From positions 1 through 64,000 of the forward strand of contig JAAERN010000100.1 in NCBI GenBank assembly GCA_024230295.1: a stretch of 64,000 nt of DNA, read 5' to 3'. Below are positions 1 through 64,000 of this stretch, piece after piece; position 1 is the first letter of the stretch; each line of letters starts with the position of its first letter. The stretch comes from Planctomycetota bacterium. GTDB taxonomy: Bacteria > Planctomycetota > Phycisphaerae > Phycisphaerales > SM1A02. The translations under genes and the position numbers were made by a program. Under the pieces are notes generated by a model. It made no database searches, was not told the origin of the DNA, and worked only from the letters and a program-made list of their open reading frames with translations.

Positions 1-7
1 CCGATCG

Positions 8-1255
8 TCAGGAATCGGCTTGCTGGTCTCTCCCGAGCCCAGCCAGTGATTCGGGCGAGGGGATGGAATCGCTCGGTGGCCGAAGCCCCCGAATGGCCTC
101 CACTGACTCTGCAATGATCTCAATTGCGAGTTCCAACTCCGCCCATGTGGTCTCACGACACCAACTGAATCGGACCGATCCGTACGGCTCTTCGAGAATC
201 TGGCATGGCTGATGCCCCATCGCCTCGAGTACAGCCGACTCCTTGATCGCGCCGGAGGAGCAGGCCGAGCCTGCGGAGGCGTCGAGACCTCGTTCCGACA
301 TCACCAGCAGCAGTAGTTCGGCCTCGATAGAGGGGAACCCAACACTGGATGTTGACCACATGCGGCTCGCCGTCGCACCGTTAATACAGGCATCTGGAAC
401 TGCTTCCAAGAGCCCTTCTTCAAATCGATCACGGAGGGATGGCATTTGCGTGTGGCCGCCTGCATCAAGCCAAGCATTGGCCTGCGATGCCGCGACGCCG
501 AGACCGACAATTCCTGGAACATTCTCGGTGCCCCCCCGCCGGCCCTGTTCTTGACCCCCGCCAATGATGAGTGGCTGCACCACAACGCCCCGCCGAATCC
601 AAAGCACGCCTGTCCCCTTCGGACCATGAAACTTGTGCCCGGCACAACTCAGCATGGTGATCGGTAGCGAAGACACGTCAGTAGGCATCTTTCCGACCCA
701 TTGCGTAGCGTCTGTGTGGAACGGAACCCCGAACTCATCGCAAATCTGGCACAGTTTCTCGATTGGCTCGATCACACCGGTCTCATTGTTTGCCCACATC
801 ACCGACACAAGGGCAACCGAGTCTCCACGGGCCTGGAGCAACTCCCGCAGGGCCAAAGGCTCTACGCACCCTGCCTCGCTGTTCGGCAAATGAATCGTTT
901 CGATCCCCTCGCCAGCGAGCCGCTCCAACATCTCTCGGACCGCGGAATGCTCCACGTCACTGGTGATGACGACCCGCCTCTCCGGAGTCGCATGCACTGC
1001 CGAACAGATCGCCGCGTTGACGGACTCGCTGCCCCCGGACATAAACACAATCTCATCGGGACTGCCGCCAAGCAACTCAGCGACTTGCATCCGGGCCTTT
1101 TCCACATCGCGGCGAGCTCGCTGCCCGGACACGTGAATGCTCGAAGGATTCCCCCAAGCATGCTCCATGGTTGCCACAACCGCATCGGTCACTTCCCGAC
1201 ATTGGAACGTCGTGGCATTGTGGTCCAGATACAGGCGGTCTGACGAATCGGACAT
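8..1255 (-). CDS. Cysteine desulfurase (NifS/IscS family)
   Basis: PLP-dependent class-V aminotransferase-fold enzyme that removes sulfur from L-cysteine to supply Fe-S cluster or tRNA thiolation pathways. From the chosen ATG (1255) the protein is 415 residues. It begins almost at once with the family motif YLDHNATT (9-16), has the PLP-lysine motif CAGHKFHGPKG with Lys208, the RRGGTENVP block (~241-249) and the catalytic loop SAGSACSSG with Cys333. The frame stays open upstream to 1420, but those 55 residues match nothing in the family. A GGAG lies 11 nt before the ATG, so the internal start is preferred. The stop is at positions 8-10, so the gene is complete. No iscU or thiI neighbour is visible, so the acceptor is unknown. 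Confidence 0.9.
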   Translation of the reverse strand: MSDSSDRLYLDHNATTFQCREVTDAVVATMEHAWGNPSSIHVSGQRARRDVEKARMQVAELLGGSPDEIVFMSGGSESVNAAICSAVHATPERRVVITSDVEHSAVREMLERLAGEGIETIHLPNSEAGCVEPLALRELLQARGDSVALVSVMWANNETGVIEPIEKLCQICDEFGVPFHTDATQWVGKMPTDVSSLPITMLSCAGHKFHGPKGTGVLWIRRGVVVQPLIIGGGQEQGRRGGTENVPGIVGLGVAASQANAWLDAGGHTQMPSLRDRFEEGLLEAVPDACINGATASRMWSTSSVGFPSIEAELLLLVMSERGLDASAGSACSSGAIKESAVLEAMGHQPCQILEEPYGSVRFSWCRETTWAELELAIEIIAESVEAIRGLRPPSDSIPSPESLAGLGRDQQADS

Positions 1256-1570
1256 GAGTAAGAACACTCCGAGGCTGGCGGATCCTTGATGAACTGCGGC
1301 CCATGGTAGGTACTCCCTAGGCACCGCTCCACTCTTGGCAGACCGCTCAAGATCGCTGACGAGTTTGATGTCGAGGGGGGTTTCGTCCTGATCGCTCCGA
1401 CGATTCGAAGGCATATCCACGAGAGACGTCGAGAATCGACGGTGCGATCGGGGCGGAAGACCGCCGAAACCGGGCCGTCAGAGTTTTTTAGCGACCTGTA
1501 GAAGACTCACCAGCCAATCCACCGCAGGTGGCTCGCCGGTGTGCATCATCACCCGGCCACAAAGAAACAA

Positions 1571-1593
1571 CGGGCTCCGAAACTCGGAGCCCG
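1571..1593 (-). terminator. Rho-independent terminator after tRNA-Leu
   Basis: A perfect 10-bp stem (CGGGCTCCGA / TCGGAGCCCG) with a 3-nt loop is followed on the minus strand by TTGTTTCTTT. It sits 8 nt beyond the tRNA-Leu 3' end, so it is the likely terminator of that transcript. Confidence 0.75.
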
Positions 1594-1601
1594 CTGAAAC
1601 A

Positions 1602-1687
1602 TGCGGCTGAGAGGAGTCGAACCTCCACGGGATTTTACTCCCACTAGAACCTGAATCTAGCGCGTCTGCCAATTCCGCCACAGCCGC
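1602..1687 (-). tRNA. tRNA-Leu (anticodon CAG)
   Basis: Read on the minus strand this is an 86-nt class II tRNA. It has a 7-bp acceptor stem (GCGGCTG/CAGCCGC), the D-loop AATTGGCAGACG, an anticodon stem CTAGA/TCTAG around loop TTCAGGT giving CAG, a long variable arm, and the T-arm GGAGGTTCGACTCCTC. The discriminator is A at 1602. CCA is not encoded. A strong hairpin terminator follows. Confidence 0.95.
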
Positions 1688-1745
1688 GGGGAAGCGAGGG
1701 AGTATACCCATCACGGCTCCCAACGGGTGCAAGCGGATGTCTTCG

Positions 1746-2948
1746 TCAAGCCTTGGCGGCCGCCTCCTCGGGCGGATCAACAACGGCATCTGGATCGGCC
1801 ACGACGCCCCTCGAAATAAGCACCTTGCCATGCAGTTCCGCAAAGAGTTCCGGGTTCCCGGCGATAAAGGCCTTGGAGTTCTCCCGCCCCTGTCCGAGCC
1901 GCATCTCTCCGTAACTAAACCACGCTCCAGACTTCTTCACGTGACCGTCGGCCACGGCAAGGTCCAGGAGATCGCCGGTAGCACTAATGCCCTCGTTGAA
2001 CATGATGTCAAACTCGGCATCTCGGAATGGAGGCGCAATCTTGTTCTTCACGACCCGAGTTCGCACCCGGTTCCCGACGTTCTGGTCGCCATCTTTGATG
2101 GCGCCGATCCGCCGAATATCGATTCGAACCGAGGAGTAGAACTTAAGGGCCCGACCACCCGGCGTTGTCTCAGGGCTTCCGAACATCACGCCGATCTTCT
2201 CTCGCAACTGGTTGATGAAGATCACCACGGCGGTGCTCTTGGCGATGGCGCCGGTCAGTTTGCGAAGCGCCTGGCTCATCAAACGCGCCTGCAAACCGAC
2301 ATGACTGTCGCCCATGTCGCCTTCGATCTCCGCTCGGGGAATGAGCGCAGCAACCGAGTCGATGATGATGACGTCGAGCGCGTTGGATCGCACAAGCATC
2401 TCGCAGATCTCAAGTGCTTGCTCGCCAGTATCTGGTTGCGACACAAGTAGCGAATCAAGATTGACGCCCAATCGCTTCGCCCATGTCGGATCAAGCGCAT
2501 GCTCGGCATCGATCATGGCCGCTGTGCCGCCGTTCTTCTGCGCATTGGCTGCAATCGTCAACGCGAGCGTCGTCTTGCCGGATGACTCCGGTCCGAAGAC
2601 CTCCACCACGCGGCCCCTCGGCACGCCTCGACCCCCGAGCGCCAAGTCAAGACTGAGCGTGCCGGTTGAAACGCCTTCCACAGCGCGAATCTGATCACCG
2701 GCAAGCCGCATGATGGATCCGGTACCGAACGCAGTGTCAATCTGAGAGATCGCCCGCTCGAGCGCCTCGAGTCGACCCTTCTCCTGATTACCCTTCCCCT
2801 CGGTTGTTGATGCAGCCTTGCGTGGCATGGTTGACTTCGTTCCTTCCTGCTCGTGTCCTTTCGAGCCAACGCGAACCCTACCACGCGTGCCGCCATTTCC
2901 CTTGGTTGCTGCTTTCTTTCGTGAGCCATTGTTGGTTGTCGTCACCAT
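1746..2948 (-). CDS. recA: Recombinase RecA
   Basis: ATP-dependent strand-exchange recombinase and SOS co-protease, cytoplasmic. The core starts near residue 60 and carries Walker A GPESSGKT (119-126) and the DNA-binding loop region with [19 protein letters not shown], continuing to a normal C-terminus. The protein is 400 residues, about 45 more than usual, because of a basic, Gly/Lys-rich N-terminal extension. The ATG at 2948 has an AAAGGA 7 nt upstream; the alternative ATG at 2828 would give a typical 360-residue RecA but has a poorer ribosome site. The gene stands alone downstream of the sugar-nucleotide decarboxylase gene, with a 254-nt leader that holds a possible operator. Identity is certain; the start is less so. 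Confidence 0.96.
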
Positions 2949-3009
2949 CGGAGCGTCCTTTCATCCTTCAGGTTGGCCGCGCCGCGGCCCAGGGGAGAGT
3001 CTTGGGGGT

Positions 3010-3028
3010 GAGTCTGCCAAGCAGACTC
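3010..3028. repeat. 8-bp inverted repeat in the recA leader
   Basis: GAGTCTGC and GCAGACTC flank a 3-nt loop about 62 nt upstream of the recA ATG. It could be a protein-binding palindrome or a small leader hairpin. No T-run follows, so it is not an obvious terminator. Confidence 0.4.
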
Positions 3029-3129
3029 GCTGGTTGAGTGCGCGGGGAGCAGTCCTACCTTGGATCTGCTGCCCGCAACATGTTTGGCATCTGTCAGGGT
3101 GATCATCCTTGCACACCTGATCGACCACC

Positions 3130-3143
3130 GCAACCGATGTTCG
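3130..3143 (-). promoter_or_regulatory. Possible LexA-type SOS box upstream of recA
   Basis: On the minus strand the sequence CGAACATCGGTTGC resembles the Gram-positive/actinobacterial LexA site CGAAC-N4-GTTCG with two mismatches in the second half-site. A TAAAAT lies just upstream and could be the -10 box. The position, about 180 nt before recA, suits an SOS operator. The match is imperfect and the LexA of this organism is not visible, so this is a weak call. Confidence 0.25.
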
Positions 3144-3202
3144 GTAGATTTTAGGGATTCTTTTTGGTGTTTGTTCGGGCCAAGCAGCAGCCACGAAGCC
3201 TC

Positions 3203-4189
3203 TCAGGCAACTGGCGGTGCTTCCCAGAACGGCGTTGGCGGCGTCCACTCGGCCAAGTCCAGACCGGCGAAGTACTCGATGGTCTTGGTCAGCCCCTCAC
3301 GAAGGGCCACCTGAGGCATCCAGTCGAGATGATTGACCGCAGCCGAGATATCGGGGCACCGCCTCACCGGGTCATCCGGGGGCAACGGCTTGCGAATCAA
3401 TGCCGAGCGCGAACCAGTCAACTCCAGCACGATTTCCGCGAGTTCACGAACCGTCCGCTCTTCCGGATTCCCGAGATTGACCGGGCCGGTGAAGCCTTCA
3501 ACATTCATCAGTCGCACAAGCCCGTCCACCAGATCGGACACGTAACAGAAGGACCGCGTCTGAGAACCGTCGGAGAAGATCGTCAGATCATCGCCCGCGA
3601 GGGATTGCCGGATGAAGTTGCTGACAACACGGCCATCATAAGGGTGCATATTCGGGCCGTAGGTGTTGAAGATCCGAGCGACGCGAATTTCAAGATTGTG
3701 CTGCCGGTGATAGTCGAAGAACAGCGTCTCGGCCGCTCGCTTCCCTTCGTCGTAGCACGCGCGGCGGCCAATCGGATTGACGTTGCCCAGATACGACTCC
3801 GGCTGCGGCGTCACGGTCGGATTGCCATACACCTCGCTGGTCGAAGCCTGCAGAATCCTCGCGTCGTTTGCGCGGGCCATTCCCAGCATGTTGATGACGC
3901 CAAGAACCGATGTCTTGGTCGTCCGCACTGGGTTGTATTGGTAGTGCCCCGGGGCTGCGGGGCACGCAAGATTGTAAATCTGGTCGATGCCATCAAGGAA
4001 GATCGGATCGATGATGTCGTGTCGGTGCAGTTCCCACTTCGGGTCTTCACTGAACTGCGCAACTGTCAGTTCGCTGCTGGTCATAAAATTGTCGATGCAG
4101 ACCACTTCGTGGCCCTCGTCAAGGAGACGCCGGGTCAGGTGGGACCCGACAAACCCCGCTCCCCCGGTCACCACGATTCGCTTCGACAT
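3203..4189 (-). CDS. UDP-glucuronate decarboxylase (UDP-xylose synthase-like)
   Basis: Short-chain dehydrogenase/epimerase enzyme, probably converting UDP-glucuronate to UDP-xylose for polysaccharide synthesis. The 328-residue protein has the NAD-binding motif [11 protein letters not shown] at the N-terminus and the catalytic pair Tyr146/Lys150 (YxxxK) in YDEGKRAAE. The family-typical [19 protein letters not shown] block (75-93) and [18 protein letters not shown] separate UXS-type decarboxylases from plain 4-epimerases. The ATG at 4189 is preferred to the TTG at 4198 because of AGGA about 9 nt upstream. No glycosyltransferases adjoin it, so the glycan it serves is unknown. Confidence 0.82.
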
Positions 4190-4329
4190 GCGTTCCAATC
4201 CTCACGTTCATCCCCGGCGCCGAGCAACATCGCTCTGTGCTCCGAATAGGGCAGGCTATCAGATTGGGTAAGACTTCCTCTAGCGCAGCCCTTGTCAGAC
4301 CCCTGCCGAGCCGGGCATGATGACCGCAG

Positions 4330-5457
4330 ATGGCCACCAATCCACAATCCCATCGAGTCATTGCCGGGGCCATGACCGGAACCAGTATTGACGGGATTGA
4401 TGCTTGCATCCTGGATGTCCAGGGAGAAGGGCTTCATGCCCGGGCCACACTCAAGGGAACAGCATCCGGCTCACTCGGGCCATGCAGTGAAATGCTCCGA
4501 TCGCTCGCGTCCGAAGTTTCCCACTCGGCTGCAGAGATCACAGCCACTCGCCGCCGACTGTCGAAGCGAATTCTCCAAACGATTCAAAAGGCGGCGGGAG
4601 CGAGCCGTGTGGATCTCGCAGTCGTACACGGCCAGACCATCACACACGCACCACCAGACAGTTGGCAACTGATCGACACCGCGACGATTGCCGCCGGGCT
4701 TGATTGCCCGGTCGCTGGCGACGTACGGGCGGGTGATCTGGCCTGCGGCGGGCAAGGCGCGCCGATCACGCCGCTCGGCGATTGGATGCTGTTCCGAAGT
4801 GATCATCCAACCGCTGTCGTCAATCTCGGTGGATTCTGCAACATCACGTGGCTCCCGGAAACGTCTCGCATTGAAGACATTCGAGGAGCCGACGTTTGCG
4901 CCTGTAACCACCTGCTCGATTCGGCGGCGGTGCAGCGACTCGGCCAGGCGTTCGACGACGGTGGCGGCATCGCAGCCACGGGCTCGCCGCAGTCGCCGCT
5001 GGTGGACTCACTGATGGAGATCCTGCGGCAGAGTGCCGCAAGCAATCGGTCTCTTGGAACCGGAGACGAGTCGGTTGACTGGCTCAGCAGCCGGATCCCC
5101 GCCGAAACGCCGACGCCTGACTTGCTTGCGTCCATCGCCGATGCAATCGGCAAGGTCATCGGCAGCGCCGTCCGAGCCGAGGGGTGCGAGGAAGTGTTGC
5201 TCGCCGGCGGCGGCTCGCGGCACCAACCGCTCGCCCGTTCTATCGCAGCGGCAGCGGGCATTCCCACCTGTATGAGCGATACCCGCGGCATTCCCGTTGA
5301 AATGCGTGAAGCTGCCTGTCTGGCCCTGCTCGGCCTCCTTGACCGTGATGGAGTCCCCTTCACCCTCCCACAGGTGACAGGCCGAGCGAGTGAGCACTTC
5401 GTCGGGATGTCATGGTGCCAACCGACCCCGACTCCGCGTAAGGTTGAAGGAACGTAG
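4330..5457 (+). CDS. anmK: Anhydro-N-acetylmuramic acid kinase AnmK
   Basis: ASKHA-fold kinase that opens and phosphorylates 1,6-anhydro-MurNAc to MurNAc-6-phosphate in peptidoglycan recycling. The 375-residue protein starts with GAMTGTSIDGID (13-24), the phosphate-binding signature of the family. It also has a PVAGDVRAGDLACGGQGAPI block, VVNLGGFCNITWLP, and a late EVLLAGGGSRHQPL nucleotide-binding loop. The ATG at 4330 is the first plausible start; its ribosome site is weak. Together with alr, ftsW and murG in this window it points to a working peptidoglycan layer. No MurQ etherase is adjacent. Confidence 0.93.
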   Translation: MATNPQSHRVIAGAMTGTSIDGIDACILDVQGEGLHARATLKGTASGSLGPCSEMLRSLASEVSHSAAEITATRRRLSKRILQTIQKAAGASRVDLAVVHGQTITHAPPDSWQLIDTATIAAGLDCPVAGDVRAGDLACGGQGAPITPLGDWMLFRSDHPTAVVNLGGFCNITWLPETSRIEDIRGADVCACNHLLDSAAVQRLGQAFDDGGGIAATGSPQSPLVDSLMEILRQSAASNRSLGTGDESVDWLSSRIPAETPTPDLLASIADAIGKVIGSAVRAEGCEEVLLAGGGSRHQPLARSIAAAAGIPTCMSDTRGIPVEMREAACLALLGLLDRDGVPFTLPQVTGRASEHFVGMSWCQPTPTPRKVEGT

Positions 5458-5494
5458 CACGCTGCATACTCAATTGTTTCAGGAGGAATACAGG

Positions 5495-6547
5495 ATGCTT
5501 GTGAAATCCACTACCGCCGTGATGCTGGGGCTCTCCAGCCTCGCATGGGCACATCCCCACTCGGATCAGGCTGCCGCCTTTGCCAACCAACTCTCCGAGG
5601 CGTTTCAGAATGCGGCGGAGATCATCAAGCCATCGGTCGTGCATATCGGGACCATCGAATCTGCGGGCATGGCACGCACCCGACGTGGGCATCGCATCAA
5701 TCATGTTGTCGAAGGCACCGGCTCGGGCGTCATTGTGTCAACGGACGGACTCATTGTGACAAACCACCACGTTATCGCCGGCGTTGACCAGATCATCGTC
5801 ACACTTCACGATGGAAGCACCCACAAAGCAAAGAGTCTGGGAATCGACAGAGGAACCGATCTCGCAATCATCAAGATTGACGGCACCGACTTGACACCCG
5901 CGGCGTTCACCGAATCGGACGGCCCTCGGGTCGGCCAATGGGTACTTGCAGTTGGTAGTCCCTTCGGACTCTCGCAGTCATTTTCGGCGGGCATCATCAG
6001 TGCGACCGGGAGGTCGGGGCTCGGCCTGAGCAAGTACGAGCGACTCATCCAGACAGACGCTGCCATCAATCCAGGCAGCAGCGGCGGGCCACTCATTGAT
6101 CTTCAAGGCCGAATCGTCGGTATCAATTCGTCAATCAAGAGTGCCACTGGCACGCATGCAGGCATCGGCTTTGCCATTCCTTCGGCTGTGACACAAACAG
6201 TCACCGCCTCCCTTATTGAGCGGGGCTTTGCCGAACGTGGATTCTTCGGAGTCACGCTCGCTTCCATGCGAACAGGAGTCGATTCTCCGACCCAAGGCTC
6301 CGCCATTCGGTGTGTGTTGACCAGCGTCGGAAGTGGAACGCCCGCCCAACAAGCGGGGCTTCGTCACGGAGACATTGTCGTGAGCATCGATGGCCGCGAC
6401 ATACACACCGCCGACGAAGCCGTCTACGAGATCGCCGCATGCACTCCTGGTGAGTCGTGCGAAGTGAACGTGCTCCGGAACAATGCACCGTTGACGCTCT
6501 GCGTGATACCGACTTCACGACGCGCTGCACGTGGTCAGAGGCCGTAG
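5495..6547 (+). CDS. Periplasmic trypsin-like serine protease (HtrA/Deg family)
   Basis: Envelope quality-control protease. The ATG at 5495 has an excellent AGGAGGA 7 nt upstream and gives a 350-residue preprotein with a signal peptide (MLVKSTTAVMLGLSSLAWA, cleavage near residue 19). The frame extends upstream into anmK, but that part is not coding-like. The catalytic triad reads as His92 in VTNHHVIAG, Asp122 in TDLAIIKID and Ser196 in NPGSSGGPLID. A single PDZ domain follows (~240-340) with the GTPAQQAGLRHGDIVVSIDG signature. The 3' end overlaps the convergent carboxypeptidase gene by 13 nt. One PDZ domain and a soluble signal make it closer to DegQ/DegS types than to two-PDZ DegP. Confidence 0.9.
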   Translation: MLVKSTTAVMLGLSSLAWAHPHSDQAAAFANQLSEAFQNAAEIIKPSVVHIGTIESAGMARTRRGHRINHVVEGTGSGVIVSTDGLIVTNHHVIAGVDQIIVTLHDGSTHKAKSLGIDRGTDLAIIKIDGTDLTPAAFTESDGPRVGQWVLAVGSPFGLSQSFSAGIISATGRSGLGLSKYERLIQTDAAINPGSSGGPLIDLQGRIVGINSSIKSATGTHAGIGFAIPSAVTQTVTASLIERGFAERGFFGVTLASMRTGVDSPTQGSAIRCVLTSVGSGTPAQQAGLRHGDIVVSIDGRDIHTADEAVYEIAACTPGESCEVNVLRNNAPLTLCVIPTSRRAARGQRP

Positions 6548-8082
6548 ATCTCACTGTACTTGCCTTCGAGATAGTCAAGAAGGAAGTCTGAACACAACGG
6601 TGCACCGGTCACGACTTCACAGAGTTTCGGTGGGAGGTATCGGCAGCCCTGTTGATGGATGTTCTCGTTGAGCCACACACGCAGCGGCTCGAACTCACCG
6701 CGTGCGAACCCATCTTCAAGGCCCGGGATCTCCCGCTTCGCCGCATCGAAGAACTGCGCCGAATACAGATTGCCCAGCGTGTAGGTCGGGAAGTACCCCA
6801 TGGACACCATGGACCAATGAATGTCCTGCAGGCAGCCCTTGGCGTCATTCGGAACTTCGATTCCGAGATAGTCACGGTATTTCTCAGCCCAAACGGCCGG
6901 AACATCGCACACCTCAAGGTCGCCCTTGAGTAACGCTCGCTCAATCTCAAAGCGAATCATGATGTGCATGTTGTAAGTCGCCTCATCGGCCTCGACTCGG
7001 ATGAAGTCGGGGCGGACAATATTGGCGCCGCCATAGACCGCGTCGAGATCAAGCGATCCCGCCGCATCGCCGAAGTACTCGCCCAATTTCGGGAAGCACC
7101 ATTGCCAGAACTGGCGGCTTCGGCCAACCTGATTCTCCCACAGCCGGCTTTGCGATTCGTGAATTCCCAGCGAAACCGCACGCCCAAGCGGCAGCCCGGC
7201 ATGGTCCTGACACAGACCCTGCTCGTAGATCGCGTGCCCACATTCGTGCATCGTGGATCCGAGCGCATCATTGACATTGTTCTCATGGAAGCGTGTCGTA
7301 ATGCGAACATCCTTGGGATGGAAACCCGAGCAGAACGGGTGCGTCGAAACGTCCAGTCGCCCACGCCGGAAGTCAAACCCAATGCTTGAGGCGACGTCCC
7401 GCACAAATGCTTCCTGCCGATCGACCGGAAGTACAAGTTCATTGAAGGCGTTGCTTGGCGGCGTGCTTGATCCCATCACGCGGTGCAGGAGATCCTGCAG
7501 GCGTGTTCGAAGCGGAGTAAACACAGACTCCACCCAAGCAGCCGTGCAACCCGGTTCGTAATCTTCGGCAAGGGCATCCCACGGCTCACCGTCATCGGCC
7601 CAACCAAAACACTCGGCCTTTCTCCTGAGTAGGTCAACAACCTTGGTCAGCCACGGTTCAAATTGCAAAAAGTCGGCGTCGCGGCGAGCCTCGGCCCAGT
7701 GGTGCTGCGACTGCGAAGCGAGCATGGCCTCTTCGCCAACCAACTCTCCTGGAATACAAGTCGCCCGGTCGTAGTCATGCCGTATCCGTCGAATCGTGAC
7801 GGCCGTATCCGACGCTTCGTCATCGACCAACTCGGCGATTCCTTCACACTCAGCGATGAGGTTTCCGGTTTCCTCGCAGGTCAACTTCTCATGCGCCAGT
7901 CTGGCCAGAACTGCGAGTTGCATCCCCCGCGGCTCGATGCCCTCGGGCGGCATCTTGGTTTCTTGATCCCAATGCAAAACACCGGCAGCGGAGCCGATGA
8001 GAGTGGCTTCTTGAAATGCGGTGGTCAACGCATCCCAGGCTGGATGTGTCGTGGTGGACTCGGCGGTGCTCGTTGACGACAT
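6535..8082 (-). CDS. Carboxypeptidase Taq (M32 metallopeptidase)
   Basis: Zinc/cobalt carboxypeptidase releasing C-terminal residues, cytoplasmic. At 515 residues it has the standard family length. The metal site HECGH lies at 279-283 in MHECGHAIYEQGL, and the third ligand Glu lies in GIHESQSRLWEN about 26 residues later. The DIHWSMVSMGYFPTYTLGN block near the C-terminus is also characteristic of M32. The ATG at 8082 is preceded by AAGGA at about 10 nt. The gene is convergent with, and overlaps by 13 nt, the HtrA gene. Confidence 0.93.
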   Translation of the reverse strand: MSSTSTAESTTTHPAWDALTTAFQEATLIGSAAGVLHWDQETKMPPEGIEPRGMQLAVLARLAHEKLTCEETGNLIAECEGIAELVDDEASDTAVTIRRIRHDYDRATCIPGELVGEEAMLASQSQHHWAEARRDADFLQFEPWLTKVVDLLRRKAECFGWADDGEPWDALAEDYEPGCTAAWVESVFTPLRTRLQDLLHRVMGSSTPPSNAFNELVLPVDRQEAFVRDVASSIGFDFRRGRLDVSTHPFCSGFHPKDVRITTRFHENNVNDALGSTMHECGHAIYEQGLCQDHAGLPLGRAVSLGIHESQSRLWENQVGRSRQFWQWCFPKLGEYFGDAAGSLDLDAVYGGANIVRPDFIRVEADEATYNMHIMIRFEIERALLKGDLEVCDVPAVWAEKYRDYLGIEVPNDAKGCLQDIHWSMVSMGYFPTYTLGNLYSAQFFDAAKREIPGLEDGFARGEFEPLRVWLNENIHQQGCRYLPPKLCEVVTGAPLCSDFLLDYLEGKYSEIYGL

Positions 8083-8162
8083 GCAGGGGATTCCTTTTTT
8101 GTTCTGAAACTCACCCAGACTACCACACGATCGAGCCGAGGACAGCGGCAGGCAAATATGAC

Positions 8163-8190
8163 AACGGAGGCCTTGTGCAAGGCCCCCGTT
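8163..8190 (-). terminator. Hairpin after the DUF1573-ankyrin gene
   Basis: A 12-bp stem with one mismatch (AACGGgGGCCTT / AAGGCCtCCGTT as read on the minus strand) and a 4-nt loop lies 34 nt beyond the stop codon. The following T-tract is poor, so termination is likely but not certain. Confidence 0.5.
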
Positions 8191-8223
8191 GCGAGGTTTC
8201 TCAATGAAATTTCAAGCCAAGAA

Positions 8224-9987
8224 CTACTCGCTGGCGGGTGGACCAGCTGCGGCTGCCGGCTGATTCTCCGAGAGGTAGGCGATGACACCAGATGCATTCG
8301 CATCGGTGCGACGCTTGGCGAGGTCCAGTGCCGTTGCGCCAGCGTTGTCGGTGGCGCTGAGGTCAGCGCCCTTGGCCTTGAGCAGTTTCAGTTTGTCAAC
8401 AGAGCCATTGGCATGCGAAGCGGCAGCGAGCAGCGGCGTCTGGCCGAGTCGGTTGCGGGCGTCGATCTTGGCCCCCTTGTCGAGCAGTGACTGCATTCCT
8501 TCGATCTTGCCGGTCTTGCACGCATGCATGAGCGGCGTTGAGCCATCGATGCTGTCGTTCGCCTCAATATTCGCACCTGCCTCAAGAAGCAGCACAATTG
8601 ATTTGGGATCACCAAAGCCGGATGCCCAGATGAGGGGCGTGTAGCCAGTGGCGCTTCCGACCGTTTCGACTTGAGCACCAGCGTCGAGCAGATCCTGAAC
8701 CGAAGGAGCCTTGCCAAAGCCACTGGTCCATGCAAGTGCACCGCCGATGAAACTGTCTCGTGTGTTGACGTCCGCGCCGCTATCGATCAGCAATCGAACG
8801 GCGTCGGGGCGTCCGGACGTGCCGGCATGCATCAACGCTGTGCGGCCGACTCGGTCAAGTTGGTTGACGTCAGCACCGCCACCGATAAGCACCGTCATCA
8901 TGCTGACGTTGCCTTCCTTGGCCGCGATCGCCAGCAGCGGTGTGCCGGAATCGTCCGTACCTGCCGCTTTCTCGCCGGACTCGAGTCGGGCGGTCACTTC
9001 GTCCACCTTGCCACGACGGACGAGATTGGCCAGTGACTGGACCCGATTGCTCGGACCGGCCAGGGTGGGCTTCCCGGAAGCCGTAAGTTTCGGATTCGAA
9101 CTGCTCTTGTCGCCCTTCTGCGGACCAACATCGGCCCCGCGACCAACATTGGCGTTCTCGCGAAGCTGGCCACGCTGTGCGGCATCCAGTTTGACGATCG
9201 TGAAGTGCTGTGTCGCCTTCGGGTGATCGAAGTAGAAGGTGATGCGGGAGTTCTTTGCCGTCGCCAGGAACTTGTCCCAGTCAATCTCGACTTCCTGCTT
9301 GGTGCTGGCCTCTTCTGGAAGTTCCCCCTTGAGTATTGCGGGCTGAACGTTGAGCACCTTGAACGGCGTCTCGTCGATCGACTCGAAGACAAGCTTCCCA
9401 TCCGGATTGTCGTTGACACCGATTCGATCCGGCTTCATCGTCACGTAGGCGATGGATTTGCCTTTGACCGGCACCTTCAATTGGGGATACCCATCGATGG
9501 TGAACGTCACAGTCTTGTTGAGGACACGGGCGGTCGGACCACCACGCATGCGAATCGTGACTTCGGTCTCCGCCCCGGGTTCCAACACGGTGTTCTTCTT
9601 GAAGTCGGCAGTCGTGCAACCGCACGAGGCCTTCGCCGAGAGAACAGTGACCGCCGTGTCGCCTGTATTGATCAGCGTGACCGTACCGGCCTTCGTTTCG
9701 CTGGTGGAGAACTCGCCAAGTTCAATGATTGGCGGTTCGGCCTTGATAACGGGAACTCGCTCAGGAGCACCCGCTTGGGGTGGAACGTTGGCTGGTGGCC
9801 GCAGTGCTCCACCAGCTGGACCGCCCGGCTTCGGCACTGGCTTCGGTGCTGGTGCTGGCTTGGGCGCTGGTGCTGGTGCCGGCTTGGGATGGTCCTGACC
9901 CAACGCCGTGGAGGTGGTGAACAACACGGATGTTGCCGTGAGCGTCAGGGCACAGCAGCCCAAGGTCATCGTACGAAATGAGATCAT
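8224..9987 (-). CDS. Secreted DUF1573-ankyrin repeat fusion protein
   Basis: A 587-residue exported protein of unknown role. The ATG at 9987 (GAGGA 8 nt upstream) gives a signal peptide ending near Ala28. A Pro/Ala/Lys low-complexity linker follows (~32-70). Next is a DUF1573-type immunoglobulin-like domain (~85-200) with its hallmark INTGDTAVTVLSAKASCGCT, where the Cys-Gly-Cys is at 122-124. A second beta-rich segment comes next, then about seven ankyrin repeats (~335-575), each with the GADVN- or ALMHA-like consensus. DUF1573 domains are abundant in planctomycetes and Bacteroidetes envelopes; the ankyrin part suggests protein binding outside the cytoplasm. The open frame extends to 10152 but that part lacks coding character. 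Confidence 0.85.
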   Translation of the reverse strand: MISFRTMTLGCCALTLTATSVLFTTSTALGQDHPKPAPAPAPKPAPAPKPVPKPGGPAGGALRPPANVPPQAGAPERVPVIKAEPPIIELGEFSTSETKAGTVTLINTGDTAVTVLSAKASCGCTTADFKKNTVLEPGAETEVTIRMRGGPTARVLNKTVTFTIDGYPQLKVPVKGKSIAYVTMKPDRIGVNDNPDGKLVFESIDETPFKVLNVQPAILKGELPEEASTKQEVEIDWDKFLATAKNSRITFYFDHPKATQHFTIVKLDAAQRGQLRENANVGRGADVGPQKGDKSSSNPKLTASGKPTLAGPSNRVQSLANLVRRGKVDEVTARLESGEKAAGTDDSGTPLLAIAAKEGNVSMMTVLIGGGADVNQLDRVGRTALMHAGTSGRPDAVRLLIDSGADVNTRDSFIGGALAWTSGFGKAPSVQDLLDAGAQVETVGSATGYTPLIWASGFGDPKSIVLLLEAGANIEANDSIDGSTPLMHACKTGKIEGMQSLLDKGAKIDARNRLGQTPLLAAASHANGSVDKLKLLKAKGADLSATDNAGATALDLAKRRTDANASGVIAYLSENQPAAAAGPPASE

Positions 9988-10329
9988 GTGGTTGGTCCTC
10001 AATTGGGGGGCCTTTGGCCCCACGTAACTCTCAGTTGTCACCCACCCTCGGTAAAGCAGCGGGGGCTGGGCAGCCAGCGCGGAACAGGGCAGTCTAGCGA
10101 ATTCAGCGGGACGATCCCGATTTGCAGGGCCACCGAACGACAAGTCGGCCATCCCATTGCCCTGTAGTTTGGCAAACGCTCAGATTTGGCCGACTTTCAG
10201 CCCGATCTACGCGGACTGGCAATCATGGGTTCGATTCCCCGTGCGTCTCCTTTATCGGCCAACTTGGGGGCCCAAATTTGGGGTTGAGCAGGTAGGCTTC
10301 CACATTCCATCCGAAGGAGTTGGATACCA
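9988..10329. other. Divergent intergenic region with a tRNA-3'-end-like motif
   Basis: This 342-nt gap separates the divergent DUF1573-ankyrin and Memo-like genes, so both promoters should lie here, though I cannot pick a convincing -35/-10 pair. At about 10227-10250 on the plus strand the text ATGGGTTCGATTCCCC followed by GTGCGTCTCC looks like a tRNA or tmRNA T-arm and acceptor end. The T-stem pairs only three base pairs and no matching 5' half (GGAGACG) is found upstream. I see no complete RNA gene here. Confidence 0.4.
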
Positions 10330-11532
10330 ATGGATTCCGATGCTGCAACTCGCCCGCCCCACATCGAACGACCGCACCTGAGGCGGGTACTCCCCCGCCC
10401 AGTTTCAGATGGCTCCAACCAAGGAATGGCCCTTCAGGATCCATTCATGCTGATGCCCCAGACGATGGTGGTGCCCACGGCCTTTGGCCCAGCCCTCCAG
10501 CATCTCAATGGCGAATGGACGATCGAGGAACTCGCAACCAACCTCAAGGCCCCTCCAGAGGCGTTAGAGAGTTTGGTGGCCAAACTGGATGAACTCGGTT
10601 TGCTTTGGGGCCCCACAGCCGAAGATCTGGAACAGGCCCGCCGTGAGGAAATCCAGAGCGACGGATGCCTACCGATGCGTCAAAGCGGCATGCTCGGAGA
10701 GAGCGAGGACGAGTGCCGCGCCACGCTTGATACATGGATGAAGGAAGCCGAGGACCCTGAAGTCGAGTTTGAAGTCCGCGGACTGTTCTCGCCTCGATTC
10801 GACTTTCCTGCTGCGGCGAACGTCTATGCGGGCACGTATCACGCCATCGCAGGCGGAGAATTCGACCGCGTACTGGTATTGGGAAATAACCAACTCGGCT
10901 TCGGGGACGGTGTCGTCGGAACCCGCTGGGGATTCCAAAGTCCTTTGGGACGGCTCTTGCCTGACACAGCGTTCATCGATGCGATGGAGTCGCGACTGGG
11001 CGACGCACTGTTCAACGACCAACTCGATCACATTGCCAGCCACGGCATCGAAATGCAGGTGCCATGGCTCCAGTTTTGCCTCGGCGAACCAAAGATCTTT
11101 GGATGCCTCATGCCGGACCCGCTCGACACTCCGATCGATGAGAGCAACATGGTCACGGCAACCGACTTCATAGATGCCGCCCAAAGCGTCATCAAAGATC
11201 TTCCAGGCCGCACGCTCGTCGTCGCTACAGGTGATCTCAGCCAAATCGGCCCTCAATTTGGCGAACCGCGGCCAATCGACGAGCAGCGGAGATTCGAAGC
11301 CGAGCGCGCCGATCGCGAACTGCTCTCCAAGTTCACGGGTGGTGACGCGGATGCGTTTGTCGCTGCGGTCAAATGGAACGCCAATGCAAATCGATGGAGC
11401 GGCGTCGGTGCCATGTCAGGCCTACTCGGTGTCCTGCAACCGTCTCATGTGGAACTGATCGACTACTGCCAGCATCCGCTGGACGAGGAGGGCACCGCCA
11501 TGATTGCATCCGCGGGGCTCGTCGTGGGCTGA
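10330..11532 (+). CDS. Memo-like (AmmeMemoRadiSam B) protein lacking the metal-site residues
   Basis: 400-residue protein with an N-terminal ~105-residue winged-helix-like segment (NGEWTIEELATNLKAPPEAL) and a C-terminal Memo/class III dioxygenase-like fold (~150-400). The fold is recognised from ANVYAGTYHAI, ASHGIEMQVPWLQF (compare HSIEMHLPY in human MEMO1), VVATGDLSQIGPQFG and the closing GVGAMSGLLG. The MEMO1 metal or active-site residues His49, His81 and Cys244 correspond to Arg156 (SPRFDF instead of SPHAGY), Asn/Gln at 186-188 (GNNQLG instead of GPSHHV) and Ser304. Enzymatic function is therefore doubtful and a binding role is more likely. An AAGGAG about 10 nt before the ATG supports this start. 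Its TGA shares one base with the dtd ATG. No AMMECR1 or radical-SAM partner is visible. Confidence 0.75.
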   Translation: MDSDAATRPPHIERPHLRRVLPRPVSDGSNQGMALQDPFMLMPQTMVVPTAFGPALQHLNGEWTIEELATNLKAPPEALESLVAKLDELGLLWGPTAEDLEQARREEIQSDGCLPMRQSGMLGESEDECRATLDTWMKEAEDPEVEFEVRGLFSPRFDFPAAANVYAGTYHAIAGGEFDRVLVLGNNQLGFGDGVVGTRWGFQSPLGRLLPDTAFIDAMESRLGDALFNDQLDHIASHGIEMQVPWLQFCLGEPKIFGCLMPDPLDTPIDESNMVTATDFIDAAQSVIKDLPGRTLVVATGDLSQIGPQFGEPRPIDEQRRFEAERADRELLSKFTGGDADAFVAAVKWNANANRWSGVGAMSGLLGVLQPSHVELIDYCQHPLDEEGTAMIASAGLVVG

Positions 11533-11984
11533 TGATCTGCGTTGTGCAGCGAGTGTCGTCGGCTTCTGTTGAAGTCGAATCGCCCCAACACAAGTCATCG
11601 ATTAAAAGCGGGTTACTCGTTCTTGCAGCAGCCGAGCCGTCGGATGATGACGCGGTGATTACGTGGACAGTGAATAAACTCGTCAACCTACGGATCTTCG
11701 CCGACGACTCCGGACGCATGAATCGGTCGGTGCAGGATATCGAAGGTGAGGTCCTGCTCATCAGCCAATTCACCCTCGCAGGAAACTGCAACAAGGGGCA
11801 TCGACCGAGTTTCATCGGTGCAGCACCACCAGAGCAGGCCGCACCCATGATCGAGCAACTGGGACGGGGGATTCGGTCGACCGGGGTGCCGGTCCAGACA
11901 GGTGTTTTCGGAGCCACCATGCGAGTGACCTCGGTCAACGAAGGCCCTGTCACGATTATCGTGCAGCGGACCGATGATCGCTGA
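11532..11984 (+). CDS. dtd: D-aminoacyl-tRNA deacylase
   Basis: Hydrolyses D-amino acids and glycine mischarged on tRNA, a proofreading step. At 150 residues it has normal length. Family signatures are the start MICVVQRVSSASV, the SQFTLAGNCNKGHRPSF block containing the catalytic-site loop, and the C-terminal TGVFGATMRV followed by NEGPVTI, the Gly-cisPro motif. The frame is open upstream to 11373, but the ATG at 11532 overlaps the stop codon of the Memo-like gene (TGATG), indicating translational coupling. A strong terminator follows. Confidence 0.95.
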   Translation: MICVVQRVSSASVEVESPQHKSSIKSGLLVLAAAEPSDDDAVITWTVNKLVNLRIFADDSGRMNRSVQDIEGEVLLISQFTLAGNCNKGHRPSFIGAAPPEQAAPMIEQLGRGIRSTGVPVQTGVFGATMRVTSVNEGPVTIIVQRTDDR

Positions 11985-12117
11985 GAAGAGGTCTGCAAGG
12001 CCGTTTGGCGACTTCTGCGGCCGGGGCACCGACATTCTTTGTCTTTTTTCGTCCCGCCGGGGAACCCGCCGACCTCGGCAAGCGAACTAGAGACTGTAAC
12101 CAAGCCCCCCCCACAAG

Positions 12118-12156
12118 GAGCCTGTACGTTGGCGGTCAACGGCGGGCTCTTTTTTT
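12118..12156 (+). terminator. Rho-independent terminator of the memo-dtd operon
   Basis: A two-part stem (outer GAGCC/GGCTC, inner CGTTG/CAACG) is followed directly by seven T residues on the plus strand. It lies about 135 nt after dtd and just before the convergent UDG gene. Confidence 0.75.
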
Positions 12157-12163
12157 GCCTTGG

Positions 12164-12814
12164 TCAATGTGCGAGCAGTGCCATCACGGCCTGCATGTCC
12201 TGCCACATCTGGCCCCGCACCTCTGCCGTGTAGTTCCTGAGCAGGAACGCGGGATGGAAGGTCGGCATCACCGGGATTTCCAGATCCCCCTCCGGATCCT
12301 GCCACACCCCCATGTGGCCTCTGAGGCGGGTAATCCCGTCGTGCGTCTGAAGGAGCAACTTCGAAGCCGGCCCACCGAGGGCGACGATGACCGATGGTCG
12401 AATTCGCCGCAACTGCTCATACAGCCAGGGCGTCGCCTGAGCGACTTCATCAGGGAGTGGATTGCGGTTGCCCGGGGGCCGAGCCTTGAGAACATTGCAG
12501 ATATAGACCTCTTCCCGCTCCAAGCCCATGGCCTTGATGATCTCGTCGAGTTTCCGCCCTGCGGGACCGACAAATGGTCTTCCCTGTCGGTCCTCATCGG
12601 CCCCCGGCGCTTCGCCGACAAAGACAAGGCTTGAATTTGGATCTCCCTCTCCGAATACACACGCTGTCGCTGCGGAAAGACTCTCACTGAATGGGAATGC
12701 GGCCTCGACCTCTCGCTGCAAGTCGTCCAACGAATCGCCCAGAACGGTCGATGAAATAGTCTCCACAGGCGCAGCACACTCGCTTGGCAATGGCATGCAC
12801 GACACACCGAGCAT
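12164..12814 (-). CDS. Family-4-type uracil-DNA glycosylase without the Fe-S cluster cysteines
   Basis: Removes uracil (from cytosine deamination) from DNA. From the ATG at 12814 the protein is 216 residues. Motif 1 GEAPGADEDRQGRPFVG (67-83) and the C-terminal motif FHPAFLLRN (186-194) are intact and typical of family 4 (UDGa). In that family four cysteines hold a [4Fe-4S] cluster: a CxxC near the N-terminus, one in VVKCRPP, and one ~15 residues later. Here the equivalents read EAAFPF, VLKARPP (Ala111) and QATPW (about Ala127), so all four are gone. Cys52 and Cys107 do not align with ligands. The frame continues upstream to a TTG at 12988 that adds no family match. Catalytic residues look intact, so activity is plausible. 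Confidence 0.85.
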   Translation of the reverse strand: MLGVSCMPLPSECAAPVETISSTVLGDSLDDLQREVEAAFPFSESLSAATACVFGEGDPNSSLVFVGEAPGADEDRQGRPFVGPAGRKLDEIIKAMGLEREEVYICNVLKARPPGNRNPLPDEVAQATPWLYEQLRRIRPSVIVALGGPASKLLLQTHDGITRLRGHMGVWQDPEGDLEIPVMPTFHPAFLLRNYTAEVRGQMWQDMQAVMALLAH

Positions 12815-13071
12815 GGCGTCAGACCGCGCGAGAAGGCGGTGCCGCGGGGATGCCTCTAAAGCAGCTTTTTTTTGAGTTCGCAAACAGTGTCTCCGCGACA
12901 AGTTCCGCCAGATAGAAGCACCGGCAATTACATGATATTGCCTCAGTTTCAAGATCAGGGGTTGCCAAATGATCGACTTCGGCAACAATGCACACTAGAT
13001 CTCAAAGATGCTGCCATGGACGGGTTCAGGGGCTTTGTGGGCCCCTCAGCGTCGGCGAATGAAGGTGTGGA

Positions 13072-13644
13072 ATGGATTCAACAATGACAGCACAGCCTCC
13101 GATCAGCGGGCTTCAGCCGTACAGCATGCTGCTGTATCGTGGCCCAATTCATCCGGAGTTCTTCAGTATTGCCGGGCGGCGTCAAACGACACACCCGGAC
13201 TTCGATTTTGAGACATGGGTCTTTCCTGGCGGGCATGTCATCCGATTTGAGCATGCCACGACGACTCTGTGCGAGGTCGTCACTGACGATGTCACAGATC
13301 TTCCCGATCGAGGGCTCGTCACGACCATGCCCTGCTCAGGCGAGCGAGACTTTGAAGAAATCTTCGGAGATCGTATTACGTTCGTCACATCTATCCAGAC
13401 TGAGACGCTTTCGGATCACCTGTACCTGAGCACCTATCAGGAAATGCTCGAACACGGCGAAGATCCGGCGTGCCTCATGACCACGTGGCAGACAGACAAC
13501 AATCATCCCAGCCTCTCACTGGTGGAATTCCAACGGTATTCCGATCAGGTTCACGTGCAGGCCTACCACCTCCGGGGCGATGGCCTCATGGTGCTCCGCA
13601 CGCAGTCGATCCTTCAGGCTGGAGTCGAGGAAGAGGAAGACTGA
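13072..13644 (+). CDS. Conserved hypothetical protein, possibly DUF2617-like
   Basis: 190-residue soluble acidic protein with no signal peptide or membrane segment. It contains YSMLLYRGPIHPEFFSIAG near the start, a central stretch rich in beta-strand residues with DLPDRGLVTTMPCSGERD, and an acidic tail (EEEED). The overall shape, a small protein with an early HPE-F motif, reminds me of DUF2617 proteins of planctomycetes, but I cannot confirm this. ATG at 13072 follows AAGG at a suitable distance; ATG 13084 is an alternative. A perfect hairpin terminator follows, so it is probably a single-gene unit divergent from the UDG gene. Confidence 0.75.
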   Translation: MDSTMTAQPPISGLQPYSMLLYRGPIHPEFFSIAGRRQTTHPDFDFETWVFPGGHVIRFEHATTTLCEVVTDDVTDLPDRGLVTTMPCSGERDFEEIFGDRITFVTSIQTETLSDHLYLSTYQEMLEHGEDPACLMTTWQTDNNHPSLSLVEFQRYSDQVHVQAYHLRGDGLMVLRTQSILQAGVEEEED

Positions 13645-13669
13645 ACCCAAACTCTGCAGACCTACAACA

Positions 13670-13703
13670 AAGGGGCCGCGGCGCACGCTGCGGCCCCTTG
13701 TTC
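13670..13703 (+). terminator. Rho-independent terminator
   Basis: A perfect 10-bp stem AAGGGGCCGC / GCGGCCCCTT is followed by TTGTTCTTTCC on the plus strand, 26 nt after the stop of the hypothetical gene. Confidence 0.75.
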
Positions 13704-13787
13704 TTTCCCCAGCAACCACTCGCCGCTGTACCATCGAAACGGCTCGCGGCCAAACTCTCCCGAGTGCCGCAGTCCTGGAGGTGATCC

Positions 13788-14963
13788 ATGTGCGAGCGTC
13801 CCCCGGCCACATCCGTCGAAGAGATTCAATTCGAAAGCGTGTTTCGATACGGATCACTTCTGAAAGCAATCGGCTCGGCACTCAACCCGGGTCGTATCGG
13901 CATCGGCATGGTGGTGCTTGCGCTGCTGGTAGGTGGTGGGCAGATGTGGGACGCCGCGACTGTATCCGACCAGGCGGACAATCTTCTGGTTCCGTTCGGC
14001 AGCACGGTTCAGTGGGTCGACAAAGCAATCGGAGAGATCGTGACTGCGACGGTTGAACTTGACGCCGCGCAATTCACCAGCAGTACCCGGGATCTGCTCT
14101 GGGGCACGCCACTACGGCTGTGGGGTTCGGGACACCAATGGTTCGTCATTCTGTTCGGCCTTTGGACCGCCGCGGTGCTCGCGTTTGGCGGCGGACTGCT
14201 CTGCCGCATGGAAGCTGTTTCGATCGCCACCAATGATGCGCCGAGACTAAACCCCGCGCTCGCCATGGTGATCCCACGGTGGCCCGCATTCTTTGGCGCC
14301 TTGATCACACCGCTCGCTCTGGCAGGCCTTCTCTCGATCATTCTGATCGTGTTCGGTTTCGTGCTGTTCAACATTCCGGCAATCGACATCATCGGTGGAT
14401 TGCTCTACGGGATCGCGCTGCTCTTTGGGCTGGGCATCGCGATGCTGGTGCTCGGATTCATCGTCTCGGGGCTGCTGCTGCTTCCAGTCGTGGCAACTGA
14501 GAACTGCGACGGTGCCGATGCCATGCATCGCGCGATTGCATACGTCGTCGCCAAGCCCCTCACGTGGATGCTCTACCTATTCACCATCATTCTTGGTCTT
14601 GCGCTTGGGCTCCTGCTCGTCCGCGGTGTCGGGAACTTCACGGTAGCGCTCACGAGCGAACTGGCAGGCGTATGGACCCCGGCCGACATGATGCAGCAAG
14701 TGGTGGCTATCGCCCAAGGCGGAGAAGCCCCGGATCTGTCATGGCACGTCCGCTGGACCGTCGGCCTTGTCGCCTTCTGGACCAGTCTGGTGAATTGGGC
14801 GATCGGCGGATGGATGGTCGCCTATCTCATGGCCGCTTCAACCCGAGCCTACCTGCTACTCAGGCGATCGTGCGATGCGCAGGACGAGCGTGAAATCTGG
14901 TGGCCGGGCCTCATTCGCGGAACGTTGGCTCCTGAGCCTCCGCAGGTGGGCGACGACTCCTAG
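13788..14963 (+). CDS. Multi-pass membrane protein of unknown function
   Basis: 391-residue integral membrane protein. Hydrophobic segments are visible at about 37-53 (GMVVLALLVGGG), 118-138 (WFVILFGLWTAAVLAF), 165-190 (ALITPLALAGLLSIILIVFG), 195-215, 218-240 (GLGIAMLVLGFIVSGLLLLP), 262-285 (MLYLFTIILGLALGLLLV) and 325-350. A soluble N-terminal stretch starts with SVEEIQFESVFRY. GGAGGTG 6 nt before the ATG fixes the start. I recognise no catalytic or transporter motif. Similar proteins occur next to housekeeping genes in Phycisphaerae, but no function can be assigned. Confidence 0.8.
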   Translation: MCERPPATSVEEIQFESVFRYGSLLKAIGSALNPGRIGIGMVVLALLVGGGQMWDAATVSDQADNLLVPFGSTVQWVDKAIGEIVTATVELDAAQFTSSTRDLLWGTPLRLWGSGHQWFVILFGLWTAAVLAFGGGLLCRMEAVSIATNDAPRLNPALAMVIPRWPAFFGALITPLALAGLLSIILIVFGFVLFNIPAIDIIGGLLYGIALLFGLGIAMLVLGFIVSGLLLLPVVATENCDGADAMHRAIAYVVAKPLTWMLYLFTIILGLALGLLLVRGVGNFTVALTSELAGVWTPADMMQQVVAIAQGGEAPDLSWHVRWTVGLVAFWTSLVNWAIGGWMVAYLMAASTRAYLLLRRSCDAQDEREIWWPGLIRGTLAPEPPQVGDDS

Positions 14964-15032
14964 CGGGACGCTCATAACCCTGGTGGTCTGATCTTGGCGA
15001 TCTTCCGCCCTGATCGCTCAACATCAAACTCG

Positions 15033-15383
15033 TCAGCGTTCTTTCGTTACCTGCCTCATACTCGACGCAATCAGAAGCACCCCCGCGATTGCTGAAATGC
15101 CGAAGAAGATGTTCGCCACGATGTGCCAGTCGAGCGCGATCATGGCACCCCACGAGACGAACATTACAACGCCGCCGATGCACGCTTTCCAGAATGAAAG
15201 CCCAACGCCAACGGCCGAAGCACCGATCGCAATGAAGATCCCGATTTCGCTGGGTGTCAGTGGTTGCTCTGACGCGGGCTCATCGCCCACGAGATGGGCA
15301 AGCAGAAAGAACCCGAAGAACGCCACGTAGAACACACCAAGCCCACGGCCAATCCAAAGAAGAACGTGCGGCATCCAGATCAT
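15033..15383 (-). CDS. Small multi-pass membrane protein
   Basis: 116 residues with four hydrophobic segments (about 7-28, 45-62, 64-84, 86-106) and a short basic tail (MRQVTKER). The ATG at 15383 overlaps the stop of the upstream PspC-domain gene (ATGA), so the two are translationally coupled and probably work together. A longer open frame runs up to 15713 but crosses the PspC gene in another frame and is not supported. No family recognised. Confidence 0.7.
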   Translation of the reverse strand: MIWMPHVLLWIGRGLGVFYVAFFGFFLLAHLVGDEPASEQPLTPSEIGIFIAIGASAVGVGLSFWKACIGGVVMFVSWGAMIALDWHIVANIFFGISAIAGVLLIASSMRQVTKER

Positions 15384-15595
15384 GGATCTAGTGGCATCAA
15401 TATCCACAAAATGATGTAGACCAGTATTCCTGGAAACGCGACCGACAGGAGCGATATCAGCAGATACACAATCCGAACGAGCGTCGGATCCCAACCGAGC
15501 TGGTTGGCAATCCCTCCACACACGCCTGCGATCACACGATTTTGAGATGTTCGATGAAGTTGCACGCGACAACAATACCACGCCAATTGCGTCAT
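15380..15595 (-). CDS. PspC-domain membrane protein
   Basis: 71 residues. The PspC domain spans about 12-71: LHRTSQNRVIAGVCGGIANQLG with the hallmark GVCGGIA, then a single hydrophobic helix (LISLLSVAFPGILVYIILWILMP). PspC-family proteins sense or respond to envelope stress. The ATG at 15595 has no clear ribosome site; a GTG at VQLHRT (giving 60 residues) is a possible alternative. It overlaps the downstream small membrane protein gene by 4 nt. Confidence 0.8.
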   Translation of the reverse strand: MTQLAWYCCRVQLHRTSQNRVIAGVCGGIANQLGWDPTLVRIVYLLISLLSVAFPGILVYIILWILMPLDP

Positions 15596-15678
15596 CGAGA
15601 CAACGAGCCGATGTGACCCCGTACCACGGGCGGCGATGGTCGGTCTGCATGCTGGCCACCAATGGAAAGGGCCCCACG

Positions 15679-15943
15679 ATGACCACCTGCTGTGCCGAAG
15701 TTAAAGCCGCCATTCAGCACGCCAACCGACACTTCGAGCGGTGCCTCTCCGAAGCCGATCTGGACACACTGACGGGCATGTCAAGAGACTTATCGCAACT
15801 CCTACAGGCGAGCCTTTGACACGCTCTCGAACCTGTTCACCAACGGGTCGGAGATTCCCGAAGACCGCGAGAACGCTGCGTTCTCGGTTCGCGTCCTGCT
15901 CGGGACCCACTGTCTCTCAAGCCATCGGCTCGACGACCACTAG
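15679..15943 (+). pseudogene. Small gene with a probable +1 frameshift
   Basis: The first frame opens at ATG 15679 (MTTCCAEVKAAIQHANRHF) and runs 46 residues to a TGA at 15817. From about 15800 the +1 frame reads SYRRAFDTLSNLFTNGSEIP and continues through RVLLGTHCLSSHRLDDH to TAG at 15941-15943. Both halves have G/C-rich third positions like the neighbouring genes (roughly 65% and 80% by eye), while the unused frames do not. The switch lies somewhere in 15775-15805. It may be a decayed gene, a sequencing indel or a programmed shift. No family recognised. Confidence 0.45.
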
Positions 15944-16011
15944 GCAGCGGCAAACGTCACGCAAGTAGCTGCTGCCCTTTGAGATGGACTGCCCCGCCAA
16001 AACGACCGCGA

Positions 16012-16035
16012 GTCGCCAACTTCGAAACTGGCGAC
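16012..16035 (-). terminator. Hairpin downstream of tRNA-Asn
   Basis: A 7-bp stem GTCGCCA/TGGCGAC lies about 20 nt past the tRNA-Asn 3' end on the minus strand. The T-tract after it (GGTCGTTTTGG) is offset, so this is a weak terminator call. Confidence 0.4.
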
Positions 16036-16053
16036 CCGCTGGTTAGCAGAAAG

Positions 16054-16126
16054 CTCCCCCGGCTGGACTCGAACCAGCAACCTAGCGGTTAACAGCCGCT
16101 CGCTCTACCAATTGAGCTACAGGGGA
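16054..16126 (-). tRNA. tRNA-Asn (anticodon GTT)
   Basis: A 73-nt cloverleaf on the minus strand. It has acceptor TCCCCTG paired with CGGGGGA (one T-G wobble), D-arm AGCTCAATTGGTAGAGC, anticodon loop CTGTTAA with GTT, and T-arm CTGGTTCGAGTCCAG. The discriminator is G. CCA is not encoded. Confidence 0.95.
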
Positions 16127-16210
16127 TCTGAGATGTTGCCCGCCTAGAGGGGCCAAAGCGGGCAGGACGGCACAGAATACTGACATGATGCCCCCGTAGC
16201 AATCCGTGGC

Positions 16211-16238
16211 TTGACATTCTCCGAAGGCCCCCTATCCT
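16211..16238 (+). promoter_or_regulatory. Sigma-70 promoter of rpmE
   Basis: TTGACA at 16211-16216 and TATCCT at 16233-16238 are separated by 16 nt. The expected start site near 16245 gives a leader of about 40 nt before the rpmE ATG. The same hexamers and spacing occur upstream of rplM. Confidence 0.65.
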
Positions 16239-16284
16239 GCGGGGCTCGGTGGCCCTTGCCACCCCTTTGGAGGTTGCCCTGACC

Positions 16285-16515
16285 ATGAAGAAAGAAACCC
16301 ATCCCGAGTACTACCCCGAGTGCAAGATCACGTATCGCGGGGAAGTCGTCATGACTGTGGGCGCCACCGTCCCGGAAATGAACGTCGAGATCTGGTCGGG
16401 CTCGCATCCCTTCTATACCGGCAAATCGTCCTTCGTGGACACCGCCGGCCGGGTCGAGAAGTTCCAGAACAAGTTCAAGGGCGACTACTTCAAGAACAAG
16501 AACAAGAAGAAGTAG
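16285..16515 (+). CDS. rpmE: Ribosomal protein bL31
   Basis: Component of the 50S subunit at the central protuberance and subunit bridge. 76 residues from ATG 16285, which follows GGAGG by 11 nt. Family signatures are [11 protein letters not shown] near the start, a ..[27 protein letters not shown] core, and a lysine-rich tail (KNKNKKK). Only one cysteine is present near residue 13, so this is the zinc-free type. Terminator hairpin at 16539-16565. Confidence 0.95.
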
Positions 16516-16538
16516 CGACACGACTGCCAACCCTTTGG

Positions 16539-16570
16539 AGCCGTGCCCTATCACAGGGTGCGGCTTCTTT
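16539..16570 (+). terminator. Terminator of rpmE
   Basis: An 11-bp stem with two internal G-U wobbles (AGCCGTGCCCT / AGGGTGCGGCT) is followed by TCTTTA, 23 nt beyond the rpmE stop. Confidence 0.6.
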
Positions 16571-16629
16571 ATGCGCCTCAAGCGGTTCCATCCCCTCAAA
16601 AACGTGCCGACGATACCCTCAGCCCATAG

Positions 16630-17712
16630 ATGTCAGAATTGCCCGCCAACCTGATCGAGAAACTTGAAGAACTCGCCGTTCAGTTCGATGCGTGCGAGGC
16701 AGATCTGCTCTCGCCCGAAATCGTCACGGATCACAAGAAGGTTCGGGAACTCTCCATCCGCCGGGCGGCGCTTGAGCGAATCGTCAGCCCATTTCGTGCG
16801 TGGCAACAGGCTCATTCCGAGCAGGCCGAGGCCGCTGCACTGCTCACCGATGAATGCGATGAAGACATGCGAGCCATGGCCAAGGAAGAAATAGTCAAAC
16901 TCGAATCTGAAGCCGCCACGCTCGCAGAGAACATCCAGTCGAGACTCGTCCGAGCCGATGATGATGCGATCGGTTCGGTCATCCTTGAAATCCGCGCGGG
17001 TGTCGGCGGCGACGAAGCCGCGCTGTGGGCAGGTGACCTGCTTGAGATGTACCGCCGCTACGCCGAGACGCGGCGGTGGAAGGTTGAGGATCTGGAAATC
17101 TCCGCTGGCGATAAGGGAGGCGTTCGGAGTGTGACGCTCTCGGTCGGCGGGGACGCTGCCTGGTCATGTCTGGGGTATGAGGGTGGCACGCATCAAGTCA
17201 AACGAGTACCGGCGACGGAATCGCAGGGGCGGGTCCATACGTCGACGGCAACGGTCGCGGTGCTGGCCGAGCCCGAGGAGGTCGAGATCGACCTTGACCC
17301 GGGCGACGTGAAGGAAATGATCACGACGGCCACCGGACCAGGTGGGCAGAACGTCAACAAGGTCTCGACGGCCGTCCACCTCATCCATGAGCCAACCGGC
17401 ATCGAGGTCCGCATGCAGGACACCAAGAGTCAGGCCCAGAACCGGCAGAAGGCCTGGAAACTCCTCCGGGCACGACTCTTCGAGCGTCAGCGGGCCGAAC
17501 AAGAGGCCGCACGGGCCGAATCACGAGCTGCGATGATCGGAAGTGGATCCAGAGCCGAGAAAATCCGTACGTACAGGTATAAGGATGCCATCGTGGTCGA
17601 CCACCGCATTGGCCGGAACTTCCCACTGCAGCCGCTGCTGCAGGGAGGCCTCCAGCCGCTGATCGACGAACTCATTGAAATGGATACCGCCCAGCGGCTG
17701 GCCGCCTTGTAA
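16630..17712 (+). CDS. prfA: Peptide chain release factor 1
   Basis: Recognises UAA and UAG and triggers peptidyl-tRNA hydrolysis. 360 residues, standard length. The stop-codon-reading motif PAT is in KRVPATESQGRVHTS, which marks RF1 rather than RF2 (SPF). The catalytic GGQ is in TGPGGQNVNKV, and QDTKSQAQNRQKAW follows. ATG 16630 is about 65 nt after the rpmE terminator, so prfA likely has its own promoter. No prmC methyltransferase is adjacent. Confidence 0.97.
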   Translation: MSELPANLIEKLEELAVQFDACEADLLSPEIVTDHKKVRELSIRRAALERIVSPFRAWQQAHSEQAEAAALLTDECDEDMRAMAKEEIVKLESEAATLAENIQSRLVRADDDAIGSVILEIRAGVGGDEAALWAGDLLEMYRRYAETRRWKVEDLEISAGDKGGVRSVTLSVGGDAAWSCLGYEGGTHQVKRVPATESQGRVHTSTATVAVLAEPEEVEIDLDPGDVKEMITTATGPGGQNVNKVSTAVHLIHEPTGIEVRMQDTKSQAQNRQKAWKLLRARLFERQRAEQEAARAESRAAMIGSGSRAEKIRTYRYKDAIVVDHRIGRNFPLQPLLQGGLQPLIDELIEMDTAQRLAAL

Positions 17713-17776
17713 ACCACTGGACTCCCGACCCCCCTCTCGGAGTATCCTGCAGGACTGGCTTTCTCGGAGAACACGC

Positions 17777-18925
17777 ATGCAAGCCCTACGTAGCACGGCA
17801 CAACGACCCGCATTCACCCTTGTAGAGATTCTCATTGTCATCGCGCTGATTGGCGTTCTAGCAGGCATTTTGCTCGTCGCCGTTGGTGGTGCTACGGACG
17901 CAGCCAAGAGAGCTCGGACCAAGGGGACTATGGAATCGCTCTCGGCAGCCATTGACGCATTTGTACTGGAGCACGGCAACCAGCCCAGCATTGTTCCGAT
18001 GCACGTGCTCCACGAATCGCACTTGTCTCAAGGGGCGTGGCTCACAAACACCCAGAATATTCTTCTAGCCCTGCTCGGAGGTTCTCGTGTCAGCCTCCTC
18101 GACGAAGCCGGTGATCCACGCGATCCCACCGCCGAGGCCGAGTATCAACGATACCTTGCCGATGCAATCGCCAATGATGACAATGCCTGGTTCGAGTTCA
18201 CACTCGAGGACCCGCGGTATCCGCTCCAGTATCAGGTCATCATTCGGCCCCGCCAAATCGGCAGAGGACCGTGGATCGATGGGCAGCAGTTTCCTCCTTA
18301 CCTCTCGCCAAAGGATCACGAGCTTCGAGAGCGGTGGGCCGGCGATTATCAAAGCCAAACTCCCGACGGCCCCAACAACATTGCCGTCACAGAGGGATTC
18401 ACCGCGTTGCCCGACCTGATCGATGCATGGGGACAGCCGATTCTCGTGTTCCAAAAAAGCCGTTCAACCGGCCCAATCGTTCCCATCGACAACGACTCGC
18501 TACCGCAATTCTGGCCAAGTGGGATTGATCGGTATCTGGGCGCGACACGGCTCGGCCAGTTGGGCGAGGTTCAACTCACGAAGCCTGCCGACGACCCGCT
18601 GGGGAGTCGCATTGGCATGAATGCGGCCAACGCCGACGAACGGCAGTACTGGCTCTATTTGCTTCTTTCTCATCCGACCATGAGGTGGGACTACGGTGCA
18701 AACGGAAACTATGCATACTCCGGCACAGCCCGAGCTGGATATGCCATGCTCTCCGCTGGCCCGGACGGCATATTCCTTGCACGACGAGACGGACCAATCG
18801 ATGAGAACACCGGCGCTCCAATCGCACCCGGCGATTATCCCGCAGGTGCTGGTGACGCCGCGTACGAGAATGATCATCAACGCCTCAAGGAGTTCGATGA
18901 CGTGGTCATGTACGGCGGCTCCTGA
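17777..18925 (+). CDS. Large pseudopilin-like protein with prepilin-type N-terminus
   Basis: 382-residue protein beginning with a type IV prepilin leader (MQALRSTAQRPA) cut before FTLVEILIV; the residue before the cut is Ala, not the usual Gly. A 20-residue hydrophobic helix follows (ILIVIALIGVLAGILLVAVG). The large extracellular part has no cysteines and contains a DAWGQPILVF motif typical of type II secretion major-pseudopilin-like proteins, and YAMLSAGPDGIF. Planctomycetes carry many such DUF1559-like or GspG-like proteins; this one looks closer to the GspG type. ATG 17777 has GGAGA 6 nt upstream. A TATCCT at 17743 may be its -10 box. A bidirectional terminator follows. Confidence 0.8.
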   Translation: MQALRSTAQRPAFTLVEILIVIALIGVLAGILLVAVGGATDAAKRARTKGTMESLSAAIDAFVLEHGNQPSIVPMHVLHESHLSQGAWLTNTQNILLALLGGSRVSLLDEAGDPRDPTAEAEYQRYLADAIANDDNAWFEFTLEDPRYPLQYQVIIRPRQIGRGPWIDGQQFPPYLSPKDHELRERWAGDYQSQTPDGPNNIAVTEGFTALPDLIDAWGQPILVFQKSRSTGPIVPIDNDSLPQFWPSGIDRYLGATRLGQLGEVQLTKPADDPLGSRIGMNAANADERQYWLYLLLSHPTMRWDYGANGNYAYSGTARAGYAMLSAGPDGIFLARRDGPIDENTGAPIAPGDYPAGAGDAAYENDHQRLKEFDDVVMYGGS

Positions 18926-18953
18926 GACTGGCCTCGACCCTGCTCAAAAGAGA

Positions 18954-18985
18954 ACACAGGCCGCGATTTGTATCGCGGCCTGTGT
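18954..18985. terminator. Bidirectional terminator between the pseudopilin gene and cysC
   Basis: A perfect 13-bp stem ACACAGGCCGCGA / TCGCGGCCTGTGT with a 6-nt loop. CTTTCT follows on the plus strand and TCTCTTTT on the minus strand, so it can serve both convergent genes. Confidence 0.85.
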
Positions 18986-19022
18986 CTTTCTACGCAGTTA
19001 GGAGTGAACGAGCAGTCGCTGC

Positions 19023-19637
19023 TCAGTCAAGGAGGCCGTTGGCCTGAATCCCTTCAAGCACCATTGCGACTGATTCCTCAAGGCTCTTCTCGCCGGTGGG
19101 AACAAGCATCTCGGGATTTTCCGGTGCTTCGTACGGATCGTCGATGCCAGTAAAGCCCTTGATTTCGCCCGCACGTGCCTTCTTGTAGAGACCCTTGGGG
19201 TCACGCTCTTCGGCGATCTCCAGCGGCACCTCAACGTAGCACTCAGCAAACGGCAGGCCCGCTTCCTTGTGCAGCGCCCGAACAGCATCGCGATCAGCGG
19301 CATAGGGGCTGATGAATGATGCGAGCGTCACGACACCGGCGTCGGCAAAGAGTTTGCACACTTCACCGATGCGGCGAATGTTCTCGGCGCGATCCTCTGC
19401 AGAGAAACCGAGATTCTTGTTGAGCCCGAAGCGGATGTTGTCACCGTCGAGGCGGTACACCGGACGACCCTGCTGGCAGAGAACCTGCTCGACTGCAACA
19501 GCAATCGTGCTCTTACCGCTCGCAGAGAGGCCGGTGAGCCAGATGGTCCCACCAGTCTGCTTCATGCATCCCTTACGCTCGTCACGCGTCACGTTTCCGT
19601 CGTGCCAGTGAACATTTGTTGCGACCTGCTGAGCCAT
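19023..19637 (-). CDS. cysC: Adenylylsulfate kinase
   Basis: Phosphorylates APS to PAPS, the donor for sulfotransferases and for some assimilatory reductases. 204 residues. Walker [10 protein letters not shown] lies near residues 36-44, followed by [18 protein letters not shown] (the APS-binding DGDNxR motif) and [11 protein letters not shown]. The N-terminal ~30 residues ([14 protein letters not shown]) are also family-typical. GGAG 10 nt before ATG 19637. It lies 42 nt after sat and is surely co-transcribed. PAPS made here could feed the sulfotransferase encoded at 33.1 kb. Confidence 0.96.
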
Positions 19638-19679
19638 CGTGCTATTTCTCCAAATCGTTGACTAGGAAGTACAGAGCGG

Positions 19680-20873
19680 TCAGTTGGCGACAGGTGTCGC
19701 GGCCGTTGCCCACTCGATGAGAACGTCGGCCACCTCCGGACGACTGAACTCGGCCGGGGGACGCTGCCCCTCGGCAAGAAGCTCACGGACTTTCGTTCCA
19801 CTCAGGAACACCTGGTCGCCCTTGATCTTCGGGAAAGTCTTCGCCGACACCATGCCCTGCGCCTTGTGGCTCCAAGCGGCATGCTCGAACTTCAGCGGAA
19901 TCACGTTCAGATCGCCCTCATTGAGATCATTGAAAATCTCTTGAGCATCGTATGTGCCGTAGTAGTCGCCGACACCGGCATGGTCTCGACCAACGATGAA
20001 GTGGGAAACGCCGTAGTTCTGCCGCACCAGTGCGTGCAGGACCGCTTCGCGAGGTCCCGCGTACCGCATTGCTGCGGGCATGACGCTGAGCATCGTGTAC
20101 TCGGGAACGAAGTAGTTCTCGATGATGGTCTCGTAGCACTTCATTCGGATGTCGGCAGGAATGTCACCCGGCTTCGTTTCGCCGACGAGTGGATGAATAA
20201 GAAGCCCGTCACAAATCTCCGTAGCGCACTTGCACAGGTACTCGTGGGCGCGGTGAATCGGATTCCGAGTCTGGAATGCTGCCACGGTCGACCAGCCCTT
20301 CGCTTCAAACGCGGCGCGAGTCTCAGCAGGCTTCAGTCGATACTCAGTGAACTGTTCGCCTGGCTCATGCTCGGGTGTCACGGTGATGACATGGATGTCG
20401 CCGGCAACAAGCCAGTCGCCCTCGTCCATTACCGCGCGAACGCCCGGATGGGCATCGTCGGTCGTGCGGAAGACACCGGACATCTCGATGTCGCGGTTGT
20501 GAGCGTATATCTCCGATACATCCATCACGGCGAGGAGCGTGCCGTCGGCGTGATAGAGCGCCGCTCGACCGCCTTCGCCCAGTGTCGCCTTCACATCGTC
20601 GTTGACGGCGAGTACCACGGGAATTGGGAAGATGGTCCCGTTCGACAGCCGCATGTCATTGCAGATCGACTCGAAGTCGGCCTTGCCAACAAAGCCAGTC
20701 AGAGGACTAAAGGCGCCGATGGCGATCATCTCGAGGTCGCAAGCCTGCTTCGACGAAAGCTCGATCTGAGGCAGCCCGGCGGCCTCCTCACGAAGCGTTG
20801 CGGCGTCGGCCTCAGAGACAATTCGATTGACGAGTGTCCCGCCATGCGGGGGAACCAGCGAACATGCAGACAT
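19680..20873 (-). CDS. sat: Sulfate adenylyltransferase (ATP sulfurylase)
   Basis: Activates sulfate with ATP to APS. 397 residues from ATG 20873 (GGAGA 7 nt upstream); the frame runs further to 20948 without family match. Signatures are FSPLTGFVGKADFESI in the PUA-like N-domain, the catalytic FQTRNPIHRAHE with its HxxH, VGRDHAGVGDYYGTYDAQ, and the C-terminal ISGT-equivalent LSGTKVRELLAEG. This is the monomeric Sat type, not CysDN. Upstream gene of the sat-cysC operon. Confidence 0.96.
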   Translation of the reverse strand: MSACSLVPPHGGTLVNRIVSEADAATLREEAAGLPQIELSSKQACDLEMIAIGAFSPLTGFVGKADFESICNDMRLSNGTIFPIPVVLAVNDDVKATLGEGGRAALYHADGTLLAVMDVSEIYAHNRDIEMSGVFRTTDDAHPGVRAVMDEGDWLVAGDIHVITVTPEHEPGEQFTEYRLKPAETRAAFEAKGWSTVAAFQTRNPIHRAHEYLCKCATEICDGLLIHPLVGETKPGDIPADIRMKCYETIIENYFVPEYTMLSVMPAAMRYAGPREAVLHALVRQNYGVSHFIVGRDHAGVGDYYGTYDAQEIFNDLNEGDLNVIPLKFEHAAWSHKAQGMVSAKTFPKIKGDQVFLSGTKVRELLAEGQRPPAEFSRPEVADVLIEWATAATPVAN

Positions 20874-20998
20874 GGTGATCTCTCCAGAATCGGGGGAAAC
20901 AACGGAATCAGGGGGGAAACGTCCGATCGTAGAAAGACCTCGCCACATATGGGACGTCGGCAGGCCATAAAGCCTAAAAATTGGTCATATCGTGGCGT

Positions 20999-21958
20999 TC
21001 AGTCCTGACCCGGGCCGCGGCTGCCCTCCCCGCGGCCGCCGGACGAACCGGTAAACCGTCCATCACCCTGACGAGCATTCCGCCCTCTCTTGGGCCGACG
21101 CAACTCAGCGATTGCGGCCTGGTCTCCCAGAATGGCTCGCATCTCTTCCTGCTGCTCGGCCGTCAGGGCATCCCACAACTTCTCCTGCGCTTCGGCAAAC
21201 TTCTGCCGCAACTCCTTCACTTTGGCTCGCTTCATTTGGCGGGCCGCTTCCTGCTCACGCGAGTTGAGATTTGCCTGATCGCGATCGCGGCCGTCAGTGT
21301 CGCCGTCTCCACCCTGCCGACGATCTCGTCTTGGCCGCTGGCGGCGAAGGGACTCGACCGCGCGTTCGGCTTCGTCTCGCTGCGCATCGGTGAGATCAAG
21401 CGACAGATAGATGAGGCCCCACATCCTCATATCCACATCACCGCCGCCCTGCATTGCTGAGGCAACGAGTTGTTCCTTCGTTGTTCCTCCGGCGATCCAG
21501 TCACGAACACGTTCGATTTCCATCTTGCTCAGCGGCTCACCCTTGGAAGGCATGATGTCCTCATGTCCCTTGGGAAGCATGATCCGCTCAAGCAGAATGC
21601 TTTCATCGGGCTTGCCTGGAATAACAACCCAGTCCTGCGAATCACCCATAAAGAGAGCGTCAATGGGAAAAAGTCGAACGCCGCCTTTCTGCTTCTCTGG
21701 GCCGTGGCACGAGCCACAACGCTGCTGCAACATGCTCTGCAATCCCGAATTGCCCCGCGGACCTGAAAGACCACCGCCCATTATCCGGCCACCCGATGGC
21801 GCCTCCTCACTGTCAACATCCGGTCCACTGAGCGGTGCAGTTTCCGATGCCTCTCCCCCGGACTGCCGAGCTACGTCCTCTGGATTGGTCGGATCCCACG
21901 GCGGGGCTGTAACAAGAGCCAGAATGGAGAGAACCACTGGTGTAAGCATCAGTGTCAT
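20999..21958 (-). CDS. Planctomycete-type cytochrome c-domain protein, exported
   Basis: 319 residues with a short signal peptide (MTLMLTPVVLSILALVTA). A PSC_Cyt1-type domain (~70-160) contains the heme-binding RCGSCHGPEKQKGGVRL (CxxCH) and a distal methionine in HEDIMPSKGEPLS. The C-terminal third is a highly charged Arg/Asp/Gln-rich helical region (ESLRRQRPRRDRRQGG; a predicted coiled coil at ~235-290), then a Gly/Arg tail. In planctomycetes these domains usually precede DUF1553/DUF1549 proteins; none is present here. GGGAG 8 nt before the ATG. 125 nt upstream of sat. Confidence 0.85.
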   Translation of the reverse strand: MTLMLTPVVLSILALVTAPPWDPTNPEDVARQSGGEASETAPLSGPDVDSEEAPSGGRIMGGGLSGPRGNSGLQSMLQQRCGSCHGPEKQKGGVRLFPIDALFMGDSQDWVVIPGKPDESILLERIMLPKGHEDIMPSKGEPLSKMEIERVRDWIAGGTTKEQLVASAMQGGGDVDMRMWGLIYLSLDLTDAQRDEAERAVESLRRQRPRRDRRQGGDGDTDGRDRDQANLNSREQEAARQMKRAKVKELRQKFAEAQEKLWDALTAEQQEEMRAILGDQAAIAELRRPKRGRNARQGDGRFTGSSGGRGEGSRGPGQD

Positions 21959-22080
21959 GTGACGTGCTCCCTGAGAGTGAGTTTCGACTTTCGCCAGATC
22001 TTTCTTGCGTGCTCGATACCATCTTACGACTCGGCCCCCCTTTCCATCCCCAGACCTCGACCGGAGCCCCCATTGTGCCT

Positions 22081-23139
22081 ATGACAGAAGCAACGGTTTT
22101 GGATGCACTCTCTCAAGTCATCGACCCCGATCTGAAGCGGGATCTCGTCACACTCGGAATGATTCGCTCGGCCAAGGTTGAGGGCGAAACCGTTCGAGTT
22201 GTCATCGAGTTGACCACTCCAACCTACCCCATGAAAGATCAGATCTTGGCCGATTCAGTTGCCGCCATTGAGGCAGCTGGCGCGAAAGCCGGATGCGTCC
22301 ATATCGAGTTCAGCACCTCTTCGGCCGCCACCGACCGCCCTGTGCTGCCAGGCGTGAAACATGTCATCGCCGTAGGCGCAGGCAAGGGCGGTGTTGGCAA
22401 GTCGACGATCGCGACCCTCTTGACACTCGGGCTCTCACGTGCCGGAGCACGCTGCGGACTCCTCGACGGTGACATCTACGGACCCTCGCTCGGCACCATG
22501 CTCGGGCTTGATGATCTGGAAGTGATGGCAAAGGGAGAGATGCTGATCCCCTTTGATGTGCACGGCATCAAAGCCATGACGATCGGCAAACTGGTCGATC
22601 CAGAGAAGCCCATGATCTGGCGCGGTCCAATGGCTCACAAGGCGTTTTCGCAGTTGCTGCTCCAGACTGAGTGGGGCGAACTCGATTACCTGATCGTGGA
22701 CCTTCCACCGGGAACCGGAGACGTGCCACTGTCTCTTTCTCAGGCCCTGCCTCTCTCTGGCGCCGTCATAGTCTGCACTCCACAACGTGTCGCTCAAGAC
22801 GATGCGCGACGCGCGGTACGAATGTTTGGCGAACTCGGTGTACCAGCTGTTGGACTCGTCGAGAACATGAGTTGGTTCGTCACGGATGACGGCGTTGAGT
22901 ATGACCTCTTCGGACGTGGCGGAGCCGAGCAGATGGCATCGGAGATGGAACTTCCATTTCTCGGACCGCTACCCCTGCACGTGAGCATGCGTAAGAACGC
23001 CGACGCCGGCACACCGCTTGGCAACTTCGAGATTAGCGACGATATCACCGCCGCAATCGATCATCTTGCTAGCGAACTAGCCCGACGCGTTTCGATTCAG
23101 GAAGCAAGCGCAGTGGCGCCATCTATCAGCGTCAGCTGA
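22081..23139 (+). CDS. Mrp/NBP35-family Fe-S cluster carrier ATPase
   Basis: P-loop ATPase that carries and delivers Fe-S clusters. 352 residues. An N-terminal MIP18/DUF59-like domain (~1-85) includes VIDPDLKRDLVTLGMI. The deviant Walker A GKGGVGKST follows at ~105, then LLDGDIYGPSLGTMLG and LIVDLPPGTGD. The usual cluster-binding CxxC after ENMS is absent: the text reads ENMSWFVTDDGVEYDLFG. Some Mrp proteins naturally lack CxxC, so function may persist in altered form. The frame is open upstream to 21952; ATG 22081 fits the family start but has no clear ribosome site. Confidence 0.88.
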   Translation: MTEATVLDALSQVIDPDLKRDLVTLGMIRSAKVEGETVRVVIELTTPTYPMKDQILADSVAAIEAAGAKAGCVHIEFSTSSAATDRPVLPGVKHVIAVGAGKGGVGKSTIATLLTLGLSRAGARCGLLDGDIYGPSLGTMLGLDDLEVMAKGEMLIPFDVHGIKAMTIGKLVDPEKPMIWRGPMAHKAFSQLLLQTEWGELDYLIVDLPPGTGDVPLSLSQALPLSGAVIVCTPQRVAQDDARRAVRMFGELGVPAVGLVENMSWFVTDDGVEYDLFGRGGAEQMASEMELPFLGPLPLHVSMRKNADAGTPLGNFEISDDITAAIDHLASELARRVSIQEASAVAPSISVS

Positions 23140-23149
23140 CGTCTCCGGC

Positions 23150-24559
23150 TCACCCAAACATCATCATGAGCGTCGTCATCACGATGCCGTTTGACATGCC
23201 ATGCATCACCATCGGCGCGACAAGGCTTCCTCGCCATTCTCGCGCAATCGCAAATGCCACCGCCATCGCGGACAGCACCGGAACAGCCAACATGCCCTGC
23301 GGATGAATCAGTGCAAACACCAGCGACGTCACTGCCGCGGCAATCACCACGGATCCCCATCTTGGAAAGCGGCCGGCCGAAGTTCGAACTTGGCGGTACA
23401 ACACACCACGAAACATGGTCTCCTCCACAATAGGCGCGGCGATACTGGCGAGCACCAGCACTTGCAGTCGCACGATCCAGCCACCACCGGCAACCTCGCC
23501 CACGATGGGATGAGCGGCCGCCCCTGCCCCCTCTTCCGGCGCAGACAAGAAGATCAGCAACAACGTAATGAGCAGCCCGATCGCCACGATCGGAATCGCC
23601 ATCGCGTATCCGATGACTCCACAACCCACTTCTCTGACCAATCCTGCCCCCTGGGTCCAGCCGATGTCTGCCTTCACATCCTGCCACGAAACGCCCCGAA
23701 GCACTGGCCACGCCAACGCAAACAGGCTCAAGAAGAATGCGACGAGCGTTGGTGTCATGCGCCAGTCCGATGAAGACGACATCCCGGGAATCATGCTGAA
23801 CGCAAGGAGCACTTGGAAGAGAATGATCCATATCGCAAAGGTCTCGGCGTACACGCCATCCCAAGAGTGTGCAGGCGCCATCGTCCGAGGTAGCTGCCGC
23901 TGCACTGCCCGCACGATGTACAGAACTAACAGCACAAGACCAACCAATCCGACAACGCCCAGTGCGATGATCGCTACCATCACCATGCTAGCCATGAGCA
24001 CAGACTGCTCCACAACTGGCTTCAACCGATCAACTCGATCGTCACTGGCAGCATCAACGGCGACCTGCCCAAACCATCCAAGACGTTCCTCCATATCGAG
24101 GGCAACGCCTTCGCTGGCACTTCCCGCGAAGAGTCGATCCAGCCCATCAATCTCAGCAGATTGGCTCTCACTGAGGAGCAATTCCATCTCTGATATCTGC
24201 CCTTGCAGATCGGCGAGCCACTCGCGGCCAGCCTCAGGTCCACCGATCGCGGCAGCGATCGCAGCGAGGCGAATTCGGCGATTGGGATCCGGGGAACGAT
24301 TGATCTGCTCCAGTACCTGGCCCCCAGTGCCGGGCGCCATAGCCTCTTGGGCGATCACAAACCGCGATTCCATCTCTAGCGTTGCATCGTCTACTGACGA
24401 AACCGGTCCGTCGCCGGTAGCTCCTTCGTCCCCCCCCCCAAGCATCACCATAAGAACCAGCACCAGAATCACCCCCCAAGCAACTGCCTGGAAGGTACGC
24501 TTCGGGCCGCCTCTTGGTCTCGGCGTGGGCATAGAAGCCCCATACGTCGGGTCTGTCAT
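23150..24559 (-). CDS. CPBP-family intramembrane metalloprotease
   Basis: 469-residue membrane protein. After one N-terminal hydrophobic helix (~26-42) there is a ~150-residue soluble helical domain, then about eight membrane helices. The CPBP/Abi catalytic motifs are in order: EETMFRGVLYRQ (EExxxR), FALIHPQG (FxxxH) and VMHGMSNGIVM (HxxxN). This identifies a type II CAAX-like protease or bacteriocin-self-immunity relative. The open frame extends to 24763; ATG 24559 is preferred because the upstream part runs into the rplM promoter. It is convergent with mrp, with a gap of only 10 nt between the two stops. Confidence 0.85.
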   Translation of the reverse strand: MTDPTYGASMPTPRPRGGPKRTFQAVAWGVILVLVLMVMLGGGDEGATGDGPVSSVDDATLEMESRFVIAQEAMAPGTGGQVLEQINRSPDPNRRIRLAAIAAAIGGPEAGREWLADLQGQISEMELLLSESQSAEIDGLDRLFAGSASEGVALDMEERLGWFGQVAVDAASDDRVDRLKPVVEQSVLMASMVMVAIIALGVVGLVGLVLLVLYIVRAVQRQLPRTMAPAHSWDGVYAETFAIWIILFQVLLAFSMIPGMSSSSDWRMTPTLVAFFLSLFALAWPVLRGVSWQDVKADIGWTQGAGLVREVGCGVIGYAMAIPIVAIGLLITLLLIFLSAPEEGAGAAAHPIVGEVAGGGWIVRLQVLVLASIAAPIVEETMFRGVLYRQVRTSAGRFPRWGSVVIAAAVTSLVFALIHPQGMLAVPVLSAMAVAFAIAREWRGSLVAPMVMHGMSNGIVMTTLMMMFG

Positions 24560-24629
24560 GGAGGCCAGCGTAGCAGGCACTCCATCCCCATTGTTGGCCC
24601 TCTGAAGCCACTCTGGCCCTTGGCTGCCC

Positions 24630-24657
24630 TTGACACCACAGCCGGGTGCGGTATCCT
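24630..24657 (+). promoter_or_regulatory. Sigma-70 promoter of rplM-rpsI
   Basis: TTGACA (24630-24635) and TATCCT (24652-24657) with a 16-nt spacer, the same arrangement as upstream of rpmE. The leader from about 24664 to the rplM ATG is about 75 nt and structured. Confidence 0.65.
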
Positions 24658-24667
24658 CCTCGGTTCG

Positions 24668-24719
24668 CTGCGGCCCGCCGCAGTTTCGTTGTTCTCGTGG
24701 GGTCCCAAAGACCCCCACG
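24668..24719 (+). promoter_or_regulatory. Structured rplM leader: two consecutive hairpins
   Basis: Hairpin 1 is CTGCGG-CCCG-CCGCAG (24668-24683). Hairpin 2 is CGTGGGGTC / GACCCCCACG (24696-24719) with one bulged base, ending 18 nt before the ATG. Ribosomal-protein mRNAs often carry autoregulatory leaders; whether this one binds L13 is inference. Confidence 0.45.
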
Positions 24720-24737
24720 GCACTGGAGACGCTCGAC

Positions 24738-25172
24738 ATGCCCCGCCAAACAACCTTCCTCAAGTCTGGAGACGTTGACGCTCAGTGGCGTCATGTCGAT
24801 GCCGATGGGCAAGTGCTTGGACGCATGGCAGTCGAGATTGCTCGAACGCTGATGGGGAAGCATCGTCCAGACTGGACGCCCCACGTAGACTGCGGCGACT
24901 ACGTCGTCGTCACGAACGCTGAAAAGATCGTGCTCACTGGCCGCAAGGCTGAGCAACGTATGGTGAAGTCCTACTCCGGTTATCCGGGCGGACTCCGCCT
25001 TCGCAGTGTCGGCAGCGTCATGGAAAAACACCCCGAACGAGTGGTCGAACAGGCTGTTCGTCGCATGCTCCCTAAGACCCGACTGGGTCGCCAGATGTTC
25101 AAGAAACTCAAGGTCTATGCCGGTAGCGAACATCCGCACACCGCACAGGCCCCGACGCCGCTCGCCGGCTGA
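24738..25172 (+). CDS. rplM: Ribosomal protein uL13
   Basis: 50S assembly protein. 144 residues from ATG 24738 with GGAGA 8 nt upstream. Signatures are WRHVDADGQVLGRMAVEIAR, LMGKHRPDWTPHVDCGDYVV (a family-specific block), VTNAEKIVLTGRK, and VVEQAVRRMLPKTRLGRQMF near the C-terminus. Followed by rpsI after 25 nt, the universal L13-S9 pair. Confidence 0.97.
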   Translation: MPRQTTFLKSGDVDAQWRHVDADGQVLGRMAVEIARTLMGKHRPDWTPHVDCGDYVVVTNAEKIVLTGRKAEQRMVKSYSGYPGGLRLRSVGSVMEKHPERVVEQAVRRMLPKTRLGRQMFKKLKVYAGSEHPHTAQAPTPLAG

Positions 25173-25197
25173 TGCACCCCAACGAGATTCGAATCAG

Positions 25198-25713
25198 ATG
25201 ACCGAAGACGCCCCTGCAACCGACGCAATCAACGAAGCCACTGCCACAACCGAGGAAGTCACGTCACTTCCGTCGGAGTTGTTGACGCCGGAGCCCGAAG
25301 CAGTTCGCGCGGCAACGCCAACAGCCGGAGGCTGGTTCTGGGGAACCGGCCGCCGAAAGGCATCGGTCGCCCGCGTTCGCGTACGTGCTGGAGATGGTGA
25401 ATTCAAAGTCAATGGCCGCGACCTCTCAGAATTCTTCACTGAGGAACGCGACCACAAGAATATCGGCGCTGTGCTCGATGCCACCAAAACTACCGGTGGC
25501 GTCGCGGTTCATGTCAATGTCCATGGTGGTGGCTATACCGGCCAAGCCGGAGCCATCATTCTTGGTTTGGGGCGAGCGCTCATGCGGTACGACGGCTCGC
25601 TTGAGCCGGTACTTCGTGATCGAGGGTTCCTCAGCCGAGACCCTCGCCGTGTCGAGCGAAAGAAGCCCGGTCAGCCTGGCGCCCGCAAACGCTTCCAGTT
25701 CTCCAAGCGTTGA
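25198..25713 (+). CDS. rpsI: Ribosomal protein uS9 with an N-terminal extension
   Basis: 30S protein whose C-terminal tail reaches the P-site tRNA. 171 residues. The conserved part starts at about 49 (GTGRRKASVARVRVRAG), with VHGGGYTGQAGAIILGLGRAL and the tail KPGQPGARKRFQFSKR. The first ~45 residues are an acidic, Thr/Ala-rich extension (PATDAINEATATTEEV) absent from most S9 proteins. ATG 25198 is the best start; the ribosome site is weak, consistent with coupling to rplM. Confidence 0.96.
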   Translation: MTEDAPATDAINEATATTEEVTSLPSELLTPEPEAVRAATPTAGGWFWGTGRRKASVARVRVRAGDGEFKVNGRDLSEFFTEERDHKNIGAVLDATKTTGGVAVHVNVHGGGYTGQAGAIILGLGRALMRYDGSLEPVLRDRGFLSRDPRRVERKKPGQPGARKRFQFSKR

Positions 25714-25722
25714 GTCGCTGCT

Positions 25723-27306
25723 TCATCCCCGAACGAGTGCTTGCTGCGCCGCGGACCATTTCCGCGCCAGGGCTGCTGTCGACTGCCCTCGCCCTGCCGC
25801 CACTTCTGCAAGTGTCCATGGCCTGACGCCGCCCAATCCCCATCGCGATCTCACGAGTTCCTGGGCCTCACACGCCAGTATTCCCACTCGTTCTTCCCAC
25901 CGCGGATCTGGCAACAGATCTTGGTGCGGCATACACGAAGCGAGTGGCAGCCGAGCGATCTGCCCAACACGAACAAAGGCCAAGTCCGCTCTGGGCGGTT
26001 CGTGTTCCGCCAGCATCCGATCGACCGCCGCACGCACACGAGATTCCAAGCGATCTTCGTCGACCGGCATCTGATGCAGAAGGACATCCAGTACTCGGTG
26101 AACGCCAGAATGGAGATAAAGCCGCTGGGCGTCAAGTGGCAGCGACATTGGTGGACGCCCCGACCAAATCTCTATTGCGTACTGCATCAAGGGCTGAAAC
26201 CGCAGCGCAATCCGCCAATGAAGTTTCGTCAACCACAACAGATCTGTATGAGCGCGATCGACCAGTCGGGCAGGTGGTTGCACTGGAAAACTGCGTACAC
26301 ACTCGTGGAACCGGTGCAACACCGCAGCCAAACCACGAATGTCCTGCGCGAGGGTATCTGCTTCGAAGGGCTCAACCTGCTCGAAATGCATGGACGCCGT
26401 CCACAGCGGAAGACCTGATTCGAACACCGAACTCTCAAGGCCTGACGAGTCATTGACACCAATGGCACCCTGATTCGAGAACAACGAAGAGATCGTCTCA
26501 AGTCGGAGTGCACGGTTTCGGAGGAGCATCCGGTGCAAAGTAGGCACACCTACACCGAGATGCGCCGCTACGCGTGACGGGGCGATTCCTCGCTGGTTGG
26601 CTCGCACAGCAACTCGGCAAGCGCGACCACCCAACGGGCCGGACTGCCTCGCAGGAAAGTCACCCCGTTCAACCGCCCGGCGAAGCATCGCACGATGGGC
26701 CGCGGCCGATCGTTCGGGAAACTTCTGTGCAAGTTCCGCAGCGAGATCCGCGAGTCCACCCCCAGAATCAAGTCGATGAGCAGTGCGGAGAACCTCCTCA
26801 CGATCTACGGTTGGCCGCGTACGCGTTGCCCGCGAACAAATCGCCTCTCGGCTCCGCCGAAACCAAGCGAGCGTGTCGGGCTGACATGCCAAACGAAGGT
26901 GGCCATCCGAACACTTCACATAGCGCATGACCAGCCCGTGCCGCCTGTATCGAGCCAGCGATCGCCTCGACACGCCTAGGGTCGTGATCAACTCATCCAA
27001 CAGCAGCGGTGGCTGTTTCGAAGGCATGTCCATGGCGCACCGCCTACTAAGCCGCTGAATCATCGTGACCAAATCTGCAATGAGCGCATCGCCCGGAACC
27101 GATTCGACGAACTCGTCAGCGTCGTGCTTCCAACCGGTCAACCTCCATGTAATGAATTCGACCGGATAGGCACGATCCAGATCTGCCTCGCGGACGAACA
27201 GTTCTGCCGATTCCAGCAGACGAAGAAGTGCTTCCCGCGACGCCCATTCCAACTGCAGAAACAGGTCATCCAAAGCCGCAGAGCGAAATGTCGCCTCCCT
27301 CGGCAT
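25723..27306 (-). CDS. Multi-HTH protein with a sigma-70 region-4-like C-terminus
   Basis: 527-residue cytoplasmic protein I cannot place in a named family. Visible helix-turn-helix candidates are LDELITTLGVSRRSLARYRR (~103-122) and RGIAPSRVAAHLGVGVPTLH (~240-260). The C-terminus (~475-527) has CEAQELVRSRWGL then PWTLAEVAAGRGQSTAALAR, which lines up with sigma-70 region 4 (LRxGL then TLEEVGxxxxVTRERIRQ), but the usual VTRERIRQ helix is degenerate. A middle helical part (~320-440) may correspond to sigma regions 2-3. Its ATG directly abuts the mqnA stop (TGAATG), so it is the third gene of the alr-mqnA operon. A transcriptional regulator or divergent sigma-like factor is the best guess. Confidence 0.7.
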   Translation of the reverse strand: MPREATFRSAALDDLFLQLEWASREALLRLLESAELFVREADLDRAYPVEFITWRLTGWKHDADEFVESVPGDALIADLVTMIQRLSRRCAMDMPSKQPPLLLDELITTLGVSRRSLARYRRHGLVMRYVKCSDGHLRLACQPDTLAWFRRSREAICSRATRTRPTVDREEVLRTAHRLDSGGGLADLAAELAQKFPERSAAAHRAMLRRAVERGDFPARQSGPLGGRACRVAVRANQRGIAPSRVAAHLGVGVPTLHRMLLRNRALRLETISSLFSNQGAIGVNDSSGLESSVFESGLPLWTASMHFEQVEPFEADTLAQDIRGLAAVLHRFHECVRSFPVQPPARLVDRAHTDLLWLTKLHWRIALRFQPLMQYAIEIWSGRPPMSLPLDAQRLYLHSGVHRVLDVLLHQMPVDEDRLESRVRAAVDRMLAEHEPPRADLAFVRVGQIARLPLASCMPHQDLLPDPRWEERVGILACEAQELVRSRWGLGGVRPWTLAEVAAGRGQSTAALARKWSAAQQALVRG

Positions 27307-28146
27307 TCACAACGCCATGGGAGCTGGAACATCGCGATCTGCCACAGCATGCGTTCGGCAGCGGGCCAGAAATGCCTGAAGCCCGTCCATTTCACGGTCG
27401 CCAAACGTGTATCGAATATGCGATCCGAGATACTTGGTCGCGGCCGCCTCGGACCACCCCAGATCGGTTGCCGCTTGCGACACCACGTGACCAATCCGAG
27501 TTCGATTCAGCCTGAATTGACGATCAATGACTCGACCAGCTCGCTGAATTCGCCGTGAGTTCGACGCCTTCCCCATCCACACGGCAAACACGAATGGCAG
27601 TCCGACATGGTCGAACCACGCTTCGCCAAGATCGACTTGCACTGGCCACGCGTCGCGAGTGAGGGCCCCATCGACGACCTTATCGCCTATGAGCATCTTC
27701 GCTTCAACATCGTTCCCATCACCCAGTGGCACAAGCTCTGCAGAGATACCCCAATACTCAGCCAGCAGGATTCGAAGGAGCGCAACAGATGTGTGACTAT
27801 CGGTATCGCAATGAATACGAGATACGTTCTCAACTGGCCCACGCGTAAACAAACGGACGGTCTGGGTTGCGCCACAACATCCAAGCGGTGTTGATGCCAA
27901 CCAAGCAGGCTCAAACGGGGCGGTCAGCAGATCCACCGATGAACAGAGTGCGAGATCCACCTCGTCATTCGCAACCAGATCGATCAACTGGCTCGGCGGC
28001 GCAGGATGGATTACCCAATTTCGCAATTGCTCCAACCCCGCCACAAGGGGACGAGCATTCAGAAAACTGACGACTCCCACCCGGACCGACGAATCCGGCG
28101 TTTCGAGCCGAGCCATCGTCTTCGGTTGTACTTCAAGCGTGGTCAT
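27307..28146 (-). CDS. mqnA: Chorismate dehydratase MqnA (futalosine menaquinone pathway)
   Basis: Converts chorismate to 3-[(1-carboxyvinyl)oxy]benzoate, the first step of the futalosine route to menaquinone. Periplasmic-binding-protein-like fold: VRVGVVSFLNARPLVAGL at the N-terminus, then PPSQLIDLVANDEVDLALCSS, a ALTRDAW block and KYLGSHIRYTFGDREMDGL. From ATG 28146 the protein is 279 residues; ATG at 28167 or 28116 are alternatives and none has a clear ribosome site. It lies 43 nt after alr. Other mqn genes are not in the window. Confidence 0.9.
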   Translation of the reverse strand: MTTLEVQPKTMARLETPDSSVRVGVVSFLNARPLVAGLEQLRNWVIHPAPPSQLIDLVANDEVDLALCSSVDLLTAPFEPAWLASTPLGCCGATQTVRLFTRGPVENVSRIHCDTDSHTSVALLRILLAEYWGISAELVPLGDGNDVEAKMLIGDKVVDGALTRDAWPVQVDLGEAWFDHVGLPFVFAVWMGKASNSRRIQRAGRVIDRQFRLNRTRIGHVVSQAATDLGWSEAAATKYLGSHIRYTFGDREMDGLQAFLARCRTHAVADRDVPAPMAL

Positions 28147-28189
28147 TACTTTCAGGGTAGCGACCATCACCACCGATCGAAGGCCTGAT

Positions 28190-29428
28190 TCAGATCGCGG
28201 CGGCTTGCCATTCCGAGGAAGGCTGCGCTACCTGTGGCCTATTGACGGCCACCCGCGGAACGCGAGGACCGATACCGACGAGAAGTTGATGTGGCGACAC
28301 GCCGCAGGCCTCTGCAAACCCCCGAAGCGAATTGGGGCCGATATCAGTGGCGGCGATTATCTCAACCGCCCGGCCAACAAATGACTCCCTGCATCCACTG
28401 GGCGTACCAAGATCAATGGCAACCTGATCCATACTGACAGCACCGACGATCTGAGCGTTCACTCGGTGGCTACTGCTGGCAGCACCACGCTGCCCAGGGC
28501 CTACTCGGAGAGACGCTCCGCCATGCTCATTCGTTGCACCTGCCGTTGGAGGAATTCCATCCGCATATCCCACAGGCACAATGCCAATCACCGTGTCCTG
28601 CGGCGCCGTCCACACCCCGCCGTATCCCACCGGTGTTCCTGCTGTGACCTCATGAACATGACACACAGAACTTCTCCATGAGATCGCCGGAGTCAGACGG
28701 TGCTCCATGCGAGTGGCGAGATCCTCATGCCCTGGCACACAGCCGCACCAACCCAAGCCAATCCGAACACAGTCCCAGTGATATGCGGAGTCGCGGACAG
28801 TGGCTGCGGTCGCGGCCGCATGAATCAGACATGAATCGGGCACCGGTCCTATCGCATCAATGACCCTTTGGAACCTCTTGTGCTGCTCGCGTGTTGTCTC
28901 GGCATCCCAACCTGCACCTGTGAAGTGCGTCATAATTCCGGCCAATCTGAGGAATGGAGTCCGAAGAATCTTGTCGACGAGATCGCACGCAGATGACGGC
29001 TTCATGCCTCCACGGCACATTCCCGTATCCACCTCCACGTGGACAGAAATTGGCCCCGAGCCGAGTTTGGCCAGTGCCGCCAGATCCTCAAGGATGCGGT
29101 GGTCATGCAGCACCAACTCCACGTGGCCTCGCTGAACCGCTGAAGCCAGCGGATGTATTGGTGAGAGAGACCGAACCGGGGCAAGAAGCAGGATCGGTAC
29201 AGCCGATCTCATCTCGAGAAGGTCGAGCGCCTCTTCGACACGAAATACAGCGAGCCGGTTCATTCCAGCGTCAATCAACGCTTTGGCGACGCGGCGAGCA
29301 CCGAGGCCATAGGCGTCTGCCTTGACGATGCCACAGCAAGTCGCCCTAGGGGCCGCCAACTCGACCATGAGCCGTGCATTTCGACCGATGGCCGCGAGAT
29401 CGACATGAAGAAGACTGTCCGTATCCAT
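28190..29428 (-). CDS. alr: Alanine racemase
   Basis: PLP enzyme making D-alanine for peptidoglycan. 412 residues, slightly long. The PLP lysine is in GIVKADAYGLGA (Lys36 or so), the domain-interface GMCRGGM motif is present, and the catalytic tyrosine is in GTPVGYGGVWTA. SMDQVAIDLG near residue 345 is the typical substrate-site loop. ATG 29428 sits in a ~100-nt divergent region shared with the helicase gene. First gene of the alr-mqnA-regulator operon. The C-terminal ~20 residues beyond VGIGPRVPRV are a non-conserved tail. Confidence 0.93.
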   Translation of the reverse strand: MDTDSLLHVDLAAIGRNARLMVELAAPRATCCGIVKADAYGLGARRVAKALIDAGMNRLAVFRVEEALDLLEMRSAVPILLLAPVRSLSPIHPLASAVQRGHVELVLHDHRILEDLAALAKLGSGPISVHVEVDTGMCRGGMKPSSACDLVDKILRTPFLRLAGIMTHFTGAGWDAETTREQHKRFQRVIDAIGPVPDSCLIHAAATAATVRDSAYHWDCVRIGLGWCGCVPGHEDLATRMEHRLTPAISWRSSVCHVHEVTAGTPVGYGGVWTAPQDTVIGIVPVGYADGIPPTAGATNEHGGASLRVGPGQRGAASSSHRVNAQIVGAVSMDQVAIDLGTPSGCRESFVGRAVEIIAATDIGPNSLRGFAEACGVSPHQLLVGIGPRVPRVAVNRPQVAQPSSEWQAAAI

Positions 29429-29449
29429 CCGAGCGGTGCTGTCCCGAGG

Positions 29450-29478
29450 TTGTATCGACTCTCGACTGATCCTACCAT
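29450..29478 (+). promoter_or_regulatory. Candidate promoter of the helicase-psuG operon
   Basis: TTGTAT (29450-29455) and TACCAT (29473-29478) are 17 nt apart in the alr/helicase divergent region. Each hexamer deviates from consensus, so this is a moderate candidate. Confidence 0.35.
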
Positions 29479-29526
29479 GAGCCGCATCACTGAATGCGAC
29501 CGCAAGGACGGACGCCCAACGCTTGA

Positions 29527-30888
29527 ATGAACGGCGCCGACCTCATGAGTGAAATCTTCGACACACAGCGATCCTTCAGCGATCTCGGCCTCAAGCCGGA
29601 GGTCCTCTCTGGCATTGCAGAGGTGGGGTTTGAGCATCCAACCCATGTCCAATCCGAACTGATCCCCTTGGCCATCGCGGGACGCGACGTCATGGGACAA
29701 TCCCGAACCGGGACGGGGAAGACCGCCGCTTTCGGCCTGCCAATTCTCCATCTGCTCGAGCCGGGTGATGCCTTCGGCGCGCTTTGCTTGGTTCCCACGC
29801 GTGAACTTGCAATTCAAGTTGCTCGCGAGATGGATGTGCTCGGCAAGAACACCGGTCTACACAAACTCGCTGTGTACGGCGGCCAGAAAATTGACATCCA
29901 AGCAAAGCGGCTCCAGCGGCGACCCGAGATCATCGTCGGCACACCAGGCCGCGTCATGGACATGAATCGCCGTGGCATGCTTCCCTATGACAGACTTCGC
30001 ATCGCCGTGCTCGACGAAGTCGACCGGATGCTGGATATCGGCTTCCGCGAGGATATTCGCAAGATTCTCGGCACGATCAAGCACAAGCACCAGACGATTT
30101 TCGTCTCGGCCACAATCTCAGATGAGATCGAACGGTTGGCTCGAAAGTACATGCGAAACCCGGAGAATCTCTCGACGGTTGACGCGAAGAGCCTCACTGT
30201 CTCGCAGGTGCAGCAGCGGTACGTCACTGTGCACCCGTGGGACAAGCGACGGCTCCTGAAGCACATTATCGAAGTCGAAGATCCAGAGCTCGGCCTTGTG
30301 TTCTGCCGAACAAAGGCAACTGTGGACAAGGTGGCCGGTTACCTCTGCGATAAGAACATCAACGCGGCTGCCTTGCACGCAGATATGCACCAGAGCAAGC
30401 GGAACCGCGTGATGGAGCAACTTCGCGGAGGCGACTTGCACATCGTGGTCGCATCAGACGTCGCCGCACGCGGCATCGACGTGGATGGCATCACACACGT
30501 CTTCAATCTCGATATTCCCGAAGACCCCGAAGTCTACGTACACCGAATCGGCAGAACCGCTCGCACCGGTCGAAGCGGCCAGGCGATCATGTTCGTCGAA
30601 CCCGAGCAAGGCCCTCTGCTCATGGGAGTCGAGCGGCTCACCAACGTCGAGATCACTGAGGTGTTCTACGATGCCTTCGAGCCCGGCCCTGAGCCTCGCA
30701 AGGTGCGTGAGCGACGTGCCCAGATTGATCAGGACCGAGAGACCAACAAGCAGAATCTCAGTCGCAGCGTCAAGCAGGCACCCGATGCTGAATCTGCCGA
30801 GGATGCCGAGCGGTTCCCCGGTGGCATCGTGCCGTCAGCGCTGCCAAAGAAGCGGATGGGTGGGCGGCTCCGCGGCCGCCGACGATGA
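29527..30888 (+). CDS. DEAD-box ATP-dependent RNA helicase
   Basis: 453 residues with the full motif set: Q-motif FSDLGLKPEVLSGI..THVQ, motif I SRTGTGKTAAF, Ia PTRELAIQV, Ib TPGRVMD, motif II VLDEVD (DEVD instead of DEAD), III SAT, IV LVFCRTK, V ARGIDVDGITHV and VI HRIGRTARTGRSG. The tail is basic and ends in RMGGRLRGRRR, as in RhlE/CsdA types that act on rRNA or mRNA. ATG 29527 or 29545 may be the start. The stop overlaps the psuG ATG by 4 nt. Confidence 0.93.
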   Translation: MNGADLMSEIFDTQRSFSDLGLKPEVLSGIAEVGFEHPTHVQSELIPLAIAGRDVMGQSRTGTGKTAAFGLPILHLLEPGDAFGALCLVPTRELAIQVAREMDVLGKNTGLHKLAVYGGQKIDIQAKRLQRRPEIIVGTPGRVMDMNRRGMLPYDRLRIAVLDEVDRMLDIGFREDIRKILGTIKHKHQTIFVSATISDEIERLARKYMRNPENLSTVDAKSLTVSQVQQRYVTVHPWDKRRLLKHIIEVEDPELGLVFCRTKATVDKVAGYLCDKNINAAALHADMHQSKRNRVMEQLRGGDLHIVVASDVAARGIDVDGITHVFNLDIPEDPEVYVHRIGRTARTGRSGQAIMFVEPEQGPLLMGVERLTNVEITEVFYDAFEPGPEPRKVRERRAQIDQDRETNKQNLSRSVKQAPDAESAEDAERFPGGIVPSALPKKRMGGRLRGRRR

Positions 30889-31859
30889 CCTCCACGATTC
30901 AGGTCCATGGTGAAGTGATTGCTGCTGCGCGTTCCGGGAAGCGGATCGTGCTCCTAGAGACCGCGGTGCTGACCTGCGGACTTCCAAGAACCCCTTGGAA
31001 GTCATGCCATGGGCCTTGCCCCCCTTCCATTGAAGCAGACGAACCGCTCAATCTTGCGTGCATGCGAGGCATGATCTCCGCCATCCGCCGCGGTGGATGC
31101 GTTCCGGCAATCACCGCTGTTGTGCGAGGCACACCGCGGATCGGTCTCAGCGAGGATGAACTCACGACGCTCGCAATGGACGCGACTGCCGGCAAGGCCT
31201 CTCTCGCAACCATCGGGAGAAGCATGGCAAGCGGAGCGTCCGCGGGCACAACAGTGTCTGCAACGCTCAGGCTTGCTGCAACCGCTTCGTATGAGGGACT
31301 ACCCCATCCCCGCGTCTTCGCAACAGGCGGCATCGGAGGCGTACACGAGGGGTGGGCGGATCATCTGGATATATCTGCAGATCTGGGTGAACTCGCATCA
31401 CGCCAAATCTGTGTGGTGTGCGCTGGCGCCAAGTCAATTATCGATGCTGGAGCGACAGCCGAACTGCTTGAAACTCTTGGCGTACCGATTCTCGGCTTGA
31501 AAGTTGATCGCATGCCGGGCTTTCAGTGCGATCCCTCAGAATCATCACCAGCAGTCATGCCTGTCGATGCGGTTCGCACTGCTGCCGCAATCAGCACAGC
31601 CCATTGGTCAATTCCGTCAACAGGCGGCGTACTCCTTACTCAGCCCCCGCCGCAAACCTCCAAGATGAGCGTTGAACGGGTTGCCGATGCAGTTCGGCTA
31701 GCCGAAGAAACCGTGACCTGTACAGGGCCAGCGCGAACCCCCGCACTCCTCGATGCCATGGCCCAACTGACCGATGGCGCCACGCTCCGCGCCAATATCG
31801 ACCTGCTGATTTCAAATGCCACTACGGCCGCAGAACTCGCCCTTGCAATTGATTCGTAG
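30885..31859 (+). CDS. psuG: Pseudouridine-5'-phosphate glycosidase
   Basis: Splits pseudouridine-5'-phosphate to uracil and ribose-5-phosphate, salvaging RNA-derived pseudouridine. 324 residues. Recognised from LLETAVL, VPAITAVVRGTPRIGLSEDE, the catalytic lysine in GKASLATIG, ATGGIGGVHEGW, DISADLGELA (metal Asp) and VVCAGAKSIID (Schiff-base lysine). The N-terminal ESTVISHGMP-type loop is altered to ETAVLTCGLPR with a ~10-residue insertion (SCHGPCPPS), so the entrance may differ. ATG overlaps the helicase TGA (ATGA). No PsuK kinase is visible. Confidence 0.9.
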   Translation: MTSTIQVHGEVIAAARSGKRIVLLETAVLTCGLPRTPWKSCHGPCPPSIEADEPLNLACMRGMISAIRRGGCVPAITAVVRGTPRIGLSEDELTTLAMDATAGKASLATIGRSMASGASAGTTVSATLRLAATASYEGLPHPRVFATGGIGGVHEGWADHLDISADLGELASRQICVVCAGAKSIIDAGATAELLETLGVPILGLKVDRMPGFQCDPSESSPAVMPVDAVRTAAAISTAHWSIPSTGGVLLTQPPPQTSKMSVERVADAVRLAEETVTCTGPARTPALLDAMAQLTDGATLRANIDLLISNATTAAELALAIDS

Positions 31860-31873
31860 GATTGGTTTCGGCC

Positions 31874-31882
31874 TGCTATACT
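31874..31882 (+). promoter_or_regulatory. Extended -10 promoter candidate for rho
   Basis: TGCTATACT (TGn plus TATACT) lies about 95 nt before the rho ATG in the psuG-rho gap. No good -35 hexamer is seen, which is common for extended -10 promoters. The leader it implies would suit Rho autoregulation, but that is inference. Confidence 0.45.
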
Positions 31883-31975
31883 CGGTCCCGCACCGGCCTT
31901 GAGGTTGGAGCAATCAGTCAACCCATACGAGGACTTGATCTGGACCGACGCGGTGAATGCGCGTCTAGGCGACCC

Positions 31976-33106
31976 ATGTCAGAAACCTGCACAGGTATTC
32001 TCGACTGGCACTCTCCGAACGAGTGCAAACTCAGGCAGTTCGACAATGGAATCGTGGCGGCCCCCGACGATCCTCTTGTACCGCCAGCTGTCGCTGCGGA
32101 GTATGAGCTTCGCCCCGGCCAGCAGATAACAGCCAGCGTCGTTCACAAACGCCCTCGCCGGCGATCGGGAAAGCGCCGCGGGAACTCCCGCGCGGTCGTC
32201 GAGACTGTTGTGGAAATCGAGGGACTCTCGCCCGAAGACTGGGCTACGAAGAAGCCGTTCGAAGAATTGACACCGATCGATCCGCAGCCGCGACTGAACC
32301 TTGAGTATCCGGGATGCCCCGCCGCGTGCAGACTCATCGACCTCTTCTGCCCGATCGGGTACGGCACGCGGGGCCTCATCGTCGCGCCGCCCAAAGCGGG
32401 CAAGACTGTACTCCTTCAGAATATCGCAGCCGGCATCAAACACAATCATCCTGAGGTTGAACTCGTTGCACTGCTCATTGACGAGCGACCCGAAGAAGTC
32501 ACGGACTTCCGCCGCAATGTGCCAGCCCATGTTCTCGCTTCGTCAAACGACGAAGATATCGAGCGACATATCACGCTTGGCCAGATGGCGATTGACCGAG
32601 CACGCCGAATGCTCGAAGCGGGCCGCGATGTCGTAGTGCTGCTCGACTCACTCACAAGGCTCGGCCGAGCTTTCAACAACTCTCGTCGCCACGGCAATAG
32701 CGGCCGAACAATGTCCGGTGGCCTGGATTCTCGAGCACTCGAAGTCCCCAAGCAAATGTTCGGATCGGCACGCAACATCGAAGGCGGTGGATCGCTGACG
32801 ATCATTGCCTCGTGCCTGGTCGACACGGGTTCCAAGGCTGATCAGATCATCTTCGAAGAGTTCAAGGGCGCTGGCAACATGGAACTCATTCTGGATCGAT
32901 CCATATCCGAGCAGCGACTCTACCCGGCGATCAATCTGGCAGCCTCGGGGACCCGTAAGGAAGATCTGCTTCTGAATCCTGTCGAGTTCAAGACCATCAC
33001 TGCACTTCGCCGGCGGCTGCTCAGTATGCCTCCCCCGCTGCAGATTGAGCAATTGCTCAAAGCGCTCGAGCGATTCCCAGCAAACGCCGATCTGGTCAAG
33101 GGCTGA
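31976..33106 (+). CDS. rho: Transcription termination factor Rho, short form
   Basis: Hexameric RNA translocase ending untranslated transcripts. 376 residues, versus ~419 in E. coli. The RNA-binding OB part is present (TGILDW ... APDDPLVPPAVAAEYELRPGQ), but the N-terminal helical Rho_N subdomain is missing. An Arg/Lys-rich insert (HKRPRRRSGKRRGNS) follows. Walker A is APPKAGKTVLLQ, the Q-loop/R-loop region is LLDSLTRLGRAFNN, and the secondary-site GGGSLTIIASCLVDTGSK is intact. The frame is open upstream to 31862 but lacks an ATG. The TPR-sulfotransferase gene follows after 3 nt. Confidence 0.95.
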   Translation: MSETCTGILDWHSPNECKLRQFDNGIVAAPDDPLVPPAVAAEYELRPGQQITASVVHKRPRRRSGKRRGNSRAVVETVVEIEGLSPEDWATKKPFEELTPIDPQPRLNLEYPGCPAACRLIDLFCPIGYGTRGLIVAPPKAGKTVLLQNIAAGIKHNHPEVELVALLIDERPEEVTDFRRNVPAHVLASSNDEDIERHITLGQMAIDRARRMLEAGRDVVVLLDSLTRLGRAFNNSRRHGNSGRTMSGGLDSRALEVPKQMFGSARNIEGGGSLTIIASCLVDTGSKADQIIFEEFKGAGNMELILDRSISEQRLYPAINLAASGTRKEDLLLNPVEFKTITALRRRLLSMPPPLQIEQLLKALERFPANADLVKG

Positions 33107-33109
33107 CCT

Positions 33110-34597
33110 GTGGGCTCTCAGGAAGACCGGGCTCTGCGTCAACATGCACAATCTCTGATGCAGGCTGGTCACATCGACGCTGCCGAAGAGTTGCTGACGC
33201 AGCACATTTCTAGCAGACGAAATGATCACGAGGCGAAAGCGATTCTGGCACAGGTCGCCACCATGCACCGCGACTTCCAGCGAGCCGAATCGCTGCTCAT
33301 GCAGGCGATTCGAGGTGACCGCAAGCGTGCCGATTACCACGCCGTCTTAGCCGAGTTGCTGACAACCGCAGGGCGACACCGAGAGGCCGTCGCTCGATTC
33401 GATCATGCCATCAAACTGCACGCCGGTTTCGACGCTGCCATCGCAGGTAAGGCGGAGGTCTACCTTCGGACCGGAAAGCCCGAACGAACCATTGAAGTGC
33501 TCAAGAATGCGGCAGACACGCCCATTACCGCCGTACCACGAACTCGCGCGCTCATTCGGCTCAAGCAATTCGATGATGCAATTGCCACAGCGCAGCGGCA
33601 TCTTCCTGCAACAGACGCTCCGATTGATGCGCAGCGAGGTCTTTGGTTCGCATTGGCTCAAGCATGCGAGCGAGCGGAACGCTTTGATGAAGCCACCGAC
33701 GCTTGCAGTCACGGCAATGCGATCTCAGCGCATGGCTGGACTAGCGAGGCCGATGCGCAACGCAACCAACTGCTCATGGAGACCTTCTCGAGCGAACATC
33801 TTCCGACACTCCCCCGCGCCGATTCACCGGACGATCGCCCTGTATTCGTCGTCGGCCTGCTCCGAAGCGGGTCCACGCTCGTTGAACAGATCATCGACGC
33901 CCATCCCGATGCATTTGGAGCGGGCGAGTTGGAAACGCTTCCAAAGCTCGCCATGACGATGCAGGAGCGGCTTGGCACTCGGCTGCCGTGGCCTGCGCTG
34001 CTGCAGGAGACGAACGAGTCTGGTCTTGAACAGATTGCGGCAGCATATCTCTCGGAAATTGAGCCGCTCGCACCTCAGGCAAAGAAGATCGTCGATAAGC
34101 AACTTGGCAACTTTATGCATCTGGGGCTGATCGCCCTGCTCTTCCCAAAGGCGAGAGTCATCCACTGCCAGCGGCACCCAATGGATCTAGGCGTCTCTTG
34201 TTGGATGCAGAAGCTCCCCCCCGGCACCAACCCGTGGGCGGCCAGTCTCGAAGCGATCGGCGCCACCTATCGGCTCGCTGAGTCACTGATGGATCACTGG
34301 AAGCAAGTCCTCGATATCCCGATTCTCGAAGTTCGGTATGAACACCTGGTCGAGGATCTTGGGGGTCAGGTCAGACAAATACTTGAGTTCTGCGATCTTG
34401 AGTTCGATCCAATCTGCCTCCGATTCTGGGAGACCGGCCGAACCGTCCTGACGCTCAGTAGCGATCAGGTTCGCAAGCCAATCTACGCCTCGTCGGTTGG
34501 GAGGCACGTGGCCTGGGGGGACCATCTCACGCCGCTGCGAGAGGCACTTGGTGAGGCCATTGAGCGGTACGAGCAGCCTCCAAAGTCTGCCAGTTGA
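33110..34597 (+). CDS. TPR-sulfotransferase fusion protein
   Basis: 495 residues: about five tetratricopeptide-like repeats (~8-200; for example FQRAESLLMQAIRGDRKRAD), then a sulfotransferase domain (~243-490). The PAPS 5'-phosphosulfate loop is FVVGLLRSGSTLVEQIIDAHP-like (Arg252 to Glu259), the 3'-phosphate site is RVIHCQRHPMDLGVSCW, and EVRYEHLVEDL follows. This is the tyrosylprotein-sulfotransferase-like type common in planctomycetes and proteobacteria; the acceptor is unknown. GTG 33110 starts 3 nt after the rho stop; ATG 33158 is an alternative. PAPS could come from sat-cysC in this window. Confidence 0.87.
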   Translation: MGSQEDRALRQHAQSLMQAGHIDAAEELLTQHISSRRNDHEAKAILAQVATMHRDFQRAESLLMQAIRGDRKRADYHAVLAELLTTAGRHREAVARFDHAIKLHAGFDAAIAGKAEVYLRTGKPERTIEVLKNAADTPITAVPRTRALIRLKQFDDAIATAQRHLPATDAPIDAQRGLWFALAQACERAERFDEATDACSHGNAISAHGWTSEADAQRNQLLMETFSSEHLPTLPRADSPDDRPVFVVGLLRSGSTLVEQIIDAHPDAFGAGELETLPKLAMTMQERLGTRLPWPALLQETNESGLEQIAAAYLSEIEPLAPQAKKIVDKQLGNFMHLGLIALLFPKARVIHCQRHPMDLGVSCWMQKLPPGTNPWAASLEAIGATYRLAESLMDHWKQVLDIPILEVRYEHLVEDLGGQVRQILEFCDLEFDPICLRFWETGRTVLTLSSDQVRKPIYASSVGRHVAWGDHLTPLREALGEAIERYEQPPKSAS

Positions 34598-34615
34598 AGG
34601 ATGGGCCCGAACACA

Positions 34616-34646
34616 AACACCCCCACGGACAAGCCGTGGGGGTGTT
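34616..34646. terminator. Hairpin between converging genes
   Basis: A perfect 13-bp stem AACACCCCCACGG / CCGTGGGGGTGTT with a 5-nt loop lies 19 nt after the TPR-sulfotransferase stop. No strong T-run on either side, so it may work as a weak or Rho-assisted terminator. Confidence 0.5.
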
Positions 34647-34667
34647 GAGAGTGCGTGGGATCGAACC

Positions 34668-34692
34668 GTAGGAGATCCATCTGGATTCCTAC
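34668..34692 (-). terminator. Hairpin after the first sorting-tail gene
   Basis: GTAGGA ... TCCTAC with inner ATCC/GGAT forms a stem 18 nt beyond the stop of the minus-strand gene. It lacks a T-run. Confidence 0.35.
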
Positions 34693-34710
34693 GAGTAGAT
34701 CTACTCCAGA

Positions 34711-35385
34711 TCAGCGACGTCGGCGACGTCCGGCAAGACCGGCGACACCGAGAAGAGCCAAAGCACCAGGTGCAGGGATGTCCCAGCAGACGTTCAGACT
34801 CTGGAACGTATCGCCATTGGCGTCTTTACCCTGGAAGCTCATGCAGCCAACGACATCGGCAAAGGGATTACCCGTGCCACCGATGACTACCCACTGAGCA
34901 ATCAGGACGCGGCCACCCTGCTCTTCACCCTGTGCATCGACAGGAGTGACGAACCACGAACCGTTGTTCGTGTCGATCGCACCGCCAGCTTCGAAACTGG
35001 TCCAGTCGATGCCGATATCCAGAAGCTTGTTTTCCGCGAAGGGGGTGCCGTCAGCGTAAAGCGCACCGATCGTCACGTAGCTGTCCCACTCGAGTGAGGG
35101 GGCAAGCGCGAAGAAGGCACTGTTGATGGACGTCGAAGTGGGTCCACCAAGTGCGTTCTGATAGAACGAAAGACCAGCAGAAGGACCCACGTTCATGGGG
35201 CCTACTGAGTTGCCGAAGACGGCATCAATTCGTTCGCCATCGCCGATCTCTGCGTACATGCGATAGACCTCGCCATACCCAGTGTCGCCGAGGACATCAA
35301 AAGACACTCCACTGACGTCTGCGGACGCAGCAGCTGTAGCAATGAGGGTACCCGCAGCACCCATGGTTCCAATGATCTTCATCAT
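34711..35385 (-). CDS. Exported protein with PEP-CTERM-like sorting tail, paralogue A
   Basis: 224 residues from ATG 35385 (AGGAG 9 nt upstream). Signal peptide MMKIIGTMGAAGTLIATAAASA. A ~170-residue beta-rich extracellular domain follows, with SAFFALAPSLEWDSYVTIGA and GSWFVTPVDAQGEEQGGRVL. The C-terminus IPAPGALALLGVAGLAGRRRRR is the Phycisphaerae form of PEP-CTERM sorting signals: a Pro-Ala-Pro motif, a hydrophobic helix and an Arg cluster, processed by an exosortase-like system. It has a close paralogue 0.5 kb upstream. A surface or extracellular-matrix role is likely; the ligand is unknown. No exosortase is in the window. Confidence 0.88.
   Translation of the reverse strand: MMKIIGTMGAAGTLIATAAASADVSGVSFDVLGDTGYGEVYRMYAEIGDGERIDAVFGNSVGPMNVGPSAGLSFYQNALGGPTSTSINSAFFALAPSLEWDSYVTIGALYADGTPFAENKLLDIGIDWTSFEAGGAIDTNNGSWFVTPVDAQGEEQGGRVLIAQWVVIGGTGNPFADVVGCMSFQGKDANGDTFQSLNVCWDIPAPGALALLGVAGLAGRRRRR
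35037..35153. repeat. 117-bp near-identical repeat, copy 1 (within paralogue A)
   Basis: Matches 36233-36349 with 5 differences in 117 positions (about 96%), both in the same orientation and same codon frame. Flanking parts of the two genes are far more diverged. It encodes the SAFFALAPSLEWDSYVTIGA region. Confidence 0.85.
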
Positions 35386-35664
35386 TTCCGGTCTTCTCCT
35401 CGTTGGCGTCATCTTTGACCCAACTCTGGTTGCAGTGTCCGCAGCGTGGTGACTGAGGCGTTCGATTCTCCCTGAAGCAGTGTGCTCCTTGCGGCCTCCG
35501 AATCGCACCACCGATTCATCGCCAGAGCACAGGCTTCCTCCGCTTCCGCACGCAATGTACTCCACTAAGGGGTAGGGTCAAGTTGATCTCAGCCACAGAA
35601 CCTCCCAGTTTTTCAAGAGATACGGGTTAGGAGGGTCATTTTTGCGCGTCCCCCGCTCAAAGGC

Positions 35665-35692
35665 CCTATAGGGACAAGCCTCACATCGTCAA
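35665..35692 (-). promoter_or_regulatory. Sigma-70 promoter of paralogue A
   Basis: On the minus strand TTGACG (35692-35687) and TATAGG (35670-35665) with a 16-nt spacer, the same spacing as the rpmE and rplM promoters. The implied leader is long (about 270 nt). Confidence 0.5.
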
Positions 35693-35806
35693 AAGGCTGA
35701 AATTATGCGCAAAGTGGCGCCTTTTGAACTCGCGGACCGCCTCAACTATTTTTTTCACGCCGTCCCATAACCCGCGCAGGGACCGCTGAAATCCGTTCAA
35801 AAAGAA

Positions 35807-35838
35807 GCCCGCCGCTGCGTGGGGGTGCAGCGGCGGGC
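35807..35838 (-). terminator. Rho-independent terminator of paralogue B
   Basis: A perfect 12-bp stem GCCCGCCGCTGC / GCAGCGGCGGGC with an 8-nt loop is followed on the minus strand by TTCTTTTTG, 66 nt after the stop codon. Confidence 0.85.
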
Positions 35839-35903
35839 ATTAACTCGTTACTGGGAACCGGGACTATCCCGAGCTACCCGATTTCCAGGTCATCTCGAAG
35901 CGA

Positions 35904-36587
35904 TCAGGCGCGACGACGACGACGGCCGGCCAAGCCAGCGAGACCCAAAAGGGCCACGGCGCCTGGAGCGGGAATGCTAATGTCAACAGAGTGACCTGCC
36001 TGCCAAGTGTCGCCCGAACCATCTTTGCCTTGGAAACCAGCTTCAAAGTGGATATCGATAGGACCATCGCCTTGGAATGTGGTGAACTGAGCAATCAGGA
36101 CGCGGCCGTTCTGCTCTTCACCCTGCGGGTCGACGGGAGTAATGAACCAGGTGCCGTTGTCGGCAAAGAGGCTGCCGCCATCGGGATCCCAATCGTCCCA
36201 AGTGATACCAATGTCCTGGAGGGCATTGTTGGCGAAGGGGGTGCCGTCAGAGTAAAGCGCACCGATCGTCACGTAGCTGTCCCACTCGAGTGAGGGGGCA
36301 AGCGCGAAGAATGCGCTGTTGACGGACGTCGAAGTGGGGCCACCAAGTGAATTCTGGTAGGCCGAAGCACCGTCGAGGTAATCCATACGCAGGTTGTAGA
36401 CCGAGTTGCCAAATACGGCATCGACTCGGTTGCCACTGTCCAGTTCTGCATACACGCGGACGGTGTAGTCGCCCTGATCAGCAGTTATGAAGTCATAGGT
36501 CAGGCCATTCATGCCTGCCGTTGCAGTGCCCGCGAGGGCAAGGCCAGCGACTGTGCCGGCAAAGATTGAAGCGTGCTTCATGTTCAT
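35904..36587 (-). CDS. Exported protein with PEP-CTERM-like sorting tail, paralogue B
   Basis: 227 residues with signal peptide MNMKHASIFAGTVAGLALAGTATA. The domain order is the same as in paralogue A: VDAVFGNSVYNLRMDYLDGA, SAFFALAPSLEWDSYVTIGA, TWFITPVDPQGEEQNGRVL. The C-terminal sorting tail is IPAPGAVALLGLAGLAGRRRRRA. AAAGG 9 nt before ATG 36587. Tandem duplication with paralogue A is clear; a strong terminator separates them, so they are independently transcribed. Function unknown; probably surface-displayed or released. Confidence 0.88.
   Translation of the reverse strand: MNMKHASIFAGTVAGLALAGTATAGMNGLTYDFITADQGDYTVRVYAELDSGNRVDAVFGNSVYNLRMDYLDGASAYQNSLGGPTSTSVNSAFFALAPSLEWDSYVTIGALYSDGTPFANNALQDIGITWDDWDPDGGSLFADNGTWFITPVDPQGEEQNGRVLIAQFTTFQGDGPIDIHFEAGFQGKDGSGDTWQAGHSVDISIPAPGAVALLGLAGLAGRRRRRA
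36233..36349. repeat. 117-bp near-identical repeat, copy 2 (within paralogue B)
   Basis: Partner of 35037-35153; about 96% identical against a much lower background between the two genes. Confidence 0.85.
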
Positions 36588-37030
36588 TTCTTAGAACCTT
36601 TCTCTTCTCACTTGAGAACCACTTAGTACACGATCTGGATCGTTCCCCACTCCTCACTCGGGATTGAGGCGTTGGCCTCTTGTGGAGTTGATCAAAGCGA
36701 CGGGCCACGCGCCTGTCGCAGAAACATCTCAGTTAGTTTGTCGGAAGGGGCCTTGGTCTGCCTCGTCTTCTCCAAATGTAGTTCCTGTGCCGGCCATCCA
36801 TAATCTTCTGAAACGGATGTCGAACTCATCAAAGCAGGTACTTACCTTCAAAAAGCAAGTTAAGTACCCTGACGACCATACCTTCCGTCCCTTGACAGTC
36901 AAGGCTACAAACACGTCGTCCGCTACATTTTTTACGCCCCGTTCGCCAGCCGGATGCACCATATGGAAGAATCGGAGCAAATCCTCGTATTCTTCGTTAA
37001 CAATCAGGACTCGGAAGATCAGGAAACGTC
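36588..37030. other. Lower-GC intergenic region, possible orphan reading frame
   Basis: 443 nt between miaB and paralogue B, noticeably less GC-rich than the surroundings. A minus-strand frame (ATG 36980 to stop 36729, 83 residues, with VADDVFVALTVKGRKVW) reads acceptably but has near-50% G/C in third positions, no ribosome site and no family match. A hairpin GGTACTTA ... TAAGTACC at 36837-36868 may end the miaB transcript. The promoter of paralogue B should lie at the low-coordinate end. Confidence 0.35.
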
Positions 37031-38599
37031 CTACGAAGGCTCCATATGCCCAATGAGGAGCCGGGGAGAGGCAGAATCGACCCTTACGTCAATGATACGG
37101 CCGATCAAATCGCGGGCAGCCATGTCAGGGGGGCAATCAAAAACTGTAATCAGGTCCCCTGAAGTTCTCCCTGACACCTGCTCTTGGGGCGATTCCCACC
37201 CCAGTTCGACTCCACCGTGACTCTTGCGAGCGGATTGACCAAGTTTCTCAACAAAAACTCGGTGGACCCGCCCTATTTCCCGCTCATGGACCGCCTGACT
37301 CACTTCTGACTGAATCGCTAAGAGCCGGTTAATGCGCTCCCGTTTGACTGCCTCTGGAACATCATCAGTGAACTTATCAATCGCGACTGTCCCTGGGCGA
37401 GGCGAATACTTGAACACAAAGTTGTTCTTGAACGGCACGCTTCGAACCAGATCACACGTCTGCTCAAAATCTTGGTCCGTCTCTGTCGGGAACCCCACGA
37501 TGAAATCGCCAGCAATGCCCGCATCAGGCAGCATGGCCTGAACGCGGTCAACGAACTCGCGATATTCGCCCACGGTGTAACCCCGGTTCATCAATTTGAG
37601 AATGCGATCGGAACCCGATTGCGCCGGAACATGCAGGTAGGGGCAGATTCGAGCGGAATCACGCATGACCTGCAGAATGTCATCACCGAAATCGCGGGGG
37701 TAACTGGTCACAAACCGAAGGCGCTCAATCGTCGGCACTTCCTCATGAATGCGGTGCAGGAGTCCTGCGAAGGTGGTCACACGCCTGCCATTACCACCAC
37801 GATCCTCTCGCCGAAAGGCTGCCAGGCCGGGGCCAACCTGCGGAGACTCTCTGCCGTCAACTGTCACGGCCGCGCCGTGGACGTAGACGTAATGATTGAC
37901 CGTCTGACCAAGGAGCGTCACTTCGACGACGCCCTGATCCGCCAATCGCTTGCACTCCTCCACGATTGCGTCAGGAGGACGATGAACTTCGGCCCCACGT
38001 GTGTTGGGAACCACGCAGTAGGTACAAAACTTGTTGCACCCCCGGGTGATTCGCACATACGCGGTGCGGCCACCAGCCGCCCCACCCTCGGGATCAAACG
38101 CTCGAGACAGATCTAGCGTTTCCAGCCCATCCTCCGCGGCGGACAACGTCGTCGAGCGGCGACTCCGTGATCCCTGCAAAGCGGCGCGTTCCCGAATCGC
38201 CACCGACTCACACTTCAAAATGTTGTCGAGAAGCATCGGCAGACGATCGAGTTCCCCTGGGCCGCAGAGCAGATCGACCTCTGGTCGCGATGCCAGAAGG
38301 GCATCACCCTCGCGTTCCGCCAGACATCCAAGGAGCCCAACGACGACCTCCCGACCGGCTGCCTTCTCCTGCTTGAGCCTTCCGACCCTGCTGAGCACTT
38401 TGTTCTCGGCTTGCTCTCGAACCGAACACGTGTTGAAGAGAATGACATCTGCTTCATCCCGCGATTGTGTAAATCGATATCCCAACGCGGCGAGATGACC
38501 CGTCACAAGTTCGCTGTCCAACTCGTTCATCTGGCACCCGAAGGTTTCCAGGTACACAAGTGGTCCGGTAGCCATGTCCTGAGATATCTGAATGGCCAT
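37031..38599 (-). CDS. miaB: tRNA-2-methylthio-N6-dimethylallyladenosine synthase
   Basis: Radical-SAM methylthiotransferase modifying A37 of tRNAs reading UNN codons. The N-terminal UPF0004 domain holds its three cluster cysteines in TFGCQMNELDSE, FNTCSVREQAENK and GLLGCLAERE. The radical-SAM CxxxCxxC is in RGCNKFCTYCVVPNTRG. VPAQSGSDRILKLMNRGYT and a C-terminal TRAM-like segment complete it. About 522 residues, longer than E. coli MiaB (474), with inserts at ~145-165 (QGSRSRRSTTLSA) and ~245-270. Start uncertain: ATGs at 38611, 38599 and 38575 are all possible. Confidence 0.92.
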   Translation of the reverse strand: MAIQISQDMATGPLVYLETFGCQMNELDSELVTGHLAALGYRFTQSRDEADVILFNTCSVREQAENKVLSRVGRLKQEKAAGREVVVGLLGCLAEREGDALLASRPEVDLLCGPGELDRLPMLLDNILKCESVAIRERAALQGSRSRRSTTLSAAEDGLETLDLSRAFDPEGGAAGGRTAYVRITRGCNKFCTYCVVPNTRGAEVHRPPDAIVEECKRLADQGVVEVTLLGQTVNHYVYVHGAAVTVDGRESPQVGPGLAAFRREDRGGNGRRVTTFAGLLHRIHEEVPTIERLRFVTSYPRDFGDDILQVMRDSARICPYLHVPAQSGSDRILKLMNRGYTVGEYREFVDRVQAMLPDAGIAGDFIVGFPTETDQDFEQTCDLVRSVPFKNNFVFKYSPRPGTVAIDKFTDDVPEAVKRERINRLLAIQSEVSQAVHEREIGRVHRVFVEKLGQSARKSHGGVELGWESPQEQVSGRTSGDLITVFDCPPDMAARDLIGRIIDVRVDSASPRLLIGHMEPS

Positions 38600-38792
38600 A
38601 AGACCCGCCATGATAGATATCGCCGGGTTCTGCGGGGCCTCCGCAGGCCTATCCGGCCAGAACACCGTTGATCGCACACAAACTCGCCGAAGTAGCAAGA
38701 CCCCTCGGTGTACCGGCCCAGAAACCTCATGAACATTCCGCCCCCTGCCATGTCTGGCGAACAGCCCCGCCGAAGACCGATATCAGCGGCAC

Positions 38793-39929
38793 ATGGCCCC
38801 TCGAGATCTCGTGCTTACAACGACCTTGGCCCTCCTTCTACTTGGAGCGGTCGTTGTGCAATCAGCTGGAATGACTGTCACGGCGCCCGGCACGGCGTGG
38901 GGCCTTCTCACACATCGCGCCGTCCTTCTTGCGGGGGCAGCAGCCGCGGCCTTGCTTCTGGCTCGGCTCTTGCCAGTATCGCTTATCACTTCCAAGGCGG
39001 TGGCCATCCTCCCGTTGGCAGGGGCCACGATCTTGTTGGTGCTGGTCCTCATTCCAGGTGTCGGCAGAGAGGTCAACGGCGCGAAACGCTGGATCGAACT
39101 CGGTCCCATCGGATTTCAACCCAGCGAGATCGCCAAGTGGACCACCATCCTCCTTGTGGCGTGGTACGCGTCACGACGAACACTGGTGCTGGGCCGACTT
39201 GTATCTGGCCTCGGCCCGATACTGGTCGTTGTCGGCCTTGTCTGCGGTTTGACCATGCTCGAGGATCTCGGAACAGCACTCCTGATCGGAGTTGTCGCTG
39301 CCATCCTCCTACTCGCAGCTGGTGCACGGCTCTGGCATCTGGCGATCCTGGGACTCCCCGCAACCGCTGCCGTCGCTGTTGCAATCCAGACTGAGGGCTA
39401 CCGGATGACGAGGCTGCAAGCCTTCCTCGACCCATGGGCCGATCCGTCCGGGAGCGGCTACCACATCATTCAATCGCTCAAAGCCATTTCTGGTGGTGGC
39501 GTTGGTGGCCGAGGACTTGGCAACGGCATCCAGAAGTTTGGATACCTCCCAGAAGATACGACAGATTTCATCTTCTCCATCGTCACCGAAGAGCTTGGAC
39601 TGCTTGGATCCATCCTTGTCGTTGGCTTGTTTCTCAGCCTCATGTGGGCCGGTTGGAGGATCGTCCGGGAGCAGGTCCATCCTCAGCGACAACTTATCGC
39701 GATGGGAATCGTGGCCACAGTCACGATTCAAGCGCTCGTCAATCTGCTGGTTGTCACTGGTCTCGCGCCGACCAAAGGAATCGCCCTCCCTCTCGTTTCA
39801 TCAGGCGGCACCGGCTGGATCTTGACAGCCTTCATGCTTGGCATTCTGTGCCGGTTGGACACCACGCCGCGAGAACTAGGTGCAAGGCCCCGTACTGAAA
39901 CACCACTCCTGCGGAATGCACCTGCGTGA
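38793..39929 (+). CDS. ftsW: Septal peptidoglycan polymerase FtsW (SEDS family)
   Basis: Multi-pass glycosyltransferase polymerising lipid II during division. 378 residues, about ten hydrophobic helices. SEDS signatures are GAKRWIELGPIGFQPSEIAK, LEDLGTALLI, YHIIQSLKAISGGGVGGRGLG, LPEDTTDFIFSIVTEELG (the conserved loop near the catalytic Asp) and PLVSSGGTGW. FtsW is chosen over RodA because the gene overlaps murG (GTGA, 4 nt), as in dcw clusters. Other dcw genes are not adjacent, so the cluster is broken up. Confidence 0.9.
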   Translation: MAPRDLVLTTTLALLLLGAVVVQSAGMTVTAPGTAWGLLTHRAVLLAGAAAAALLLARLLPVSLITSKAVAILPLAGATILLVLVLIPGVGREVNGAKRWIELGPIGFQPSEIAKWTTILLVAWYASRRTLVLGRLVSGLGPILVVVGLVCGLTMLEDLGTALLIGVVAAILLLAAGARLWHLAILGLPATAAVAVAIQTEGYRMTRLQAFLDPWADPSGSGYHIIQSLKAISGGGVGGRGLGNGIQKFGYLPEDTTDFIFSIVTEELGLLGSILVVGLFLSLMWAGWRIVREQVHPQRQLIAMGIVATVTIQALVNLLVVTGLAPTKGIALPLVSSGGTGWILTAFMLGILCRLDTTPRELGARPRTETPLLRNAPA

Positions 39930-41020
39930 GTGGGCAGACCGTCTTGCTTGCAGGCGGAGGTTCCGGAGGCCATATCAGCCCTGGGCTCGCGATCGCAGAA
40001 GCGCTTCGGCGGGCCGATCCTTCCATCACGTGCCTCTTTGCGAGTTCCGAACGACTCATTGACGCCGACATGCTCTCGAAAGCGAATGAGGAAGCCATTC
40101 CACTGCCGGCAAAACCGCCATCGCTGCGACCCGCGGGCTTTCTGTCCTTTCTTCGAGGCTTCCGCGCGAGCGATCGAATGGTGTCGCAAATCATCCGCGA
40201 GCAGAAGGTCGATGCCGTCGTGCTCCTCGGTGGATTTGTTGCAGCGCCCGCGGCCCGCGCTGCAAAGAGAGCTGGCGTACCAGCGATTCTGATCAATCTT
40301 GATCGTGTTCCCGGGCGTGCCAACCGGTGGATGCGTCCTCATGCAACCCGGGTTGTCTCGGCGGTCACAACGGTCACCCCCTTTGCAGAGACCGTCACTG
40401 GCATGCCCATTCGCGCGGCAGCATTGCCACCAGGAGATTCTGCCTCCTGCCGAAAGCAACTCGGACTCTGCGAAGACGCTCCGGTTCTGGTGATCACCGG
40501 CGCCTCGCAGGGTGCCACCACCATCAACACACTGCTCCCTGAGCTCTTTCGAGAACATCCGGGCCTCCGAGGGCCATGGCAGATCCTTCACCTCAGTGGA
40601 CCCTCAAACGCCGCCTCGGTCCGCGCCGCATGGGCGGAGAACGATCAAGGCGTCACCGTGATCGAGTTTCGTCACGACATGGGGGCCATCTGGGGGGCGG
40701 CCGATTTGGTTGTCAGCCGAGCTGGCGCATGCTCGGTAGCCGAGATTGAGTACGCCGGTATTCCGGCGGTCTATCTGCCCTATCCGCACCACCGCGACCA
40801 ACACCAGCGACGAAATGCTGAACCCGCGGTCGAGGCGGGAGCGGCTTTAAGCGTCATCGATGGCCCTGATCTGACCGTGACGCGGAAGCAGCTTCGAAGT
40901 ACGTTGGGGCCGCTCTTGGAGGATCCACAGGCCCTTTCCCGCATAAAGGCTGCCGCTCAGGCCCGATCGGGAAGCAACGCAGCGGAGGCGGTCGCGGCCA
41001 TGATCCTCTCACTCGCCTGA
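39926..41020 (+). CDS. murG: UDP-GlcNAc--lipid I N-acetylglucosaminyltransferase MurG
   Basis: GT28 enzyme making lipid II on the inner face of the membrane. 364 residues from GTG 39926, overlapping the ftsW stop. Signatures are AGGGSGGHISPGLAIAEAL (donor loop 1), LINLDRVPGRANR (EQNxxPGxxNR-like), ITGASQGATTINTLLPEL, and the donor-binding SRAGACSVAEIEYAGIPAVYLPYP then DQHQRRNAEPAVEAGAAL. All expected blocks are there. Confidence 0.93.
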   Translation: MSGQTVLLAGGGSGGHISPGLAIAEALRRADPSITCLFASSERLIDADMLSKANEEAIPLPAKPPSLRPAGFLSFLRGFRASDRMVSQIIREQKVDAVVLLGGFVAAPAARAAKRAGVPAILINLDRVPGRANRWMRPHATRVVSAVTTVTPFAETVTGMPIRAAALPPGDSASCRKQLGLCEDAPVLVITGASQGATTINTLLPELFREHPGLRGPWQILHLSGPSNAASVRAAWAENDQGVTVIEFRHDMGAIWGAADLVVSRAGACSVAEIEYAGIPAVYLPYPHHRDQHQRRNAEPAVEAGAALSVIDGPDLTVTRKQLRSTLGPLLEDPQALSRIKAAAQARSGSNAAEAVAAMILSLA

Positions 41021-41137
41021 ACAACCTGAAAAACGCCAACAATCGTCACGGCAGCCGCTTACGGTCAAATAGAACTCGCCCTCACCGCTCAGCGATATAC
41101 ACTTGGTGAAGGCCTAAAGAGGAGCATTCAGTCGGCC

Positions 41138-41680
41138 ATGCCGCCCCGGAAGACCAGTTCGAAGAAGCCGAAGACGACCCCCGTTCAGCCTCGGCTGGTC
41201 GGTGGTGAAGACGATATCGTCGAGCCACGTGTGCTGCGGCCCTGCGTTGTCCTTGCGCAAGCCTCCCAGCCGCTGGACGAGACCCTGCACGCTGCCCTGC
41301 ATGAGGCAGGTCTCACACCTCGGGTTGAACACGATCCTCGGATGGCGATGGCTGAAGTGTGTCTGCTCAGACGAGAGGCTCGGCAACGACGGGGTGCTGG
41401 CGGCGATCAAGATGAACCCGCCCCACTTGTGTTGACCACCACACAGCAACAGGAAGTCGATGGGATGCTTGCGGCGATGCAGAAGCATGTACCGGATATC
41501 CCAATCCTTCGGTTTGATGGTGCCGCACTCGTATCAGTTCATGCAAGTACACCTGAGGCTGCCCCGCCGCTCGTTGTCAACCCATCCAACTCACCGGAAC
41601 TGACTGATGACGAACTCGCGACGCTTCTCTCTGCAGACGGATCTCCGTCTGCTAAACCATGGTCTACGCGAAAGCCATGA
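41138..41680 (+). CDS. Hypothetical protein, degenerate receiver-like
   Basis: 180 residues. A basic N-terminus (PPRKTSSKKPKTTPVQPR) is followed by a ~110-residue alpha/beta segment (CVVLAQASQPLDETLHAALHEAG ... PAPLVLTTTQQQEVDGMLAAM), whose strand-helix rhythm resembles a response-regulator receiver, without a clear phospho-Asp. The C-terminus is disordered and rich in Pro/Ser. The stop overlaps the ATG of the GGDEF gene (ATGA). A role as partner or regulator of that cyclase is inferred from this coupling only. Confidence 0.7.
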   Translation: MPPRKTSSKKPKTTPVQPRLVGGEDDIVEPRVLRPCVVLAQASQPLDETLHAALHEAGLTPRVEHDPRMAMAEVCLLRREARQRRGAGGDQDEPAPLVLTTTQQQEVDGMLAAMQKHVPDIPILRFDGAALVSVHASTPEAAPPLVVNPSNSPELTDDELATLLSADGSPSAKPWSTRKP

Positions 41681-42912
41681 GTGCCACCGCACCACGAAGA
41701 CGAAGACGACGCGTACTGACGCTCGGACCCATTCCGCCAATCGAGAGCAACGATACCGTAGAGGCGGAGCAAGTTGACTCATTGTTTGACGCGCTTGGTC
41801 TCATTGCCACCTGCCCGGCCCGCAGACCGATTGAGGCCATTCTCGTCGCTCCCGAATCGCCCATGGCCCTGCATGAAGTAGTCCGCAACGCAGAAGCTGT
41901 GAAGCGAGTGGATCCGACGGTTCAGATCATGCTCGTTTCCGATCAAGGGGCGACGTCGGCCATTGCATCGCAGGTTGATCGGTGTCTTCCATCGCCGCTC
42001 AATGCCGAATTGCTTGAACGCGCTTTGGATGGCGACCCGGCCATTAACGACGTGCTGCCGCAGGAGCCAGCAGCATCATCGCCGACGGAATCCGAATCGC
42101 AATCACAAGAGATTGGCGACACCGATCTCCTAGAAGCCATCCTGCAAGAAACCGATCAGGTCGTGCCACTGGCCATCAGAGCGATTGAACAACGAACTGG
42201 GGGCGGCACCATCGAGTACACCCAGGGTGGTGCAGGCGGTCCTGACGCAGCCCCTGTTCGTCGCGGACTCGTCACTTGGGGCAGCCTTCGCGGTAGACCT
42301 GTGGACGTGCTGGCACCTTGGGCCAGTTGGCTCGCTCGATGGATCGCGCTCGACGAAATGGTTTCGGGTCTACGTCACGATGCTCGGCGAGATCACCTCA
42401 CCGGAGCTTGGAACCGGTCGAGTTTCGAGCAGTACGCAACACAATCCATAGAAGAAGCCCGCCATCTTCGTCAGGAGTTGACGGTATTCGTGTTCGACAT
42501 CGATGGCTTCAAACAGTTCAACGACCGATTCGGACACGATGCAGGCGATACGATTCTCAAGTCTTTGGTACAGCTGCTCGGATCGGTGATTCGCGACGGG
42601 GATCGTGTGGGTCGGCTCGGCGGAGATGAGTTCGCTGTGCTGTTCTCGGATTTTTCGGGGCCGCGTACACCCGGCTCCCGTCACCCCGACACGGTGGAAG
42701 TACTGGCACATCGGTTTCAGAAACAGATATCGGATCTCAGATTCCCAGAACTTGGGCTCGCCGCACCGGGCCGGCTCAGCATCTCCGGCGGTCTCGCCAG
42801 TTTCCCGTGGGATGGCGATACGGTGCAGTCACTAATTCGTATCGCCGACCAACGGGCACTTGCTTCGAAGCGTCGTGGCAAGAACTGCCTCACTTTTGGT
42901 CCGGAGTCGTAG
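41677..42912 (+). CDS. Diguanylate cyclase with N-terminal receiver-like domain
   Basis: Makes cyclic-di-GMP. 411 residues from ATG 41677 (4-nt overlap with the upstream gene). The N-terminal ~120 residues form a divergent receiver-like domain (RRPIEAILVAPESP ... VQIMLVSDQGATSAIA); a Ser/Glu-rich linker and a ~90-residue helical part follow. The GGDEF domain (~240-405) has RDHLTGAWNRSSF, FVFDIDGFKQFNDRFGHDAGD and an intact active site GGDEF at 315-319. The inhibitory I-site RDGD (306-309) sits exactly five residues before it, so product inhibition is likely. The 3' end overlaps the convergent lyase gene by 23 nt. Confidence 0.9.
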   Translation: MSATAPRRRRRRVLTLGPIPPIESNDTVEAEQVDSLFDALGLIATCPARRPIEAILVAPESPMALHEVVRNAEAVKRVDPTVQIMLVSDQGATSAIASQVDRCLPSPLNAELLERALDGDPAINDVLPQEPAASSPTESESQSQEIGDTDLLEAILQETDQVVPLAIRAIEQRTGGGTIEYTQGGAGGPDAAPVRRGLVTWGSLRGRPVDVLAPWASWLARWIALDEMVSGLRHDARRDHLTGAWNRSSFEQYATQSIEEARHLRQELTVFVFDIDGFKQFNDRFGHDAGDTILKSLVQLLGSVIRDGDRVGRLGGDEFAVLFSDFSGPRTPGSRHPDTVEVLAHRFQKQISDLRFPELGLAAPGRLSISGGLASFPWDGDTVQSLIRIADQRALASKRRGKNCLTFGPES

Positions 42913-43777
42913 TACACCGACCTACAACACCGCGAATCCACTGACCGATGTCAGCCACAGCCGCCGCATCGACACCTGTACAGAATCCCATCGAATCACA
43001 CAGGCTGAGCAGTGTCTCGCTCGCGAGATTTCCTGGTGCGCCGGGCGCAAATGGACATCCACCAAGGCCCCCGACCGCAGCATCAAATCGCCGCGCGCCC
43101 AGTTCTAAGGCACGCCGCGCACATGACACGGCGCCCCCACGCGTGTCATGAAGGTGCAGGACCAGTTCATCAATGGGCACTATCTCGCCAACACATGCCA
43201 GTAGTCGCTCAATATCACTCGGCTCGGCAGCGCCGATTGTGTCTCCAAGGTCGATCTCCATAGCCCCGAGTGCCTGCAACTGTTCGATCACGCTCACCAC
43301 ATCGCCAGGATCAACAGCACCTTCATACGGACATGCCACCACACAACTGACATAAGCCCGAACCATTAAGCCTTCCGCCGCTGCGATCTGCACGACCGGT
43401 CTGAACCTCTCGATGGTCTCAGCAATTGTTGCGTTGGTGTTCTTCGCGGCGAATGTCTCACTGGCCGCGGTGAACACCGACACCTTCTGCACCCCCGCCT
43501 CGATCGCGCGAATCAACCCCCGCTCGTTCGGTACCAGAGCTGAGTAGACGCCACCTGGTCGCCTCTGAATACCTCCAAGCACCGATGCGGCATCTGAAAG
43601 TTGCGGAACTACATCAGGGCGCACAAATGCCGATACTTCAATCTCGGGAAACCCAGCTTGCGACAGCCGGTCGATCAACTCGATTTTTGTCTCGGCCGGA
43701 ATCACTTGCTGCTCGTTCTGCAGGCCGTCGCGGGGACCAACCTCGGTAATGACAATTGACTCGCCGGAGTTGCTCAT
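42890..43777 (-). CDS. Hydroxymethylglutaryl-CoA lyase
   Basis: Cleaves HMG-CoA to acetyl-CoA and acetoacetate at the end of leucine degradation. 295 residues. TIM-barrel signatures: EVGPRDGLQNE (catalytic Arg and metal Asp), EIEVSAFVRPDVVPQLSDA, LHLHDTRGG (metal histidines) and the active-site loop GLGGCPFAPGAPGN with its cysteine. The ATG overlaps the stop of a 56-residue membrane protein gene (ATGA). No other leucine-pathway genes are adjacent; the 2-oxoacid dehydrogenase at 60 kb could act in the same route. Confidence 0.94.
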   Translation of the reverse strand: MSNSGESIVITEVGPRDGLQNEQQVIPAETKIELIDRLSQAGFPEIEVSAFVRPDVVPQLSDAASVLGGIQRRPGGVYSALVPNERGLIRAIEAGVQKVSVFTAASETFAAKNTNATIAETIERFRPVVQIAAAEGLMVRAYVSCVVACPYEGAVDPGDVVSVIEQLQALGAMEIDLGDTIGAAEPSDIERLLACVGEIVPIDELVLHLHDTRGGAVSCARRALELGARRFDAAVGGLGGCPFAPGAPGNLASETLLSLCDSMGFCTGVDAAAVADIGQWIRGVVGRCTTTPDQK

Positions 43778-43944
43778 CGCTTACGCTCCGAGCGAGTTTC
43801 TCGCCGCTGCTGCGTAATGAAAAACGTCAACATAAATGCTGCCACGCCTATCGTGAGCAACACGGCAACTCCAAGCAGAATGAGTTCTGCCCACGTTGCG
43901 CCCGTTGACTCGGACACAGGTGCCGCTGAGAGTAATGGAATCAT
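43774..43944 (-). CDS. Small single-pass membrane protein (56 residues)
   Basis: Starts MIPLLSAAPVSESTGATW, then one hydrophobic helix (ELILLGVAVLLTIGVAAFML, with TFFIT after it), and ends in a basic tail QQRRETRSERKR. This gives an N-out/C-in prediction by the positive-inside rule. AGGAG lies 5 nt before the ATG. The ATG overlaps the ygfZ stop and its own stop overlaps the HMG-CoA lyase ATG, both as ATGA, so it is embedded in a fully coupled operon. The other-frame reading over the same bases is not supported. No family recognised. Confidence 0.75.
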   Translation of the reverse strand: MIPLLSAAPVSESTGATWAELILLGVAVLLTIGVAAFMLTFFITQQRRETRSERKR

Positions 43945-45128
43945 GATGTCTCCTCGATCTCCTCAAGTATGCCCATCACTTCCTCGCCATCTGCAAACAG
44001 TGTGACCGATTCGCCTGGGGAAGCCGCCGACCACTTGACCATCCCCATCGCAACGGCCTGATTGCCTCGCATTGGCGAAGGAGCGCTTGATGTGATCACC
44101 CCGATTGGATTTCCAAGAGCCCCATCGTCGCCACCAAGGATCTGCCCACCCGCAATCGGTAGTCGTTCATCCGAAACGACGATTCGCCTGAGTATCTGTT
44201 TGGGATTGCCGAGATGCTCCATCCGAGCGACAATCTCTTGTCCGGTATAGCAGCCCTTGTCGAAGTCCACGCGGCTTCGAAGGACTCCGGTCTCATGTGG
44301 AAGATTGGTCGGTCCGAAGTCGATATGCCACCACGGTGAAGCGGCCTCGACTCTGGCAATATTGACGGCGTACCACCCTGCGGTGCGGCATTTGGAGGCG
44401 ACAGCTTTGCCACGACCGTGAAGCGTCTCCCAGATCGCGGGGATGTCTTCCCTACTCGCTTGAATCCGCAGTCCCGGAACTCCGAGCAGGTCGCCCCGCA
44501 CGCATCTCACCGGCTTCGCTCCGACAGCACCAGCGATCGACGAACCCACCTCGGGCATTTCGATTGAACACGCTGCAAGAACTTCATGTGCCTCGGGGCC
44601 ATGCATTTCGATGGTGTAGAGATCTTCATCGAGTTCCAACTGAATGTCCTCGGAAAAAACAAGACGGTCGATCTCCGACATGACTGCAGGAACGTCGCTG
44701 CAGTCCACATCGATTAGCAGATTCGACTCGGTCCTCACGACATTGAAGTCGGACAGTATTCGGCCGGTCCGCTCCAACAGAAACGTCGATCGAACGCCGT
44801 TCACCGGCAGGTCTTCCAACTTGCGGGTGGTCAGTCGATTGAGTAGATCTATTGCATCGTCGCCTGAACATCGAATGACCGCGCGATATGCGGTATCCAC
44901 GAGCGCTATACCACTTCGCAGCGCCGCGTATTCCAGTTCAACGGCGCCAAGCGTCGCCAGCATCTGACGCTTCGGCGCTGACTCTTCGTCACTTCCCCAG
45001 ATGACATATTCGGGTTCGCCTCCCGCGAGGGACGTCGCCGCAGCTCCGGGGCGAGTCGCGGCCGAACGATCAATGCTCGATTCCGTCAACTTCCGCGCTT
45101 CTGCTGCATGATGATCACGAAGTGGCAT
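43941..45128 (-). CDS. ygfZ: Folate-binding YgfZ/GcvT-like protein
   Basis: Tetrahydrofolate-dependent factor that helps maintain certain Fe-S enzymes such as MiaB. 395 residues from ATG 45128, which has GGGAG 7 nt upstream. The family signature is VDFDKGCYTGQEIVARMEHLG (KGCYxGQE). The N-terminal ~60 residues are extra relative to E. coli YgfZ (326 residues). It overlaps the upstream amidotransferase gene by 14 nt and the downstream small gene by 4 nt. miaB and a cysteine desulfurase occur elsewhere in the window. Confidence 0.9.
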   Translation of the reverse strand: MPLRDHHAAEARKLTESSIDRSAATRPGAAATSLAGGEPEYVIWGSDEESAPKRQMLATLGAVELEYAALRSGIALVDTAYRAVIRCSGDDAIDLLNRLTTRKLEDLPVNGVRSTFLLERTGRILSDFNVVRTESNLLIDVDCSDVPAVMSEIDRLVFSEDIQLELDEDLYTIEMHGPEAHEVLAACSIEMPEVGSSIAGAVGAKPVRCVRGDLLGVPGLRIQASREDIPAIWETLHGRGKAVASKCRTAGWYAVNIARVEAASPWWHIDFGPTNLPHETGVLRSRVDFDKGCYTGQEIVARMEHLGNPKQILRRIVVSDERLPIAGGQILGGDDGALGNPIGVITSSAPSPMRGNQAVAMGMVKWSAASPGESVTLFADGEEVMGILEEIEETS

Positions 45129-45828
45129 GATGCAACTCCCTAGCCGCTCCAACCAGTTGCTCAAACAGTCCGCTCCCCAGCGGTCCCGGCTCGCATCGCT
45201 CGGGATGCCACTGGACTCCGAGTACAAAGTCCCGAGACTTATCACGAACTGCCTCGATCATACCGTCGTCCGATTGGGCCACGATTTCAAGCGTTCCGGA
45301 GGTCCGGAGCGCTTGATGGTGCCTGCTGTGAACTTCACCCGAACCGAGCAGGCCCGATACACCGTGACTCTTGCCATCTGAATGCAGACTCGCAGTTGGG
45401 CAAGAGTCCGGCAAGTGCTGATCCAACTCAGAGCCGCACTCCAACCCCATCAGTTGCATTCCAAAGCAAATTCCAAGTACAGGCAGATTCTGGCTCATGG
45501 CATGCCCTCGTACTGCTCGGTCAAATGCCTGCCGAATCGGATCTACTCGGAGCGCGCTGGGGTGCGTCGGGCGGCCCCAATCCTCCATGATCGGATCGTC
45601 CCCACCGGTCAAAATGATGCCCTGGCATCTTGATACCAATGCCTCGACGCTCTTCACAAGTGGTGGCAGGACCACGGGAAGCCCCCCAGCAGCGATGACC
45701 GCAGCGGCATATTCGGGACTGAGCCGAATCCGACCTTCTTGAATGTCAGGCGTCAATCCAATCAGGGGGCGGTTCGAGTCCACGGTACGGGGCCCTTTCG
45801 CTTTGGCAGCATTTCGTCTAGACTCCAT
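45115..45828 (-). CDS. Class I glutamine amidotransferase-like hydrolase (peptidase C26, PuuD-like)
   Basis: Probable gamma-glutamyl hydrolase of the gamma-Glu-GABA hydrolase type. 237 residues from ATG 45828. GIILTGGDDPIMEDWG lies near 75-90, the catalytic Cys is in LGICFGMQLMGLE, and the His-Glu pair is in GVQWHPERCE. The frame is open to 46083, but that stretch is antisense to rpsR, so the internal start is chosen. It is the first gene of the operon with ygfZ, the small membrane protein and HMG-CoA lyase. The substrate is not determinable. Confidence 0.88.
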   Translation of the reverse strand: MESRRNAAKAKGPRTVDSNRPLIGLTPDIQEGRIRLSPEYAAAVIAAGGLPVVLPPLVKSVEALVSRCQGIILTGGDDPIMEDWGRPTHPSALRVDPIRQAFDRAVRGHAMSQNLPVLGICFGMQLMGLECGSELDQHLPDSCPTASLHSDGKSHGVSGLLGSGEVHSRHHQALRTSGTLEIVAQSDDGMIEAVRDKSRDFVLGVQWHPERCEPGPLGSGLFEQLVGAARELHHATS

Positions 45829-45897
45829 GATTCGTCGCCCCGGACACGCGTCCGAGGCTGCTGGCCCCCAGTATCCACGACGAGGATTAAATTCGCC

Positions 45898-46140
45898 ATG
45901 CCCGCTCCCAGAGGAAACCGCCGAACCCGCCGCACCAAGATCGTCCACAAGGACGCCAAGGGAAATCCCTGGGTGGACTACAAGGACATCGATGATCTGC
46001 GGCGGCTCATGACCCCCAACGGAAAGATCTATTCCCGCAAACGACTTGGGACCAACGCAACGGAACAACGTCGCGTCAGCCAAGCCATCAAGCGGGCCCG
46101 TTTCATGGGGCTGCTCCCCTACACCAGCGGCACGCTGTAG
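45898..46140 (+). CDS. rpsR: Ribosomal protein bS18
   Basis: 30S platform protein. 80 residues from ATG 45898 with GAGGA 11 nt upstream. Family blocks are VDYKDIDDLRRLMTPNGKIYSRKRLG (PxGKIxxRRxTG-like) and QAIKRARFMGLLPYTS. It is not beside rpsF, ssb or rplI, its usual partners. It is divergent from the amidotransferase gene with a 69-nt gap. Confidence 0.95.
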   Translation: MPAPRGNRRTRRTKIVHKDAKGNPWVDYKDIDDLRRLMTPNGKIYSRKRLGTNATEQRRVSQAIKRARFMGLLPYTSGTL

Positions 46141-46254
46141 CCAATCCTGGCTCGAGTAACCCTTCGACCCACCAAAGCGATCCGTCGCCTGAGTTCCGTT
46201 GCGCCAGCCTTTCTTGACGGCTGAACACTTGGTCTCGGCGATACCGCAGTCGGA

Positions 46255-47613
46255 CTAATTGACACCTGCGATTCGCCGTAATACTCGCGAAGCGCCCCGC
46301 AGCAGGATTCTGAGACGAATACGACGGAGCGGTTCGTCACGGGGATGCAGCCGGCGACCTCTCTTCGCCCAGGCCCACGCCGTCGAAAGTCGATCTTGCT
46401 CAAGGGCCACGATGGCGAGATTCGAGATCGAGGCGACACATAATTCGTCAAGCCTCAGTACCGACCGACTGATCGTCCGACCACCATCAAAGTCTCCGGA
46501 CAAGTACCGCGCCTTGGCGAGCATTCGGAGCAAGTCGACGTCCTCTGTGTCGCCCAACCGGCATTGCCGCTGTCGACAGCGATCCAGCACAAAGGCTGCA
46601 TCTGCAGGCATTCCAGCGGCAAGGAGCAATTCGCCGAACGAGTGTTGCGACTCCTCCGAAGGTGCGCCCGGACTGTTCTCTCGAAGCCGCTGAACAGATC
46701 GACTCAAAAGCCGCTTGGCATCGCCAGCCTGTCCGAGATGCAGCAGGCATTCCGCAAGAAGGCGATCACAGTCGGAATAATCTCGGTCAAGTCGACGTAC
46801 CAGTTGGAATGTCAGTGCAGCCTGCTGGTATCGCTGGTGCTGCATTGCAATCAATGCGAGTTGAAAATGAGCATGCGCATTCGTCGGCTCAATTCCAATG
46901 ATCTGCCGAAGCACAGCTCCTGCCTCATCAGACCGATCTGTTCGAACGAGTAGGTTTGCCCAAGACAGTGCCACACTCGCATCGACCGGTGCACCCTTGA
47001 CAATCCGCTCAAATACCTCTGTAGCCTCATCGATCCGGCCACTTGCTGCCATTACCTCGGCAAGAAGATGGTGTGCTCTCAGATACCGTGGATCGATTCG
47101 AACTGCCTCCTCCAAACACCAGCCAGCCCGGTTCCAATGCTGCCGAATGAAAAGGCTCCGGCCAATCGCAGTCAAACAGCCAGCGGTTGGACACGTCAGT
47201 TGCATCTCTGAGAGATAGAACGTGGTTTCGGCTTCATCATGACGCCCTGCATCCACATGGGCATCGATCAGCCGGATCCATCCCTGCTCATCGGTCGGAT
47301 CAATTCGGATCAATTGCTCCAGCCGTGTCACGGCAGTATCGAAATCACCTGCGATCAAACTCACTGTCGCAGCAGCGTCAACGTGATCGACTACGCCAGG
47401 TTCCAGTTCAGCCGCCTCATCGAAGCAGGCCCTGGCCTCTGGCAGCCTTTCCGCATACTGAAGAATGAGCCCAAGGCGGTGATGCCACTCAGGATGGGTC
47501 CGATCAATGGCTATCGCTTGCCGCAAGGCTGTTTCAGCCTCGCCAAGCCGACCTGACTCGAAGAGATCTTCGGCACGTTCAGCCAAGATCTCGGCATCCA
47601 ACCAGTTGCTCAT
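46255..47613 (-). CDS. Tetratricopeptide-repeat protein
   Basis: 452 residues made almost entirely of TPR units (at least nine), for example GRLGEAETALRQAIAIDRTH, YLRAHHLLAEVMAASGRIDE and RYQQAALTFQLVRRLDRDYS. No signal peptide or membrane helix, so it is probably a cytoplasmic scaffold. ATG 47613 has a strong GGAGG 4 nt upstream. Divergent from the HEAT-like protein gene. No specific partner is indicated. Confidence 0.85.
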   Translation of the reverse strand: MSNWLDAEILAERAEDLFESGRLGEAETALRQAIAIDRTHPEWHHRLGLILQYAERLPEARACFDEAAELEPGVVDHVDAAATVSLIAGDFDTAVTRLEQLIRIDPTDEQGWIRLIDAHVDAGRHDEAETTFYLSEMQLTCPTAGCLTAIGRSLFIRQHWNRAGWCLEEAVRIDPRYLRAHHLLAEVMAASGRIDEATEVFERIVKGAPVDASVALSWANLLVRTDRSDEAGAVLRQIIGIEPTNAHAHFQLALIAMQHQRYQQAALTFQLVRRLDRDYSDCDRLLAECLLHLGQAGDAKRLLSRSVQRLRENSPGAPSEESQHSFGELLLAAGMPADAAFVLDRCRQRQCRLGDTEDVDLLRMLAKARYLSGDFDGGRTISRSVLRLDELCVASISNLAIVALEQDRLSTAWAWAKRGRRLHPRDEPLRRIRLRILLRGASRVLRRIAGVN

Positions 47614-47747
47614 CGGTCCTCCGTGTGCGGGCTCTTCCACCGCTCAGTGCCCAGTGTACGCTGGGTTTCACCTCCGAGGAGCAACTGGGCCGATTCCTCG
47701 ACCATGATGAGTGTCGCAGGCGCGTAGAATGCCCTCCAACTCGATTC

Positions 47748-49838
47748 ATGCACTACCAATCACTCACTTTGATGATCGTCCTGCTGGCAGGGGCCTGCGC
47801 ATCGCCACCTCATCTCGGTGAGGCGCCACCAGCAGACCCGGTTCCGGTTGACCTCGCTGCGGCCGATCAACGCAGGCTTCAGTTGTCATCGCTCGTTCTT
47901 ACGAGCGACGCTAACGATGTAGATGCACAGGTCCGAGCCGCTGCAGCGGCCGAACTTCTTTCTCTGTATGCGCCTCAGGCCAGAGAACTCTTGATCAAAG
48001 CACTCGGAAGTGATCGGCCGGAAGTCCAGAAGGCAACCCTTGAGGCGATCCGGGACGCCCCTTCAATCGATCTCTCGTTCCGTGACGTCTTGGTCGAAAC
48101 CCTTCCGCAAAGTACCGATCAATTGCAGCCGCTAATCATAGAACTGGTTGCTCGGTATGGACAACATGACGCCAACATCATGGAACAAATCACATCAATT
48201 GCACTTGATGACGATCGCGCCGCATCGGAGCGGATTGCCGCTATCCACAGCCTCGGATCATTTCACCACGCACCCGCTCGCGCAGCGGGCAAACTCATGC
48301 AGGTCCTTGGACAGAACCATGGCTCTGACTCTCCAATCGAGTTGGCTGCCACCCGTCAACTCGCAAGCCTCACCGGGCTGCCGAAGCAGGACAATGCCCA
48401 GTACTGGCTGACTTGGTGGCGAGAGAATCGAGACCGTCCGTCCGAGCGATGGCTGCAGGACACAGTCGACGCACTCACCAAACAAGCAACAGTTCAAACG
48501 CAACAATTGACCGAAGCGCGAGCCGAGCAGCAACGAATGTCCGAGCGTGTGCTCACAACGTACCGGGATTTCTGGCCGTTTCTCTCGATCGAACAGCAGC
48601 AGGAGCAACTGCTGCCCCTTCTCCACGATGAACTCCCGGCCATCCGGCTCTTTGGCCTCAATCGTCTTGCCGTACAGCTTCGAGATGGCCATGCCAACCC
48701 ACAGGGCGAAGCAGCAGGGCTGACACTTCTGGAGGACCCCGATCCAATAATTCGCCGTGCAGCCGCATCACTGTTACCAGAATTTGGTCCGGATGAAGTT
48801 GCAACTGCAGTGGCAGCTCAATTCACCGTCGAAACCGATGCAGCAGTTCTAGCAACATTGCTTCCTCGGATTGCATCATCACGCCCCGATCTCCTCTCGC
48901 CCCAGAAACTCACGGCACTTCTTGGGCAGGATGCCGTTCGGCCGGCTGCAATGCATGCCGTCCAAACAGTCCTCTCAGACCCCGCACGCAGAACTGCTGA
49001 GTTCATTGATGCACTCCGTCCAGCCGTGCGAGCGGCCTACGGTCAATCTCCTGACCCGGAAGGTGCAATCGCGCTCGGCCTCGTAGGTGACGAGAATGAT
49101 CTCGTCGTGCTCGCCCAGAAGCTTGATGAAGACGATGCCACGTGGCGAGCTGCTGCCGCTCAGGCTCTATTCATGCGAGGGATGCACGAGCCGCTGAAGC
49201 AACGAGCTACAGATCCGGCCGTATACCCATTCGTGCTCAGCGCTGCCGATGCCATCGAGGGTCTCCCAGGTCTAAGAGAGATTGCAGGCCTGAATCCTCC
49301 AGAGGAGTTCAAGCCTCGGTGGACAAAATCGCTGCTCGAATCGGCCGCACAGATTGATCCAGCGGATGCGGTGCAAGCGGACGAGATTCTGGCGACACTT
49401 CCAGACATCTCGGCTGCTCAACGGGCGGCCGCGCTGCAGCGTGCCTTTGGTAGCGACCAACTGGATGGTCAGGCCAAGGTAGATCTCGCAACCAGACTTG
49501 GGCCGCTTGTTTTGCAGACTGGCGATCCACGGGCCGTGGTCACAATGATCGATCAAATTCCAGAAGGGCGACGCACACCCGAGCTCGGCGCCCTGCGGTT
49601 CACAGCCGCCATACGAGGTCGACTGTTTGACGAAGCCGCCGAGACACAAAACGATTTGCCCGCATGGATCGAAGCCTTCGAGGAAATGAAAGCCACGCAA
49701 CCCGAGGCTGCAGACCTTGTGCGCACGGAGATCGTGAAGCGATTCCAGGATGACTTGGATGAATCTGCACTGGAGCGACTCGGTCTGGCCGCCGACCCGA
49801 TGATGGGAGACGCAGCCGAGCCCGAGCAACAAGAATAG
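47748..49838 (+). CDS. Exported HEAT-like repeat protein, possible lipoprotein
   Basis: 696 residues. The N-terminus MHYQSLTLMIVLLAGACASP looks like a lipoprotein signal with Cys18, although the lipobox AGAC is imperfect. The rest is helical repeat (armadillo/HEAT type), with motifs such as DVDAQVRAAAAAELLSLYAP, PEVQKATLEAIRDAP and DPDPIIRRAAASLLPEFGPD. A long coiled-coil-like stretch (TKQATVQTQQLTEARAEQQR) lies at ~245-270. The C-terminus is acidic (AEPEQQE). Probably an envelope protein-protein interaction scaffold; function unknown. The open frame reaches 47625 without coding signal. Confidence 0.82.
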   Translation: MHYQSLTLMIVLLAGACASPPHLGEAPPADPVPVDLAAADQRRLQLSSLVLTSDANDVDAQVRAAAAAELLSLYAPQARELLIKALGSDRPEVQKATLEAIRDAPSIDLSFRDVLVETLPQSTDQLQPLIIELVARYGQHDANIMEQITSIALDDDRAASERIAAIHSLGSFHHAPARAAGKLMQVLGQNHGSDSPIELAATRQLASLTGLPKQDNAQYWLTWWRENRDRPSERWLQDTVDALTKQATVQTQQLTEARAEQQRMSERVLTTYRDFWPFLSIEQQQEQLLPLLHDELPAIRLFGLNRLAVQLRDGHANPQGEAAGLTLLEDPDPIIRRAAASLLPEFGPDEVATAVAAQFTVETDAAVLATLLPRIASSRPDLLSPQKLTALLGQDAVRPAAMHAVQTVLSDPARRTAEFIDALRPAVRAAYGQSPDPEGAIALGLVGDENDLVVLAQKLDEDDATWRAAAAQALFMRGMHEPLKQRATDPAVYPFVLSAADAIEGLPGLREIAGLNPPEEFKPRWTKSLLESAAQIDPADAVQADEILATLPDISAAQRAAALQRAFGSDQLDGQAKVDLATRLGPLVLQTGDPRAVVTMIDQIPEGRRTPELGALRFTAAIRGRLFDEAAETQNDLPAWIEAFEEMKATQPEAADLVRTEIVKRFQDDLDESALERLGLAADPMMGDAAEPEQQE

Positions 49839-49910
49839 TCCTCGGCGTCGTCGTCGATCGCGTCCACGAAAATTCCAATGCCACCCGCAGGACATCAGGA
49901 GAGCTCTCTC

Positions 49911-51344
49911 ATGGCAACCACACGAACCCGCACTGATCACGACTCGATGGGAGAACTTCAGGTCCCCATCGATGCGATGTACAGCGCATCGACACAACGG
50001 GCCGTGCAGAACTTTCCGATTTCAGGACGGTCTGTGTCGTGGGAGATCATTCATGCCTTTGCAATGCTGAAAAAGGCCGCAGCTGAGACGAACAACGAAC
50101 TTGACAAACTCGACGCCAAGCGAACCCGGATGATCGTCAAGGCGTGCAGCACGATCGCCAAAGCACTGGAAAATCCGGCGACGCGCCCGGACATGATGAA
50201 GAACTTTCCGGTCGACATCTTCCAGACGGGATCCGGAACATCAACAAACGTCAACTTCAACGAAGTCGTTGCCAACATAATCTCGGTATCCGCCGGAAAG
50301 AAGCTCGGATCATTCGCACCGGTGCACCCCAACGACCATGTAAACATGGGCCAATCGTCAAATGACACATTTCCGACTGCGGTTCAGATCGCAGCGGCGA
50401 GCCACATCAAGAAAGTCATGGTGCCGGACATCAAGAAGCTCGCTGCTGCCTTACATCGCAAGGCGAAGCAGTTCGACACCATTGTCAAAATTGGCCGCAC
50501 CCATCTGCAAGATGCGACACCCATCCGGCTTGGGCAGGAGTTCAGTGGTTTCGCCTCGCAGATGGACTTTGGGGTCGAGCGTGGGCTTAAGGCGGTACAG
50601 TCGCTCGCGGCGAATCTTCCCATCGGTGGCACCGCCGTGGGAACCGGTATCAACACGCATCCGAGGTTCGCCTCACTCGTCGCAAAGCGACTCTCCAAAG
50701 AGATCGGTGTCCGATTCCGTGAGGCCGCGAATCACTTCGAAGCGCAGGCCTCCAGAGATTGCGTCGTTGAAGCTCATGGCGACTTGCGTACCATCGCCAT
50801 CAGCCTCTCAAAGATCGCCAGTGACATCCGTTTCATGGGATCCGGCCCTCGCTGTGGAATTCACGAGCTCGAACTTCCGGCGATCCAGCCCGGTTCGTCG
50901 ATCATGCCCGGCAAGGTAAACCCGGTACTCGTTGAGTCGGTTATGCAAGTCGCGATGAAGGTCTCTGGTAATGATGTCACCATTGGCATCGGTGGCTTCG
51001 GCGGGGCGGGATCGCTCATGGATCTCAACGTCGCCCAGCCGATGATGAGCGATTGCCTCCTCGAGAGCATCAAGATCATCGGCAATGTGTCCCGGCTCTT
51101 CGCCGAGGATTGCGTCAAGGGAATCAAGGCCAACCGCAAGGCGATCAAACAGACCGTGGAACAGAGCCTCATGCTCGGCACGGCGCTCGCGCCTGTAATT
51201 GGCTACGACCAAGCCTCAAAAATCGCAAAGGCCTGCTACAAGAGTGGGCAAACGATTCGAGAGTACTGCCTTGAGCATGACATTCTGCCCGCGGCAGAGC
51301 TCGACAAACTGCTTGATGTCACTTCGATGACGTACCCGCACTGA
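49911..51344 (+). CDS. fumC: Fumarate hydratase class II
   Basis: Interconverts fumarate and malate in the TCA cycle; iron-free. 477 residues from ATG 49911 with AGGAG 9 nt upstream. Signatures are DIFQTGSGTSTNVNFNEV (substrate loop), NMGQSSNDTFPTAVQIA, RTHLQDATPI, and the fumarase/aspartase signature GSSIMPGKVNPV with its catalytic Ser. SGNDVTIGIGG, where canonical FumC reads GNDxxI, confirms the superfamily. Could also be tested as aspartase, but the motifs favour FumC. Confidence 0.93.
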   Translation: MATTRTRTDHDSMGELQVPIDAMYSASTQRAVQNFPISGRSVSWEIIHAFAMLKKAAAETNNELDKLDAKRTRMIVKACSTIAKALENPATRPDMMKNFPVDIFQTGSGTSTNVNFNEVVANIISVSAGKKLGSFAPVHPNDHVNMGQSSNDTFPTAVQIAAASHIKKVMVPDIKKLAAALHRKAKQFDTIVKIGRTHLQDATPIRLGQEFSGFASQMDFGVERGLKAVQSLAANLPIGGTAVGTGINTHPRFASLVAKRLSKEIGVRFREAANHFEAQASRDCVVEAHGDLRTIAISLSKIASDIRFMGSGPRCGIHELELPAIQPGSSIMPGKVNPVLVESVMQVAMKVSGNDVTIGIGGFGGAGSLMDLNVAQPMMSDCLLESIKIIGNVSRLFAEDCVKGIKANRKAIKQTVEQSLMLGTALAPVIGYDQASKIAKACYKSGQTIREYCLEHDILPAAELDKLLDVTSMTYPH

Positions 51345-51378
51345 ATGCGACTGGATCCAGCCTCGGTTTCAGATCGAA

Positions 51379-51993
51379 TCACCAACGCATCCACCCCGCC
51401 ACCGTCGCGAGAGGAAATGCCGGAATACCCTTGTCGCTGAGTATGTGACGGTAACCCTCAGATGGATGGATCCATGGATCCGTACTTGTGACGATCGCCA
51501 CGGACGGCAGGTCCGCCACCTGCTCGATAATCCACCCACCAAGCCCAGCTCCCTCAAGCCGCACGTCATGGCAACCGATCGTTTCGAGCAGTCGGCCAAA
51601 ATCATTGACCTCCAAAGGCCCCAACGAACACGCACCCGGGGCACCGTCATGCCCTCGCAGGCACGGAATCAGAATCCGCTGAGTACTCGGCAGCAACTCA
51701 CGAGCTCGCTCGAGCATCGACAGCGGCGCGTCTCCCCAGTTATGAACAAGCACCGTCACCGCACCGTCACCATCACCGGAAATATCCCACACAGGAAGAT
51801 CCAGCCCGTCTCGCGTTCGCAACAGCCATCGCTCACAATTCATCCCCGCCTCATCCGGATCGAGGGGGTTTCCAGCAGCTAAAGCTCGCCCCGCTGCACC
51901 GCCGGGCGGCCGCTTCGCGTAACGCATCAACGCCGCGCAGCCGATGACAAGCCACAGCACCACCGCAATCAAAAAGAGACCAAGCAATCCCAT
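51379..51993 (-). CDS. Membrane-anchored, truncated alpha/beta-hydrolase-like protein
   Basis: 204 residues: an N-terminal membrane helix (MGLLGLFLIAVVLWLVIGCAA), then an alpha/beta-hydrolase core with GAVTVLVHNWGDAPLSMLERA (oxyanion region) and LRGHDGAPG. The nucleophile elbow reads LEGAGLGGWI, so the usual GxSxG serine is replaced by a glycine-rich GAGLG. The chain ends soon after the acid position, without a clear catalytic His. It is either an inactive relative or a truncated gene. Divergent from the paa cluster by 50 nt. Confidence 0.7.
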   Translation of the reverse strand: MGLLGLFLIAVVLWLVIGCAALMRYAKRPPGGAAGRALAAGNPLDPDEAGMNCERWLLRTRDGLDLPVWDISGDGDGAVTVLVHNWGDAPLSMLERARELLPSTQRILIPCLRGHDGAPGACSLGPLEVNDFGRLLETIGCHDVRLEGAGLGGWIIEQVADLPSVAIVTSTDPWIHPSEGYRHILSDKGIPAFPLATVAGWMRW

Positions 51994-52043
51994 AAGCGTC
52001 CGATGGTAGCCGCCCTAAGCACCTTCACTACCATGGGGTCTCC

Positions 52044-52469
52044 ATGAAAGCCTCGCTCCAAACCGGAAACACCGCCGAAGTCGAAGTCCACGTCACTGAA
52101 GACATGTGTCCAGCATTCGATGGAGTCATCGTCCACCGCGTCTATTCGACGTGGTCGATGGCCCACCATATGGAGCTGGCCGCGAGAAAGGTGCTCGCCC
52201 CCCACTTGGACTCGGACGAGGAGGGCATCGGAGAACACCTGTCCATCGACCATATCGCTCCAGCCGTGCTCGGCACAACTGTCCACGTCCGTGCCGAGGC
52301 CGTCGAATTGGTGGGCGATCGGGTGACCTGCGAGGTCACAGCATGGGAGGGTGATACCCTGCTCGGCCGCGGGCGGCAGGTGCAGCGGGTGCTGCCGAGG
52401 GCCGCCCTCGACCGGATCATCGATCGGGCCGCACAGCGGCGCTGCGTGGAAGGGAGCGAAGGATCATGA
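52044..52469 (+). CDS. Hot-dog thioesterase, fluoroacetyl-CoA-thioesterase-like
   Basis: 141 residues. The fold is suggested by AEVEVHVTEDMCPAFDGVIV, STWSMAHHMELAARKVLAPHL (helix over the sheet), EHLSIDHIAPAVLGTTVHVRA and GDRVTCEVTAWEGDTLLGRGRQ, the FlK-like pattern. As first gene of the paa cluster it may play the PaaI role, releasing CoA from dead-end acyl-CoA intermediates. The stop overlaps the next ATG (ATGA). Specific substrate unknown. Confidence 0.8.
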   Translation: MKASLQTGNTAEVEVHVTEDMCPAFDGVIVHRVYSTWSMAHHMELAARKVLAPHLDSDEEGIGEHLSIDHIAPAVLGTTVHVRAEAVELVGDRVTCEVTAWEGDTLLGRGRQVQRVLPRAALDRIIDRAAQRRCVEGSEGS

Positions 52470-53242
52470 GTGAGCCATCACATCTGCTTACGGAAGTTGA
52501 CCGGCACGTCGCCGTCATTCGAATCAACAGGCCAAAGGTACTCAACGCGCTCAACCTCGAACTTATGCAGGATCTCGCAGCCCTCATGGAGCAGTACGAC
52601 GCGGACGACTCCATCCGCGTCATCTTGCTGGCCGGATCACAGCGTGCCTGGGCGGCCGGCGCAGACATCAGCGATATGGCGACTGCGACCCGCGCGGATA
52701 TGGAAAGCCGCGATCAGTTTGCCCAGTGGAACCGCATCAAGGCGATTCGAAAGCCGATCGTCGCCGCTGTCAGCGGATTTGCACTCGGCGGCGGGTGCGA
52801 ACTCATGATGCACTGCGATGTCGTTGTGTGCAGCGAAAATGCCAAAATCGGCCAGCCCGAAATCAACATCGGCGTCATGCCAGGCGCTGGAGGAACCCAG
52901 CGTTTGACCCGCGCTGTCGGCAAGGCGGTCGCCATGGACATCGTTCTGTCCGGTCGGTTCCTCTCCGCCAAAGAGGCGATGATCTTTGGGCTCGTCAGCC
53001 GCGTCGTACCGAAGGAGCACTGGTTCGACGAAGCCATGAATGTGGCTCAGACCATTGCCACAAAGGCCCCGATATCACTGCGCCACGCCAAAGAGTCGGT
53101 CCTCAACGCCGATGAGATACCACTCAATGATGCGCTTGGCCGCGAACGTGAACTCTTCTACATGCTCTTTGACACCGAAGATCAGTCGGAGGGCATGAGC
53201 GCCTTCCTCGAAAAACGACGTCCCTCCTTCACCGGAAAGTAG
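52466..53242 (+). CDS. paaF: Enoyl-CoA hydratase, probable PaaF
   Basis: 258-residue crotonase. Oxyanion-hole parts are WAAGADISDMA and GFALGGGCELMMHCDV. Both catalytic glutamates are present, in GGGCEL and in QPEINIGVMPGAGGTQRL. In phenylacetate catabolism PaaF hydrates 2,3-didehydroadipyl-CoA. Position right before PaaG and PaaH supports this. Coupled to the upstream thioesterase by ATGA. Confidence 0.88.
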   Translation: MSEPSHLLTEVDRHVAVIRINRPKVLNALNLELMQDLAALMEQYDADDSIRVILLAGSQRAWAAGADISDMATATRADMESRDQFAQWNRIKAIRKPIVAAVSGFALGGGCELMMHCDVVVCSENAKIGQPEINIGVMPGAGGTQRLTRAVGKAVAMDIVLSGRFLSAKEAMIFGLVSRVVPKEHWFDEAMNVAQTIATKAPISLRHAKESVLNADEIPLNDALGRERELFYMLFDTEDQSEGMSAFLEKRRPSFTGK

Positions 53243-53250
53243 CCCAGACC

Positions 53251-54057
53251 ATGACAACCGCCACCGAGCTCACCACTCTGACACTTACTGTCGCCGACCA
53301 CGTCGCCACGATCGCGATCAACAGGCCCGACGTGCTCAATGCATTCAACGACGACCTCAGCGGCGAATTCATCGACACGCTCAAGGCGGTCGGCCGCGAC
53401 GATGATGTTCGGGTCGTCGTAATCACAGGATCAGGCCGCGCTTTCAGCAGTGGGCAAGACCTCGGTGACCTCGAAGCCAAGTATGTGCCAGGGCATGTCC
53501 CTGCGATGGGGAACGACCTCAAGAAACGCTACGACCCCTGGGTCAAACTCATTCGCACCATGGAGAAGCCCGTGATCGCCGCAGTCAACGGCGTCGCGGC
53601 TGGCGCCGGGTGCAGCCTCGCACTGGCATGCGACATGCGAATCGCCTCGGAACACGCCAAGTTCATCGAAGTGTTCGTCAATGTTGGTCTCGTCCCTGAC
53701 TCAGCAAGTACATGGACACTGCCTCGCCTTGTCGGCCTCGGCCGCGCGATGGAACTGTGCATGACCGGCCGCCCGGTCAAGGCCGACGAAGCACTTGCAA
53801 TTGGCATGGTCAATCAGGTCGTACCGGCCGATGAGTTGGAGACTGCTACTGCGGCGCTCGCGGGCCGACTTGCGTCGCTGCCGGGCAAGGCACTCTCGCT
53901 CACCAAGCGACTACTGAACGAGTCCTTTGAGCGAAACCTCACCGAACAGCTCGACGCAGAGTCCTTTGCGCAGGAGACAGCGGGAAAGACATCCGACCAC
54001 TTTGAGGGCGTCACCGCCTTTCTCCAGAAGCGGTCCCCCGCGTTCACAGGAAAGTAG
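53251..54057 (+). CDS. paaG: 1,2-epoxyphenylacetyl-CoA isomerase, probable PaaG
   Basis: 268-residue crotonase-fold isomerase turning ring-1,2-epoxyphenylacetyl-CoA into the oxepin. Typical PaaG blocks are SSGQDLGDLE, AAGAGCSLALACDMRIAS and FVNVGLVPDSASTWTLPRLVG. The PDSGSTW-like loop with its Asp replaces the hydratase Glu. It follows PaaF by 8 nt and precedes PaaH by 2 nt. Confidence 0.88.
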   Translation: MTTATELTTLTLTVADHVATIAINRPDVLNAFNDDLSGEFIDTLKAVGRDDDVRVVVITGSGRAFSSGQDLGDLEAKYVPGHVPAMGNDLKKRYDPWVKLIRTMEKPVIAAVNGVAAGAGCSLALACDMRIASEHAKFIEVFVNVGLVPDSASTWTLPRLVGLGRAMELCMTGRPVKADEALAIGMVNQVVPADELETATAALAGRLASLPGKALSLTKRLLNESFERNLTEQLDAESFAQETAGKTSDHFEGVTAFLQKRSPAFTGK

Positions 54058-54059
54058 CC

Positions 54060-55274
54060 ATGTCAACTGTTGGAATTCTCGGCGCCGGTGCTATGGGCGC
54101 AGGCATTGCACAGGTCGCCGCCTCCTCTGGATGGAGGGTGCGCCTTGTCGATCTCGATCTTCAAACCTGTGAGTCCGCCAAAACTGGCATTGTCAAACGG
54201 CTGACTCGCAACGTCGAAAAAGGCCGCATGAGTCAGGCCGAGGCAAACGTAGCAGCCGATCACATTCTGCCGTCTGGAGTAGTGGACCTCGCTGATTGCG
54301 AACTCTTCATTGAGGCGATTGTCGAGGACATCGACGTCAAGGTCGCAGCCCTGAAGCCGGTCATCGAAGTACTCCCCGCCGCTGCCATCATCGCAACGAA
54401 TACATCCTCACTTTCAGTCTCCGATATCGGCGATCGCATCGGATCCGCCGAGCGAACCTGCGGCATGCACTTCTTCAACCCCGCGCCGATCATGAAGCTC
54501 GTTGAAGTTGTTCGTGGAAACCGTACTGATGAGCACGTGCTCGACCGAGTCGAGGCCATCGCGACTGACTGGGGCAAGAAGGTCGCTCGATGCGCCGACA
54601 CTCCGGGATTCATCGTCAATCGAGTAGCGCGGCCGTACTACCTCGAAGCATTCCGCTGTCTGGAGGATGGTCTGGCAGACCCGCCCACCATCGATGCTGC
54701 CATGAAAACGATCGGTGGCTTCCGGATGGGCCCCTTCGAACTCACCGACTTCATCGGACACGACGTCAACACGGCGACCACTCGCAGCGTCTGGGAGCAG
54801 TGGAATCGCCCCTCGCGGCTCGCCCCAAGCGCTGTTCAGGAAGCAATGGTCGCTGAAGGGAACCTCGGCAGAAAGAGTGGCTGCGGCGTCTATAACTGGT
54901 CCGGCGAGTCGCCGGTCTGCGTACTTCGGCCGACCCAAGACGCTGCATCCGGAATCGGGGACATTGGACAACTTGCCGGTGAGCTTTGCGCAAAGGCAGT
55001 CAATGACGTCGAAAAACTCTCAAAAACGAACGATCGCCAGCAAGTCTGCTTCGCACGCATTCTCGCCGCTGTCATGAATGAAGCTTCGTGGGCCGTGCAC
55101 GATGGTGTAGCGGCGCAGGCCGACATCGATACTGCCATGAAGTTCGGCGTGAATTACCCCGAAGGGCCGTTCGCCTGGAGAGATCGCATCGGCAGTGACC
55201 TTGTCAACGAGATTCTTGCCGCGTTCGAATCGAGTTCTGGCAGCGGCAGATTCATCGAACCGCCGCCCACATGA
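54060..55274 (+). CDS. paaH: 3-hydroxyacyl-CoA dehydrogenase, probable PaaH
   Basis: 404 residues. NAD-binding GILGAGAMGAGIAQVAASSG at the N-terminus, SSLSVSDIGD, CGMHFFNPAPIMKLVEVVRG (catalytic His with the Glu partner), DTPGFIVNRVARPYY and the C-domain MGPFELTDFIGHDVN. A second C-terminal 3HCDH domain (~300-395) is present, and GVNYPEGPFAWRDRIG confirms the PaaH-like architecture (shorter than E. coli PaaH at 475). It oxidises 3-hydroxyadipyl-CoA. Confidence 0.9.
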   Translation: MSTVGILGAGAMGAGIAQVAASSGWRVRLVDLDLQTCESAKTGIVKRLTRNVEKGRMSQAEANVAADHILPSGVVDLADCELFIEAIVEDIDVKVAALKPVIEVLPAAAIIATNTSSLSVSDIGDRIGSAERTCGMHFFNPAPIMKLVEVVRGNRTDEHVLDRVEAIATDWGKKVARCADTPGFIVNRVARPYYLEAFRCLEDGLADPPTIDAAMKTIGGFRMGPFELTDFIGHDVNTATTRSVWEQWNRPSRLAPSAVQEAMVAEGNLGRKSGCGVYNWSGESPVCVLRPTQDAASGIGDIGQLAGELCAKAVNDVEKLSKTNDRQQVCFARILAAVMNEASWAVHDGVAAQADIDTAMKFGVNYPEGPFAWRDRIGSDLVNEILAAFESSSGSGRFIEPPPT

Positions 55275-55281
55275 CCTGACG

Positions 55282-55508
55282 CTATTCAAGGTGCTCGCGG
55301 TATTCCTCCAGCGTCGATGTGATCGGCATCGGCGACCATCGCGGCGCGTTCCTGCCATTTCACGGCCTCGGACCATTCCCGGATTGCTGCATACACCAGT
55401 GCTATCTCGACTTCCGCGCGGGGCGCGTCCTCGGGCATGATGTCCTGGCACCGAATTGCCGCTTCAAGCACCAAGTCCGAAGTAATCCCAAGGCTACGCC
55501 AGCGAAGA
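55282..55508 (-). pseudogene. Remnant of a TPR protein gene on the opposite strand
   Basis: In the gap between paaH and paaJ the minus strand encodes VLEAAIRCQDIMPEDAPRAE, then VYAAIREWSEAVKWQERAAM and VADADHID. After a frame change near 55300 it ends TLEEYREHLE and stops at 55282-55284. Without the shift the frame ends AGGIPRAP. The pattern is that of a C-terminal TPR unit (W-x-EAV-x-WQERA). No start or upstream part is found beyond about 55508, so it looks like a decayed gene end that the paa genes now flank. Confidence 0.45.
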
Positions 55509-55545
55509 CCCCCACAACTGAGCCGTCCCGTACAATCCGCCCTCT

Positions 55546-56760
55546 ATGACACGCCGAGCAGCCATCGTTTCCGCGCTTCGAACCCCGTTCGGCCGATATG
55601 GCGGCACCCTAAGCAGTGTCCGTCCGGATGATCTGGCCGCCCATGCCATCAAACATGCTGTTGAGAAGGCGGGGATCGACCCGGCCTCAATCGAAGATGT
55701 GTACCTCGGCGCAGCCAATCAGGCCGGCGAGGACAACCGCAATGTCGCCCGCATGGCCGCATTGCTTGCCGGACTTCCCGTCAGCGTGGGCGGCTGCACT
55801 GTCAATAGACTGTGCGCCTCCGGCCTCGAGGCCATCAACATTGCTGCGAGGATGATCGAAACAAATTGCGGCGATGTCTTCGTCGCTGGCGGCGTCGAGA
55901 GCATGAGCCGCGCTCCCTTCGTCATGGCCAAGGGCGAACGTGCCTTTGACCGATCGCTCAACGTCCACGACACGACCATCGGATGGAGATTCACCAACCC
56001 AGCGTTGGCTGCCATGCACCATCCATATGGAATGGGTGAAACGGCCGAGAATCTGGCAAGGCAGTACGCCATCAGCCGCGAGGATCAGGATCGCTTTGCA
56101 GTACTCAGCCAACAGCGGTGGACATTGGCAAACGAGATGAACCTCTTTGATGACGAGCTACTCGCAGTGGATGTTCCTCAGCGCAAGAAGGACCCGATTC
56201 ACTTCGATACCGACGAGCACCCACGACCAGACACAACCATGGAGACACTCGCACGGCTCCGCCCGGCATTTGCCAAGGATGACCAAGCGAGCGTGACAGC
56301 AGGCAATTCAAGCGGGGTCAACGACGGCGCAGCGGCACTTGTGCTCATGGAGGCCGAACTCGCCCGCAGCGAGGGCTTCGAAATTCTGGCCCTCGTCGGC
56401 CCATCGGCCTCCGCCGGCGTCGACCCTGCCACAATGGGTCTTGGCCCCGTGCCAGCCACACTAAAGGCGCTGGAGCGGGCTGGACGCACGATCGCCGATG
56501 TCGGTCTCTTTGAACTCAACGAAGCCTTCGCGGCTCAGTCTCTGGCCTGCATCCGCGAACTCGATCTGAATATTGACCAAGTCAACGTCAAGGGCGGCGC
56601 TATCGCCATCGGGCATCCGCTCGGCGCGAGCGGCGCCCGGATCGCAACCACGTTGGTCCATGAGATGAAACGCCGGGAGACGGGCCTCGGGATCGCTACA
56701 CTCTGCGTCGGCGTCGGACAGGGCCTTGCGACCGTGTTCGAGAACCCGGCTGCCCCCTGA
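55546..56760 (+). CDS. paaJ: 3-oxoadipyl-CoA thiolase, probable PaaJ
   Basis: 404 residues. Thiolase signatures: [15 protein letters not shown] with the acyl-accepting cysteine, [13 protein letters not shown] (Asn-Glu-Ala-Phe), [17 protein letters not shown] (catalytic His), and CVGVGQG near the C-terminus (catalytic Cys). The sequence resembles PaaJ/PcaF more than acetyl-CoA acetyltransferase by context: it ends the beta-oxidation part of the paa pathway, giving acetyl-CoA and succinyl-CoA. Confidence 0.88.
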
Positions 56761-56818
56761 GGCCCGGCGCCACTGGAAGGACCTCGAAAACAGGCATTTG
56801 TGAACAAGGATTTTGCGC

Positions 56819-57841
56819 ATGAGCGGCGCCGCCAACCCGGTTTCACCACCGGACATCACCATCGATTGTGACCCCGACAAACTCGCCGAGTTCGAGCAGC
56901 GCATCGCCGACGGCGTCCTGATTGAACCCGGCGACTGGATGCCCGAGGCGTACCGCGCCTTGATGCTCCGAATGGCCGAGCACCACGCCAACAGCGAGAT
57001 TATTGGTGCGCTCCCAGAGGGCGAGTGGATCACCCGCGCCCCGAGCATGCTTCGCAAGCTCGCCCTGATCGCCAAGGTGCAGGACGAAGTCGGCCACGGC
57101 CAGATGCTCTACCGCGTCTCGCAGGAACTCGGCAAGAGCCGCGATGACATGCTGCGTGACCTCATCACGGGTAAGACGAAGTACCACAACTGCTTCAACT
57201 ACCCGTGCCCGACTTGGGGCGACATCGCCATGATTCAGTGGCTCATCGATGGCGCCGCCATCATGAACCAGAAAACGCTCGCAGACGGCGCCTACGGCCC
57301 CTACGTGCGAACGATGAACCGCATCAACATGGAAGAGGCCTTCCACTTCAAGAGTGGCGAGGACATGGTTCTCACGCTGATGGGTGGAACCAAGGGGCAG
57401 CAGACGATGGGGCAGGATGCCTTCGACCGCTGGTGGCCCGTCGCTTTGATGTTCTTCGGCCCCGCCGACAAGCCAAACGCGGAACAACTTCCCGCCATGA
57501 AGTGGCGTATGAAGACCGAACGTAACACCTCGCTACGGCAGCGGTACGTCAATCGATTCGCCCCTGCCGCCATGGACATGGGCCTCGCCATTCATGTGTG
57601 CGAGAAGGACGCCGATGGCATCGTCACGTCGAAGAAGCCTGACGAAGCAATTGGGCTGAATGAAGAAACCGGCAACTGGAACTTCACGGAGCCGGACTGG
57701 GACGAATTCTGGCGAGTCATTCGTGGCAGCGGCCCATGCAATGCCCACCGCGTCGCGCTTCGTCGGTTCTCGTACGAGCAAGGTGCCTGGGTCCGCCGGG
57801 CCATCGGAACCGGAGCGGTGGCGACGCCACCGGCAGCTTGA
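56819..57841 (+). CDS. paaA: 1,2-phenylacetyl-CoA epoxidase, catalytic subunit PaaA
   Basis: Di-iron monooxygenase subunit that epoxidises phenylacetyl-CoA. 340 residues from ATG 56819 (AAGGA 8 nt upstream). Iron-site motifs are [14 protein letters not shown] and [13 protein letters not shown] (two ExxH). [20 protein letters not shown] is a PaaA-specific stretch, as is [18 protein letters not shown]. The TGA shares one base with the paaB ATG (TGATG). Confidence 0.94.
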
Positions 57842-58449
57842 TGTCGAAAGTACGCCAACAGGAACTGACCTTCAGCCATGATCTTCCGGAACCGACACCC
57901 GATTCCAAACATTGGGTGATCTACACCAGAAAGCGTGATGGCGCTCCCTACAAATGGGCCGGGTATGTCGACGCTCCAGATGTTGCGTTGGCGCTCCAAT
58001 TCGCGCGTGAGCACTACGGGCTGGACGAGGCCTGCATCGGAATCATTGCACACCAACACGAAGATGCATCGGATGGCGAGTATTCGCTGGAGCCACTGCA
58101 GCCAACCGATGCGGCCGGCGATGATGGTCAGGCGTGGACGGCATTCACGCTGGAGAGGCGCGGAGGCAATCATCAGACCGCCGGCACCGTCAACGCCTTG
58201 GACGCAGAGACCGCCATCGAGCGAGCCACTGCGGCGTTCGCCGGCCCAAAAGTTCGAAGCATTCGAGTCGTGCCATCGAATTGCATTCACGAGACCACCG
58301 AGTCCGAACTCACCATCTGGCGAACCCACGACATGACCTACAAACTCGCGAAGGGGTATGCCAAGGACGTTCGAGCCAAGTGGTCACGCTTCCGAGACGA
58401 AAAGACCTACGAGCAGTATCGCAAAGACGACATCGCCAAGCACTTCTGA
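57841..58449 (+). CDS. paaB: Phenylacetyl-CoA epoxidase subunit PaaB, tandem-domain form
   Basis: Structural or electron-transfer-related subunit. 202 residues versus ~95 in E. coli. Two similar PaaB-like units can be seen: HWVIYTRKRDGAPYKWAGYV with DAPDVALALQFAREHYG (~22-75), and AWTAFTLERRGGNHQTAGTV with NALDAETAIERATAAF (~97-150). A basic C-terminal extension follows (KLAKGYAKDVRAKWSRFRDE). Start ATG 57841 overlaps the paaA stop; paaC follows after 11 nt. Identity is supported by the A-B-C-D order. Confidence 0.85.
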   Translation: MSKVRQQELTFSHDLPEPTPDSKHWVIYTRKRDGAPYKWAGYVDAPDVALALQFAREHYGLDEACIGIIAHQHEDASDGEYSLEPLQPTDAAGDDGQAWTAFTLERRGGNHQTAGTVNALDAETAIERATAAFAGPKVRSIRVVPSNCIHETTESELTIWRTHDMTYKLAKGYAKDVRAKWSRFRDEKTYEQYRKDDIAKHF

Positions 58450-58460
58450 GAAACACACCG

Positions 58461-59231
58461 ATGACCATGCAGGACATGATGAAAGATCCGTTGGCGAACA
58501 TCGTGCTGATGCACGCCGATGACAAATTGATGCTCGGGCACATGCAGAGTGACTGGACCGGGCTCGCCCCGATTCTTGAAGAGGACATCGCCGCCTCCTC
58601 TATGTCTCAGGATGACCTCAGCCATGCGCTTGTGCTGTATGACCATCTCGCGGCGCGATTCGATCTGACCGCAGATGCCATCGCCTTCGAGCGAGACGCC
58701 GCCGACTACCGATGCTGCGACTTGATTACGATTCCCGACGAGTTTGACTGGGCGATCGCGCTGACGAAACGGTGGTTCGTCGCCACACTCACCGCACTGG
58801 GCGTCGACCGCCTCGCAACAATTGACGACGAAGACCTGTCCACTCGATGTAAACGTCTGATACCCGAGCAGGCCATCCATGTCCGGCATCTCTCCGAGTG
58901 GATGATCCGCCTTGGCAGCGGCACCGAGGAGTCTCGAAGTCGGATGCAGGCGGCCATCAACACTCTGGAATCTGACGCCGGCATGATGTTCGAACCGCCG
59001 GACCACAGCATCGATCCGGTGGACAGCTTCTGCTGCGGGCGCGAAGGCATCTTTCAGGAGTGGAAAACATCCTGTGAGGACACACTCCAGAGAGCCGGCC
59101 TCTCAGCGAATCTCGCGCTTCCCCCCGAATCCATGATTGGAGGACGGCGAGGCACACACGCAACCCACTTCACCGACCAACTGGCCGAGTTGACCGAGGT
59201 CCGCCGCGCCGAACCGGCACCGGCATGGTGA
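58461..59231 (+). CDS. paaC: Phenylacetyl-CoA epoxidase structural subunit PaaC
   Basis: 256-residue ferritin-like partner of PaaA that lacks the iron site. The opening LMHADDKLMLGHMQSDWTGL then APILEEDIAASSMSQDDLSH matches the PaaC N-terminal helices, and FERDAADYRCCDLITIP, VRHLSEWMIRLGSG follow. ATG 58461; the open frame further upstream lies over paaB and is a shadow. It overlaps paaD by 7 nt. Confidence 0.9.
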   Translation: MTMQDMMKDPLANIVLMHADDKLMLGHMQSDWTGLAPILEEDIAASSMSQDDLSHALVLYDHLAARFDLTADAIAFERDAADYRCCDLITIPDEFDWAIALTKRWFVATLTALGVDRLATIDDEDLSTRCKRLIPEQAIHVRHLSEWMIRLGSGTEESRSRMQAAINTLESDAGMMFEPPDHSIDPVDSFCCGREGIFQEWKTSCEDTLQRAGLSANLALPPESMIGGRRGTHATHFTDQLAELTEVRRAEPAPAW

Positions 59232-59710
59232 GCACCGACGATATTGGTGCAGCGCTCGAACAGGTCCCGGATCCGGAGTTGCCGGTCAGCATCGTTGAAC
59301 TCGGCATGGTCGAACAGGTCGAGGTAGCGAACAGAGCAGTAGTTGTCCGCCTCATTCCAACCTACACGGGATGCCCGGCGCTGCCGATGATCGAACGAGA
59401 TGTTCAAGCGAGGGTCGCCGATATCACCGGAATTGACCACTGCAGAGTCGAGTGGTGCTACGACCCGCCCTGGACGCCTGATCGCATCACCGAGGCGGGG
59501 CGTGCCAAACTCGCAAGCCACGGCGTGACCACACCTCAATGTGGATACGTCGATCCGAATCACGTGCCACTTCATACATCCGCACTGGCATGCCCGTATT
59601 GCGGCTCGTCAGACACACGGCTGGACAGCCCATTCGGTCCAACCCGCTGCCGCGCCATCTACTTCTGCGACGGTTGCCGCAATCAGTTCGAGCACATGAA
59701 GCCTCGGTGA
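59225..59710 (+). CDS. paaD: Phenylacetate degradation protein PaaD (MIP18-type Fe-S maturation factor)
   Basis: 161 residues. The DUF59/MIP18 domain shows VPDPELPVSIVELGMVEQVE and PTYTGCPALPMIERD, where the cysteine in TGCP is conserved. The C-terminus has a zinc-ribbon-like CPYCGSSDT with CDGC ~25 residues later, typical of PaaD. It is thought to mature the di-iron/Fe-S part of the epoxidase. ATG 59225 or GTG 59228 may be used. Confidence 0.9.
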   Translation: MVSTDDIGAALEQVPDPELPVSIVELGMVEQVEVANRAVVVRLIPTYTGCPALPMIERDVQARVADITGIDHCRVEWCYDPPWTPDRITEAGRAKLASHGVTTPQCGYVDPNHVPLHTSALACPYCGSSDTRLDSPFGPTRCRAIYFCDGCRNQFEHMKPR

Positions 59711-59731
59711 TGAACACACGAAGGACTCTCC

Positions 59732-60928
59732 GTGAGTGTCAACTACACTACACCTCTCATGCCCGACTCTAGCCCTGACAAAGAGGCGAGCGTCTCCCGG
59801 ACGCCCGGCGAAGCCACGCCCCCACCGCCCGCCTCCGGCGCGTTCGATGCGAGGTCGATCGATCTCGGCCGGATCGAGTGCCTTCAGATTCTCAATGAGC
59901 GAGGCGAAGTAGACGAAGGTCTGCGCCCTGACATGGATGACGATGAACTGCGGCAACTGCACCGCGCCATGGTGCTGAGCCGTGCTTTCGATGCGCGAAT
60001 GCTTGCCATGCAGCGGCAAGGGCAGATGGGCACGTTTGCTCCCAATATCGGCCAGGAAGCGTGCGGCGTTGGACAAGCCTGGCCGCTCGGCGGCAAGGAC
60101 TGGTTCTCCCCCTCCTACCGATCGTTCGGAGCGCAAATCATTCGGGGTTGGCCGATGGATCGCCTGATGACCCTCTGGGACGGATACCACGACGGGTTCC
60201 CTCCACCGGAAGGTGTCAACGATCTGCCGTTTTCGATTGTCATCGGATCACATGTGCTTCCGGCCGTCGGTATCGGCATGGCAATGAAGCGAGCGAATGA
60301 TCCGCACTGCGTTGTCGTCAACTTCGGCGACGGGGCCTTCTCCGAAGGCGCCGTTATCGAGGCGATCAACTTTGCTGCCGTAGAACAGGCTCCCGTCGTT
60401 TTCATTGCCGAGAACAATGGCTGGGCCATTTCGACGCCGCTCTACAAACAATGCAAGAACGATGTACTCGCCTCGCGCGGAATCGGCTACGGCGTTCACT
60501 CCATCCGAGTGGACGGCAACGACATTCTGGCAATGACGACCGCGACGCGGGAGGCGTGCGAGCGAGCGAGGAACGGGGGCGGCCCCACGCTGATTGAAGC
60601 CGTCACATTCCGGATGAGTTTGCACACGACCGCCGATGATCCCACCGTCTACCGCGACGAGGCCCTCGTCGATCCGTGGAAGGAACGCTGCCCTATCCGG
60701 CGATTCGAGGCATGGCTGCAGCGCACCGGCCGGTTGACATCCGGCGACGCCGACACCATCCGAGGAGAATGCGAGCAGGAAGTGCTGGATGCACGCGAGA
60801 CCTTCCGCGCTCAGGCCAAGGCCAAGCCTCGGGAGATCTTTGACTACCTCTACGCATCCAACCCACCGGAATTGGAAGCGCAGCGAATGGCCTATCTCCG
60901 CAGGCTCGACCGCAAGGGGGTGTCCTGA
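59732..60928 (+). CDS. 2-oxoacid dehydrogenase E1 alpha subunit
   Basis: Thiamine-diphosphate-binding half of a pyruvate or branched-chain 2-oxoacid dehydrogenase. 398 residues. The ThDP motif GDGAFSEGAVIEAINFAAV runs to NNGWAIS. SLHTTADDPTVYRDEALVDPW is the phospho-loop region shared by BCKDH and Bacillus-type PDH alpha chains. GTG 59732 follows AAGGA by 6 nt; an ATG at 59759 is the alternative. The N-terminal ~40 residues are disordered and Pro-rich. TGATG overlap with the beta gene. Confidence 0.88.
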   Translation: MSVNYTTPLMPDSSPDKEASVSRTPGEATPPPPASGAFDARSIDLGRIECLQILNERGEVDEGLRPDMDDDELRQLHRAMVLSRAFDARMLAMQRQGQMGTFAPNIGQEACGVGQAWPLGGKDWFSPSYRSFGAQIIRGWPMDRLMTLWDGYHDGFPPPEGVNDLPFSIVIGSHVLPAVGIGMAMKRANDPHCVVVNFGDGAFSEGAVIEAINFAAVEQAPVVFIAENNGWAISTPLYKQCKNDVLASRGIGYGVHSIRVDGNDILAMTTATREACERARNGGGPTLIEAVTFRMSLHTTADDPTVYRDEALVDPWKERCPIRRFEAWLQRTGRLTSGDADTIRGECEQEVLDARETFRAQAKAKPREIFDYLYASNPPELEAQRMAYLRRLDRKGVS

Positions 60929-61914
60929 TGGCGAAGCGCACCATGGTGGAAGCCCTCAATCTCGCGCTCGACGAGGCGCTTGCTGCCGATGAACAGGTCT
61001 GTCTCATGGGCCAGGACATCGGCGTGAACGGAGGTGTGTTCCGAGTCACGAAGGGTCTGCAGGCCAAACATGGGGCCGACCGCGTCATCGACTCGCCATT
61101 GGCTGAGTGCGGGATCATCGGCACTGCTGTTGGCATGGCGGTGTACGGCATGAAACCTGTCGCCGAGATTCAATTCTCAGGATTCACCATGCAAGCCTTC
61201 GATCAAATCGAGCAGAACATGGCTCGGCTCCACAACCGCACACAAGGCCGGTTCCCGATTCGCATGGTTCTCCGAACGCCCTACGGAGGCGGAATCCGCG
61301 CAGTCGAACATCACAGTGAGTCCCGGGAAGCCTACTGGGCCCACACCCCCGGACTGAAGGTGGTGATCCCCTCGGGACCACGCAATGCCAGATCACTCCT
61401 CGCCGCCGCAATCGCCGACCCAGACCCCATCATCTTCTATGAGCCGAAGTCCGTGTACCGCGCATTCCGGGAAGAGGTGCCCGATGCACCGGAGTCCCTT
61501 GAGATCGGCAAAGCGCAAGTCGTTCACGAAGGCGCCGACGTGACGATCGTCTCGTTCGGCGCCATGATGCGACCCGCGATGGAGGCGGTCGAAGACCTCG
61601 CCGAAGTGCACGGGATCGAGGCCGAACTGATTGATCTGCTCACGGTGTCACCGATCGATACGGAGACGCTGGTTGCGTCTGTGACGAAGACGGGACGATG
61701 CATCATCTTCCACGAGGGGCATCAAACGTGCGGTATCGGGGCTGAGGTTGCAGCCCGCCTAGCCGAAAGCGGCGCCTTTGAGTATCTCGTCGCCCCTCTA
61801 CGCAGACTGACTGCCCCGGATCTGCCCTATCCCTTCTTCCAGGTGGAGCAGCACTTTCTCCCCGACGCCGAGGATATCCTCGCGGCGGCGAAGGAACTCG
61901 TAGAGTGGACGTGA
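60928..61914 (+). CDS. 2-oxoacid dehydrogenase E1 beta subunit
   Basis: 328 residues, with transketolase pyrimidine-binding and C-terminal domains. MGQDIGVNGGVFRVTKGL, DSPLAECGIIGTAVGMA (the catalytic Glu), EIQFSGFTMQAFDQI, RTPYGGGIRAVEHHSES and IFHEGHQTCGIGAEVAARL are all as in Bacillus PdhB/BkdAB proteins. Forms the E1 heterotetramer with the preceding gene. Substrate, pyruvate versus branched-chain 2-oxoacids, cannot be decided from motifs. Confidence 0.9.
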   Translation: MAKRTMVEALNLALDEALAADEQVCLMGQDIGVNGGVFRVTKGLQAKHGADRVIDSPLAECGIIGTAVGMAVYGMKPVAEIQFSGFTMQAFDQIEQNMARLHNRTQGRFPIRMVLRTPYGGGIRAVEHHSESREAYWAHTPGLKVVIPSGPRNARSLLAAAIADPDPIIFYEPKSVYRAFREEVPDAPESLEIGKAQVVHEGADVTIVSFGAMMRPAMEAVEDLAEVHGIEAELIDLLTVSPIDTETLVASVTKTGRCIIFHEGHQTCGIGAEVAARLAESGAFEYLVAPLRRLTAPDLPYPFFQVEQHFLPDAEDILAAAKELVEWT

Positions 61915-61919
61915 CGACC

Positions 61920-63212
61920 ATGAGCATGGACCAACACGAGTTCAGACTGCCCGACCTCGGCGAGGGTGTACACGAAGGCCTCGTCATTGCGATGCACGTG
62001 TCGGAGGGCCAGCAGGTCCGCGAAGACGCCCCGCTCATGGAAGTCGAAACCGACAAGGCCGCCGTCGAAATCCCGTGTCCGGTGACGGGACGTGTTACGA
62101 GAATCCACGTATCTGAACAACAACTCGTGCATGTCGGCGACGTCATGATCACCTTCGAGCCTTCCGGCGCATCGGCTCCGCCAGCCACCGTCATCGATAC
62201 GCCAGCAGATCCCAAACCAATACCAACCGCAGCGCCAGCCGCCATACCACCAGCGAGGCGACGAAAGCCTGCTTCGCCATCGGTGCGGAGGCTGGCCCGC
62301 GAACTCGCCGTAGACCTCGACAAAATCAATGGTTCTGGACCGGGCGGACGTGTAACTCGTGATGACGTGCGACAGTTCGTCAATGCCAGCGTGCCGGTAC
62401 AGCAGCCTGGCACCATTGCATCCACACCGCCGACGCCCACACCCGCAGCACGAGTGACTCCACCGTTACAGCGCCCCTCGGCCGAAATCGAAGGCACTGC
62501 GGACTCAGATCAATACGGTCCAATTGTGCGCCAGAGTCTCTCACAAGCTCGGCGAACAATCGCGACTGTCATGCAAACCTCGTGGCAGACTATTCCGCAT
62601 GTCACTGACAGCAACGACGCCGACATTACCGACCTCGAGACCATGCGGGCGTCGTTCGTCGACACTGACAATCCGGATCGCCGCATCACAACATTGGCCT
62701 TCGTTATTCGCGCCGTCTGTCGCGCCGTTCGCAAACATCCCATTCTCAACGCCATGCTTGATGAGCCACGCGATGAGATCATCTTCCGGGACTACGTCAA
62801 CATCGCCGTGGGTGTTGAGACACCACGAGGCCTCGTCGCTCCAGTTATTCGCAACGCTCACCTTATGGGCGTCGGCGAACTCTCCGACCATCTTGCGGTG
62901 ATGACCCACAACACGCGATCTGGTGCGTTCAGCGTCGACGATACACGCGGGGCGACGTACACGATCTCCAATGCAGGCGCCATGGGTCGGACCAGATACT
63001 CGACTCCGATCATCATGCCTGGAACCGTTGCGTGCCTCGCACTTGGCCGCGCACGGAAGATGCCATGGGTCGTCGATGGTGAGATACTCCCTCGACTCAT
63101 CCTGCCGCTGAGCCACTCCATGGATCACCGACTCGTCGATGGTGGGCGGGAAATCCCTTTCATTGGGCACGTTATCGACGATCTCGAACATCCAATGCGG
63201 TTCTCGCTCTAA
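61920..63212 (+). CDS. 2-oxoacid dehydrogenase E2 (dihydrolipoamide acyltransferase)
   Basis: 430 residues. One lipoyl domain (FRLPDLGEGVHEGLV ... EVETDKAAVE; lipoyl Lys46 from ATG 61920), a Pro/Ala-rich linker, a subunit-binding domain (SPSVRRLARELAVDLDKING then GRVTRDDVRQF), a second linker, and the catalytic core with SHSMDHRLVDGG (catalytic His and Asp). The open frame starts at GTG 61905, and GTG 61911 would overlap the beta stop. No E3 (lipoamide dehydrogenase) gene follows, so E3 is shared from elsewhere. Confidence 0.92.
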   Translation: MSMDQHEFRLPDLGEGVHEGLVIAMHVSEGQQVREDAPLMEVETDKAAVEIPCPVTGRVTRIHVSEQQLVHVGDVMITFEPSGASAPPATVIDTPADPKPIPTAAPAAIPPARRRKPASPSVRRLARELAVDLDKINGSGPGGRVTRDDVRQFVNASVPVQQPGTIASTPPTPTPAARVTPPLQRPSAEIEGTADSDQYGPIVRQSLSQARRTIATVMQTSWQTIPHVTDSNDADITDLETMRASFVDTDNPDRRITTLAFVIRAVCRAVRKHPILNAMLDEPRDEIIFRDYVNIAVGVETPRGLVAPVIRNAHLMGVGELSDHLAVMTHNTRSGAFSVDDTRGATYTISNAGAMGRTRYSTPIIMPGTVACLALGRARKMPWVVDGEILPRLILPLSHSMDHRLVDGGREIPFIGHVIDDLEHPMRFSL

Positions 63213-63276
63213 CGCTGGCGTCCCGCCTGCTATCGTCCTCCATTACCCCGGCGGGACTCTCCACGAAAGGAACACC

Positions 63277-64000
63277 ATGCGAAGATTCATCACCACGGCC
63301 ACTGCCGTTGCTTGCACACTGACGTTTTCAGCGCTTGCGCAAGACCATCCAGATCACCCTGATCACCCCGAACATCCCGCCGCTGCTCCAGAGGCAGAAG
63401 AAGTCAAACTGCTTTCAATCGGCGACAAGGCTCCAGAGATCAAGATTGCAAAGTTCTTCCGTGGAACTCCCGCAACCGAGTTTGAGTCAGGCAAGACCTA
63501 CATCATGGAGTTCTGGGCGACATGGTGCGGCCCGTGCGTGGCTCAGATCCCCCACCTTGCCAAACTCCAGAAGGAGTATGAGAACAAGGGCGTGCGTGTC
63601 ATCAGCACTGCTGTCTGGCAGCGTGAGGCGACTCAGGCCGACCGCGAGAAGGCCGTCGGCGACTTCGTCGCTTCCAAGGGCGATGCCATGGCTTATACCG
63701 TGGCGATTGATAATGATGGATGGATGGCCGACAATTGGATGAAGCCTGCAAAGCAGAGCGGCATTCCGGCCGCATTTCTCGTCGGGAAGACCGGCGAGAT
63801 CGAATGGATCGGACACCCGGGCTCGCTTGACACCGTACTCGCCAGCTACCTTGGTGGAACGTGGGATCGCGCCAAGGCCAAGGCTGATTTTGATGAGGAA
63901 CTTCGATTCGCGACCAAGGGCCGCGAACTCATGATGAAGTACATGATGGCGCAGCGATCGGGCAACCGAGCAGACTCAAAGGTGGCGCTTGACGAACTGG
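63277..64000 (+). CDS. Exported thioredoxin-fold (TlpA/redoxin-like) protein, partial
   Basis: The 3' end is cut by the window edge after 241 codons. Signal peptide MRRFITTATAVACTLTFSALA, then a His/Pro-rich stretch (QDHPDHPDHPEHP). A redoxin domain starts near 44 (IGDKAPEIKIAKFF), with EFWATWCGPCVAQIPHLAK carrying the WCGPC redox site, and SGIPAAFLVGKTGEIEWIG (cis-Pro). A helical C-terminal part begins after ~190. Planctomycete proteins of this sort often have TPR-like C-termini. GAAAGG 7 nt before ATG 63277. Confidence 0.88.
   Translation, partial: MRRFITTATAVACTLTFSALAQDHPDHPDHPEHPAAAPEAEEVKLLSIGDKAPEIKIAKFFRGTPATEFESGKTYIMEFWATWCGPCVAQIPHLAKLQKEYENKGVRVISTAVWQREATQADREKAVGDFVASKGDAMAYTVAIDNDGWMADNWMKPAKQSGIPAAFLVGKTGEIEWIGHPGSLDTVLASYLGGTWDRAKAKADFDEELRFATKGRELMMKYMMAQRSGNRADSKVALDEL

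Follow-up and report, generated by a model that had tools for sequence, protein, structure and literature searches.

A family-4-type uracil-DNA glycosylase lacking its iron–sulfur cysteines, and repeated ligand loss among its relatives in the Phycisphaerales

Family-4 uracil-DNA glycosylases (UDGs) are described as [4Fe-4S] enzymes in PMC5295032. The role of the [4Fe-4S] clusters of glycosylases is still debated, the two views being a structural clamp and a redox-active damage-finding device. One locus of a planctomycete from the order Phycisphaerales raises the question of whether an enzyme of this kind can do without its cluster in nature. The window analysed here (64,000 nucleotides; contig JAAERN010000100.1 of assembly GCA_024230295.1, positions 1 to 64,000) encodes a UDG for which the original prediction, made from the letters alone, held that the catalytic blocks are intact and every cluster-binding cysteine is replaced. 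In what follows, the order refers to the Phycisphaerales; families within it are coded f1–f6, genomes carry G-numbers and loci carry L-numbers.

The UDG gene occupies positions 12164–12883 of the minus strand and probably starts with a TTG at 12883, giving a protein of 239 amino acids. The coordinates first proposed, 12164–12814, run from an internal ATG at 12814, and the residue numbers used here are counted from that methionine. We took the TTG as the start because a TTG stands at the corresponding codon in all but one of the nine genus members, as the first residue of an LRTQKK-like stretch back to which the frame is common to the genus, and because GGAG, a possible ribosome-binding site, lies 7 bases before it (12891–12894, minus strand). 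A CxxC restored from an upstream start can be ruled out: the 23 residues added by the TTG at 12883 contain no cysteine, and the longest open reading frame with a start codon (TTG at 12988) gains only one. Between the UDG gene and a convergent D-Tyr-tRNA deacylase gene (about 11532–11984, plus strand) lies a terminator-like inverted repeat (12127–12144) with a T-run after it; by chance alone, the region should contain roughly one site of this kind.

The protein scored 176.4 bits against TIGR00758 (cut-off 125.3), 128.6 bits against PF03167 and 123.6 bits against TIGR03914, the last below its cut-off of 189.95. Motif A, defined for family 4 as GE(A/G)PG in PMC10359453, reads GEAPG (residues 67–71, including Glu68; 12602–12616, minus strand), and motif B, given there as HPAAVL, reads HPAFLLR around the HPAxxL core (His187–Arg193; 12236–12256, minus strand). 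Phe81 of the PFVG block (12572–12574, minus strand) and Asn107 of the YICN block (12494–12496, minus strand) are likewise kept, so that all five active-site residues (Glu68, Phe81, Asn107, His187 and Arg193) are present and the catalytic blocks are indeed intact. An AlphaFold model of the protein had a mean pLDDT of 93.6 and a pTM of 0.86, with the blocks around loop 111–127 at 97. The model aligned with Thermotoga TM0511 (1vk2) at Z 30.1 and an rmsd of 1.6 Å over 189 residues, and with the Thermus enzyme (1ui0/1ui1) at Z 29.4–29.5; across both enzymes, identity was 39–44% over 182–189 residues. The predicted fold thus matches family 4; most rows of the alignment behind the model keep the cysteines, so the model speaks for compatibility with the fold and not for stability. 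In its TIGR00758 score, both motifs and its predicted fold the protein goes with family-4 UdgA, and the loop between the third and fourth ligand positions has the same length in both. UdgA, however, has four cysteines binding a [4Fe-4S] cluster and the window UDG has none; because this part of the family definition fails, we class the protein not as a standard member but as a variant that arose from family 4 and is free of the cluster.

Two related families share the superfamily fold and were rejected as identities. The family-5 enzyme UDGb (2d3y) aligned with the model at Z 21.2, but its motif A is GLAPA according to PMC10359453, not GEAPG; four family-5-like genes of the order also keep four cysteines, unlike the window UDG. 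UdgX of Mycobacterium smegmatis (6ail and others) aligned at Z of about 25 and has GEQPG and a KRRIH R-loop, in place of which the window UDG has GEAPG, KARPPGNRNP and no cluster cysteines.

The ligand columns of the window UDG were read from an alignment with 195 relatives. In the place of the four cysteines stand Phe40 (12695–12697), Ser43 (12686–12688), Ala111 (12482–12484) and Ala127 (12434–12436, all on the minus strand), which confirms that all four have been lost. The third ligand, changed from VVKCRPP to VLKARPP, is Ala111 as described, with alanine in 9/9 genus members, and the fourth is the alanine expected near residue 127. For the CxxC, the loss of the pair stood, but the proposed replacement by A/F did not. 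This A/F reading came out of two smaller alignments without genus mates, in which the pair slid by one residue; the pair is placed at F40/S43 because the second cysteine is still present in the eight other genus members, four of which read FPFC, two FPGC, one FPWC and one VANC. The loop 111–127 (12434–12484, minus strand), at whose ends the cluster would anchor, retains its length and its RPPxNRxP motif and was modelled with a pLDDT of about 97. In each of the nine genus orthologues three or more of the ligand cysteines are missing, and 26 of 152 rows from the order have lost every one, so that chance or an assembly error is a very unlikely source of the loss.

The survey of Phycisphaerae orthologues that had been suggested as a check was run and revealed repeated cysteine loss. 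TIGR00758 gave a match over its cut-off in 138 of 141 genomes, and a scan with the window protein found L032 (JASMKH010000010.1, Phycisphaerales bacterium) as a relative. The tally for the order comprises 152 rows; G296, a UdgX-type protein with a GEQPG motif, was left out of tallies and tree, and further above-cut-off matches in G025, G030 and G346 were not counted. Of these rows, 36 carry all four ligand cysteines and 50 carry three; 2 have two, 38 have a single one and the remaining 26 have none. Elsewhere in the same class, represented by 7 of 9 listed genomes, six rows had four ligands and one had three. In the same phylum outside the class all four were found in 36/36 rows, a biased sample made up of the 28 top-scoring and 8 chosen ones. 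A second set of 29, meant to offset this bias and consisting of 28 genomes selected because they scored low against TIGR00758, with G081 added as a control, contained 27 with all four; the remaining 2 are truncated by the end of their contig and have a cysteine at every ligand position that can be read. In 14 of these 29 the motif A, counted by eye, is other than GE(A/G)PG. Outside the class, then, the cysteines persist longer than the active site; inside the order the reverse is seen.

We regard it as highly probable, from alignment, conservation and predicted fold together, that the window gene encodes an active monofunctional UDG that descends from cluster-bearing family-4 enzymes and no longer binds a [4Fe-4S] cluster. 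Within this reading, the absence of the cluster is very likely and catalytic activity is likely. Uracil would be flipped out and its glycosidic bond hydrolysed by Glu68, Asn107 and His187, which by homology we take to be the usual family-4 catalytic residues, and the N-terminal helix and the loop, once clamped together by the cluster, would now be held by ordinary side-chain packing of Phe40, Ala111 and Ala127. Four other explanations bear on the cause of the loss, the state of the gene, its metal content or its role.

The first, which enlarges on the oxygen- or iron-sparing form of the original prediction, is that the UDG cysteines were lost because the whole genome saves iron or avoids clusters sensitive to oxygen. 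Two other proteins of these genomes do show changes. From a set of 41 genomes, the analysis covered Nth in 39 and MutY in 32. The cluster motif of Nth is altered in 32/32 examined members of f1–f4: 21 read C-x6-C-x5-C-x3-C in place of the usual C-x6-C-x2-C-x5-C, and the other 11 (eight of the window's genus, G012, G013 and G015) have different changed forms. The Nth of the window's own genome (L264; G000:C130:18427-19002) reads CKARNCTCGEHSVC in the cluster region, and that of G012 has just three cysteines at the motif. The Pfam model for the Fe–S region of endonuclease III matched a canonical Nth example weakly (18.3 bits; cut-off 20.5) and gave no match to two remodelled ones. In f5 and f6, the motif is canonical in 7/7 genomes (six exact, G029 one residue longer). 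The second changed protein is a Mrp/ApbC-type ATPase encoded in the window (21952–23139, plus strand), which reads ENMSWFVTDDG where proteins of this type usually have a CxxC. A complete CxxC was likewise absent from the Mrp of 30/30 relatives (30 of the 41 genomes); in G005, a search of the whole genome gave no full Mrp match, the best hit having an E-value of 8.2e-4.

Other Fe–S proteins point the other way. MutY has its four cluster cysteines in 31/32 genomes, 30 with canonical spacing and G033 with two extra residues; in the thirty-second, G039, the frame that was found does not contain the motif. The family-5-like UDG with a GLAP(A/G) motif keeps four in 4/4 cases, judged by eye, and G012 combines such an enzyme with a family-4 UDG that has one. 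A MiaB-type radical-SAM enzyme with CNKFCTYC is encoded in the window itself. Since MutY, the family-5-like UDG and the MiaB-type enzyme keep their cluster cysteines, genome-wide iron or oxygen sparing is disfavoured. Moreover, the f5 members G028, G032 and G036 combine a canonical Nth with a cysteine-depleted UDG, and a Mrp without CxxC also occurs where the UDG has all four cysteines (G033 and G037); as the 30/30 Mrp proteins lack the CxxC whatever the state of the UDG, a link between the two losses was not seen. We therefore consider a genome-wide cause improbable, and as such a cause the sparing idea of the original prediction did not find support. Selection acting more narrowly, on certain clusters of DNA-repair enzymes, is conceivable, given that Nth is remodelled in many of these genomes.

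It is quite improbable that the gene is decaying, with a cluster-less protein that is unstable or inactive and selection relaxed. Decay does occur in the genus, because G005 (L041) has lost motif A (GGVPSQEDE) along with other conserved positions; within the order, motif A is also altered in G024 (L040), G330 (L173), G361 (L167), G372 (L187) and G346 (L172). Such proteins, some of them with four cysteines, may have lost or changed uracil excision. The window gene, by contrast, is under purifying selection. Among 11 pairs formed with the window protein, dN/dS was 0.066 against the nearest relative and 0.09–0.20 against seven others, and in three it could not be computed as dS was saturated; since dS is near saturation, the values are rough. 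Nor is loss of the cluster as part of catalytic decay the pattern of the order, where the five active-site residues are kept in 26/26 cysteine-free, 37/38 one-cysteine, 2/2 two-cysteine, 46/50 three-cysteine and 33/36 four-cysteine rows. The window UDG is also the sole match to PF03167, the UDG-superfamily model, in its genome, which is rated 97.6% complete. Across this genome and 40 relatives, 19 have a UDG with at most two cluster cysteines, and 9 of the 19, the window's own included, contain no other PF03167 match, four of these nine being just 83–87% complete. The conservation of the cluster-free UDG implies a working enzyme.

Another explanation, which we hold to be very improbable, is that the protein still binds a metal or cluster through ligands that are displaced or of mixed kind, such as Cys52 and Cys106 along with other side chains. 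The window protein has four other cysteines, C6, C13, C52 and C106, found in 5/9, 1/9, 9/9 and 8/9 genus members, respectively; just two of them, C52 and C106, are well conserved in the genus, so a four-ligand set cannot be assembled from them. Cys52 (12659–12661, minus strand) is not a family-4 ligand position and recurs in 1/47 other f1 rows. Its conservation and that of Cys106, together with a second ligand cysteine kept by 8/9 of the genus, is what could speak for a mixed site. The window UDG, however, lacks this second ligand cysteine, and Cys106 is not a substitute ligand because it is found alongside the ligand cysteines in 6/7 same-class rows outside the order. Across the order, a cysteine-free row has a mean of 0.81 further cysteines in its core, and in 11 of the 26 there is none, so that displaced ligands are disfavoured for these UDGs in general as well as for the window protein. 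Equally improbable is a changed role, towards another lesion or as a covalent UdgX-like DNA binder: the loop, which PMC10359453 presents as the likely evolutionary source of the UdgX R-loop, could become free once the cluster clamp is lost, but the window UDG has neither the GEQPG motif nor the KRRIH R-loop, and its genome contains no other PF03167 match.

Accepting an active, cluster-free UDG as the preferred reading, we turn to how often and in which order the ligands were lost across the order. A quick tree was built from 171 core sequences with the ligand columns removed, without G296 and without 24 of the 36 same-phylum rows; several of its branches are weak, and one same-phylum row fell among those of f5 and f6. 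On this tree, the state changed between three or more ligand cysteines and fewer at least 11 times, in families f1, f2, f5 and f6. With the root placed at G156, 12 separate clades in these families consist of low-cysteine members throughout, a count that depends on this rooting; the figure of 11 changes is independent of it. Even without a gene tree, four losses remain as a minimum, because f1, f2, f5 and f6 each also contain members with three or four ligand cysteines, provided that inheritance was vertical and no ligand was regained.

The intermediate states suggest an order of events. In the three-cysteine rows it is without exception (50/50) the third cysteine, that of KCRPP, which is missing, replaced by Ser in 37, Ala in 8 and Thr in 5, and this suggests that the third cysteine goes first. 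Four-cysteine rows nevertheless nest inside clades otherwise devoid of it (G024, G342 and G361 in f1, G329 in f2), so that the third cysteine must either have disappeared more than once or have come back; its position changed at least 9 times on the tree. With these nested rows as evidence against it, a stepwise loss, in which the third cysteine gave way to Ser, Ala or Thr before the others followed, is what the patterns probably reflect. The lineages probably also ended with different sets of replacements. Among rows with at most two cysteines, f1 has Phe at position 1 in 13/16 and Ala at position 3 in 14/16, and f2 has Ala at position 1 in 30/37 and Thr or Val at position 3 in 34/37. The corresponding rows of f5 have Leu, Ile or Val at position 1 in 5/6 and Trp at position 4 in 2/6, and those of f6 have Tyr or Phe at position 3 in 7/7. 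We infer from these family-specific residues that the empty cluster site was repacked separately.

A broader picture can be drawn tentatively, and we hold it as possible but doubtful: in the Phycisphaerales, the cluster of a main UDG would have been dismantled repeatedly, by way of a long-lived three-cysteine stage, ending in several independently repacked cluster-free enzymes. At the three-cysteine stage, with Ser, Ala or Thr in the third position, the protein may carry a serine-ligated or a three-iron cluster. If the picture holds, then together with the change of Nth in f1–f4 it would mean that this lineage runs base excision repair with two Fe–S glycosylases altered or cluster-less, and would amount to an experiment of nature on whether the search for damage requires DNA-bound clusters. 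The orthologues with four, three, one or no ligands and the same active-site residues also form a natural panel on which the role of the cluster can be tested without artificial mutants, and in some genomes a member of the panel is the only UDG found.

Cluster loss in a glycosylase would have a precedent in MutY, for which Trasvina-Arenas et al. (2016) reportedly described cluster-free homologues and, going by the title, a natural dispensability of the [4Fe-4S] cluster. In those homologues it would be MutY that is without the cluster; in the present genomes the motif of MutY is retained and that of the UDG disappears. The two proteins have unrelated folds, MutY being of the HhH type. For UDGs themselves, PMC5295032 reports partly active cysteine mutants of families 4 and 5 and, in the Pyrococcus and Archaeoglobus enzymes, Cys-to-Ser changes that cost only about 40% of activity. 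Because of this small cost, the cluster was already thought to be stabilising rather than catalytic, and its partial dispensability in vitro is not new. What is new here is the natural, repeated loss of the ligands of a family-4 UDG, as read from the alignments; the titles and abstracts of open-licence PMC articles, a partial cover of the literature, yielded no description of a natural family-4 UDG without a cluster.

Ligand loss is not confined to the Phycisphaerales, because it is also present in genes on IMG/VR contigs. Among the best 80 of 435 family-4-like genes there, which were not de-duplicated, 63 have four ligands and 5 have three (four CCHC and one DCCC), while in the other 12 at most two are left. 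Eight of these 12 have no ligand cysteine at all (L375, L378, L380, L382, L384, L341, L348 and L383). The opposite combination was seen at L412–L415 and other low-scoring planctomycete loci outside the class, where motifs A and B are altered and the four cluster cysteines are kept; these proteins are possibly cluster-bearing without glycosylase activity.
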